Below, one piece after another: positions 1 through 44,320 of a stretch of 44,320 nucleotides of DNA. A program made the position numbers and the translations under genes. The stretch comes from Actinomycetota bacterium. GTDB taxonomy: Bacteria > Actinomycetota > Thermoleophilia > Gaiellales > F1-60-MAGs149. Location: positions 1 to 44,320 of the forward strand of contig CANJXE010000003.1 in assembly GCA_947478745.1 (NCBI GenBank), written 5' to 3'. The notes below the pieces were generated by a model. It did no database searches, was not told where the DNA came from, and saw only the letters and a program-made list of their open reading frames with translations. Every line of letters begins with the position of its first letter. Within the stretch, counting starts at the first letter, position 1.

Positions 1-815
1 GCGTGCGGCAGGTACCCCTGCTCGCGAAACTCCTCGACGCTCGCCGCGCCATGGCGCTTCGACAGCCGCTTCTTGTCCGGTCCCAGGATCATGGAGAGAT
101 GCGCAGTCGTCGGGAAGGTTCCGCCGAGCGCCTCGATCAGCAGCTTCTGACGCGGTGCCGACGGCAGCAGATCCTCGCCGCGGATGACGTGGGTGATGCC
201 CATCGCCATGTCGTCGAGCGGGTTGGCGAGCTGGTAGGTCGGTGCGCCCCCGCCCCGCATCAGCACGGTGTCGCCCAGCAGGCGGTGCTCGAACGCGATG
301 CGACCGCGGACCAGGTCCTCGATCACCGTCTCGCCCTCGAGCGGCGTGCGCAGGCGGATGATCGCGGGGCGCCCCTCGCCCTCGAAGCGGCTGATCTGCT
401 CCGTCGTGAGGTCGCGATGCAGACGCGTGGGCGCGGCCGGATCATCGGTGTGACGCGCCGCAGCGCGCGCGGCCTCGAGCTCGTCGGGCGTCTGGTAGCA
501 GCGGTAGGCCAGGCCCTGCTCGAGCAGCTGGTCGACGGCAGCCTGGTAGCGCTCGGACCGCTCGCTCTGCAGGTACGGCCCGTGGGGCCCCCCGAGCCGC
601 GGCGACTCGTCGAAGTCGAGACCGAGCCAGTCGAGCGACCGCTGGATCTGCTCGATCGCGCCCTCGGCCTCGCGCTCCGTGTCCGTGTCCTCGATGCGGA
701 GGACTGCGACGCCGCCGTGGTGGCGGGCGAAGAGCCAGTTGTAGAGCGCCGTGCGCACCCCGCCGACGTGGAGGAACCCGGTGGGCGAGGGAGCGAAGCG
801 GACGCGGACAGTCAT
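1..815 (-). CDS. gltX: Glutamyl-tRNA synthetase, N-terminal part (3' end runs off the window)
   Basis: Minus-strand translation MTVRVRFAPSPTGFLHVGGVRTALYNWLFARHHGG...IRGEDLLPSAPRQ...LGPDKKRLSKRHGAASV with class I HIGH-like and KRLSK motifs. Confidence 0.95.
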   Translation of the reverse strand, partial: MTVRVRFAPSPTGFLHVGGVRTALYNWLFARHHGGVAVLRIEDTDTEREAEGAIEQIQRSLDWLGLDFDESPRLGGPHGPYLQSERSERYQAAVDQLLEQGLAYRCYQTPDELEAARAAARHTDDPAAPTRLHRDLTTEQISRFEGEGRPAIIRLRTPLEGETVIEDLVRGRIAFEHRLLGDTVLMRGGGAPTYQLANPLDDMAMGITHVIRGEDLLPSAPRQKLLIEALGGTFPTTAHLSMILGPDKKRLSKRHGAASVEEFREQGYLPH

Positions 816-926
816 GCACGGAAACGTACCGATCAACCCGGGATCGTCACGCACCAGTCCCGGCGATCAGTGCCGGGGGCGCACCCCGGCGCACGCGTCC
901 GCGAGGCCGCTTCGTATGCTGACGGG

Positions 927-1802
927 GTGATCGCAGGCGCCCACGTCTCCTCGGCCGGTGGCCTGCACAACGTGCCGGCGCGTGCCGCTGCCATCGCTGC
1001 CGATGGCGTGCAGGTCTTCATCCAGAGCGCCCGCACGTGGAAGCCCACCGCGCACCGGCCCGAGGACCTCGCCGTCCTGCGCGCGGCGCGCGAGAGCGGC
1101 CAGGTGCAGTACATCGTCTGCCACGCGATCTACTTCATCAACCTCGCCACCGACGAGCCCGCGCTGCTCGAGAAGAGCCGCGCTGCGCTCCTCAACACGA
1201 TCGACGTCGCCAATGCCATCGCGGCCGACGGGATCGTGCTGCACGTCGGCTCGCACAAGGGGCGCGGGCTCGAGGCGACGCTGCCGCAGATCGTGGCTGA
1301 GCTCAAGGTCGCGCTGGCGCACCTCGACGGACCGTGGCTCCTGCTGGAGAACTCCGCGGGCGCCGGCGGCACGATCGGCCGCGACCCGGTCGAGCTGGCG
1401 AGCATCATCAACGCCGTCGACCACCCGCGCCTCGGGCTCTGCATCGATACCTGCCACGCCTACGTCTCGGGCGTCGACGTGACCGATCCACAGCAGCTCG
1501 ACGCCCTCGTCGAGCAGCTCGACACGCTCGTCGGCATCGATCGGCTGCGCTGCCTGCACGTCAACGACGCGGCCGCAGCCTGTGGATCGAATCGCGATCG
1601 CCACGCCAACGTCGGCGAGGGCGAGATGGGCGACGGGCTCGCCCTCACCCTCTCCCACCCCCTGCTGGCCGACCTCCCGATGCTGCTGGAGACGCCCGGG
1701 CATGAGGGCAACGGGCCGGATGCGCAGGAGATCGCAACCCTGCGCGCCCTGCACGCCGCAGGCCTCAAGCGTCGTCAGGCGAAGCAGAAGCGCGCACGCT
1801 GA
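927..1802 (+). CDS. nfo: Endonuclease IV (AP endonuclease), GTG start
   Basis: VIAGAHVSSAGGLHNVPARAAAIAADGVQVF...ENSAGAGGTIG...GLCIDTCHAYVSG...LLETPGHEGNGPDAQEI. Confidence 0.93.
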   Translation: MIAGAHVSSAGGLHNVPARAAAIAADGVQVFIQSARTWKPTAHRPEDLAVLRAARESGQVQYIVCHAIYFINLATDEPALLEKSRAALLNTIDVANAIAADGIVLHVGSHKGRGLEATLPQIVAELKVALAHLDGPWLLLENSAGAGGTIGRDPVELASIINAVDHPRLGLCIDTCHAYVSGVDVTDPQQLDALVEQLDTLVGIDRLRCLHVNDAAAACGSNRDRHANVGEGEMGDGLALTLSHPLLADLPMLLETPGHEGNGPDAQEIATLRALHAAGLKRRQAKQKRAR

Positions 1803-2145
1803 TCGTGAAGGTGCCGCCCTCGGGCGGCTCGCGGAACTCCGGATTCACGCACCCGATCTCCGGCAGCCGCTGCGGATAGGCGGCCTCGACCCGGGCGGAG
1901 CAGATCGCCAGGGGCACACGCGCCGCCCGAATCGCGCCGAATGCGCGCCCGTCGGCCAGACACGACTCGAGCGCCGCCAGCTCCACCTCGGCGCGGTGCA
2001 CGCCCTCCACGCAACCGACGTAGCGACGGCCATCCTTGGCGTCGTACGCGTACAGGCGAGAACAGCCAAGGCAGGCGACCGGATCCACGACCCAGTCGCA
2101 GTAGACGCGACAGCGTCGGCAGGAGGAATCGCGATCGATCGCCAT
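1765..2145 (-). CDS. Small cysteine-rich protein (CxxC-type putative zinc-binding), unknown function
   Basis: MAIDRDSSCRRCRVYCDWVVDPVACLGCSRLYAYDAKDGRRYVGCVEGVHRAEVELAALESC...; strong G/C third-position bias in this frame. Confidence 0.7.
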   Translation of the reverse strand: MAIDRDSSCRRCRVYCDWVVDPVACLGCSRLYAYDAKDGRRYVGCVEGVHRAEVELAALESCLADGRAFGAIRAARVPLAICSARVEAAYPQRLPEIGCVNPEFREPPEGGTFTISVRASASPDDA

Positions 2146-2187
2146 GCGCCCATCGTGGCACGCCGGCAGGACCGGCGTGGCGGAGAC

Positions 2188-2571
2188 CTAGAGCAGGCCC
2201 TGGTACGCCGCGGCGTCGAGCAGCGTCTCGACCAAGCTCGGGTCGTCGAGCTTGACGCGAATCAACCAGCCCTGGTCGTACGGATCCTCGTTGACGAGCT
2301 CCGGCGACTCGACGGCCTTGTCGTTGACGGCCGTGACGGTGCCGCCCAGCGGAGCGATCACGTCGGAGACGGCCTTGACCGACTCCAGCGAGCCGTACGA
2401 GCTATCGGCGTCGACGTGCGAGCCGACCGCAGGCGGCTCGAAGTACACGACCTCGCCGAGAGCGTCCTGTGCGTGCCATGTGATCCCGAAGATCGCCTCG
2501 TCGCCGTCGGCGCGCACCCAGTCATGATCTCGGTGATAGCGCAGATCAGCGGGGTAGCTTTCCTCAGCCAT
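2188..2571 (-). CDS. gcvH: Glycine cleavage system H protein
   Basis: RYHRDHDWVRADGDEAIFGITWHAQDALGEVVYFEPPAVG...YGSLESVKAVSDVIAPLGGTV lipoyl-lysine motif. Confidence 0.95.
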   Translation of the reverse strand: MAEESYPADLRYHRDHDWVRADGDEAIFGITWHAQDALGEVVYFEPPAVGSHVDADSSYGSLESVKAVSDVIAPLGGTVTAVNDKAVESPELVNEDPYDQGWLIRVKLDDPSLVETLLDAAAYQGLL

Positions 2572-2574
2572 GGC

Positions 2575-3675
2575 TCAGGACTCCTTCTTGTAGAACGGCA
2601 GGGGAACGACCTCGGCGTCGCGCTCGCGACCGCGGATGTCGACCTGCAGCGTCGTGCCGGGAGCCGCATGCACGGGCGAGATGTAGCCCAGTCCGATGCC
2701 GCGGTCGACGCTCGGGGAGAGCGTGCCGCTGGTGATCGTGCCGATCTTCACGCCGTCCTTCAGGATCGCGTAGCCCTCGCGCGGAATCGCGCGATCCAGC
2801 AGCTGGATGCCGACGAGCTGGCGCTTGACGCCCTTGGCGACCTGCTTGTCGAGGACGGTGCTGCCGACGAACTCGCGCCCGAGGTGCACGAAGCGGCCGA
2901 GGTTGGCCTCGATCGGCGTCGTCTTCGCATCGATGTCGTGACCGTGCAGCGGGTATCCCATCTCAAGGCGCAGCGTGTCGCGCGCGCCGAGTCCGCTCGG
3001 CACGACGCCGTGCTCCCGGTGAGCCAGAATGCCGTCCCAGAGGTCGCCAGCGCGATCGGCGGCGCACATGATCTCGACGCCGATCTCGCCGGTGTACCCC
3101 GTGCGCGCGACGCGGCAGGGAACCCCGGCCACCATGCGCTCGACGATGGTGAACGGCTTGATCGTGTCCGGTGCCGGCGTCTTCTTCTGCCAGACGTCGG
3201 CGAGGAGATCCAGCGTCACGGGGCCCTGGAGCGCGATCATCGCGGTCTCGGCGCTGATATCGGTGACGACCGCGCCGCGGTGCTTGAATGCCTTCAGGTG
3301 CTCGAAATCGGCCTTGATGTTGCCTGCGTTGACGACCAGCAGCCACGTCTTGTCCGGCAGCCGGTAGACGATCAGGTCGTCGATGATGCCGCCCTTCTCG
3401 TTGAGCAGGAACGAGTACTGCGCCTGCCCCTCGTCGAGACGGTCGATGTCGCTGGCCAGCGCCTTGCGCAGCAGTCCCTCGGCACCCGAGCCCGTAACCT
3501 CGAGCTGGCCCATGTGCGAGACGTCGAAGATGCCCGCACGGGCGCGCACGGCACGGTGCTCCTCGTTGATGCCCACGTAGTAGACGGGCATCTCCCAGCC
3601 GCCGAACTCGACCATGCGGGCGCCGAGCTCCTCGTGGCGGTCGTACAGCGGGGTGCGGTTGAGGCTGCTCGTCAT
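2575..3675 (-). CDS. gcvT: Glycine cleavage system T protein (aminomethyltransferase)
   Basis: TPLYDRHEELGARMVEFGGWEMPVYY...FDVSHMGQLEV...GYTGEIGVEI; next to gcvH. Confidence 0.95.
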   Translation of the reverse strand: MTSSLNRTPLYDRHEELGARMVEFGGWEMPVYYVGINEEHRAVRARAGIFDVSHMGQLEVTGSGAEGLLRKALASDIDRLDEGQAQYSFLLNEKGGIIDDLIVYRLPDKTWLLVVNAGNIKADFEHLKAFKHRGAVVTDISAETAMIALQGPVTLDLLADVWQKKTPAPDTIKPFTIVERMVAGVPCRVARTGYTGEIGVEIMCAADRAGDLWDGILAHREHGVVPSGLGARDTLRLEMGYPLHGHDIDAKTTPIEANLGRFVHLGREFVGSTVLDKQVAKGVKRQLVGIQLLDRAIPREGYAILKDGVKIGTITSGTLSPSVDRGIGLGYISPVHAAPGTTLQVDIRGRERDAEVVPLPFYKKES

Positions 3676-3678
3676 GGT

Positions 3679-3732
3679 TCAGCGATGCGGGGGTCGGGCG
3701 TGCGCGGTGTCCCTATCGCGTACGAACTGCAT
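3679..3732 (-). CDS. Candidate 17-aa leaderless upstream ORF (MQFVRDRDTAHARPPHR) preceding gcvT
   Basis: Minus-strand TAGTAT-N7-ATG; stop TGA is followed by ACC then the gcvT ATG; no Shine-Dalgarno in front of gcvT. Confidence 0.4.
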   Translation of the reverse strand: MQFVRDRDTAHARPPHR

Positions 3733-3877
3733 TGCCGAGATACTACCGCGTTCTGTCCCTTGATGCGTGGTGCCCGTCGCAATGTCACGGTGCTGTTGCA
3801 GATCGCCCCTCGACGACACGGGATCGGATGGCGGTGTAGCCTTCAAGGGCAGTGGGCTGATCGCCCGCTCCTCGCGT

Positions 3878-4675
3878 ATGCGGATTCTCCTGCTGATCAT
3901 CACCGGCCTGGCGCTCATCGCCCCGGCCACGGCTCTCGCCCAGACGCCGCCGTTCACGCTGTTCCCGGTGATCGGGGGCGCGCACTACACCGATGACTTC
4001 GGCGATGGACGTGCGGGCGGCAGCCACGAGGGCAATGATCTGCTTGCGCCCTGCGGCACGCCGACCGTTGCCGTGGTGCCCGGCACCGTCACGCTCGACT
4101 GGGGCGATCGCTCCGGCTGGATGGTGACGCTCAAGGGCAAGAGCAGCTGGTACCGCTACATCCACATGGATGGCCGCGACGGCCCCCGCAGCGCGCTCGC
4201 GAAGGGCCTGAAGGACGGCTCGCGGGTCAAGGCCGGTCAGATCATCTCCTACGTCGGCGATACGGGCGATGCCAGCGGCGGCCCCTGCCACCTCCACTTC
4301 GAGCTGCATCGCGGCGCCAACGTCTCGTCGCCGTATGCGTACCTCCAGACGGCGACGATCATGCAGCTCGATCCGGCCGACCCGGTCAGCGCGAATGCCG
4401 TCACCCCGCAGGTCTCGCTGACGATCACGGGCGTCGTCGCCTGGACCGCGACGGTCGCCGGCGAGGGACGCCTGATCATCCGCCCCACGGGCGTTTCGTC
4501 GTCCGACGGCACGAAGCTGTCGCATGCCGGCACGATCGCGCTGCGCGCCAGCCCGTCGCTCTTCCCCGCCGCCTCCGTTGGCCGCTCCGTCACCGTCACG
4601 ACCACCGCCGTCGGGCTGACGACCGCGCTGCAGGACATCGTGCCGCTGTCGTGGACAGCGGCCACGGTCACCTGA
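3878..4675 (+). CDS. Secreted M23-family metallopeptidase-like protein
   Basis: Signal peptide MRILLLIITGLALIAPATALA; HEGNDLLAPCGTPTVAVVPGTV ... GGPCHLHFELH (HxH of M23/LytM). Confidence 0.85.
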   Translation: MRILLLIITGLALIAPATALAQTPPFTLFPVIGGAHYTDDFGDGRAGGSHEGNDLLAPCGTPTVAVVPGTVTLDWGDRSGWMVTLKGKSSWYRYIHMDGRDGPRSALAKGLKDGSRVKAGQIISYVGDTGDASGGPCHLHFELHRGANVSSPYAYLQTATIMQLDPADPVSANAVTPQVSLTITGVVAWTATVAGEGRLIIRPTGVSSSDGTKLSHAGTIALRASPSLFPAASVGRSVTVTTTAVGLTTALQDIVPLSWTAATVT

Positions 4676-4676
4676 G

Positions 4677-5321
4677 TCAGTCGATCCGCAGCGCCATGCC
4701 GATCTGGTGCCGGAGGTCCGGTAGCCAGGCGGCGTCGATCGTGTGCACCACCGGCGTCTCGCGGTAGGTCACGTCCATGCCCGCAGCCAGCAGCTCGTCG
4801 CGTGCCGATCGGCCGAACGAGACGTCGATGACCGGATCGATGCTGCCGTGCACGATCGTGACGGGCGGGCGATCGGGCGACGCCAGGTCGAGCGGATGCC
4901 GCTCGACGTGCGGGATGAAGCCCACCATCGCCAAGAGCGCGGCGGGTGGCGTCCGGTTGGCGGCGAGCGCCATCGCGTAGGCCATCACGCAACCCTGCGA
5001 GAAGCCACCGAGGACGATGCGCTCCTCGGGCACGCCGATGCGATCGGGCAGGCCGTCCAGCCAGTCATCGAGCAGCTGCACCGACGCCAGGAAGGTCGCC
5101 TGATCGGGGTGGCCGACGCGCGGCACGACGTACCAGTGCCAACCGCCGGTGCCCAGGTCGAGCGGTGCGCGGGGCGTGACGCCGACCAGGCGCTGCTCCG
5201 GGTCGAGCACCTCGATGATCGGCAGCAGGTCGTGCTCGTCGGCGCCGCGTCCATGAAAGAGCACCAGGGCGCCCTCGGGCTCGCCGCGAGACGGTCGAAT
5301 GCGCTCGACGATCCCGCTCAT
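4677..5321 (-). CDS. Phospholipase/carboxylesterase-type alpha/beta hydrolase
   Basis: ALVLFHGRGADEHDLLPI...IVLGGFSQGCVMAYAMAL (GFSQG nucleophile elbow)...IVHGSIDPVIDVSFG...VVHTID. Confidence 0.85.
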   Translation of the reverse strand: MSGIVERIRPSRGEPEGALVLFHGRGADEHDLLPIIEVLDPEQRLVGVTPRAPLDLGTGGWHWYVVPRVGHPDQATFLASVQLLDDWLDGLPDRIGVPEERIVLGGFSQGCVMAYAMALAANRTPPAALLAMVGFIPHVERHPLDLASPDRPPVTIVHGSIDPVIDVSFGRSARDELLAAGMDVTYRETPVVHTIDAAWLPDLRHQIGMALRID

Positions 5322-6229
5322 CGGTACGGCGCCCAGGGGTCGGGGATCGGGGCGAGCCGCTCCTCGAGCAGGGGGCGCAGATGCTCGTGCTGGCGCGGCA
5401 GGCACAGCGAGGCGCCGAGCGTCTCGATCGGCTCGTCGACGGCGAAGCCCGGACCGTCGGTGGCGATCTCGAACAGCACGCCGGAGGGCTCGCGGAAGTA
5501 GATCGAGCGGAAGTAGTCGCGATCCACGATCGGCGTGGCCTGCACACCGGCCTCGGCGGCGCGGCCGAGCCAGTGCACATGGTCCGTATCCGTGCTGGCC
5601 CACGCCACGTGGTGCGTCGTTCCCGCACCGCCGATCGCCGCCTCGCCGCCTGCGTGCACGAGCTCGTAGGCGGCGCCGTGGCCGGCCGCCTCGGTCCACC
5701 AGATGCCGGCGTCGTGCTCGAAGCCGAGCGACGCCAGCACGGCGGCGCTGCCCTGCGGATCGCGGGTCTGGGCCTGGACGCCGATCATCCGACGCAAGGC
5801 GACCTCGCCGGGAACGTGCGGGGCCTCGGCGTGCGGCAGGTGCGCGCTCTCGGGGACGGCGATGAGCCGCGTCACGAGGCCCTCGTGGTCCCAGACGTTG
5901 AGATGCGCCGCGCCACGCTCGGTGGTCGCGCGGCCCGCGAGGTGGCGTTCCCACCAGTCCAGCGCGTCTTCACCGGGCACGCTCCAGTCGATCCGGGTGA
6001 CCATGCCCTCGCCCGCGCGGCCGAGGCGCGCTCCCGGGTACTCGAAGAAGGTCAGCGCGGTGCCGGGCGCGCCCGTGCGGTCGCCGTAGTACAGGTGGTA
6101 CGCGCCAGGGTCATCGAAGTTGACGGTCTTCTTCACGAGCCGCAGGCCCAGCACCCCGCCGTAGAACTCGGCGTTGCGCGGACCGTCCGCGGTGATCGCC
6201 GTGACGTGATGGATGCCGTGCAGGCGCAT
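5318..6229 (-). CDS. VOC-superfamily ring-cleaving dioxygenase
   Basis: MRLHGIHHVTAITADGPRNAEFYGGVLGLRLVKKTVNFDDPGAYHLYYGD...HVAWASTDTDH...IVDRDYFRSIYFREPSGVLFEIATD. Confidence 0.88.
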   Translation of the reverse strand: MRLHGIHHVTAITADGPRNAEFYGGVLGLRLVKKTVNFDDPGAYHLYYGDRTGAPGTALTFFEYPGARLGRAGEGMVTRIDWSVPGEDALDWWERHLAGRATTERGAAHLNVWDHEGLVTRLIAVPESAHLPHAEAPHVPGEVALRRMIGVQAQTRDPQGSAAVLASLGFEHDAGIWWTEAAGHGAAYELVHAGGEAAIGGAGTTHHVAWASTDTDHVHWLGRAAEAGVQATPIVDRDYFRSIYFREPSGVLFEIATDGPGFAVDEPIETLGASLCLPRQHEHLRPLLEERLAPIPDPWAPYR

Positions 6230-6233
6230 GGGA

Positions 6234-6458
6234 CTACTGCTCGTCGTTCGGCCGGATGACACGACGGTTGTAGAGCCGCGCACCGAGCGCACCGGCACCG
6301 CTGAGGAGGGCCAGCAGCGCCGCATTCTGGTACGTGTCCGGCCACGCGATGAAGAAGTGCAGGAGCGCGAGGGCCCCGAGTCCGAAGAAGTAGCCGAAGC
6401 CGAAGGTCGCGAGATAGTCGATGATCGGGCGCTGCGTCATATCCTCAGTGTCGGGCAC
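6234..6458 (-). CDS. Small membrane protein, unknown function
   Basis: 74 aa, MPDTEDMTQRPIIDYLATFGFGYFFGLGALALLHFFIAWPDTYQNAALLALLSGAGALGARLYNRRVI; two hydrophobic segments. Confidence 0.6.
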   Translation of the reverse strand: MPDTEDMTQRPIIDYLATFGFGYFFGLGALALLHFFIAWPDTYQNAALLALLSGAGALGARLYNRRVIRPNDEQ

Positions 6459-6481
6459 CTGCCGGACGGGCGCAAACCGGA

Positions 6482-7654
6482 TCAGTCGCGTGCGGCGAGG
6501 ACGGTCTGCAGCGTCGCGATCGCGAGGTCGATCTGATCGGCGTCGATCACGAGCGGCGGGATCAGTCGCAGCGCCGACTCCGTGACGGCGTTGACCAACA
6601 CGCCGCGCTCACGCAGCGCCACGGCCACGCCTGCGGCATCGCCGGCGGCCAGCTCGACCGCGACCATCAGCCCCGCGCCGCGAACGTCGGCGACGCCGGG
6701 CACCGACCGCAGGCCGCTGGCCAGACGGTCTCCCATCCGCTGCGCGTTGCCGATGAGGTCATCGTCGGCCACCACGTCCAGCGTCGCCAGCGCGCCGGCG
6801 GCGATCGCCGGCGAGCCGCCGTACGTCGTGCCATGGTCGCCGGGCCGGAACCCGGTGGCCAGGTCGCGCGACAGGACCGCGCCGATCGGCAGACCGCTGG
6901 CCAGGCCCTTCGCCAGCGTGATCACATCGGGACGCACGCCGGACCGCTGGAACGAGAACCAGGCGCCGGTGCGGCCGATGCCCGTCTGCACCTCATCGAA
7001 GATCAGCAGCGCGCCGTGCTCGTCACACGCAGCACGCGCCGCCATGAGCAGCTCGTCGGAGATCACGTTGACGCCCCCCTCGCCCTGGATCGGCTCGATC
7101 AGGACGCCGGCGGTATCAGGTCCGATCGCGGCGCGCAGCGCCTCCACATCAGCGCGCGGTACCTGCTGGAAGCCGGCCGGGAGGGGCTCGAACGGGTCCT
7201 TCTTCGACGCTCCCCAGGTCGCGGCGAGCGCGCCCATCGTGCGGCCGTGGAACGCGCCCTCGAGGCTGACGATGTGGTGCTTCCCGTCTCCCCCGACCTC
7301 GCGCCCGTGGCGCCGGGCCAGCTTGATCGCGGCCTCGTTGGCCTCGGCCCCCGAGTTGCAGAAGAACGCACGCTGCAGGCCGCTCAGCTCGCAGAGCCGC
7401 TCGGCGAGCGCCACGGCGGGCTCGCTCCAGAAGAGGTTGGAGACGTGCCCGAGGGTCGCCGCCTGCTCCGCCAGCGCCGTGGCGGGTGCGGGATGCCCGT
7501 GTCCGAGCGTGACCACGGCGATGCCGGCGACGAGATCCAGGTAGCGGTTGCCCGCGTCGTCCCAGACCCAGCACCCCTGGCCGCGCACGAGCGTCAGGGG
7601 TCGCGGCGGGTAGTTCGTCATCATCACGTCGCCGCCGCGACGGGCGATGCTCAT
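6482..7654 (-). CDS. argD: Acetylornithine aminotransferase
   Basis: GQGCWVWDDAGNRYLDLVAGIAVVTLGH...FFCNSGAEANEAAIKLAR...LLIFDEVQTGIGRTG...ITLAKGLASGLPIGAVL; start overlaps argB stop. Confidence 0.95.
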   Translation of the reverse strand: MSIARRGGDVMMTNYPPRPLTLVRGQGCWVWDDAGNRYLDLVAGIAVVTLGHGHPAPATALAEQAATLGHVSNLFWSEPAVALAERLCELSGLQRAFFCNSGAEANEAAIKLARRHGREVGGDGKHHIVSLEGAFHGRTMGALAATWGASKKDPFEPLPAGFQQVPRADVEALRAAIGPDTAGVLIEPIQGEGGVNVISDELLMAARAACDEHGALLIFDEVQTGIGRTGAWFSFQRSGVRPDVITLAKGLASGLPIGAVLSRDLATGFRPGDHGTTYGGSPAIAAGALATLDVVADDDLIGNAQRMGDRLASGLRSVPGVADVRGAGLMVAVELAAGDAAGVAVALRERGVLVNAVTESALRLIPPLVIDADQIDLAIATLQTVLAARD

Positions 7655-8328
7655 GGCCGCACCTGCGTGCCGGCGCCGATGCGGACGCACCGCACGCCGC
7701 CGGCGAGCGCGGCATTGCAGGCCTCGAGCTTCGGGAGCATGCCGCCGCTGACGGTGGGCGGTGCGGCGGCCGAGATCGTGGCCAGCACGTTGCCCGCCTC
7801 GTCCAGCACGCCGGGAACGTCAGAGAGGAAGGCCAGCTCGTCGGCCCCGAGGGCGATGGCGATGGCCGAGGCGACGTCGTCGGCGTTGACGTTGAGCAGC
7901 CGCGGCGAGGTGCCTTCGCGACCGATCGGGGCGATCAGCGGCAGCCGATCGGCATTCCACGCCGCGCGAATCACCTCGACGTCGACGACTGCGGGCTCGC
8001 CGACCAGGCCGAGCTCGCGCCGGCGCAGGCACTGGAGGAGCTCGCCATTGCGAAAGGGCTGTGCCTCTCGGCCGAGCTCCCGCAGCTCCGCCACGAGCGC
8101 GTCGGAGACGTCGGCGAGAGCAACGCGCGCGCAGGCCAGCGTCGGCAGATCGGTGTAGCGGCGACCATCGACCCAGCGGGCCGGGATGCCACGCGTCTCC
8201 ATCAGCGCGGTGATCTGGGCGCCACCGCCATGCACCAGCACCAGCGGACGGCCGTCGGCGGCAGCGATCGCATCAGGCAGCAGCGCAAGCGCATTGCCAC
8301 CCAGCTTCGCGACGAGGGCGCCGGTCAC
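7651..8328 (-). CDS. argB: Acetylglutamate kinase (short form)
   Basis: VAKLGGNALALL...PLVLVHGGGAQI...LLNVNADDVASAIAIALGADELAFLSDVPGVLD...SGGMLPKLEACNAAL; arg operon context. Confidence 0.92.
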   Translation of the reverse strand: MTGALVAKLGGNALALLPDAIAAADGRPLVLVHGGGAQITALMETRGIPARWVDGRRYTDLPTLACARVALADVSDALVAELRELGREAQPFRNGELLQCLRRRELGLVGEPAVVDVEVIRAAWNADRLPLIAPIGREGTSPRLLNVNADDVASAIAIALGADELAFLSDVPGVLDEAGNVLATISAAAPPTVSGGMLPKLEACNAALAGGVRCVRIGAGTQVRP

Positions 8329-9512
8329 GTCGTGTACTCCGCGTTGAGCTCGACGTACAGCTTGGAGAGATCAGAGGCCCAGATGACGGCACGTCCGTCG
8401 CCGAGGCCGAGGTCAATTGCGATCTCGACGGTCGCCTCGGCAGCGGCGGCATCGACCAGCGCCTGCTCCACGCCCTCGACCGCGGCGCCGTCACGGCAGA
8501 GCAGGTGCCCGCCGATCGCGATCGCAATCCGGTCGGCGTCGATGCGCTCGCCCGTCACCCCGAGCGCCGCGATGATGCGACCCCAGTTCGGATCCCCGCC
8601 GTTGAGCGCGCACCGCACGAGCTGCGCCTCGCCGACGGCGTAGGCGATGGCACGAGCTGCGCGATCGTCCTCGGCGCCGGTGATCTCCCAGCGTGCGATG
8701 CGGTGCGCTCCCTCGCCGTCCCGGACGATCTGGAGCGCGAGGTCCTCGCAGACAGCGCGTACGGCAGCGGCGACCAGCTGGAGACCCTCGGCGTCGAGGG
8801 CGCCCTCCACCACCCCGCTCGCGAGCAGCGCGACGGTGTCCGAGGTCGAGGTGCAGCCATCGACGGTGATGCAGTTGAAGGTGGCATCGACGGCCGCGCG
8901 CAGGAGCTCGTCGGCCTGGGTGGCGCTCAGCGGCGCGTCCGTGGTGATGACCGCGATCATCGTGCCGAGGTCGGGGCGGATCATGCCGGCGCCCTTGGCG
9001 ATGCCACCGACGCGGATCGCGCCGAGCGAAGTCCGGACGTCGCACTGCGCCAGCTTCGGGGCGGCATCCGTCGTGGTGATCGCCAGCGCGGCGTCGTCAC
9101 CGCCGTCGTCGGCGAGCGCCGCGAGGGCCAGCCCGATGCCGGACTCGACCTTGTCCATCGGAAGCGGCACGCCGATCACGCCCGTCGAGGCGACCAGGAC
9201 CTGCGCGGCCGGGCAGTCGAGACCGGCGGCGACGAGGGCGACCATCCGCTCGGCGTCGCGCATCCCGCGCTCTCCGGTGGCGGCATTGGCGTTGCCGCTC
9301 TGCACGATGATCGCACGGATCTCGCCGTTGGCGATGTGGGTCCGCGAGACCATGACGGGCGGCGCGGCGGTCGCGCTGCGCGTGAAGACGGCCGCGGCCG
9401 GCACCGCGCGTTCGGCGACGATCAGCGCCACGTCGGGGCGACCCGAGGCCTTGATGCCGGCGGTGACACCGGCCGCGCGGAAGCCGCGGGGATAGAGCAC
9501 GCCTACGGCCAC
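8325..9512 (-). CDS. argJ: Glutamate N-acetyltransferase / amino-acid acetyltransferase
   Basis: PRGFRAAGVTAGIKASGRPDVALIVAE...ASTGVIGVPLPMDK (ATGV(I)G cleavage-site motif)...GDPNWGRIIAALG. Confidence 0.95.
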   Translation of the reverse strand: MAVGVLYPRGFRAAGVTAGIKASGRPDVALIVAERAVPAAAVFTRSATAAPPVMVSRTHIANGEIRAIIVQSGNANAATGERGMRDAERMVALVAAGLDCPAAQVLVASTGVIGVPLPMDKVESGIGLALAALADDGGDDAALAITTTDAAPKLAQCDVRTSLGAIRVGGIAKGAGMIRPDLGTMIAVITTDAPLSATQADELLRAAVDATFNCITVDGCTSTSDTVALLASGVVEGALDAEGLQLVAAAVRAVCEDLALQIVRDGEGAHRIARWEITGAEDDRAARAIAYAVGEAQLVRCALNGGDPNWGRIIAALGVTGERIDADRIAIAIGGHLLCRDGAAVEGVEQALVDAAAAEATVEIAIDLGLGDGRAVIWASDLSKLYVELNAEYTT

Positions 9513-10459
9513 AGACCCCGCACCGCCAGCCCGGCCGTCTCCTCGACGCCGAGCATGATGTTGGCATTCTGAATGGCCTGGCCTGCGGCGCCCTTGACGA
9601 GGTTGTCCAGCGCTGAGGCGATCACCACGGTGCCCGTCCGGTCATCGGCCCAGACGTTGAGCCAGCAGACGTTGGAGCCTGCGAGCTTCTGCGGCGCGGG
9701 ATGGCCGCCGAGCTGCACGAAGGGCTCATCCGCATAGCGCTGCGTGTAGAGGTCGTCGAGGTCGGCCTGATCGAGCGTGCTGACGGTGCGGACCTGCGCG
9801 GTCACCAGCAATCCGCGGCTCGTCGGCAGCAGGTGCGGGACGAACGTGGCCAGCTGCGGAGCGCCGGCGAGGGACCCGAGCTCCTGCTCGATCTCCGCGA
9901 GGTGGCGATGGCCGGTGACGGCGTAGGGCGTGATCCCGTTGTACAGCTCGGGCAGGTGGGTCTTGTCCGTCGGCGTGCGCCCGGCACCCGTGACGCCGGA
10001 CTTGCCGTCGAGGTGCACCGGTCCGTCGATCAGCCCGGCCTCCGCCAGCGGCGCTACGCCGAGGATCGCCGCGGTCGCGTAGCACCCGGGATTGGCCACC
10101 GCACGGGCCACGCGCACGCTCTGGCGGTGGAGCTCCGGCAGGCCGTAGGTCCAGCCGTCGACGCGGAAGTCCGAGCCGAGGTCCACGACCTGCGTCCCGA
10201 GCTCCAGCAGGCGCTCGCCCAGGCTGCGCGACTCGCCGTGCGGGAGCGCGAGGAACACGACGTCGCACTCGCTGAGCGCGTCGGCGTCGATATCGTCGAA
10301 GCCCTCGCTCCGCGCTTGGAGCACCGCGGGCCGCAGCGACGGGTGCGCCGTGAGGATGCGGATCAGCTCCTGCCCGGCATACCCGGATGCGCCCACGACT
10401 CCGGCGGTGAGCGGCCGGGTGTCGGGCTCGTTCGGGGTCGGTGCGGTCGTGTACTGCAT
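9503..10459 (-). CDS. argC: N-acetyl-gamma-glutamyl-phosphate reductase
   Basis: TAGVVGASGYAGQELIRILTAHPSL...VFLALPHGES...VANPGCYATAAILGVAPLAEAG...SGVTGAGRTP. Confidence 0.95.
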   Translation of the reverse strand: MQYTTAPTPNEPDTRPLTAGVVGASGYAGQELIRILTAHPSLRPAVLQARSEGFDDIDADALSECDVVFLALPHGESRSLGERLLELGTQVVDLGSDFRVDGWTYGLPELHRQSVRVARAVANPGCYATAAILGVAPLAEAGLIDGPVHLDGKSGVTGAGRTPTDKTHLPELYNGITPYAVTGHRHLAEIEQELGSLAGAPQLATFVPHLLPTSRGLLVTAQVRTVSTLDQADLDDLYTQRYADEPFVQLGGHPAPQKLAGSNVCWLNVWADDRTGTVVIASALDNLVKGAAGQAIQNANIMLGVEETAGLAVRGLWP

Positions 10460-10509
10460 GAGGGAATCTGGAGTCTCGCACAGGCCCGGCAACAGCCAGG
10501 CCAGCGCCT

Positions 10510-11523
10510 CTAGCGACGGCGCTTGCCGCGGCTGCGCTGGTTCATGTGCATGCGCTGCAGCACCTCGAACTCGTCGAGGGAGCGTCCGGAACCGACCGCC
10601 ACGCACGTCAGCGGCGACTCGGCCACCTGCACCGGCATCTGCGTCTCGGCGCGGACGCGCTCGTCGATGCGCGTCAGCAGCGCTCCGCCGCCGGCGAGCA
10701 CGATGCCCTTGTCCATGATGTCGGCCGCGAGCTCCGGCGGCGTCTGGTCGAGCGTCGACTTGATGGCACCGATGATCTCGATCAACGGCTCCTCCAGCGC
10801 ACTGCGCACCTCGATGGACGTCAGCAGGATGGTCTTGGGAAGGCCGGTCACGAGGTCGCGCCCGCGCACCTCGCACGTCGCGTCCTCGTCGGCGCGCGGA
10901 TACGCGCTGCCGATCTCGATCTTGACCTGCTCTGCGGTCTGCGTGCCGATCAGCAGCTTGTGGGCCCGCTGGACGTACTTGACGATGGCATCGTCGAGCT
11001 CGTCGCCGCCAACGCGAATCGACTGGGCCACGACGATGCCGCCCAGCGAGATGACGGCCACCTCGGTGGTACCGCCGCCGATGTCGACGATCATGTTGCC
11101 GGAGGGCTCGGAGACGGGGAGTCCGGCGCCGATCGCGGCGGCCATGGGCTCTTCGATCAGGTAGGCGACGCGGGCACCGGCGGACAGGGCCGCCTCCTCC
11201 ACCGCGCGCCGCTCGACACCGGTCACGCCCGACGGGACGCAGACGACGACGCGGGGATGCGCCCAGCGGTTCTGGTGCACCTTCTGGATGAAGTGGCGGA
11301 GCATCTCCTCCGTCACCTCGAAGTCGGCGATGACGCCGTCCTTGAGCGGGCGAATGGCAGTGATCGACGCTGGCGTGCGACCGAGCATGCGCTTGGCCTC
11401 GATGCCGACGGCGAGCACGGTGCGCGTCATCTGGTCGAGCGCGACCACCGACGGCTCGGAGAGCACGATGCCGCGGCCGCGCACGTAGACGAGCGTGTTC
11501 GCAGTGCCGAGATCGACAGCCAT
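10510..11523 (-). CDS. mreB: Rod-shape determining protein MreB (annotated ATG probably not the true start; see findings)
   Basis: [30 protein letters not shown]...[20 protein letters not shown]...[17 protein letters not shown]. Confidence 0.93.
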
Positions 11524-11610
11524 GTCGCGACTGCCGAATCCGAAGGTCCAGTTCCTGATGCCGATTGGGAGCTCCCTTGCGGCAGGATCTGCCGCTTCAG
11601 GTCACGGATT

Positions 11611-12201
11611 CTACGCCCGATCCGCATTCCCTCCCGCGACCACGAGGCTGATTCCCTCGGCGGCGAGCAGCTGGCCGAGCAGCGCGACCGGCAGGCCGAC
11701 GACGTTGGCGTAATCGCCGACGACCGACGCGACGAGCGCGGCACCGGTCTCCTGGATGGCGTACCCACCGGCCCGCCCCCTCCACTCTCCGCGCTTCACG
11801 TAGGCATCGAGCTCGTCGTCGTCGAGCGCGATCAGGCGCACGCGGGTCTCTGCGACAAGGACGCGCTCCTGCGCCCCGATCAGGGCGATGCCCGACAGGA
11901 CGCGGTGCTCGCGCCCGGCTAGGTGCGCGAGCATCGCCCGCGCTGCGGTGGCGTCGGCCGGCTGGCCCAGCACCTCGCCTCCGTCGACGACCACCTCCGT
12001 ATCGACACCGAGGACGGGGCGATCGGTCGTGCGCTGCGCGACGGATCGCGCCTTGCCCAGCGCGCGCTCCTGCACCACCTCCTCCGGCGTTCCCGGGATC
12101 GGCACCTCGTCGTAGTCAGGCCGCTCGATGCGAAAGGCAACGCCCAGCGCGGTCAGGATCGCCCGGCGCTGGGGCGAGGTCGATGCGAGGACGAGGTCCA
12201 C
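11611..12201 (-). CDS. maf: Maf-like nucleotide pyrophosphatase (GTG start)
   Basis: LVLASTSPQRRAILTALGVAFRIERPDYDE...VLGVDTEVVVDGGEVLGQPADATAARAMLAHLAGREHRVLSGIALI. Confidence 0.92.
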   Translation of the reverse strand: MDLVLASTSPQRRAILTALGVAFRIERPDYDEVPIPGTPEEVVQERALGKARSVAQRTTDRPVLGVDTEVVVDGGEVLGQPADATAARAMLAHLAGREHRVLSGIALIGAQERVLVAETRVRLIALDDDELDAYVKRGEWRGRAGGYAIQETGAALVASVVGDYANVVGLPVALLGQLLAAEGISLVVAGGNADRA

Positions 12202-12219
12202 GCCCGGAGTATCGGTGAT

Positions 12220-13119
12220 CTACAGCTCGAGGCCGTGCGACGCGACGTGCTCGGCGAAGCCAACGGGCGTGAACCCGAACTCCTGCTGCACCCCGTCGAG
12301 GCTCGCCGCGACGTTGTCGTTCTCGAGCAGCTCGACCGCGGCCGGCGTGACCGGCGGGTTCGGCAGCACCTGCAGCAGCTTGGCCTGCAGCTTGACGATG
12401 CCCATCGGCGCGTGGACCTTGCGGACCTTGGGCTTGCCCATGCCGCGGCCGATGATGTCGAGGATGTCGTCGTACTCCAGCGCCTCGACGCCGCCGAGCT
12501 CGATGTAGCGCCCGAGGCGGGAGTCGCCGTTCAGGCAGTCCTGCGCCGCGCGGCACACGTCGTCGACGTGGATCATCTGGATGCGCGTCTTGCCGTTGCC
12601 CGCGACGGGCACGATCGGGCCCTTGACGAGACCGGCCATGGCGGCGATGAAGGGCGCGTGCGGACCGAACTGGACGGACGGCTGCAGGATCGTCCACGGG
12701 ACGCCAGCGGCCTTGAGGCCCTCCTCGCCGCGGCGACGCCCGGCGAGGTACGGACCCGGCTTGGAGCCGCCGCTGTCGATGCCTCCGAAGTGGATGATGC
12801 GCCCCGCGCCGGCAGCGGTGGCCGCCTCGGCGAGGGCGATGATGCCGTCGGCGTTGATCAGGTCGTAGCCGCCTGCAGGGGCCTTCTTCTCACCGGTGAT
12901 CGCCGCGCAGGAGATCACGGCCGACACGCCCTCGCAGGCGCGCCGCAGCGATTCGGGATCGCCGAGGTCGCCGACGACGAGCTCGGCGCCGGGGGCGACC
13001 GTCGCGTCGGGGCGACGCGCCATGGCGCGCACGGACAACCCGGCGCTGGTGAGCCGTCGGGCGAGGCGTCCACCGATGAAGCCGGTGGCGCCGGTGATGA
13101 GGATCGGGCCGTCAGTCAT
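12220..13119 (-). CDS. NAD(P)-binding Rossmann protein (NDUFA9/NmrA-type extended SDR)
   Basis: ILITGATGFIGGRLARRLTSAGLSVRAMARRP...GRIIHFGGIDSGGSKPGPYLAGRRRGEEGLKAAGVPWTILQPSVQFGP. Confidence 0.85.
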   Translation of the reverse strand: MTDGPILITGATGFIGGRLARRLTSAGLSVRAMARRPDATVAPGAELVVGDLGDPESLRRACEGVSAVISCAAITGEKKAPAGGYDLINADGIIALAEAATAAGAGRIIHFGGIDSGGSKPGPYLAGRRRGEEGLKAAGVPWTILQPSVQFGPHAPFIAAMAGLVKGPIVPVAGNGKTRIQMIHVDDVCRAAQDCLNGDSRLGRYIELGGVEALEYDDILDIIGRGMGKPKVRKVHAPMGIVKLQAKLLQVLPNPPVTPAAVELLENDNVAASLDGVQQEFGFTPVGFAEHVASHGLEL

Positions 13120-13123
13120 GGGC

Positions 13124-13690
13124 TTACTGTGCCACGTTCGGTCGTGCGTCCGCGGCGACCGAGCTGGTCGCGAGGCGGCGCATGCCGAGCAGGGCACGGC
13201 TCTTGACGGTGCCGAGCGGCGTGTTCGTGCGCTCGGCGATCTCCGGGTACGTGAGGTCGCCGTAGAAGGCCAGGGCAAGCGTCTCGCGCTGGGCGTCGGG
13301 CAGCTCCTTGAGCGCTTCGGTGAAGTCCATGCGATCGACGAGCTCGTTGTCGTGGGAGTCCTGCGTGATCTCGCGACCCTCGTGCTGGGCGAGCGGCGGG
13401 CGAACCGCGGCGCGGCGCGTCCAGTCGACGGCACGGCGCGCGGTGATCGTGCGCAGCCAAGCGGCGACGGGAGCGACCTTGGGGTCGTAGCGCTCGGCGC
13501 TGCGCCAGGCGTCCAGGAAGATCTCCTGCGTCAGCTCATCGGCGCGGTCCATGTCGCCGGTGCGGCGACGAGCGTAGGCGCGAACCACGGCGAAGTAGCG
13601 CTTGTAGAGCTCCGCGTATGCGTCCATGTCGCCCTTGGCCGTGCGGGCCACGAGCGATTCGTCTGTGTCGGTGGGGCGGATCAGTGCCAT
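13124..13690 (-). CDS. ECF-type sigma-70 family RNA polymerase sigma factor
   Basis: DMDAYAELYKRYFAVVRAYARRRTGDMDRADELTQEIFLDAWRSAERYDPKVAPVAAWLRTI...LKELPDAQRETLALAFYGDLTYPEIAERTNTPLGTVKSRALLGMRRL (regions 2 and 4). Confidence 0.93.
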   Translation of the reverse strand: MALIRPTDTDESLVARTAKGDMDAYAELYKRYFAVVRAYARRRTGDMDRADELTQEIFLDAWRSAERYDPKVAPVAAWLRTITARRAVDWTRRAAVRPPLAQHEGREITQDSHDNELVDRMDFTEALKELPDAQRETLALAFYGDLTYPEIAERTNTPLGTVKSRALLGMRRLATSSVAADARPNVAQ

Positions 13691-13724
13691 GAGGAGATTC
13701 CCTTTCAGCCTGTCGGTAGATCTA

Positions 13725-13752
13725 TTTATACACCACTTAGTCGGGAATACAA
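13725..13752 (-). promoter_or_regulatory. Sigma70-like promoter for the ECF sigma gene
   Basis: Minus-strand TTGTAT (13752-13747), 16-nt spacer, TATAAA (13730-13725), ~28-nt leader to ATG 13690. Confidence 0.55.
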
Positions 13753-13853
13753 GTAGTTCGTGACTAAAAGATGGATATATCTCTGCCGGCTGGCGTGTCG
13801 AACCCCTCCACACGCGTACACTTCGGCTCCAGCACGGCGTTTGCGTCGTCCCC

Positions 13854-13924
13854 GCGGGTATAGCTCAGTGGTAGAGCAGCAGCCTTCCAAGCTGAATATG
13901 CGAGTTCGATTCTCGCTACCCGCT
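13854..13924 (+). tRNA. tRNA-Gly, anticodon TCC
   Basis: GCGGGTA-TA-GCTCAGTGGTAGAGC-A-GCAGC CTTCCAA GCTGA-ATAT-GCGAGTTCGATTCTCGC-TACCCGC-T; perfect 7-bp acceptor and 5-bp T stem; CCA not encoded. Confidence 0.95.
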
Positions 13925-13977
13925 CTTTGCGGCCGACTACGCGGCGGTCCGCCCCGCCCGGGTCTAGCGTCGGCGGC

Positions 13978-15285
13978 ATGGCAGGTGGCTGGCAGACGCT
14001 GACGGGGTTCCGCGACCGAGCCGATGCCGGGCGAGCGCTCGCCGCCTCCTGCCGCGACGCCGATCTGCCGCTCCCCGTGGTGCTGGCACTGCCGCGCGGC
14101 GGCGTCCCCGTCGCGGCGCCCGTCGCCGAGATGCTCGGCGCCCCGCTCGACGTGCTGCCGGTGCGCAAGATCGGCTGCCCGGGCAACCCGGAGTTCGGCA
14201 TCGGCGCCCTCGCCGAGGGTGGCGGGCTCTACCTCGATGAGGAGTCCGTCGAGCGACTCGCCCTCTCGCGCATCGAGGTGCAGGGCGCGATCGACCATGC
14301 GACACGCGAGCTCGACGCGGCGATCCGCCGGTTTCGGACGGGGCGGCCGCCGGTCGCCCTTGACGGCCGCACCGCGGTGATCGTCGATGACGGCATCGCG
14401 ACGGGCGGCACGGTGCGCGCCGCGATCCGCGCCGCCCGCGGCCGGGGCGCGGCGTCGGTGGCTGTGGCCACGCCGGTCGGCGCACCGGACACCGTGCAAC
14501 GGCTGCGCAGTGAGGCCGACGTCGTCATCACCCTGCTCGAGCCGCTCGACATGGGAGCGATCGGCTGGTTCTACGAGCGCTTCTCCCCCGTTTCCGACGA
14601 CGAGGTCATCGCCTTGCTCGACCGTGGCCGTCCGGCCGTGCCGGCCCGCGAGGTGCTGATCCCGACGACCGATGGCGAGCAGCTGATCGGGGACCTCGAG
14701 GCGCCGCGACGCACCATCGGCCTCGTCATCTTCGCCCACGGCAGCGGCAGCAGCCGTCGCAGCCCACGCAACCGAGCCGTGGCCGCCCGGTTGCGCGAGT
14801 CCGGCTTGGCGACGCTGCTGCTGGATCTCCTGACACCGCTCGAGGGTGAGGATCGCGGCCACGTGTTCGACATCCCGCTGCTGGCGCGACGACTCGGTGA
14901 TGCGATCGCCTGGGCCGACTGCGATGCGGCCACCCGCGGGCTGCCGCTGGGCCTGTTCGGTGCCAGCACGGGCGCGGCCGCGGCGCTGATCGCCGCCGCC
15001 GCCGATCCCGAGCACGTGCGCGCGGTCGTGTCCCGCGGTGGGCGCGTGGACCTGGCCGAAGCCGCGCTGGACACGGTCCGCTGTCCCGTGCTGCTGCTCG
15101 TGGGCGGCGCCGACCACGAGGTCCTGATGCTCAACCGCGAGGCGCGCACGCTGTTGCGCTGCGCGTCCCGGCTGGACGTGATTCCCGGCGCCACGCACCT
15201 GTTCGAGGAGCCAGGCACGCTCGAGGCGGTCGCCGAGCGTGCCGCGGGCTGGTTCGCCGGCCAGCTCGCGCCACCGCCGCAGTAG
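13978..15285 (+). CDS. Phosphoribosyltransferase - alpha/beta hydrolase (dienelactone hydrolase-like) fusion
   Basis: N-term LALPRGGVPVAAPVAEML...AVIVDDGIATGGTVRAAIRAAR (PRPP loop); C-term IGLVIFAHGSGSSRRSPRNRAVAARL...LGLFGASTGAAAALIAAA...GATHLFEEPGTL. Confidence 0.88.
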   Translation: MAGGWQTLTGFRDRADAGRALAASCRDADLPLPVVLALPRGGVPVAAPVAEMLGAPLDVLPVRKIGCPGNPEFGIGALAEGGGLYLDEESVERLALSRIEVQGAIDHATRELDAAIRRFRTGRPPVALDGRTAVIVDDGIATGGTVRAAIRAARGRGAASVAVATPVGAPDTVQRLRSEADVVITLLEPLDMGAIGWFYERFSPVSDDEVIALLDRGRPAVPAREVLIPTTDGEQLIGDLEAPRRTIGLVIFAHGSGSSRRSPRNRAVAARLRESGLATLLLDLLTPLEGEDRGHVFDIPLLARRLGDAIAWADCDAATRGLPLGLFGASTGAAAALIAAAADPEHVRAVVSRGGRVDLAEAALDTVRCPVLLLVGGADHEVLMLNREARTLLRCASRLDVIPGATHLFEEPGTLEAVAERAAGWFAGQLAPPPQ

Positions 15286-15294
15286 AGTCCCGGC

Positions 15295-16218
15295 ATGACC
15301 GCCGACCTCGCAGCCGACCGCATCCGAACCCGCAACGCGATCGGACCGTGGGGCGCCTGGTCCTTCGGGTTCGCCTACGCCCCGGCTGCTGCGATGCGCC
15401 CTGCGGCCCAGGCGATCGAGGCCGCTGGCTATGGCTGCCTCTGGTACCCCGAGACGCTCGACAGCCACGAGGCCTACACCAACGCCGCCACGCTGCTGGC
15501 GGCCACCGAGCGCCTGCACATCGCCACGGGCATCGCCAGCATCTGGTCGCGCGATGCCCGCGCCTCGGTCCAGGCCGCCCGCACGCTGGCCGATGCCTCC
15601 GACGATCGCTTCATCCTCGGCCTCGGCGTCAGCCACCGCCCCCTGATCACCGCCCGCGGGCACGTCTACGAGAAGCCCGTCGCCACGATGCGCGCGTACC
15701 TCGACGCGATGGAGCAGGCCGGTGACGCGGTCCCGCTCGGCGACGACCAGCCGCCAATCCACGTCGTACTCGCTGGCCTGCGCCCGCCGATGCTCCGCCT
15801 CGCCGCGGAGCGCTCGCTCGGCGCGCACCCGTACCTCGTGACCGTCGACCACACGCGCCGCGCCCGCGAGGTGATGGGGCCCGAGGCCCTGCTCCTGGTG
15901 GAGCACAAGGTCGTGCTCGAGACCGATCCCGTCGTCGCCCGTGCACGGGCCCGCGCCGATATCGCCTGGTACCTCGAGGCCGAGCACTACGCCAAGAACC
16001 TCCTGTGGCTGGGTTTCGACGAGGAGGACCTGGCCAACGGCGGCTCCGACCGCCTCGTCGACGAGCTCGTCTTCTGGGGCGACGAGGATGCCATCGCCGC
16101 GCGCCTGCGCGAGCACCACGCCGCGGGCGCCGATCACGTCGCGATCCATCCGGTCCACGACGACGCCGACCCGCTCGGCGTCGAGACCTTCGCGCGCCTC
16201 GCGGCGCACCTGGGCTAG
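15295..16218 (+). CDS. LLM-class (F420-dependent type) oxidoreductase
   Basis: GPWGAWSFGFAYAPAAAMRPAAQAIEAAGYGCLWYPETLDSHEAYTNAATLLAATERLHIATGIASIWSRDARASVQAARTLADASDDRFILGLGVSH. Confidence 0.88.
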   Translation: MTADLAADRIRTRNAIGPWGAWSFGFAYAPAAAMRPAAQAIEAAGYGCLWYPETLDSHEAYTNAATLLAATERLHIATGIASIWSRDARASVQAARTLADASDDRFILGLGVSHRPLITARGHVYEKPVATMRAYLDAMEQAGDAVPLGDDQPPIHVVLAGLRPPMLRLAAERSLGAHPYLVTVDHTRRAREVMGPEALLLVEHKVVLETDPVVARARARADIAWYLEAEHYAKNLLWLGFDEEDLANGGSDRLVDELVFWGDEDAIAARLREHHAAGADHVAIHPVHDDADPLGVETFARLAAHLG

Positions 16219-16862
16219 GTCGTCACGATCGTCAGGCGCCAGGGCGCATCGGCGCGCTCCGGCGACTCGAGCTCGCAGGGGAACCGCTGGCGGATCAGGG
16301 CGGCGAGCGCCTCGACGGTCGCTGGCTGCTCGCCGGACTCCGCGACGTACCGCGCCACCTGGCCACGCGTCTTCTTGGCGTCATGGGAGACGACCGTCCG
16401 CTTGCCCGCCGCCTCGCGCACCACCGCGACGTGCGCCGTGCGCTCGGCCAGCGCGCCGCTGGGGCGCCAGGCCGCCACGTAGGTCGCGGAACGGCAGTCG
16501 AGGATCGCACCCCGTCCCGCCGCCTTGGCCAGCTCGGGCTCGAGCAGCGGCCGCCAGCGCTTGGCGTCGATCTCGCGGCGGTAGGTCGCGATCCGATCGC
16601 CCGGCCGCACGGCGCCGTACTGCGCGGAGATGATCACGAAGCGCCGCTGCACTGCGGCCGGCAGCGACGGCAGGTCGAGGGCCTGGTAGAGCACGCCCGT
16701 GTAGATGTCGCGCGCGAGCCCGGTGGGCGTCTCGCGCAGCACGGGCGTCAGGAGCCGCTCGCGCTCGGCGGTCAACGAGGGGAACGAGAGGCACGAGAGA
16801 TCGAGCGGGCGGCCCTTCGCGGGCTGGGCCTTGCCCTCGCTCGGTGGCAGGAGAAACAGCAC
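16215..16862 (-). CDS. yaaA: YaaA-family (DUF328) peroxide stress protein, GTG start
   Basis: LFLLPPSEGKAQPAKG...YTGVLYQALDL...ISAQYGAVRPGDRIATYR...VVSHDAKKTRGQVARYVAES. Confidence 0.85.
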   Translation of the reverse strand: MLFLLPPSEGKAQPAKGRPLDLSCLSFPSLTAERERLLTPVLRETPTGLARDIYTGVLYQALDLPSLPAAVQRRFVIISAQYGAVRPGDRIATYRREIDAKRWRPLLEPELAKAAGRGAILDCRSATYVAAWRPSGALAERTAHVAVVREAAGKRTVVSHDAKKTRGQVARYVAESGEQPATVEALAALIRQRFPCELESPERADAPWRLTIVTT

Positions 16863-16938
16863 GGGACGATCGTCGCAGGCGGTGCCTCGGGCGCCGGACC
16901 GGCGCGGTCCCCCCACGGGCGGATGCGACACTGCGGCC

Positions 16939-17667
16939 ATGGCCGGCTTCGTCGATGTCCACTCCCACGTCGTGTTCGGCGTCGACGATGGCGCGCACAG
17001 CCTCGACCATGCGGTCGAGCTGCTGACCGAGGCCCGCGACACCGGCACCCGCCTGATCTTCGCGACGCCGCACATCGTCCCGCCGTACCACGGCTGGAAC
17101 GCCTCCCAGCCGCGCATCGCCCGCATTCGCCGCCACTTCGCCGCGCTGCGGGACCGCGCGCCCAGCGGCATCGAGGTGCGTCTCGGCTACGAGGTGACGG
17201 CGCGCCCGCACCGGCTGCGGGCTGGCGACGACATCGCGCGCTTCCGTCTGGAGGGCACGGAGCTCGTGCTGATGGACGGCCCGCAGGCCGCGCCCTGGGT
17301 CGGCGACTCGACGATGGAGCGGCTGGTCCGCCGGATCCGCGCCGAGGGACTCACGCCGATCCTCGCGCATCCCGAGCGGCGGGCCAGCTGGCGGCGCGAG
17401 CCGCCCGACCCCGGCTTCGCCGAGCGCATGAAGGCGGCCGGCGCGCTGCTGCAGGTGGACGCCTCGGGCCTGACGGGCGCCGATGGGCCCAACACCGACG
17501 TCGAGGCTCGCCGCCTCCTGGCCGAGGGCCTGATCGACCTGATCGGCTCCGACGGACACGGCAGCCGCTCACCCGCACGCCTCGATGTGGCCCGCACGAT
17601 GGCCGCCGAGGTGGTCGGCGACGCAGCCGCCACCCGCCTCGTCGACGGCTCCGCCCTCAAGCTCTGA
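16939..17667 (+). CDS. CpsB/CapC-type PHP-domain tyrosine-protein phosphatase-like protein
   Basis: MAGFVDVHSHVVFGVDDGAHSLDHAVELLTEARDTGTRLIFATPHIVPPYHGWN...PILAHPERR...IGSDGHGSRSP. Confidence 0.88.
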   Translation: MAGFVDVHSHVVFGVDDGAHSLDHAVELLTEARDTGTRLIFATPHIVPPYHGWNASQPRIARIRRHFAALRDRAPSGIEVRLGYEVTARPHRLRAGDDIARFRLEGTELVLMDGPQAAPWVGDSTMERLVRRIRAEGLTPILAHPERRASWRREPPDPGFAERMKAAGALLQVDASGLTGADGPNTDVEARRLLAEGLIDLIGSDGHGSRSPARLDVARTMAAEVVGDAAATRLVDGSALKL

Positions 17668-17693
17668 CGACGCCGGGGACTAGAGTGCCTCCC

Positions 17694-18950
17694 ATGGAAT
17701 CGTCCTGTGACGTGATCGTGATCGGCGCCGGCCTCGGCGGTCTGCGCGCAGCGCGGGATCTCGCCGATCAGGGACACTCCGTCGTCGTCCTCGAGGCGCG
17801 CGATCGCGTCGGCGGGCGCGGCCGCACCAGCCACCTCGATGGACGTCTCGTCGAGCTCGGCGGCTCGTGGTTCACGCCCGAGCACGTGCAGGTGAAGGCA
17901 GAACTCGAGCGGTACGGACAGGCGACGCGTGACTTCCCCACGCAGCTGCACGCGCGCTGGCGCACCGCCGGCGAGCTGCGCCGAGGCCTCCCCGTGCCGT
18001 GGCACGAGCTGCCGTCGCTCGAGCGAGCCCTGGTGCAGGTCGCGGCCGACGCCGCCGCGTACACCGCGGGCACCTTCACCGGTGCGGATCGCTCGGCGCT
18101 CGAGTACATCGACGCGCTCGAGCCGACGCCTGGCGTGCGGGACTTCCTGCTGGGCTGGTGGCAGCTGATGGGCGGCGCCCCGCCCGCGTCGGGATCAGTT
18201 GTCGATGCGATCGGACCGATTGCATCGCACGATGGACTCAGCGGCCTCGTCACGTGCCTTGCCCACGGCCCCGCCGGCGGCTGGAGCGCCCTTGCCGAGG
18301 CGCTGGCCGCCGACGGCATCTCGGTGGAGCTCGACGCTCCCGTCACCGCCGTGCACATCGCGGACACCGCGACCTGCACCACTGCGGATGGACGCACGTG
18401 GCACGCCCGGGCCGTCGTCATCGCCGTGCCGGTCAACTGCCTGCCGGCCATCACCTGCACACCGGGCTGGCCCCAGCCCGTCGCCGAGGCCGCCGGCGCC
18501 AACGCCGGCGCGGCGCTCAAGGTCCTGATGCTCGTCCGTGGCATCGAGCCGCACGGCATCGCCGTCGGTGTCGGCCACGGCCTGCACTGGTGGTACGCCG
18601 ACGATGCCGTCGACGACGTGGTGCGCGTGACGGGCTTCGGCTGGACCACCGCCGACTTCGATCCCGCCAGCCGCACCGATGTCGAGCGGGCGCTGCATGC
18701 GTTCTTCCCCGAAGGTGAGCTCCTGGAGTTCACCCACCATGACTGGGTGGGCGACAGGCACTCGCTCGGTACCTGGCTGACGGCGCCCGCGGGTCGGGCC
18801 GACCTCGTGAATCCTGCGCGCTTCGCGCCCTTCGCGTGCGCCGCGTTCGCGGGCTCCGACGTGGCACACGAGGAGGCGGGCTGGTTCGAGGGAGCGCTCG
18901 TCAGCGGCGCAGCCGCTGCTGCGCAGATCCACACGCTCTTGCTCGGCTAG
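17694..18950 (+). CDS. FAD-dependent amine oxidase-family protein
   Basis: CDVIVIGAGLGGLRAARDLADQGHSVVVLEARDRVGGRGRTSHLDGRLVELGGSWFTPEH...FAGSDVAHEEAGWFEGALVSGAAAA. Confidence 0.9.
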   Translation: MESSCDVIVIGAGLGGLRAARDLADQGHSVVVLEARDRVGGRGRTSHLDGRLVELGGSWFTPEHVQVKAELERYGQATRDFPTQLHARWRTAGELRRGLPVPWHELPSLERALVQVAADAAAYTAGTFTGADRSALEYIDALEPTPGVRDFLLGWWQLMGGAPPASGSVVDAIGPIASHDGLSGLVTCLAHGPAGGWSALAEALAADGISVELDAPVTAVHIADTATCTTADGRTWHARAVVIAVPVNCLPAITCTPGWPQPVAEAAGANAGAALKVLMLVRGIEPHGIAVGVGHGLHWWYADDAVDDVVRVTGFGWTTADFDPASRTDVERALHAFFPEGELLEFTHHDWVGDRHSLGTWLTAPAGRADLVNPARFAPFACAAFAGSDVAHEEAGWFEGALVSGAAAAAQIHTLLLG

Positions 18951-19012
18951 AATCTGCGCGTTCGACGGCGCGGGACAGCGTGCCGGCATCCTTCCCAGCG
19001 CTGCCGGAGATC

Positions 19013-20278
19013 ATGTCCATGCCTGTCCAGACCACGTCCGCCGAACGGCCGATCACCGAGCCGATTCCCCTCGAGCAGCGGCGCCTGACCGGCTTTGACG
19101 TCGCGGTCCTCTGGTCGAATATGGGCATCAGCCTGCTGGGCATCGTGGCCGGCGCCGGCCTGATCGCCTACGGCGCCGGCTCCACGCGGGCGCTGATCGC
19201 CACGCTGGTCGGCGGCGTCATCGGCGGACTCATGCTGGCGGCGGCCGGCGCCCTCGGCGCCGCCTCGGGCCAGCCGGGCATGGTCGTCCTGCGCCGTGCA
19301 CTCGGCGATCGCGGGTCGTACCTCCCCACCGTCCTCAACATCCTCCAGGGCTTCGGCTGGGGCACATTCGAGATCCTGGTCATCGCCGAGGCGGCGCGCA
19401 TGATCGTCGGAGCGGACGCCCGCTGGCCGTTCGCCGTCGCCGCGGGCGTGATCGGCACCGCGCTGTCGATCATCGGGCCGGAGAACGTCACCCGCCGCGT
19501 GCTCAAGCGCTTCGTGACGCCGCTGGTCGCCATCGCGATCATCTACCTGCTCCTGCGCCTCGCCATCGACGGCACGTCGAGCGAGCTCGGCACCGCCGCT
19601 GCCGGCGGCCTCGGGCTGATGGCGGCGATCGACCTCGTCGTCGCCAACTTCGCCTCCTGGCAGCCGCTCGTGCCCGACTACACGCGCTTCGCCCGCTCGG
19701 TCAAGGGCGCGGCGCTCGGCGTCGGGCTCGGCTTCGGCATCGCCAGCACGCTCACCTTCGCGGTCGGCATCCTCGCCGCGGTCCAGGCGGGCGGCATCGA
19801 CTCGGCCTCGGCCGGCGTTGCGGTGATCCTCGCCGTGCCGCTCGGGATGCTCGTCGCCTCGGTGCTCGTGGTCGACGAGTCCGAGAAGGGCTTCGCGAAC
19901 ATCTACTCCACCGCCGTGTCCGTTCGCAACTTCGCCCCGCGCGCGCCGCAGACGCCGATCATCATCGCCATCGGCGCGATCGTGACGCTGGGCGCCGTGA
20001 CGGTCTCGCTCGACCGCTTCTTCGACTTCCTGTACCTGCTGGGCGCGGTGTTCGTCCCGCTGTTCGGCGCCGTCTTCGCCGATCGCATCCGGCCCGTGGC
20101 CCCCCACGCCACGATCGTCGCCTGGGTCGCGGGCTTCCTGCTCTACGAGTGGCTCAGCCCGACGCGCATCCTCGGCGTCTCGGACCACGTCTCACCGCTG
20201 CTGGCGGGCGCGCTCGGTGCCACGCTGCCGGCCTTCCTGCTCGCTGCCGCGATCCGGCTCGCCTGGCCGGCGCGCTAG
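19013..20278 (+). CDS. NCS1-type purine/cytosine permease
   Basis: Polytopic; PLEQRRLTGFDVAVLWSNMGISLLGIVAGAGLIAYGAG...LNILQGFGWGTFEILVIAEAA...FASWQPLVPDYTRFAR...ANIYSTAVSVRNFAP. Confidence 0.85.
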   Translation: MSMPVQTTSAERPITEPIPLEQRRLTGFDVAVLWSNMGISLLGIVAGAGLIAYGAGSTRALIATLVGGVIGGLMLAAAGALGAASGQPGMVVLRRALGDRGSYLPTVLNILQGFGWGTFEILVIAEAARMIVGADARWPFAVAAGVIGTALSIIGPENVTRRVLKRFVTPLVAIAIIYLLLRLAIDGTSSELGTAAAGGLGLMAAIDLVVANFASWQPLVPDYTRFARSVKGAALGVGLGFGIASTLTFAVGILAAVQAGGIDSASAGVAVILAVPLGMLVASVLVVDESEKGFANIYSTAVSVRNFAPRAPQTPIIIAIGAIVTLGAVTVSLDRFFDFLYLLGAVFVPLFGAVFADRIRPVAPHATIVAWVAGFLLYEWLSPTRILGVSDHVSPLLAGALGATLPAFLLAAAIRLAWPAR

Positions 20279-20595
20279 GTTCGGCATGCGGTCACACGCC
20301 ATTGCGAACCGAACCGACGAGGTTCGATTGAACCCGGATAAGGATCAGGGCGAATCGCCTGGGCCCCTGCGCCGAACGTCGTGCGGGCGGAGGCGCGAAG
20401 ACCGAAGGCCGCCCTGCCCGCCATCGACGGGCTGTCGTTCGTGACGCCGTGGACCATCCACCCTCCCGACGTCGCCTTCTCACTTCCCTCCCTGCACGCC
20501 GGCACGCCGGTCCAGAGCAGCCCCGCATCGAGCAGATCGGCCATGGAGCCATCGCCATGCCCAAGTCGCCGAGTGCTCGTACGCAGGACATTGGC

Positions 20596-22320
20596 CTATG
20601 CCTCGTCGCGGATCAGGTCCCCCTCGTAGACGCTGATGGCGGCCGTGACCACGCTGCCGCCGCCCTCGTGCGATTGCAGCGTCCAGCGCCGTGCCGTTGC
20701 GGCATCGAGCACCTCGGAGCCGAGGCCGCGTCCGCCGTGCTGGGGACCTACGCCGTTGTCGGTGACGATCACCACCACGTCGTCGCCAGCTCTGGCCATG
20801 CCCACGTTGGCGGCAGTCGCATGACCGTGCACCACAGCATTGGCCAGCGATTCGCGGAGGACCTCGGCAACCGCCGCTGCGGGTGCGGATAGCGACCCTG
20901 CCGCCTGGACATCCCAGGTGATCACGAGCAGGCGCGACCAGTCGCGCTGCGCGGTGTCAACGACCTGCGCGAGCGAACAGGGTCCGGTCGCCGCTGGGTC
21001 ATCCGTCAGGGCAAGCGCGGTCTCTGCGTCGCGCATGGCGACTTCGAGTCGCACCACGTCCCCGCCGAGCGCCGCCTCCCGCACCGCGTGGCTCGCGTTG
21101 ACCAGGCGTGGCTGCAGCGTGCCGTGAAGGTGGGCGGCGAGTTCGCGGCGTATCCGTGCATGCTCTTGGTTGAGGGCCAGCTGCGCCACCTCGCGTTCGA
21201 CCACCATTGCCTCCAGGTCGGCGATGGTGTCACTGGCGATGTCGCTGGCGGCTGCCGGGATACCGCCGGCGATGAGGAGCAGCGCGAGCAGCAGCACGGC
21301 GGGAGCGAAAGCGGCGGCGCTGTTGCCGAACCACACCGCGCTCAGTGCGATGATGGGCACTGGCGCCGCGAGGACCGCGCCGACGACCACAGGGACCGTG
21401 AGACCTGAACGCGCGCGGATGCACCTTCGCCCCACGCGGAACACGACGCCGATGGACACCAAGGCGACGACGGCCAGCACCAAGGCACCCGCCCAGCCGG
21501 AGGTCGCCAGAATGAGCGGGGTGGAGATGAGCACGAACCCCACAGAGGGCACGAGGATGGGCAGGGGGTTGCGTCTGGCCTCGAACGCGGCCACCTGACG
21601 CCATGACATCGATGGATAGTCCTGCCGCGGGGTAACCCACAGTCCGTGACTGAGCGGCCGCACGCTATCGCGTGCCGTGTCCATGAGCAGGTCGGCAATC
21701 AGCTCGGCGTCCGTCTCGCCTCGCGCACGCATGGCCGCCGCTCTGGCGCGCGACGCATCCAGGTGCTGATCGACGGTGCCTCTCAGCACTGCGCGCGCGG
21801 TCTCGATTGCACCGGATGCCCGCAGCCGCTCGGCCTCGACCTCGACATCACGGGCGATGAGGCGCGCGCGCTCGCCGGAGTACCAGGCGCGAGTGGCGAA
21901 GACGTAGGCCAACGCCGGCAGGAGGATGGCGACGATCACAATCCAGATGCCTGTCGTGCGGATCAACAGGCCTTCGACCGGCTGCTGCCCCTGCGCCCCG
22001 CGGATGGCGATGACGTAGGCGGGGCGCGCGAGCGCCAACACCCCGCCCAGCACCACGACCGCCCAGATGGGCACGGGCCTGACGCTCCGGTGCTTGAACA
22101 CCGTGAGGTGCGCCAGCAGCAGCACGGCTCCCGCCAGCAACCACTGGACGACAACGAACAGCGGGGTACCACCCGGTGCGACCCCGGACCCGAGCGCCGT
22201 GACATCGGCCAGGGCCACGCCAACGACGAGGAGCACGCAGAGCACGGCATACCCACGCAGCGAGATGGCCCAGCGACCGCCGATACGCTCGCGTGCGCTA
22301 GGGGGCTGGTGGCTGGTCAT
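20596..22320 (-). CDS. Membrane sensor histidine kinase, atypical (HLHGTLQ dimerisation motif, HATPase C-terminus)
   Basis: Two clusters of TM helices; RRELAAHLHGTLQPRLVNASHAV; N box LRESLANAVVHGHA; G box VTDNGVGPQHGGRGLGSEVL. Confidence 0.85.
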   Translation of the reverse strand: MTSHQPPSARERIGGRWAISLRGYAVLCVLLVVGVALADVTALGSGVAPGGTPLFVVVQWLLAGAVLLLAHLTVFKHRSVRPVPIWAVVVLGGVLALARPAYVIAIRGAQGQQPVEGLLIRTTGIWIVIVAILLPALAYVFATRAWYSGERARLIARDVEVEAERLRASGAIETARAVLRGTVDQHLDASRARAAAMRARGETDAELIADLLMDTARDSVRPLSHGLWVTPRQDYPSMSWRQVAAFEARRNPLPILVPSVGFVLISTPLILATSGWAGALVLAVVALVSIGVVFRVGRRCIRARSGLTVPVVVGAVLAAPVPIIALSAVWFGNSAAAFAPAVLLLALLLIAGGIPAAASDIASDTIADLEAMVVEREVAQLALNQEHARIRRELAAHLHGTLQPRLVNASHAVREAALGGDVVRLEVAMRDAETALALTDDPAATGPCSLAQVVDTAQRDWSRLLVITWDVQAAGSLSAPAAAVAEVLRESLANAVVHGHATAANVGMARAGDDVVVIVTDNGVGPQHGGRGLGSEVLDAATARRWTLQSHEGGGSVVTAAISVYEGDLIRDEA

Positions 22321-22951
22321 CCGATGCGCCGCTCAGCGAAAAGTACGCGCGGGTCATCTGGACTCGCGGGTTGCGCATGGGATCTCCGGCGATTCCCAGC
22401 CTGTGCGCGATGCGGTTGATGGTGCGCTCCACCGACGCCTCGGTGACCGACCGGGCGCGCGCGATCTCGGCATTGGTGAGGCCAAGCGCCACCAGCCGCA
22501 GGATCTCCGTCTGCGCGTCGGTGAGCTGCAGTGTCACCACCGGGCGCCCCGCGGGCGCCCGGCCCGCCGCACCCATGCGCGCGACAGCACGGTCCATCAC
22601 CTCCACCAGCATCGTGAGGTCCGACACGGTGTCCTTCACCACGTAGTCGGCTCCGTCGGGCAACTGCGCCAACTTGGCACCCGCCAGACGGGGGTCGCGA
22701 TACGAGGTGAGCACGACCACGCCGAGGTCGGGGCGCTGCCGACGCAGGGCGTGGGCGATGACGATGCCATTGGGCCCGGTGCCCAGATCGAGGTCGGTGA
22801 GCAGGATGTTGAATGCCACGCGATCGGCGGCGGCCAGCGCCTCTTCGGCATCCGCGCACGCTGCCACCACGAGCGCGCCCCGTTGCTCGAGCGCACCTTC
22901 CATGGTGCTGCGAAGCAGTGTGTCGTTCTCGACGAGCAATACACGAAGCAT
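22298..22951 (-). CDS. LuxR/NarL-family response regulator
   Basis: MLRVLLVENDTLLRSTMEGALEQRG...NILLTDLDLGTGPNGIVIAHALRRQRPDLGVVVLTSY...LTDAQTEILRLVALGLTNAEIARARSVTEASVERTINRIAHRLG; overlaps kinase start by 23 bp. Confidence 0.9.
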   Translation of the reverse strand: MLRVLLVENDTLLRSTMEGALEQRGALVVAACADAEEALAAADRVAFNILLTDLDLGTGPNGIVIAHALRRQRPDLGVVVLTSYRDPRLAGAKLAQLPDGADYVVKDTVSDLTMLVEVMDRAVARMGAAGRAPAGRPVVTLQLTDAQTEILRLVALGLTNAEIARARSVTEASVERTINRIAHRLGIAGDPMRNPRVQMTRAYFSLSGASDDQPPAP

Positions 22952-23044
22952 GATGATGACTCTAGGCGGGGCACGTGTGGGGGTACCTTGGCAATCCGGC
23001 ACTTTCGCGGTCGCACCATCGCCGACACGGCTATCTTGCCTCCC

Positions 23045-24538
23045 ATGGTCACTTCGGTACCAACGACTCCCCCATCGTCCCGCCTCCGTTGCACGCGTGC
23101 GTGCGTGGCTCTTGCTGCCATCCTCATCGGCTTGGCCGTGATGGACGGAGCCGCTCATGCCGCCCCGCCCGCCAACTTGAGCGGCCAGAACATGAGCGGC
23201 CAGAACCTGAGCGGACACAACTTCGCAGGTGCCAACCTGCAGGCTGCCGATTTCCGCAATGCGAACCTATCCGGCGCCAACATGCAGGGTGCTGATCTGC
23301 GAGGGGCCAGCTTCAGCGGGTCGAACATGAAGAATGCCGACCTCCGCGGTGCCAAGATGAGCGGCGCCAACATGATGCGGGCGAACCTGCGCAAGGCGCG
23401 GTTCGGCCCCGTGCCGGCGAAGAAGCCGAGCGGGCGCAGGTGGTTTCACGCGCTGTTCGGCATGCGGGTGACAGCAGACCCGGAAACGCGCGCCGCGGCA
23501 TCGTGCGGAACGTCATGCGGCGGAGCCGACCTGACGGGGGCCAATCTGATCGGCGCCTCGCTCGTGGGTGCCGACATGTCGCGAACCATCCTCATCGGGG
23601 CCTCGCTGCAGACTGCCGACTTCTCCTACGCGGGCATGCCGGGAGCCAACCTCACCGGCGCGATTGTGGCCGGCACCAAATTCGGCAGCGTGGCGTCGGC
23701 CGCTGGCCTCATCAGCGGCTACCTGGTGGGCACGCCGGCATCGCGGCCGCCCGGGTACACCCTGTTCAACGGGTACCTCATCGGTCCCGGAGCGAACATG
23801 TCAGGCGCCTCCCTCCCGGGGGCGTCGCTGTCGGGCCTCAACCTCGCGGGTGTCAACTTCACGGGTGCCAACCTGAGCAACGCGGTGTTCGGCACGACGC
23901 AGGGCGCCATGTTCATGAATGCGAACCTCAACGGGGCAAACTTCGGCAACCAGGACGCACGGTTCAGCAACTTCAGCGGGGCCAGCCTGTCGAACGCGTA
24001 TCTCTACCAGGCGAAGCTGAGCAGCGCTCGCCTGATCGGCGCCAACCTGAGCGGCGCAAATCTGGAGGGAGCAGACCTCACGGGGTCCGACCTCCGCGAC
24101 GCCAACATCGGCAAAGCGCGCATCTACCGGACCAACCTCACCAATGCACTCACCGTGGGCGCCTCGTTCGACGCGCCCGCGTCCAACGGCTCGATCACCG
24201 GCCGGCCGTTGAGCCTGCCGGCGCAAGTGGTCCTGTCCGGAGGCGCCATCTACACGACGCACGGCACGTACCAGGGGTTCAACCTCTCCGGGGTGTCCTT
24301 GGCCGGGGCCAACCTCACCGGCAGCAACTTCCACAACAGCTCGTTCACCAACGTGGACTTCACCGGCGCCAACATGAGCACCACCGACATCACGAACATC
24401 ACCTGGAACGGCGGCAACATCTTCACCAACGCCAATTTCAGCGGCGCAAGCCAGTCGTATGCGAAGTACGTGGGCGGCAACACATGGTCGAACACCACCT
24501 GCCCCAACGGCGTGGTGCAGAACTCGAGCTGCTGGTAA
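23045..24538 (+). CDS. Secreted pentapeptide-repeat protein 1
   Basis: Signal peptide ACVALAAILIGLAVMDGAAHA; A(N/D)LSGAN(M/L)xGADLRGA repeats throughout; C-terminus TTCPNGVVQNSSCW. Confidence 0.92.
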   Translation: MVTSVPTTPPSSRLRCTRACVALAAILIGLAVMDGAAHAAPPANLSGQNMSGQNLSGHNFAGANLQAADFRNANLSGANMQGADLRGASFSGSNMKNADLRGAKMSGANMMRANLRKARFGPVPAKKPSGRRWFHALFGMRVTADPETRAAASCGTSCGGADLTGANLIGASLVGADMSRTILIGASLQTADFSYAGMPGANLTGAIVAGTKFGSVASAAGLISGYLVGTPASRPPGYTLFNGYLIGPGANMSGASLPGASLSGLNLAGVNFTGANLSNAVFGTTQGAMFMNANLNGANFGNQDARFSNFSGASLSNAYLYQAKLSSARLIGANLSGANLEGADLTGSDLRDANIGKARIYRTNLTNALTVGASFDAPASNGSITGRPLSLPAQVVLSGGAIYTTHGTYQGFNLSGVSLAGANLTGSNFHNSSFTNVDFTGANMSTTDITNITWNGGNIFTNANFSGASQSYAKYVGGNTWSNTTCPNGVVQNSSCW

Positions 24539-24549
24539 TGGGAGGTCGC

Positions 24550-25551
24550 ATGACGACTCGCGCAACCGTGGTGGTCGGGCTGCTCGCTGCCCTCGCGCTC
24601 GGCGGGCTTGCGACGGCAGGGTCGGCGCTCGGCGCCTGCGCGCCAGGCGAGGACGCCTCGTGCTCCGGAGCCAGCCTGAAGGGCCGCGACCTCTCGGGGC
24701 AGTCATTCCCGGGAGGCGACTTCCGGAAGGCCAAATTGCAGGGGGCCGATCTCAGCAAGGCCGACTTGAGCGGTGCCAACCTGAGCAAAGCCGACCTCAC
24801 GGGCGCCGACCTGCGGGGCGCCAACCTGGCCGGGGCCAAACTCAGGGGCGCGAAATTGACGAACGCCCAATTCAACCCTCCGCCGGGCGCAGCGCGGCGT
24901 GAGCGGGCCACGGCGAGCTGCTCGCCCAACTGCCAGGGCGCCAACCTGCAGGGGGCCGACCTCACGTACGCGGACATGAGCGGCGCCAACATCTCGTACG
25001 CAAGCCTGCAGCGGTCGAACATGACCGGCGCCAATCTCACCTCGGCCAATCTGGTTGGCTCAGTGATGAACAATGCGAAGTTGATCTACGCCAACCTGAG
25101 CAACGCCAACCTGACCAGCACCACCATGTATGCCGCCCGACTGAGCGGCGCGAACCTGAGCGGCACCCGCCTGCCGGCGATGCCGTCGTCGCCGAACGAC
25201 ACGCCGTTCGCCGACGTGCTGTCAGGAGGGCTGGTGGGCACGCCGGTGTTCGCCGACTCGAACTACCGCATCGTCGGCGGCTATCTGGTGGGTCCGCAGG
25301 TCAATCTCACCAACGCCTACCTGTTCGCCGCGAACCTCAGTGGCCTGCAGCTGCAGGGCGTCACCTTCGCGGGGGCCGACCTCGAGTACGCCAACCTGAG
25401 CGGGTCCAAGCTGGGGATCGCCAATGAGCCCACCAGCTTCGCGGGAACCGACCTCGTGGGCGCGAACCTCTCGGGAGCCGACGTCACCGGAGCCACGTGG
25501 CTCAGCACCAAGTGCCCGAACGGCACGGTGCAGAGCGCAGCCTGCTCCTGA
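24550..25551 (+). CDS. Secreted pentapeptide-repeat protein 2 (paralogue of the preceding gene)
   Basis: Signal peptide VVVGLLAALALGGLATAGSALG; GADLSKADLSGANLSKADLTGADLRGANLAGAKLRGAKL; C-terminus TKCPNGTVQSAACS; GGAGG 4 nt before ATG. Confidence 0.92.
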   Translation: MTTRATVVVGLLAALALGGLATAGSALGACAPGEDASCSGASLKGRDLSGQSFPGGDFRKAKLQGADLSKADLSGANLSKADLTGADLRGANLAGAKLRGAKLTNAQFNPPPGAARRERATASCSPNCQGANLQGADLTYADMSGANISYASLQRSNMTGANLTSANLVGSVMNNAKLIYANLSNANLTSTTMYAARLSGANLSGTRLPAMPSSPNDTPFADVLSGGLVGTPVFADSNYRIVGGYLVGPQVNLTNAYLFAANLSGLQLQGVTFAGADLEYANLSGSKLGIANEPTSFAGTDLVGANLSGADVTGATWLSTKCPNGTVQSAACS

Positions 25552-25775
25552 CCGTCTTCGCCCGACGCACCCGGTGCGACCGTCGCCACTCTCCCGACAC
25601 GGGTTCAGTGCTGAGCGCCACGCGCGGCGATTCTGCACCCCAGCTCATTCGACGCCGGTAACGACCACCCGCTCTTCCCCGCTCCGTACGCAGGTCAGCG
25701 CATTCGGTATCGATTTGCACCCGGGTCCAAATCAGCGCACTTGCCGACTTCGGTTCCGGGTACGGGTCAGCGCTG

Positions 25776-26402
25776 CTAGCGGGTGCCCCAGAGTCGATCG
25801 CCGGCGTCGCCGAGACCCGGGACGATGTAGCCCACCTCGTTCAGGCACTCGTCCAGCGCCGCCACGTGGATATCCACGTCCGGGTGATCCGTCTGCATGC
25901 GCTCAACGCCCTCGGGTGCAGCCAAGAGCGACAGGAGCTTCACCCGGTGCGCGCCGCGCTCCTTGCAGACCGCGGCTGCGTACGACGCTGAACCACCCGT
26001 GGCGAGCATGGGATCGATGATCAGCATCACGCGCTCGCTGAGGTCCTTCGGCAGCTTCTCGTAGTACGAGACGGGCTGCAGGGTCTCCTCGTCGCGGTAC
26101 ATGCCGAGAAAGCCGACGCGCGCCACGGGGATCATCGCCAGCACGCCGTCGAGCATGCCGACTCCGGCCCGCAGGATCGGCACGACCCCGACCTTCTTGC
26201 CGGAGACCTTGCGGCCGATCGTGTCGGTCAGCGGCGTCGTCACCTTGACGTCCTCGAGCATCAGGTCGCGCGTCGCCTCGTAGGCCAGAACACCGGCCAG
26301 CTCGCTGGAGAGGGCGCGGAAATCGCGCGTCGAGGTCTCGACGTCGCGCAGCAGCGTGATCTTGTGCTGGACGAGCGGGTGATCGCAGACGTGCAGGGTC
26401 AT
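25776..26402 (-). CDS. upp: Uracil phosphoribosyltransferase
   Basis: HPLVQHKITLLRDVETSTRDFRALSSELAGVLAYEATRDL...VPILRAGVGMLDG...IDPMLATGGSASYA...VPGLGDAGDRLWGTR. Confidence 0.96.
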   Translation of the reverse strand: MTLHVCDHPLVQHKITLLRDVETSTRDFRALSSELAGVLAYEATRDLMLEDVKVTTPLTDTIGRKVSGKKVGVVPILRAGVGMLDGVLAMIPVARVGFLGMYRDEETLQPVSYYEKLPKDLSERVMLIIDPMLATGGSASYAAAVCKERGAHRVKLLSLLAAPEGVERMQTDHPDVDIHVAALDECLNEVGYIVPGLGDAGDRLWGTR

Positions 26403-26431
26403 GGCGCCATGCTACCGATCCGGGCGACCGG

Positions 26432-27679
26432 CTAGAACCGCCGGTCCGGACGCATCGGTGCGACCCACGCCGGCGAGGCGCCGTCGAGGATCATGTCGGC
26501 GAGCAGCGCTCCGGTGGACGGGGCCAGCGTGACGCCGAGCATGCCGTGTCCGGTCGCCAGGAAGAGCCCGTCGAGGCCGGGCACGGGACCGAGCAGCGGC
26601 AGCGAGTCCGGCGTCGCCGGCCGCCAGCCCGCCCAGCCCTCGACCGCGGTCTCGCCGGGCAGCGGGTGCCAGTCCTTGAGGAACGTGCATGCCTCGTCGA
26701 CGATCGCGCGGACGCGCCGGTCGTCGACCACCAGGTCGCGGCCGGGGAGCTCGAAGGTGCCGGCGATGCGGACGCCCTCGTCGAAGCCGCTGATGCCGAT
26801 CTTGGGCTCCGTCAGGTAGAGCGCCTGCGACGGGCGCGTGCCCTCGCCGCGAAGCGTGATCGAGTAGCCCTTGGCGGGAACGATCGGCACGTCGAGGCCA
26901 AGCGGGCGCAGCAGTGCCGGGCTGAGCGCGCCGGTCGCGACGATCACGCGGTCGGCGACAATCGGCTCGCCGTCGGTCTGGATCGTCCAGCCGCCGCTCA
27001 CCTGCTGCAGCCCGAGGACGGCCGTGTGCTCACGCACCTCCTGCCCGAGCTCGACGAGCCGGTCGGCCAGCGCGCGCATCAGCGACTGCGGCTGCACGTA
27101 GCGGTCGATGGTGGTGCGCACGACGAACTTCACCTCGTCGCCGATCGCCGGCTCGATCTTGCGGGCCTCCTCGACCGTGAGGGTCTCGATCTCGCCCTCG
27201 AAGCCGATCTTCTTGAGATCCTCGAAGACGGGACCGAACCACGAGATCCCCTTCTCCGTCTTGCCGAGCGTGAGGATGCCGCCGGAGTGCATCTCGAACG
27301 GCACGCCGTCGGCGGCGTAGGCGTCGAGCACCTCGAAGGTACGGCGGTTGAGGTTGTGCAGCGCCTCGACGCCCTTCAGGAAGCGCTCGCGCGAGGCGGC
27401 ACCGCGGAAGGCCCACAGCCACTTCAGCCAGCGCGTGTCGAGCTCGGGACGGATCACGAGGGCGCCGTTGGGGTCGAACGCGCTCTTCATCCCCATCATC
27501 AGCGTGCCGGGCGAGGCGAGCGGGAACGAGATCGTCGGCGAGACCCAGCCGGTATTGCCCTTGGAGGCGGCCTCGCCGATCACGTCCTTCTCGACGATCA
27601 CGACTTCGACGCCCCGCTTGGCCAGCGACCAACCGCAGGCCAGGCCCACGACGCCGCCACCGATGATCGCCACGCGCAT
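26432..27679 (-). CDS. dadA: FAD-dependent D-amino-acid dehydrogenase/oxidase
   Basis: MRVAIIGGGVVGLACGWSLAKRGVEVVIVEKDVIGEAASKGNTGWVSPTISFPLASPG...GWAGWRPATPDSLPLLGPVPGLDGLFLATGHGMLGVTLAPSTGALLADMI. Confidence 0.88.
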   Translation of the reverse strand: MRVAIIGGGVVGLACGWSLAKRGVEVVIVEKDVIGEAASKGNTGWVSPTISFPLASPGTLMMGMKSAFDPNGALVIRPELDTRWLKWLWAFRGAASRERFLKGVEALHNLNRRTFEVLDAYAADGVPFEMHSGGILTLGKTEKGISWFGPVFEDLKKIGFEGEIETLTVEEARKIEPAIGDEVKFVVRTTIDRYVQPQSLMRALADRLVELGQEVREHTAVLGLQQVSGGWTIQTDGEPIVADRVIVATGALSPALLRPLGLDVPIVPAKGYSITLRGEGTRPSQALYLTEPKIGISGFDEGVRIAGTFELPGRDLVVDDRRVRAIVDEACTFLKDWHPLPGETAVEGWAGWRPATPDSLPLLGPVPGLDGLFLATGHGMLGVTLAPSTGALLADMILDGASPAWVAPMRPDRRF

Positions 27680-27707
27680 GACGCCACGATAGCGATCCTG
27701 CCCGCCC

Positions 27708-28853
27708 TCAGGTCGCGACGACGCCGGGGGCGAGCTCGGCGAGACCCACCCGGGCGGCGTCGAGGCAGGTGCGGCAGGCCGCCGCTGTCTCCACCGCGTT
27801 CGGACGGCCGGGCCGCTCGCCCCGCCTGTTGGCGTGCGCCAACTCGTAGGCGGCCGCCTCGTACTGGTAGAGCAGCCGCCGCGCCTCGCGTCCGGCCCGC
27901 CGGGCCTTTCGGCGCATGCGACCCCGCGTGCGCCCGCCTTCGATCAGCTGCTCGTAGGCGGCCTGATCCAGCGTGCCGCGCTCGACCTCTGGCTCGAGCC
28001 CCTCGCGCAGGATGCGGCGCTCGCGCCGGGCGCCGGCGATCAGGAGCGCCAGGCCGATGATGACCAGCGGCAGGTAGCCGGCGACGTAGGCGATCGGCGC
28101 GGCGCCGACCGTGGCCGACAGGTTCCACAGGGCGTGCAGCGCGATCGCGAGGAGCAGCCCGACGACCACCAGCGCGATACGCCAGCCGCGCCAGCCGCGC
28201 CGCTTGACCGCGAGCCCGATGGCGATGCCCGTCATGGCGGTGAAGATCGGATGGCACAGCGGCGTCAACAGTCCGCGCAGCACGAAGGTCACGGTCATGT
28301 CCTCCGCCCCGCCCTCGCTCCACGCCGTCGCGTAGTAGAGGACGTTCTCGACGGTGGCGAAGCCGAGCGCCACCCACGCGGCGTAGACGATCCCATCGTG
28401 CACGCCGTCGAGGAAGCCGGGGCGGCGCCGGATGACGAACAGCAGCGCGAGTGCCTTCGCGCTCTCCTCGACGACCGGCGCCGAGGCGATCGTCGCCGCG
28501 TCCTCGCCGAGCAGGAGGCCGACGCCGGTGTTGACGACCAGCGCGATGGCCGTGGCCGCTCCCGCGCCCCACAGGAACGTGCGCAGGAGGAGCCGCGTCG
28601 GCTCGGGCTCGAAGCGGTCGAGGCGGATCAGCACGGCGGCCACCAGCGGCACCGGCAGGAACGCGAGCACCAGTCCGAGCCCGACGGGAACGAGGCCGTC
28701 GAAGGCCGTCACGGCGAGCACGAAGACGAGCAGGAGCGCGGGCAGGATGATGCCCTCCGCCCGCAGCGTCCGAAGCGACCGCCGCTGGCGGCGCATCACG
28801 AGCGCGATCTTCTCCGGCACCTCGGCCCCGACGACGGGCACGGCCTCGTGCAT
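27708..28853 (-). CDS. PrsW-family intramembrane glutamic protease-like protein
   Basis: Polytopic; SAPVVEESAKALALLFVIRRRPGFLDGVHDGIVYAAWVALGFATVENVLYY (EExxK and ExxxY-type motifs); LCHPIFTAMTGIAIGLAV. Confidence 0.85.
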   Translation of the reverse strand: MHEAVPVVGAEVPEKIALVMRRQRRSLRTLRAEGIILPALLLVFVLAVTAFDGLVPVGLGLVLAFLPVPLVAAVLIRLDRFEPEPTRLLLRTFLWGAGAATAIALVVNTGVGLLLGEDAATIASAPVVEESAKALALLFVIRRRPGFLDGVHDGIVYAAWVALGFATVENVLYYATAWSEGGAEDMTVTFVLRGLLTPLCHPIFTAMTGIAIGLAVKRRGWRGWRIALVVVGLLLAIALHALWNLSATVGAAPIAYVAGYLPLVIIGLALLIAGARRERRILREGLEPEVERGTLDQAAYEQLIEGGRTRGRMRRKARRAGREARRLLYQYEAAAYELAHANRRGERPGRPNAVETAAACRTCLDAARVGLAELAPGVVAT

Positions 28854-29854
28854 CAGGCCATATCGACCACGAGGCGGCCCTTGACCTGCCCCTTGAGGAT
28901 CGCCTTGGCCTGGGCCGGGAGCTCCTCGAGGGAGCAGCCGCTCGTGATCTCGTCGAGCAGCGACAGGTCGAGCTCCTCGGACATGCGCTGCCAGGCGATC
29001 ACCCGGCGCTCGTACGGCATGGCGACGGAGTCGATGCCGAGCAGGTTCACGCCGCGCAGCAGGAAGGGCATGATGTGGCCTTCGAACGTGGCGCCACCGG
29101 CGAGACCGCAGGCGGCGACGGACGCGCCGCGCTCGAGCTGGCGGATGACGCGCGAGATCGTGGATCCCGCGACCGCGTCGATGCAGCCGGCCCAGCGCTC
29201 GGACTCGAGCGGTGCGCTCGAGTCCTCGGCCAGCTCCTCGCGCGTCACGATCTCCGTGGCGCCGAGGCTCTTGAGGTAGTCGCCGAGCTCGGGGCGGCCG
29301 GTGCTCGCGGCAACCGCGTAGCCGTTGCGCGACAGCAGGGCGATCGCGACGGAGCCGACGCCGCCGGCGCCGCCCGTGATCAGCACCGGCTTGTCGCCAC
29401 CGGGCTTGAGGCCATGCTCCTCGAGTGCCATCAGCGCGAACATCGACGTCAGGCCGGCCGTGCCGATCGCCATCGCCTGCCGCGTGGTCATCGTGGCGGG
29501 GACGTGGACGAGCCAGTCGGCGCGCACGCGGGCCTTCTCGGCGAAGCCGCCCCAGTAGCGCTCGCCCATGTGCCAGCCGGTCACCACGACGCGGTCGCCC
29601 ACGGCGTAGCGGTCGTCGGAGGACTCCTCGACGACGCCCGCCAGGTCGATGCCCGGAATGTGCGGGAACTTGCGGGCCAGACGGCCCTTGTTGCCGTCGA
29701 CGACGAGGCCGTCCTTGTAGTTGAGCGTGGAGTGCTCGACCTTGACGAGCACCTCGCCCTCGGGCAGATCGGAGACGGCGAGCTCCTCGATCGCGGCCGC
29801 GACCTTGCCGTCCTCGGTCTCGCGCATCATCAGTGCCTTGAAGGTGTCAGCCAT
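28853..29854 (-). CDS. MDR-family zinc-less quinone oxidoreductase (YhdH/AcuI-like)
   Basis: MADTFKALMMRETEDGKVAAAIEELAVSDLPEGEVLVKVEHSTLNYKDGLVVDGNKGRLARKFPHIPGIDLAGVVEES...LITGGAGGVGSVAIALLSRNGYAV. Confidence 0.9.
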   Translation of the reverse strand: MADTFKALMMRETEDGKVAAAIEELAVSDLPEGEVLVKVEHSTLNYKDGLVVDGNKGRLARKFPHIPGIDLAGVVEESSDDRYAVGDRVVVTGWHMGERYWGGFAEKARVRADWLVHVPATMTTRQAMAIGTAGLTSMFALMALEEHGLKPGGDKPVLITGGAGGVGSVAIALLSRNGYAVAASTGRPELGDYLKSLGATEIVTREELAEDSSAPLESERWAGCIDAVAGSTISRVIRQLERGASVAACGLAGGATFEGHIMPFLLRGVNLLGIDSVAMPYERRVIAWQRMSEELDLSLLDEITSGCSLEELPAQAKAILKGQVKGRLVVDMA

Positions 29855-29947
29855 GGGGAATTCCTGCTCCGTGTCGGTCTCGCCGCGTAGCCTACGCGCT
29901 GGGCGCGCACGATGGCGCATGCAGCCGGGCGGTGCGAGAATCGGTGC

Positions 29948-30238
29948 ATGCGCCGTCCAGACCTCCCGTCCCCGGGCAGCCGCCCGTCGTTCCTCCGGTC
30001 GCGTGGCAGCGTCGGCTCGGTCGGCTCGCTGGCCAGCGCCGGGTCGATCCTGTCGGCCTTCAGCGCCGGCTCCATCCTCTCGCTCGCGAGCGCGGGCTCG
30101 ATCCTGTCGCTCGCCAGCGCGGGCTCGATTCTGTCGGCCTGCAGCACCGGCTCGATCCTGAGCATCGGCTGCAGCGGCAGCATCCTCAGCATCCGCCGCG
30201 ATGGGGCGATCCTCAACCGCGTTCGCAGCGAGGCCTGA
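29948..30238 (+). CDS. Small repeat protein: eight tandem 9-residue repeats ((A/T/S)GSILSxxS)
   Basis: SAGSILSAFSAGSILSLASAGSILSLASAGSILSACSTGSILSIGCSGSILSIRRDGAILNRV; G/C-rich third positions; GAGAAT-N6-ATG upstream; terminator 8 nt after stop. Confidence 0.7.
   Translation: MRRPDLPSPGSRPSFLRSRGSVGSVGSLASAGSILSAFSAGSILSLASAGSILSLASAGSILSACSTGSILSIGCSGSILSIRRDGAILNRVRSEA
30011..30226 (+). repeat. 27-bp in-frame degenerate tandem repeat (8 units) encoding the nonapeptide array
   Basis: Units at 30011, 30038, 30065, 30092, 30119, 30146, 30173, 30200, core GSxxS/GSILS. Confidence 0.85.
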
Positions 30239-30246
30239 GAACGCAG

Positions 30247-30270
30247 AAGGGGCGCCCGGAGGCGCCCCTT
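30247..30270. terminator. Hairpin terminator between convergent genes
   Basis: AAGGGGCGCC-CGGA-GGCGCCCCTT, perfect 10-bp stem, between stop codons at 30238 (+) and 30298 (-). Confidence 0.8.
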
Positions 30271-30297
30271 CGACGGTTCACACGGTGATCGTGCGAC

Positions 30298-33200
30298 TCA
30301 CGAGCAGCCGCTCGTCTCGCCGCAGCTGATGCACTTGAGGCACGTGCCGTTGCGGACCAGGGTCATCTGACCGCAGTTGACGCAGGCATCGCCCTCGTAG
30401 CCCTTGAGACGGGCCTCGTCGCGCTCCGTCAGCAGCGGCGCGGGGCGCTGCTTGAGACGGGCCTTCTGCGCCGGCGACGGCGAGCCGCCGGCCGGGGCCA
30501 CGGGCGTCGACGCGACGGCCGCGACCGTGCGATCGAGCCGCTCGGACTTCGGCGTGCCGACATCGTCGCCACGAAGATCCTGATCGTCCACGTGCGACAG
30601 ATCGTTGCGATCGAGATACGAGATCGCGACCTCGCGGAAGATGTAGTCGATCACGCTGGTCGACATCTTGATCCGGTCGTTGCCGACGACCATGCCGTTC
30701 GGCTCGAAGCGGGTGAAGACGAAGGCATCGACGAACTCCTCCAGCGGCACACCGTGCTGGAGCCCCAGCGAGATGGCGATGGCGAAGCTGTTCATCAGGG
30801 AGCGGTACGCCGCGCCCTCCTTGTGCATGTCGATGAAGATCTCACCGAGGGTGCCGTCCTCGTACTCGCCCGTCCGCAGGTACACCTTGTGTCCGGCCAG
30901 CGTGGCCTTCTGGGTGTAGCCGGCACGACGATGCGGCAGACGACGACGCTCGCCCATGATCTGGACGGCGCGCTCGGCAGCCTGCTCCACGCTCGGCAGC
31001 TCGGTCGGGACCTCGAACTCCGCCCCGACGTCGAGCGCCTCGGCGGCCGCACCGGAGAGCGGCTGCGAGAGCTTCGAACCGTCGCGGTAGAGCGCGTTGG
31101 CCTTGACCATCTTCTTCCACGAGACCCGGTAGCACTCGGCGATGTCGGAGATCGACGCCGAGGCCGGCAGGTTGATCGTCTTCGAGATGGCGCCCGAGAG
31201 GAACGGCTGCGCCGCAGCCATCATCTCGATGTGCGCCAGCGCGCGGATCGCACGGGTGCCGAGGCGACCGCACTTGTTCGCGCAGTCGAACACCGACAGG
31301 TGCTCGTCGCGGAGGTGCGGCGCGCCCTCGACGGTCATCGTGCCGCAGACCGCCGTGTTGGCCTCGTCGAGCTCGACGTCCGTGAAGCCCAGGGCCGTCA
31401 GGAGGTCGAAGCCGGGGGCGTCGAGATCCTCGCGGTCGATGCCGAGCTCGCTGACGATCGCGTCGTCGCCCACCGTGTAGCGGGTGAACGCGAAGCGGAT
31501 GTCGAACGCCGTCGGCAGCGCGGTCTCGACGGCGGCCAGCATGGCCTCCGTGAAGCCGAAGCCGCGCAGGGCCTCCGGGTGGATGTGCGGCACGCCGTCG
31601 AGCGAGCCGGTGCCGACGCAGTACCGCACGATGTCATCGACCTGCTCCGGCGTGTAGCCGAGGTGGGCCAGCGCCGGCGGGACCGACGCGTTGACGATCT
31701 TGAAGTACCCGCCGCCGGCGAGCTTCTTGAACTTGACGAGCGCGAAGTCGGGCTCGATGCCCGTCGTGTCGCAGTCCATCACGAGACCGATGGTGCCGGT
31801 CGGTGCGATCAGGGTGACCTGCGCGTTGCGGAAGCCGTGCATCTCGCCGAGGGCGAGGGCGCGGTCGGCCTCGTAGCGGGCCACCTCGAGCAGCTCGGGC
31901 TCGCAGTACGTGGCGTCGATGCCCTCCGGCGTCACGCGCAGGCCCTCGTACTCCGCGGCGTCGGCCGCGTAGGCGGCGCGGCGATGGTTGCGGACCACGC
32001 GGAGCATGTCGGCCTTGTTGCGGTCGTAGGCGTCGAACGTGCCCTGCTCCGCGGCCAGCTCGGCGCTCGTGGCGAGCGACGTGAAGTGCATGATCGCGCT
32101 GACGGCACCGCAGAAGGCGTACGCCTGCGGGGAGTCGTAGGCGAGACCGCGCTGCATCGAGAGGGCGCCGAGGTTGGCGTAGCCCAGACCGAGGGTGCGG
32201 TAGAGGTACGACCGCTCGGCGATCTCGCGGCTCGGGAACTGGGCCATCAGGACGGAGATCTCGAGCACGATCGTCCACAACCGGCTGGCGTGGCGGAACA
32301 TGACGTGGTCGAAGCTGTCGCCCTGATCGAACTTCATCAGGTTCATCGAGGCCAGGTTGCACGCCGTGTCATCGAGGAAGACGTACTCGGCGCACGGGTT
32401 CGAGGCGACGATCGGACCGTCGGTCGGGCACGTGTGCCACTCGTTGGTGGTGTCGTGGAACTGGACGCCCGGATCGGCGCAGAGCCAGGCGGCCTCGCAG
32501 ATCTGGTCCCACAGGTCGCGGGCCCGCAGCGTCTTGCTGGCGGCGGGGGCACGGCCCTGCGTCTCGGCCTTGGCGAGCTCGGTGCGGTCGTACAGCGGCC
32601 ACGCGGCGTCGCTCTCGACGGCCTCCATGAACGCATGCGTGATGCGGACGGAGTTGTTCGAGTTCTGGCCGGAGACGGTCAGGTAGGCCTCGCCCTGCCA
32701 ATCGGTGTCGTACTCGTCGATCAGCAGCTCCTTGACCCCCTGCTTGCCGAGGTCGAGCGTGCGCTGGATCGAGGCGTCGGGCACGCCGGCCGTGCGGGCA
32801 CCGCGGACGGCCTGCGCCAGCGCCGGGTTCTCGCGGGCGATGAAGCGGTCGTCGCCCTCACCCTCCTGCGTCGCGGCGAGCACCGCGTTGAGATGGCGGT
32901 TGAGCATCTTGGAGCCGGCGACGAGCGCCGCGACCTTGGTCTCCTCGACGACCTTCCAGCGGACGTACTGCTCGATGTCCGGATGGTCCAGGTCGAGAGT
33001 GACCATCTTGGCGGCGCGACGGGTCGTGCCACCGGACTTGATGGCGCCCGCGGCGCGGTCGCCGATCTTCAGGAAGCTCATCAGACCCGACGAGCGTCCG
33101 CCGCCCGACAGGCGCTCCTCGGAGCCGCGCAGCTTCGAGAAGTTCGAGCCGGTGCCGGAGCCGTACTTGAAGACGCGTGCCTCGCGGACCCACAGGTCCA

Positions 33201-33837
33201 TGATGCCGCCCTCGTTGACGAGGTCGTCATCGACGGACTGGATGAAGCAGGCGTGCGGGGCCGGGCGCTCGTAGGCCGACGTCGAGCGCTTCAGCTCGCC
33301 CGTCTTGGGCTCGCAGTACCAGTGGCCCTGGGCCGGGCCGGCAATGCCGTAGGCCCAGTGCAGGCCGGTGTTGAACCACTGCGGGGAGTTCGGCGCGGCG
33401 ACCTGGAGGGCCAGCATGGCGGACAGCTCGTCGCGGAACGCCAGCGCGCCCTGCTCGTCGAAGTAACCGTGCGTGAAGCCCCAGTAGGCCCAGCAGCCGG
33501 CGAGGCGGCCGAAGACCTGGCGCGCGTCGTTCTCGCCGACGAAGCGCTGCTCCTCGGGGAGGGCGTCGATCACGGAGGCGTCGGGCTCGTGGCGCTGCAG
33601 CCATGCGGGCACGCCGTCCTCGGCGACCGGCTTCAGCGCGGCGGCGACGCCGGCCTTGCGGCAGTACTTCTGGGCGAGGATGTCGATAGCGACCTGGCTC
33701 CAGGCCTCGGGCGCCATGATCGTCGCCTCGAAGGCGACGGATCCATCGGGGTTGACGATGCGCGACGTGCGCTCGACGAAGGGAATCCCGTCGTAGGGGT
33801 CCTTCCCCTCTGTGGTGTAGCGGCGCTCGATCTCCAT
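30298..33837 (-). CDS. nrdJ: Vitamin B12-dependent (class II) ribonucleoside-diphosphate reductase
   Basis: [54 protein letters not shown]...[24 protein letters not shown]...C-terminal [37 protein letters not shown] ribosome-binding site. Confidence 0.96.
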
Positions 33838-33985
33838 CTGCTTCTTCCTCCTGGTCCCGCCCGATCGGCGAGCTGCTCGTATCCTAGAACCCGCTCACTC
33901 GACGGGGATGACAAAGGTAGCGCGCCCATCGGACGGATGCCCGGCAGGAGTCGGACACCCCGTCACGAACCCCTACTATCCCTGT

Positions 33986-35239
33986 ATGGATGTCGAGGAG
34001 GCACTCCGCACGATCGGCATCGTGCTCGCCGTCGGTCTGATCGCCGTGCCGATCGCAGGGTACCTGCGCCTGCCCAGCATGGTCGTCCTCGTGCTCGCCG
34101 GCATCATCGCCGGCCCGCAGGTGATCGACCTCGTCGACGTGCCGATCGATGCCCCCGGCCCCTCGCTGCTGTTCTCGATCGGCGTCGCGCTGATCCTCTT
34201 CCACGGTGGCATGGGGATCTCGGTCCGCGTGATCTCGCGGACGGCGATCGGCCTGCTGCTGCTGGCGATCCCCGGCGTGATGGTGACGGCGGCGATCACC
34301 GGCGCGGCGATCCAGCCCCTGTTCGCCGTGTCGTGGCCGATCGCGCTGATGGCCGGGGCCGCCCTCGCCTCGACCGACCCCGCGATCCTGGTGCCGCTGT
34401 TCGAGCGCCTCGGCCTGCGCCCGCGCGTCGCGCAGACGGTGATCGCCGAGAGCGCGATCAACGATCCGATGGGCACGATCCTGACGCTGACGCTGTCCGG
34501 CATCGTCGTCGCGGGCGGCCTGACGACCAGCGCGTTCTCGGCCAACAGCCCGCTGGCCGACTTCGTGCGCAGCATCGGCCTCGGCCTGCTGATCGGCATC
34601 GTGGGCGGCGTCCTGATCGCGCTGCTGCTCTCCAACCGGCGCTTCGGCGTGCTGCGCGAGTCCGCGGCCGCGACGCTGCTTGCGATGGTCGCCCTCGCCT
34701 ACGCGACCGGCGAGGCGACGGGCGGCTCGCCCTACCTGGCGGCGTTCATCGCCGGCCTGATCGTCGGCAACAAGGACCTGCTGCGGATCGATCACGACCA
34801 CGAGCAGGAGCGCGTGCTGGACACGTACCTGTCCCAGACGGTCGACATCGTCGTGCTCGGGATCTTCGTCGTGCTGGGCCTCAACCTCGACGTGCGCGCG
34901 CTGATCGACAACCTCTGGGCCGGCCTCGCGGTGATGGTGGTCTTCATCTTCATCGCCCGCCCCGCCACCGTGGCGATCGCCCTCGGCCTCGATCGCCGAG
35001 CCGGCTGGACGCGCCAGGAGGCGGTCTTCATCACGTGGTGCCGCGAGACGGGCGTCGTCCCTGTCGCCGTGGCCAGCATGCTGCTCGCCGAGGGCGTGCC
35101 GGGCGCGCCGCTCGTCGCGACGCTCGTCACCTTCGCCGTCGTCACCACGCTGCTCCTGCAGGCGACGACCGCTGGCTGGCTGGCCCAGCGCCTCGGGCTG
35201 GTGGAGGCGCGCCCCGCGCTGCTCGAAACCGGCGGCTGA
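33986..35239 (+). CDS. Cation:proton antiporter (CPA1/NhaP-type)
   Basis: 12-TM-like; AGIIAGPQVIDLVDVP...MAGAALASTDPAILVPLFERLGLRPRVAQTVIAESAINDPMGTILTL...WCRETGVVPVAVASMLLAEGVP. Confidence 0.9.
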   Translation: MDVEEALRTIGIVLAVGLIAVPIAGYLRLPSMVVLVLAGIIAGPQVIDLVDVPIDAPGPSLLFSIGVALILFHGGMGISVRVISRTAIGLLLLAIPGVMVTAAITGAAIQPLFAVSWPIALMAGAALASTDPAILVPLFERLGLRPRVAQTVIAESAINDPMGTILTLTLSGIVVAGGLTTSAFSANSPLADFVRSIGLGLLIGIVGGVLIALLLSNRRFGVLRESAAATLLAMVALAYATGEATGGSPYLAAFIAGLIVGNKDLLRIDHDHEQERVLDTYLSQTVDIVVLGIFVVLGLNLDVRALIDNLWAGLAVMVVFIFIARPATVAIALGLDRRAGWTRQEAVFITWCRETGVVPVAVASMLLAEGVPGAPLVATLVTFAVVTTLLLQATTAGWLAQRLGLVEARPALLETGG

Positions 35240-35255
35240 CCCCACCCTGCTCCGA

Positions 35256-36215
35256 TCAGTCGGTCGTGACCACTGCACCCTGCGCCGCAGCGAGCGTGTC
35301 GAGCACGACGCGCGCGCAGTGCGCGACCAGCGCAGCCTCGGCACCCGGTGTGGCGTCGGCGATGTGCGGCGTCAGCACGACGTTGGGCAGCGCGCGCAAC
35401 GCCGGCGGCACGTGCGGCTCAGCCGCGAAGACGTCGAGCCCCGCGCCCGCGATGCGGCGCTCGACCAGCGCCTCGATCAGCGCGTCCTGGTCCACCACGC
35501 CGCCGCGCGCCGTGTTGATCAGGACCGCCCCGGGCCGCAGCAGTGCGATCTGCTCGCGCCCGATCAGACCGCGCGTCTCGTCGGTCAGCGGGCAGTGGAG
35601 GCTGATCACGTCGGCCCAGGCCAGCAGCTCGTCGAGCTCCAGACGGGCGACGCCGAGCGCCGCCTCGTCCGCGGCGCCGAGCGGCCGCGGCGAGGCGTAG
35701 CGGACGTCCATGTCGAAGGCGCGCGCACGGCGCACGAAGGCGCGGCCGATCGCCCCGAGGCCGATCACCCCGAGACGCCGGCCGTAGGCGTCCTGCGCGG
35801 CCAGCGGCAGGTATCCGCCCTGCTCCCAGGCGCCGCTGCGCACGATTGCGTCGTTCTCGACGATGCGGTGCTGGACGGCCAGCAGCAACGCCATCGCATG
35901 GTCGGCCACGGCCTCGGCGTTGGCGCCGACCGGCCAGGCGAAGGCGACGTGGCGGCGGGCGAGCGCGTCGCGATCGATGCCGTCCACCCCCACGCCGAAG
36001 TTGACGACGCAGCGCAGCGCCGGCATGCGGTCGAGCAGCGCATCGTCGATGCGCTCGCCGAACGTCCAGATCCCCCACGTCCGGGCCAGGTCCTCCGCGG
36101 AGGTCGGCGGCAGCACCGGGCCGTCGAGGAAGCGCACGTCGCAGCGCGCGAGCACCTCGTCCATCAGCCCGCCCGCCAGGCGGTAGCGCACGAGCAGGAG
36201 CGGCTTAGCGGGCAT
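35256..36215 (-). CDS. D-isomer-specific 2-hydroxyacid dehydrogenase
   Basis: LGVIGLGAIGRAFVRRARAFDMDVRYASPRP...LLRPGAVLINTARGGVVDQDALIEALVERRIAGAGLDVFAAEP...NVVLTPHIADAT. Confidence 0.92.
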   Translation of the reverse strand: MPAKPLLLVRYRLAGGLMDEVLARCDVRFLDGPVLPPTSAEDLARTWGIWTFGERIDDALLDRMPALRCVVNFGVGVDGIDRDALARRHVAFAWPVGANAEAVADHAMALLLAVQHRIVENDAIVRSGAWEQGGYLPLAAQDAYGRRLGVIGLGAIGRAFVRRARAFDMDVRYASPRPLGAADEAALGVARLELDELLAWADVISLHCPLTDETRGLIGREQIALLRPGAVLINTARGGVVDQDALIEALVERRIAGAGLDVFAAEPHVPPALRALPNVVLTPHIADATPGAEAALVAHCARVVLDTLAAAQGAVVTTD

Positions 36216-37125
36216 CGCTCTCGATGTCGGCGACGAGCCGCTCGAAGTCGGGACCGTCGAACTCCAGCGTGGCGCGATCATGCTTGTCCATCAGCCATGC
36301 CCAGAAGTCGAAGTCGATGTCGGAGAGGTTGTGCTGGATGACGCCCCACAGCGTCCATCCGTACTTGGACATCAGCCCCCACATCCGCGCTCGCGCCAGC
36401 TTGGCCGGCGTGGCTTCGCCCCAGTAGGCGGCGACGAGCTCCTCCAGCTGTGCGAGCGACAGGTCCGACTCGCTCCAGACGTTGCCGAGCTCGAACGACG
36501 CCTCGTTCATGCCTGAGTACTCGTAGTCGATCAGGCGGAAGCGGGCACCATCCCAGAGGAAGTTCTCGGCCAGCAGGTCGTTGTTGCACGGCACGAGCGC
36601 CTCGGGCCTCGCGCGCATGGCCTGCTCGAGGCGGCGCACCTGGGGCTCGAAGTCGTCGTAGCGGTCGGGCAGCGCGAAGCCGCGCTCGCGGCACACCTCG
36701 CGGTAGCCGGCCTGGATGCGGAACATGTCGAAGGGGTCGCGGAAGGCGGGACCGGCGTGCAGCTGACGGATGACGGCGGCGGCCTCGCCGAGGCGATCCC
36801 CCCGCTGCATGGTCTCGCGAGTCATCGTCTCGGTGTCCGCGAGGAACTCGATCACCAGCATGGCGTTCTCCGGCTGGTAGGCAATCACCGCCGGGGCGAC
36901 GCCCGCCGCGGCTGCGGCGACGGAGTTGGCGTGCTCATTGTCGCGATCGATCGCCAGCAGGCCCGTATCCGGGTCCGACAGGCGCACCACGAAGGAGCCC
37001 GATGAGGCATCCACCCTGAAGTTGTGGTTCGTCAGTCCACCCGACAGCGACGTGACGGTGCGCTCGCCCCGCAAGGCATCGACACCGTCGAAGAGCGCTG
37101 CGAGTCGTGCGTCATCGAGATCCAT
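36205..37125 (-). CDS. Choline/ethanolamine kinase-like phosphotransferase
   Basis: SLSGGLTNHNFRVDASSGSFVVRLSDPDTGLLAIDRDNE...LVPCNNDLLAENFLWDGARFRLIDYEYSGMNEASFELGN. Confidence 0.88.
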   Translation of the reverse strand: MDLDDARLAALFDGVDALRGERTVTSLSGGLTNHNFRVDASSGSFVVRLSDPDTGLLAIDRDNEHANSVAAAAAGVAPAVIAYQPENAMLVIEFLADTETMTRETMQRGDRLGEAAAVIRQLHAGPAFRDPFDMFRIQAGYREVCRERGFALPDRYDDFEPQVRRLEQAMRARPEALVPCNNDLLAENFLWDGARFRLIDYEYSGMNEASFELGNVWSESDLSLAQLEELVAAYWGEATPAKLARARMWGLMSKYGWTLWGVIQHNLSDIDFDFWAWLMDKHDRATLEFDGPDFERLVADIESDAR

Positions 37126-37176
37126 GGGCTCTCCTCCTCGGGTCGGGAGCGTACCCGAGGGCGCTAGTGTGCGCCC

Positions 37177-37659
37177 GTGGACACCGGATGGAATCACTGG
37201 CTGCCGAAGGTGCTGCAGGAGGTCCTGGGTGCGCTCGACGCCTCCGAGACGCGCCGCCGCAAGGCCTTCACGGGCCTGGCGGCGCCCGCCGATGCCCTGG
37301 GCCTGCTCGAGTGGGAGCGCTTCCGCCTGGTCGCGCCCTCCCGCCTCGACGTCCCGGCCGTGCCGAGCGATCTCTCCGCCGACGACGCGGTGCTGCTGCT
37401 GGAGGGTCTGGGCCTGGCCGAGGGCGAGCCGCCGCGCCGGATTGCGCATCCCGACCCCGTCGAGACGGTGCTGACGCTCGAGCACGAGGATGTGCGCGAG
37501 CTGGAGCGCCTGCGCGCGGCGATCGAGCCGGGTGCCATCACGACCCCGACCGAGGCTCTGCCCGACCTCGGCGCCGCATTCGGCGGTGCCAAGGTCGGAC
37601 GCAACGATCCGTGCCCCTGCGGCTCGGGCCGCAAGTTCAAGAAGTGCCACGGCGCCTAG
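37177..37659 (+). CDS. SEC-C motif protein (GTG start)
   Basis: C-terminal [21 protein letters not shown] zinc-binding motif. Confidence 0.85.
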
Positions 37660-37674
37660 CGGCGCCGCGCTGCC

Positions 37675-38760
37675 TCAGAAGACGCGCTTGCCGAAGGCGA
37701 GACGATCCTTGTAGTAGCCCTTGTCCCAACGGGCGAGCGCGATGCCCTGCCCGGAGGACTGGATGAAGAGCTGGCTGGAGATCGCCATGCCGGTGTGGCC
37801 GATGCTGCCGGAGGCGGCCGTGACGCCACCGCTGCCGAACAGGAGCACGTCGGCGGGGGCGATCTTGTCGGCCGTCAGGCGCTGCTCGGCCGGGGTCTTG
37901 CCAGCCATCTCGTAGGTGGTGCGGCCACCCAGCGCCTTGGCCACCGTGACGGGCGAGGTCGGGTCGAGCGCCGTGACGCGCCACACGAACCCGGAGCAGT
38001 CGAACCCGCCGGCCGTGTTGTAGCCGAACAGGATCTGCGGCTTCTCGGAGGTCCCGCCCCAGATGTAGGGCATGCCGATGAAGTCGAAGCCACGCTGGAT
38101 GGCATCGTGCTGCGGGCCGGTCGTGGCCGGCAGGAGCGCCAGCAACTCGACGGTATCGATCGCGTCCTGCTTCTCCCAGCCACCCCACTGCAGAACCTGC
38201 GAGGCGCTCCAGATGGCATCGCCGCGGGCGGCCTGCTCGTACCAGGCGTGCTCCTTGGCGTCATCGACCTGATCCAGGTTGGTGCGGAGGCGCAGGAGGC
38301 GCGCAACGATCTCGTAGCCGACGCCCGGACGTGCGACGTACCCGGTCTGGGTGATCAGCTGCTCAGCGCGGACGGCGGTGGCGTCCAGCCCCGCCGCGCT
38401 GACGAAGGCCCGATCCACGTCGCCCAGCGTCACCGGCTGACCGGCGGCGATCTGCCGCGCACGCTTCGCCGACTTCGGGAAGGCCGCGGTGACGAACGCC
38501 GACAGCGACGGCCCGTCGAGCACGCCGTCCGGATCGATCGCGTCTGCCGTGACACCCGGGAACGCTCCCGTATTGAGCACCGTGACGATCGCGCTGCTCA
38601 CCCAGGAACGCGTCGTGGGGGGCTGCGTGGAGATCGCAGCCGCGACCGGGCGCTTCTTCACCGGCTTGCGCTTCTTGCGCTTCGCGTCTGCGATGCCGCT
38701 GAAGGCGACGAGCGCGATCAGGACGAGGGCCGTGGTCTTGGTGAGGCGGGAGATAGTCAT
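37675..38760 (-). CDS. Secreted NlpC/P60-family peptidase
   Basis: Signal peptide; GFDFIGMPYIWGGTSEKPQILFGYNTAGGFDCSGFVWRV ... IGHTGMAISSQLFIQSSGQGIALARWDKGYYKDRLAFGKRVF. Confidence 0.9.
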   Translation of the reverse strand: MTISRLTKTTALVLIALVAFSGIADAKRKKRKPVKKRPVAAAISTQPPTTRSWVSSAIVTVLNTGAFPGVTADAIDPDGVLDGPSLSAFVTAAFPKSAKRARQIAAGQPVTLGDVDRAFVSAAGLDATAVRAEQLITQTGYVARPGVGYEIVARLLRLRTNLDQVDDAKEHAWYEQAARGDAIWSASQVLQWGGWEKQDAIDTVELLALLPATTGPQHDAIQRGFDFIGMPYIWGGTSEKPQILFGYNTAGGFDCSGFVWRVTALDPTSPVTVAKALGGRTTYEMAGKTPAEQRLTADKIAPADVLLFGSGGVTAASGSIGHTGMAISSQLFIQSSGQGIALARWDKGYYKDRLAFGKRVF

Positions 38761-38769
38761 CGTTGTGAT

Positions 38770-38880
38770 AGACGCTTAAGGGTCTCTCTGTCACCCTGAG
38801 GCTGGGTTCCTCAGGTGGGGATCGAGACTCTAGGTGCCCCCCACTCTACAGCGCAAGCTCCAGGCCGTTGCGCTTTCGTA
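38770..38880 (-). promoter_or_regulatory. Structured 5' leader, candidate c-di-AMP (ydaO/yuaA-type) riboswitch upstream of NlpC/P60 gene
   Basis: Minus strand GCGCTGTAGAGTGGGGGGCACC...GGAACCCAG...GGGTGACAGAGAGACCCTTAAGCGTC; 3' end resembles ydaO GACAGCUAACCUCGUAAGCGUC; terminal GCGCU/AGCGU pairing. Confidence 0.45.
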
Positions 38881-39014
38881 ACTGTCTCGACCAAACCCTG
38901 AGGGTGGGCCAAATAATTGGCATGGATACAGGTAAAACGACGTGATTCGACAACGTAACGAGAAGATCACGATGGCACCAAAAGTCTCAACCATTACCTG
39001 AGTAATGTGCGATT

Positions 39015-39035
39015 GAGGGTGAGACTGGCACCCTC
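39015..39035 (-). terminator. Hairpin downstream of hisA
   Basis: GAGGGTG-7 nt-CACCCTC, perfect 7-bp stem 16 nt after the hisA stop codon; no clear U tract. Confidence 0.45.
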
Positions 39036-39050
39036 TGCAAAGGTCGAGGG

Positions 39051-39803
39051 TTACGCTTGAGCCTGCAGCAATGCGGCCATGCGCGACGGGTCGTCGAGCA
39101 GCGCGCGACCGACGACCGCGCCGGCGCATCCGAGCGCGCGAGCATCCCGGACATCGGCGGGCGTGGTCACCCCACCCGCGGCGATCACGGCCACCCCGGG
39201 CACCGCCGCGAGCACGCGCTCGAGCAGCTGGAGGTCCGGACCGCCGAGCGTGCCGTCGCGATCGATGCCGGTGATCAGCAGCGTCTCGACGCCGAGCTCG
39301 ACGACGGCGCTTGCCGCGATCTCGACGGCGACCCCGGCGTCCTCGACCCAACCGTCGACGCGCACGGTCCCGTCGCGGCTATCGAGGGCCACCGCGATGG
39401 CGCGACCGTGACGGGTCACGAGACGCTCGAGCTCGTCCGGCGAGCGCAGGGCCATCGTGCCGATCAGCACGCGGTCGACGCCCAGGTCGAGCAGCGCATC
39501 CACCGCTGCCGCAGAACGGAGCCCGCCGCCGACCTGGAGCACGGCGCCCGCCGGCTTGCCCGCAGCGAGGGCGGCGATGACGGAGCGATTCGGCTCAGCG
39601 GGCAGTCCCGTGCGTGCGGCATCGAGGTCGATCACGTGCAGCGCGGTGGCGCCGGCCTCCCACCCCATGCTCGCCCGCACGCAGGCGTCGTCCAGCTCGT
39701 TGGTGAGGAGCTGATCGAACTGCCCGTGCAGGAGGCGCACCGCTCGGCCGTCGATCAGATCGATGGCGGGATAGAGGCGGAAGGGATCGGCGCTGGTAGT
39801 CAT
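39051..39803 (-). CDS. hisA: ProFAR isomerase (1-(5-phosphoribosyl)-5-[(5-phosphoribosylamino)methylideneamino]imidazole-4-carboxamide isomerase)
   Basis: FRLYPAIDLIDGRAVRLLHGQFDQ...VLQVGGGLRSAAAVDALLDLGVDRVLIGT...LLITGIDRDGTLGGPDLQLL...VIAAGGVTTPADV. Confidence 0.95.
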   Translation of the reverse strand: MTTSADPFRLYPAIDLIDGRAVRLLHGQFDQLLTNELDDACVRASMGWEAGATALHVIDLDAARTGLPAEPNRSVIAALAAGKPAGAVLQVGGGLRSAAAVDALLDLGVDRVLIGTMALRSPDELERLVTRHGRAIAVALDSRDGTVRVDGWVEDAGVAVEIAASAVVELGVETLLITGIDRDGTLGGPDLQLLERVLAAVPGVAVIAAGGVTTPADVRDARALGCAGAVVGRALLDDPSRMAALLQAQA

Positions 39804-39804
39804 T

Positions 39805-39822
39805 GTGTTAGCATGCTAACAC
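39805..39822. promoter_or_regulatory. Perfect 18-bp palindrome GTGTTAGCATGCTAACAC between divergent hisA and yerC; candidate TrpR-like/YerC operator and divergent promoter
   Basis: Fills the 20-bp gap between the two ATG codons, centred at 39813.5; contains TAGCAT on both strands. Confidence 0.75.
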
Positions 39823-39823
39823 G

Positions 39824-40138
39824 ATGACCAAGACACCTGACACGAACGACTGGCGCACACCGTCGGTCGAGCAGCTCGCCGACACGCTCGTGTCGATCCA
39901 GGATCGCGAGTCGATGCTGGCCTTCCTGCGCGACGTCTGCTCGCACAACGAGCTGTCGACGCTGGCGCAGCGCCTCGACGTGGCGCGTCTCGTCGATGCC
40001 GGCATCCCCTACGCCGAGATCGCCCGTCGCCTCGGTGCGTCCACCGCCACCGTCACCCGCGTGGCGCAGTGGGTCCGGCACGGCGAGGGCGGCTACCGCT
40101 CGGTGCTGGACGCCGAGGCGGAGGTCCCCGGCGCATGA
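39824..40138 (+). CDS. yerC: YerC/YecD-family TrpR-related DNA-binding protein
   Basis: TPSVEQLADTLVSIQDRESMLAFLRDVCSHNELSTLAQRLDVARLVDAGIPYAEIARRLGASTATVTRVAQWVRHGEGGYR (TrpR-like HTH). Confidence 0.9.
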   Translation: MTKTPDTNDWRTPSVEQLADTLVSIQDRESMLAFLRDVCSHNELSTLAQRLDVARLVDAGIPYAEIARRLGASTATVTRVAQWVRHGEGGYRSVLDAEAEVPGA

Positions 40139-40995
40139 TCAACGGCATCCTGCGCATCGCCGTCCCCTCCAAGGGGCGCTTGGCCGAGCCGACGCTGACG
40201 CTGCTCCGTGCAGCCGGCCTTCCGATTCCGTCCGATGATCGGCGCCTGCTGGTGCCGATCCCCGACCAGAACGCCGAGATCCTCTTCGCCCGCACCGATG
40301 ACATCCCCACGCTGATCCGCGACGACGCCGCCGACGTCGGCGTCGCCGGCTCCAATCAGCTGCTCGAGCACGGCAGCGATGGCGTGGAGGAGCTGACCCG
40401 GCTCGGCTTCGGCGCCTGCAGCCTCGTGCTGGCCGTCCCCGGCGACTCGCCGATCGTCGGCGTTCACGAGCTCGCCGGGCGCCGCATCGCCACCTCCCAC
40501 CCGGTCGTCCTCCGGTCCTATCTGGCCGAGCAGGGCATCGCCGCCGAGGTGGTCACGCTGACTGGCTCGATCGAGCTCGCCCCGATGATCGGCGCCGCCG
40601 AGGCCGTCTGCGACCTCGTCTCGACCGGCGAGACACTGCGGCAGAACGGATTGCGGCCGATCGAGACGATCCTGCGCTCCGAGGCGGTGCTGCTGACGGC
40701 CGCCAAGCGCCGCGATGCCGCCGGGGTTGACGTGCTCCGCACTGCGGTCGAGTCCGTGCTCGCAGCGCGTCCCAAGCGCTACCTCATGCTCAACGCCCCC
40801 GACGGCGCCCTCGACGCGATCATCGCGCTGCTGCCCGGCATCGACGCGCCCACGGTCCTGCCGCTGGCGCGCTCCGACATGCACGCCGTGCACGCCGTCG
40901 TCGATGCAGCAGATCTGCCGCGACTGCTTCATCCTCTCAAGGAGGCCGGAGCCTCCGGTCTCCTCGTCCTGCCGATCGAGCACCTGATTCCATGA
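40135..40995 (+). CDS. hisG: ATP phosphoribosyltransferase
   Basis: LRIAVPSKGRLAEPTLTLLRAAGLPI...ARTDDIPTLIRDDAADVGVAGSNQLLE...EAVCDLVSTGETLRQNGLRPIETI. Confidence 0.95.
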   Translation: MINGILRIAVPSKGRLAEPTLTLLRAAGLPIPSDDRRLLVPIPDQNAEILFARTDDIPTLIRDDAADVGVAGSNQLLEHGSDGVEELTRLGFGACSLVLAVPGDSPIVGVHELAGRRIATSHPVVLRSYLAEQGIAAEVVTLTGSIELAPMIGAAEAVCDLVSTGETLRQNGLRPIETILRSEAVLLTAAKRRDAAGVDVLRTAVESVLAARPKRYLMLNAPDGALDAIIALLPGIDAPTVLPLARSDMHAVHAVVDAADLPRLLHPLKEAGASGLLVLPIEHLIP

Positions 40996-42695
40996 CCGAA
41001 CTCGACATCCCCTGGATCCGCCCCGAGCTGGCCCAGCCCTCTCCGTACCGCTGGCAGGAGGGGATCCCGGCCGGCGACGTCGCACGCTTCGACCTCAATA
41101 CGCTGCCGCTCAACCCCTCGTGGTGGCCCGGCATCGCCCGCACCATTGCCGCCCAGTCCGTCAGCTCGTATCCCGAGGCCGACTACGCGCCGCTCAAGCG
41201 GGCGATCGCCGGCTACCTCGGCATCGATCCCACCTGCGTCGTCCCGACCGCCGGCGGCGACGAGGCGATCCTCCTGACCGCCTGGCTGGCGCTGGGTCGT
41301 GGCGACCGCGCCGTCGTGGGACGTCCGACCTATCAGCTGCACGCCAACAGCGTGCGCATGACCGGCGCCGAGCTCGATCTCGTCGATCCGCTGCCGGGCC
41401 CGACGCTCCGCCTCGATCTGGCGACGATCGCGGAGAAGGCCAAGGGCGCCCGCCTCGTCTGGCTCTGCTCGCCCAACAACCCGACCGGCGAGGACATTCC
41501 CGCTGACGTGATCCGCGAGATCAGCGCCAACTGCTCCGGCCTCGTCTGCGTCGATCAGGCCTACCTCGAGTTCGGCGGCGCGACGGACCATCTCCCCCTG
41601 CTGGCGGAGCTGCCGAACCTCGTCTTCATCCGCACGTTCTCCAAGGGCTGGGGCATGGGCGCGCTGCGGGCGGGCTACGCGATCGCCAATCCGCTCGTGG
41701 CCGGCGCCATGGATGCCCTGCGTCCGCCCGGCTCGCTGTCCACCGGTTCGGCGCTCGGCGCCGAGCTGGCATGCGCGCACGCCGACACGATGCGGAGCGA
41801 CGCGGCCAACTACCGTGCCGAGCGCGAGCGGTTCAGCGCCGGCCTGCGCGAGCTCGGTCTCGACCTGATCGGCGAGGCGGGCAACTTCGCCTGCGCGCGC
41901 ATTCCCTGGTCGGGCGACGAGCTCTTCGCGAAGCTCGCGCCTCAGGGGCTGATCGTCCGCACCTTCGGCCACGAGCCGCTGCTCGCCAATGCCTTCCGCG
42001 CGTGCGTCTCGCTGCCCGCCGACAACGATCGCCTGCTCGCCGCCCTCGCCGACCTGCTGGCCAAGCCCGCGCCGGCACCCGCCGACCCGCTGGTCGGCAC
42101 CAGCACCTTCGGCCGCGGTGCGCTGATCGAGCGCCGGACCAAGGAGACCGACATCCGCCTGCGCACCACGCTCGACGGCAGCGGCAGCGTCTCCGTCGCC
42201 ACCGGCGTCGGCTTCCTCGACCACATGCTGACCGCGCTCGGGCACCACGCCCTGCTGGACTTGGACCTGACCTGCACGGGCGACACCGACATCGATCCGC
42301 ACCACACCGTCGAGGACTGCGGCATCGTCCTCGGCCAGGCGATCGACGCCGCCCTCGGCAACCGCGCCGGCATCCAGCGCTTCGGCGATGCCTCCGCCCC
42401 GCTCGACGAGGCGCTGGGCCGCGCCGTCGTCGACTTCTCCGGGCGCGGCTCGAGCACGGTGCGCATCGCCTTCAGCGGCACGACCATCGGCGAGCTGCCC
42501 ACCACGCTGATTCCCCACCTGATCGACTGCATCGCCGTCAACGCCCGAGCCACGATCCACGTCGAGGCCAGCGGCGAGGACGACCACCACGTGGCCGAGG
42601 CGGCCTTCAAGGCCCTCGCCCGAGCGCTGCGTCAGGCGTGGGCGATCGACCCGCGCCGTGGCGCCCAGATCGCCTCGACCAAGGGCTCGCTCTGA
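40992..42695 (+). CDS. Fused histidinol-phosphate aminotransferase (HisC) - imidazoleglycerol-phosphate dehydratase (HisB)
   Basis: HisC half: YPEADYAPLKRAIAGYLG...CSPNNPTGEDIP...FIRTFSKGWGMGALRAGYAI; HisB half: RRTKETDIRLRTTLDGSGSVSVATGVGFLDHMLTALGHHALLDLDL...DPHHTVEDCGIVLGQA...EDDHHVAEAAFKALARAL; one uninterrupted ORF. Confidence 0.92.
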   Translation: MTELDIPWIRPELAQPSPYRWQEGIPAGDVARFDLNTLPLNPSWWPGIARTIAAQSVSSYPEADYAPLKRAIAGYLGIDPTCVVPTAGGDEAILLTAWLALGRGDRAVVGRPTYQLHANSVRMTGAELDLVDPLPGPTLRLDLATIAEKAKGARLVWLCSPNNPTGEDIPADVIREISANCSGLVCVDQAYLEFGGATDHLPLLAELPNLVFIRTFSKGWGMGALRAGYAIANPLVAGAMDALRPPGSLSTGSALGAELACAHADTMRSDAANYRAERERFSAGLRELGLDLIGEAGNFACARIPWSGDELFAKLAPQGLIVRTFGHEPLLANAFRACVSLPADNDRLLAALADLLAKPAPAPADPLVGTSTFGRGALIERRTKETDIRLRTTLDGSGSVSVATGVGFLDHMLTALGHHALLDLDLTCTGDTDIDPHHTVEDCGIVLGQAIDAALGNRAGIQRFGDASAPLDEALGRAVVDFSGRGSSTVRIAFSGTTIGELPTTLIPHLIDCIAVNARATIHVEASGEDDHHVAEAAFKALARALRQAWAIDPRRGAQIASTKGSL

Positions 42696-42696
42696 C

Positions 42697-43302
42697 GTGA
42701 CCCCTGTCACGGTCGTCGATTACGGGGGCGGCAACGTCCGCTCGCTGTGCGCCGCGCTCGAGCGCTCCGGCGCCGTGGTGCAGGTCAGCGCCGACCCTGA
42801 GGTGGTCGCCGCATCCGAGCGGCTGATGCTGGCCGGGCAGGGTGCCGCCGGAGCCGCCATGCGGGCGCTCACGGAGACCGGCCTCGACGAGGCGCTGCGC
42901 GACGCCGCCGCGCGCAACGTGCCGCTGCTCGGCGTGTGCGTCGGGCTGCAGGTGCTCTACGAGTACTCCGAGGAGGACGACTGCGCGGGCCTCGGGCTGT
43001 TGCACGGCTTCGTGCACCGGATTCGCGGCGCCGAGCGGCTGCCCCACCTCGGCTGGAACGACGTCGAGCCGGTGCAGCAGCACCCGCTGACCGCCGACCT
43101 GCCCGCCGTCGCCTACTTCGCACACTCCTACGCGGTGACCGCGGACATCCCGTCTGCGCTTGCGATCACCCGCATCGACGAGGCCTCGATCGCCTCCGTG
43201 GTGGCTCGCGGCTCGGTGGCCGGTGCGCAGTTCCATCCCGAGCGCTCGGCCGAGGCCGGCCGCCAGATGCTCCGTCGCTTCCTCGCCTGGGATGGCCGCT
43301 GA
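42697..43302 (+). CDS. hisH: Imidazole glycerol phosphate synthase subunit HisH (GTG start)
   Basis: [22 protein letters not shown]...[11 protein letters not shown]...[17 protein letters not shown]...[11 protein letters not shown]. Confidence 0.93.
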
Positions 43303-44051
43303 TGCTGCGCCGTCGCATCATCCCGTGCCTCGACGTCTCCGGCGGGCGCGTGGTCAAGGGCGTCGAGTTCGTCAACCTGCGCGATTGCGGCGAGCCGATC
43401 GAGGCCGCCCTGCGCTACGCCGAGCAGGGCGCCGACGAGCTCTGCTGGCTCAACATCACCGCCGGCGACGAGGCCTGGCACGAGCTGCTCGAACAGGTGG
43501 CCGGCGCCGGCACCCGCATCGACGTGCCGCTGACCGTCGGCGGCGGCATCTCCGACGAGCTGCACGTGCGCGACCTGCTCAGCGCCGGCGCCGACAAGGT
43601 CTCGATCAACAGCGCGGCCCTCGACCGTCCCGATCTGATCACCGAGTGCGCCGAGCGCCACGGCTCGCAATGCATCGTCGTGGCGATCGATGCCCGGCGC
43701 ACCGGCGACACCTGGGAGGCCGTGGCCTCGGGCGGCCGTCGCTCCACCGGGCGCGATGCGGTCGAGTGGGCCGCCGAAGCCGTCGCCCGTGGGGCCGGCG
43801 AGCTGCTCGTCACGAGCATGGACTCGGACGGCACGCAGCAGGGCTACGCCCTCGAGCTCTACGAGCAACTGCTCGACGAGGTGTCGGTGCCGATCATCGC
43901 CTCGGGCGGCGCCAGCTGTCCGGCGGACATCGCCGACGTCCTGCAGCTCGGAGTCTCTGCCGCGTTGGCCGCCAGCATCTTCCACGATGGCCTACACACG
44001 GTCGAGGAGGTGAAGCGCGCATGTCGGGAACGGAAGCTGCCGATCCGCTGA
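43302..44051 (+). CDS. hisF: Imidazole glycerol phosphate synthase subunit HisF
   Basis: [54 protein letters not shown]...LTVGGGIS...KVSINSAA...[19 protein letters not shown]...IIASGGA. Confidence 0.95.
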
Positions 44052-44320
44052 GCCTCGACGGCGAGCCCCGCTTCGACGGGGACGGCCTGATCCCCGCGAT
44101 CTGCCAGGACGCCGTCGACGGTTCGGTGCTGATGCTGGCGTGGATGAACGCCGCTGCGCTGGAGCGCACGCGCACCACGCGCCATGCCTGGTTCTGGTCG
44201 CGCTCGCGGCAGGAGCTGTGGGAGAAGGGCGCCACGAGCGGCAACGTGCTGACCGTCCAGGAGCTCCACCTCGACTGCGATCAGGATGCCCTGCTGCTGC
44301 TGGTCTCCCCCGCCGGACCC
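44021..44320 (+). CDS. hisI: Phosphoribosyl-AMP cyclohydrolase, N-terminal part (truncated by window end)
   Basis: [84 protein letters not shown], open through position 44320; overlaps the hisF 3' end. Confidence 0.93.

Follow-up and report, generated by a model that had tools for sequence, protein, structure and literature searches.

A predicted HisR operator that probably also serves as a bidirectional core promoter in a divergent histidine locus of Thermoleophilia

HisR (YerC) regulons are known in Firmicutes, Coriobacteriales/Eggerthellales, and Proteobacteria (Ashniev et al. 2022, PMC9413887). The HisR of Ruminococcus gnavus binds a 20-bp palindrome in vitro, and the binding is stimulated by histidine, an effect published only for a Firmicutes HisR (PMC9413887). 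The Actinobacteria of that survey are 22 Coriobacteriales/Eggerthellales genomes, where hisR is never clustered with his genes, and the searched text of the paper makes no mention of HisR from Acidimicrobiia or Thermoleophilia (PMC9413887). A half-site spacer of 8 bp is the published rule for TrpR, derived from structural work, and HisR does not conserve most tryptophan-contact residues of TrpR (PMC9413887). In published bidirectional promoters, -7T/-11A, +1A, and -18T are common features (PMC10268837). The rules for these promoters are taken here from follow-up papers (PMC10268837, PMC12825309).

The window is the whole 44,320-nucleotide stretch of DNA that was analyzed, and it belongs to an incomplete assembly of 1.65 Mb. 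It contains a histidine divergon. The plus strand carries an operon in the order yerC/hisR-hisG-hisCB-hisH-hisF-hisI, and hisA lies opposite. The features are listed below.

39051..39803, minus strand: hisA, 250 aa, the divergent target gene
39801-39803, minus strand: CAT, hisA start codon
39804: single T between the hisA CAT and the palindrome
39805-39822: perfect 18-bp palindrome GTGTTAGCATGCTAACAC, the predicted HisR operator, core TA-GCATGC-TA (basis: sequence, conservation, one site per genome)
39809..39814, plus strand: TAGCAT, predicted -10 hexamer for the hisR-his operon, preceded by TGT (extended -10); predicted start at A39821 (leader ACG) or A39824
39813..39818, minus strand: TAGCAT, predicted -10 hexamer for hisA, with TGT extension; predicted start at 39806 (leader ACA) or 39803
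39823: single G between the palindrome and the hisR ATG
39824-39826, plus strand: ATG, hisR start codon
39824..40138, plus strand: hisR (yerC), 104 aa, TrpR-family regulator with recognition helix ASTATVTRV (TIGR02531, 7.8e-21; PF01371, 9.7e-21; PDB relatives)
40135..40995, plus strand: hisG, overlapping the hisR stop (ATGA) (TIGR00070, TIGR03455)
40992..42695, plus strand: hisC-hisB fusion, 567 aa
42658..43302, plus strand: hisH, start approximate (TIGR01855)
43305..44051, plus strand: hisF, start approximate (TIGR00735)
44021..44320, plus strand: hisI or hisIE, truncated at the contig end; assigned by comparison with congener G003, in which HisIE comes after hisF

The 567-aa hisC-hisB fusion is found in the window genus, both in the window (40992-42695) and in locus L170 (7433-9136). 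In two congeners hisD is located apart from the his operon (G003:C10:76008-77204 and G001:C4:96938-98137), and the incomplete genome of the window yielded no hisD.

Positions 39801-39826 read CAT-T-GTGTTAGCATGCTAACAC-G-ATG. The start codons of hisA and hisR are separated by 20 bp, and the palindrome is perfect and centered in this gap, with the two TA steps of its core 8 bp apart. The gap is nearly all palindrome and has no space for a Shine-Dalgarno sequence before either start. The original prediction had described both the palindrome filling the gap and the missing Shine-Dalgarno room, and both descriptions stand. It had also noted TAGCAT on both strands and, counting the A of each ATG as +1, a CATGCT whose A falls at -11 and T at -7; these are present. 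A first-order Markov simulation expects approximately 0.95 perfect 18-bp palindromes per 44 kb, so the palindrome is unsurprising by count, and its rarity was dropped as evidence. Position and conservation, not count, set it apart from chance. The wider GTCAT...ATGAC symmetry of the flanks is not kept by congeners and is regarded as incidental.

Conservation in relatives had been named beforehand as the test of the palindrome. The genus sample is composed of the 12 genomes in which hisR was found. Congeners of the window genome are labelled Thermoleophilia, Gaiellales, or unclassified actinobacteria, and many are lake-derived judging by isolate name. All 12 genomes of the sample keep a gap of exactly 20 bp with the palindrome at its center, so the start-codon calls for hisA and hisR fit the relatives. 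The CAT...ATG module has 22 invariant columns of 26, versus 19 of 60 columns in the adjacent hisA codons and 8 of 60 in those of hisR. Variation within the module is in the hisA half, and the half next to hisR does not vary. The palindrome thus passes this test in the genus, and related sites occur across the order as well as in genomes labelled Acidimicrobiia. The scan proposed for the regulon recovered the expected site and nothing else: the 16-bp core occurs exactly once in each of the 12 genomes, always in the hisA/hisR gap, and there are no extra sites in the genus within one mismatch of TGYTARCATGYTARCA. The reversed control pattern of the core has zero occurrences in the same genomes. 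These scans suggest that the genus has a regulon of one site, in the hisA/hisR gap.

The predicted regulator scores 74.3 bits against TIGR02531 (YerC/YecD; cut-off 42.2) and 74.1 bits against PF01371 (cut-off 27). It falls below the cut-off of TIGR01321, the trp operon repressor TrpR (26.6 bits versus 67.25). Related solved structures are 3g1c, 3kor, and 3frw (PDB). The YerC-like protein is assigned to the HisR family on this fold match and on its linkage to his genes. YerC/YecD proteins had been described as sharing the TrpR fold, which the profile matches and PDB relatives bear out, and as poorly characterised, which no longer holds given the histidine-stimulated binding of a Firmicutes HisR (PMC9413887).

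The recognition helix reads T-V/I-T-R in 108 of 109 hisA-linked HisR proteins. In most HisR proteins unlinked to hisA it is T-I-S-R, as in the Firmicutes structures. The unlinked/Firmicutes group forms a separate part of the tree (support 96/93), which is poorly resolved elsewhere. Judged by its sequence, the window HisR is a member of a distinct branch with a TrpR-like TVTR recognition helix. In helix 2, the proposed ligand region, the window HisR has FLRDLC versus FFEDLC in the Firmicutes-type branch. The ligand could differ, since these residues lie in the proposed histidine-contact region.

In the order, most genomes with HisR have the hisA<-site->hisR-hisG layout, as do most Acidimicrobiia-labelled loci. 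It is also present in other families of the order, in Acidimicrobiaceae/Acidimicrobiales-labelled loci, and in other actinobacteria. TA-N6-TA occurs near the hisA start in 98 of 105 HisR-positive loci (20 expected by shuffling), and TANNATNNTA in 71 of 105 (0.8 expected). Both are absent from the same place in 20 HisR-negative genomes of other orders of the class (0/20 each), which also lack a promoter there for a trivial reason because their hisA sits inside an operon, downstream of hisH. HisR-negative genomes of the same order were unusable as a promoter control, as they are also without hisA. Around hisD, the fetched loci of the two congeners have no TANNATNNTA match.

All 38 counted genomes of the order with a clear hisA match (E < 1e-19) are listed with hisR. 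The listed hisR-lacking genomes of the order have no hisA, and the sole hit among 20 tested (G044) is hisF. This co-occurrence leads to the reading, from gene content, that the histidine pathway and HisR appear to be gained and lost together in the order. Many genomes of the order (G023, G026, G029, G033, G034, and other f3/f4 genomes) are without hisA, a hisF-like hit, and hisR, and this joint absence suggests histidine auxotrophy in part of the family. Six records with an actinobacterial-type his divergon (L057, L072, L108, L110, L111, L121) are labelled Bifidobacterium breve, Acidobacteria, Chloroflexi, or Saccharibacteria. These labels or bins are probably wrong.

The original prediction took the palindrome to be the YerC operator. 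Linkage and conservation over more than 100 loci, with one site per genome, make a HisR operator probable and bear out that part of the claim, and the binding itself keeps the status of a prediction. A different regulator might bind the site, with hisR a passenger of the operon, and HisR binding in the window lineages is indeed predicted from sequence. This reading is very improbable, as hisR directly adjoins the site in approximately 100 loci, site and hisR co-occur across genomes, and the 8-bp TA spacing fits TrpR/HisR operators (PMC9413887).

The architecture of the predicted HisR operator varies among relatives. TA-TA spacing in their loci peaks at a lag of 8 bp (177 versus 24 expected) and again at 16 bp (82 versus 20), and the central six bases favor G-C-A-T-G-C. 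A single dyad, TA-GCATGC-TA, as in the window, is the simplest form. In many relatives, at least two units overlap in tandem, e.g., TAGCATGCTAAAATGCTA (L014, L015) and TATCATGCTATCATGCTATCATGCTA (L029), and TAGCGTGTTAGCATGTTAGCAT is frequent in Acidimicrobiia-like loci. By analogy with TrpR, tandem HisR dimers may bind these 8-bp arrays. In one genus the palindrome takes in both start codons, CATGTTAATATGTTAACATG, with a 14-bp gap (L033, which is G046:C13; also L035 and L036). The 8-bp TA spacing is also observed upstream of several hisR genes unlinked to hisA (L200-L210), where the runs exceed one palindrome, e.g., TTAAAATAATAAAGAGTTAATT (L200-L208, L210). The 20-bp HisR sites in the literature may therefore belong to tandem arrays.

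The same bases could act in RNA: either mRNA, or both, could form a hairpin with a 7-bp stem and a CATG loop that sequesters start codons or attenuates. On both strands, the predicted fold is more stable than that of shuffled sequences (z about -3), but such folding is expected of any DNA palindrome. The direct 8-bp repeats that replace the palindrome in relatives, e.g., TATCATGCTATCATGCTATCATGC, fold differently, and the congener differences are one-sided rather than compensatory. No Rfam family (T-box, his leader, or other known RNA element) matches. There is thus only a slim chance that the conserved entity is an RNA element.

The predicted operator contains overlapping extended -10 elements (TGtTAGCAT) on both strands. 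With TAGCAT as the hexamer, each strand has A+1, T-7, A-11, T-12, TG at -15/-14, and T-18. The dyad therefore has -10 elements on both strands that share a core with -7T, -11A, and +1A, as in bidirectional promoters. In sequence terms, this agrees with the original prediction that the operator doubles as a bidirectional core promoter.

The leaderless signal of the genome was measured on 444 kb, made up of the window and 20 stretches of 20 kb (400 kb), with 239 genes. A TANNNT whose last T falls at -7 is found before 24 candidate starts, versus 0-4 for other offsets. This is a known leaderless signature of Actinobacteria (PMC3160421). In the window, the last T of TAGCAT lies at -10 from both ATGs and CATGCT ends at -7. 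The -10 offset of TANNNT is rare (4 cases, hisR among them). Leaders of 3 nt (ACG-AUG and ACA-AUG) are predicted from the TAGCAT position, which makes transcripts with 5' ends 3 nt ahead of each ATG the most likely. Initiation at the ATG itself, from the weaker CATGCT, is also possible. The exact start is uncertain, as the genus hexamer is at -10 and not at the canonical -7. The earlier proposal of leaderless transcripts from the A of each ATG is thus not the best fit in the window. It agrees with the hexamer at -12..-7 from the hisA, and sometimes hisR, start in several Thermoleophilia families, and from the hisR start in most Acidimicrobiia-like loci. Taken together, the positions of these motifs support an overlap of the operator with both core promoters. 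The constraints on operator and -10 elements overlap, so conservation cannot separate the two.

The HisR operator could also be real while both promoters sit farther upstream, each within the opposite gene. In that case HisR would block elongation or overlapping promoters, and TAGCAT would be mere half-site sequence. TAG half-sites automatically yield TANNNT-like sequence, the genus hexamer is at the rare offset, and a -35 consensus is not seen at the divergon, although none is seen before the 24 leaderless cases either. The palindrome offers neither gene a Shine-Dalgarno sequence, however, so ribosomes on such longer transcripts would have to initiate within a strong hairpin. The distance from the last TAGCAT to the hisR ATG is also exactly the leaderless one in most Acidimicrobiia-like loci. 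Promoters at such a distance are considered unlikely.

As read from its sequence, the gap most probably joins operator and bidirectional core promoter in one element that places a histidine divergon under HisR. Binding, effector, repression, and start sites are what we infer. A HisR dimer would bind GTGTTAGCATGCTAACAC using the TAG/CTA half-sites, with the TA steps 8 bp apart and histidine as the probable co-repressor. The same bases would supply a pair of extended -10 elements that face each other, one TGTTAGCAT per strand. The bound dimer would cover both promoters and exclude RNA polymerase from both strands, so that hisA and hisR-hisGCBHF(IE) would be shut off together and hisR would be autoregulated. 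At low histidine, HisR would leave and RNA polymerase could load in either orientation. The resulting mRNAs would be leaderless or nearly so, with 5' ends 0-3 nt before each ATG. There is an even chance that a fuller version applies, where one HisR dimer competes with one RNA polymerase for the same 18-bp dyad, so that a single site per genome would switch both (near-)leaderless his transcripts in an all-or-none manner, and where the 8-bp arrays of relatives tune repression through tandem dimers.

If correct, HisR control of histidine synthesis would extend to Thermoleophilia and Acidimicrobiia, for which genetic tools are scarce. No published account of HisR control in these classes was found in the searched literature. 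The locus would be a minimal switch with operator, both promoters, and both translation starts within 26 bp, and no description of such an all-in-one layout was found in the same literature. The series from single palindrome to 8-bp tandem arrays would be a natural one for side-by-side binding of TrpR-type dimers. The site is a clean assay target because it is unique per genome.

HisR control of histidine genes is already known. The new elements are the lineages, the divergent layout, the operator sequence, the recognition helix, and a predicted operator that equals two -10 elements. The window differs from published HisR regulons in its divergent hisA/hisR layout and in a predicted operator fused with both -10 elements. 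A palindrome of about 20 bp upstream of his genes, a mark of HisR-family operators, is found at 39805-39822 and in the homologues. The published motif is cacTTTAnnnnnnTAAAgtg with a TISR helix, whereas the window has TA-N-CATG-N-TA with a TVTR helix. cacTTTAnnnnnnTAAAgtg, the Firmicutes/Actinobacteria consensus, also has TA steps 8 bp apart. The window operator matches it at 7 of 14 positions, sharing only TTA-N6-TAA and one end base, which does not amount to a consensus match. It matches the proteobacterial HisR motif at 10 of 14. The mismatch bears on HisR sub-type and not on family membership, because the motifs are described as lineage-specific.

TrpR of enterobacteria has the same fold and binds TAG-N4-CTA with TA steps 8 bp apart, in a 20-bp pattern TGT..TAG....CTA..AC. 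Equivalents of TrpR Ala80, Thr81, Thr83, and Arg84 are present in the window HisR (by-eye alignment to TrpR numbering, PMC9413887). The window operator matches only 9 of 16 positions of the TrpR consensus, and TrpR targets trp genes, whereas the predicted targets of the window HisR are his genes.

The bidirectional promoters of Warman, Grainger, and colleagues use one symmetric -10 region for both strands, as is predicted for the window (PMC10268837, PMC12825309). Their commonest form has starts 18 bp apart, whereas the TAGCAT pair of the window predicts 15 bp; pairings of 18 bp also fit (39824/39806 and 39821/39803). Unlike in published bidirectional promoters, the symmetry in the window coincides with a predicted repressor operator, and both transcripts encode pathway enzymes.
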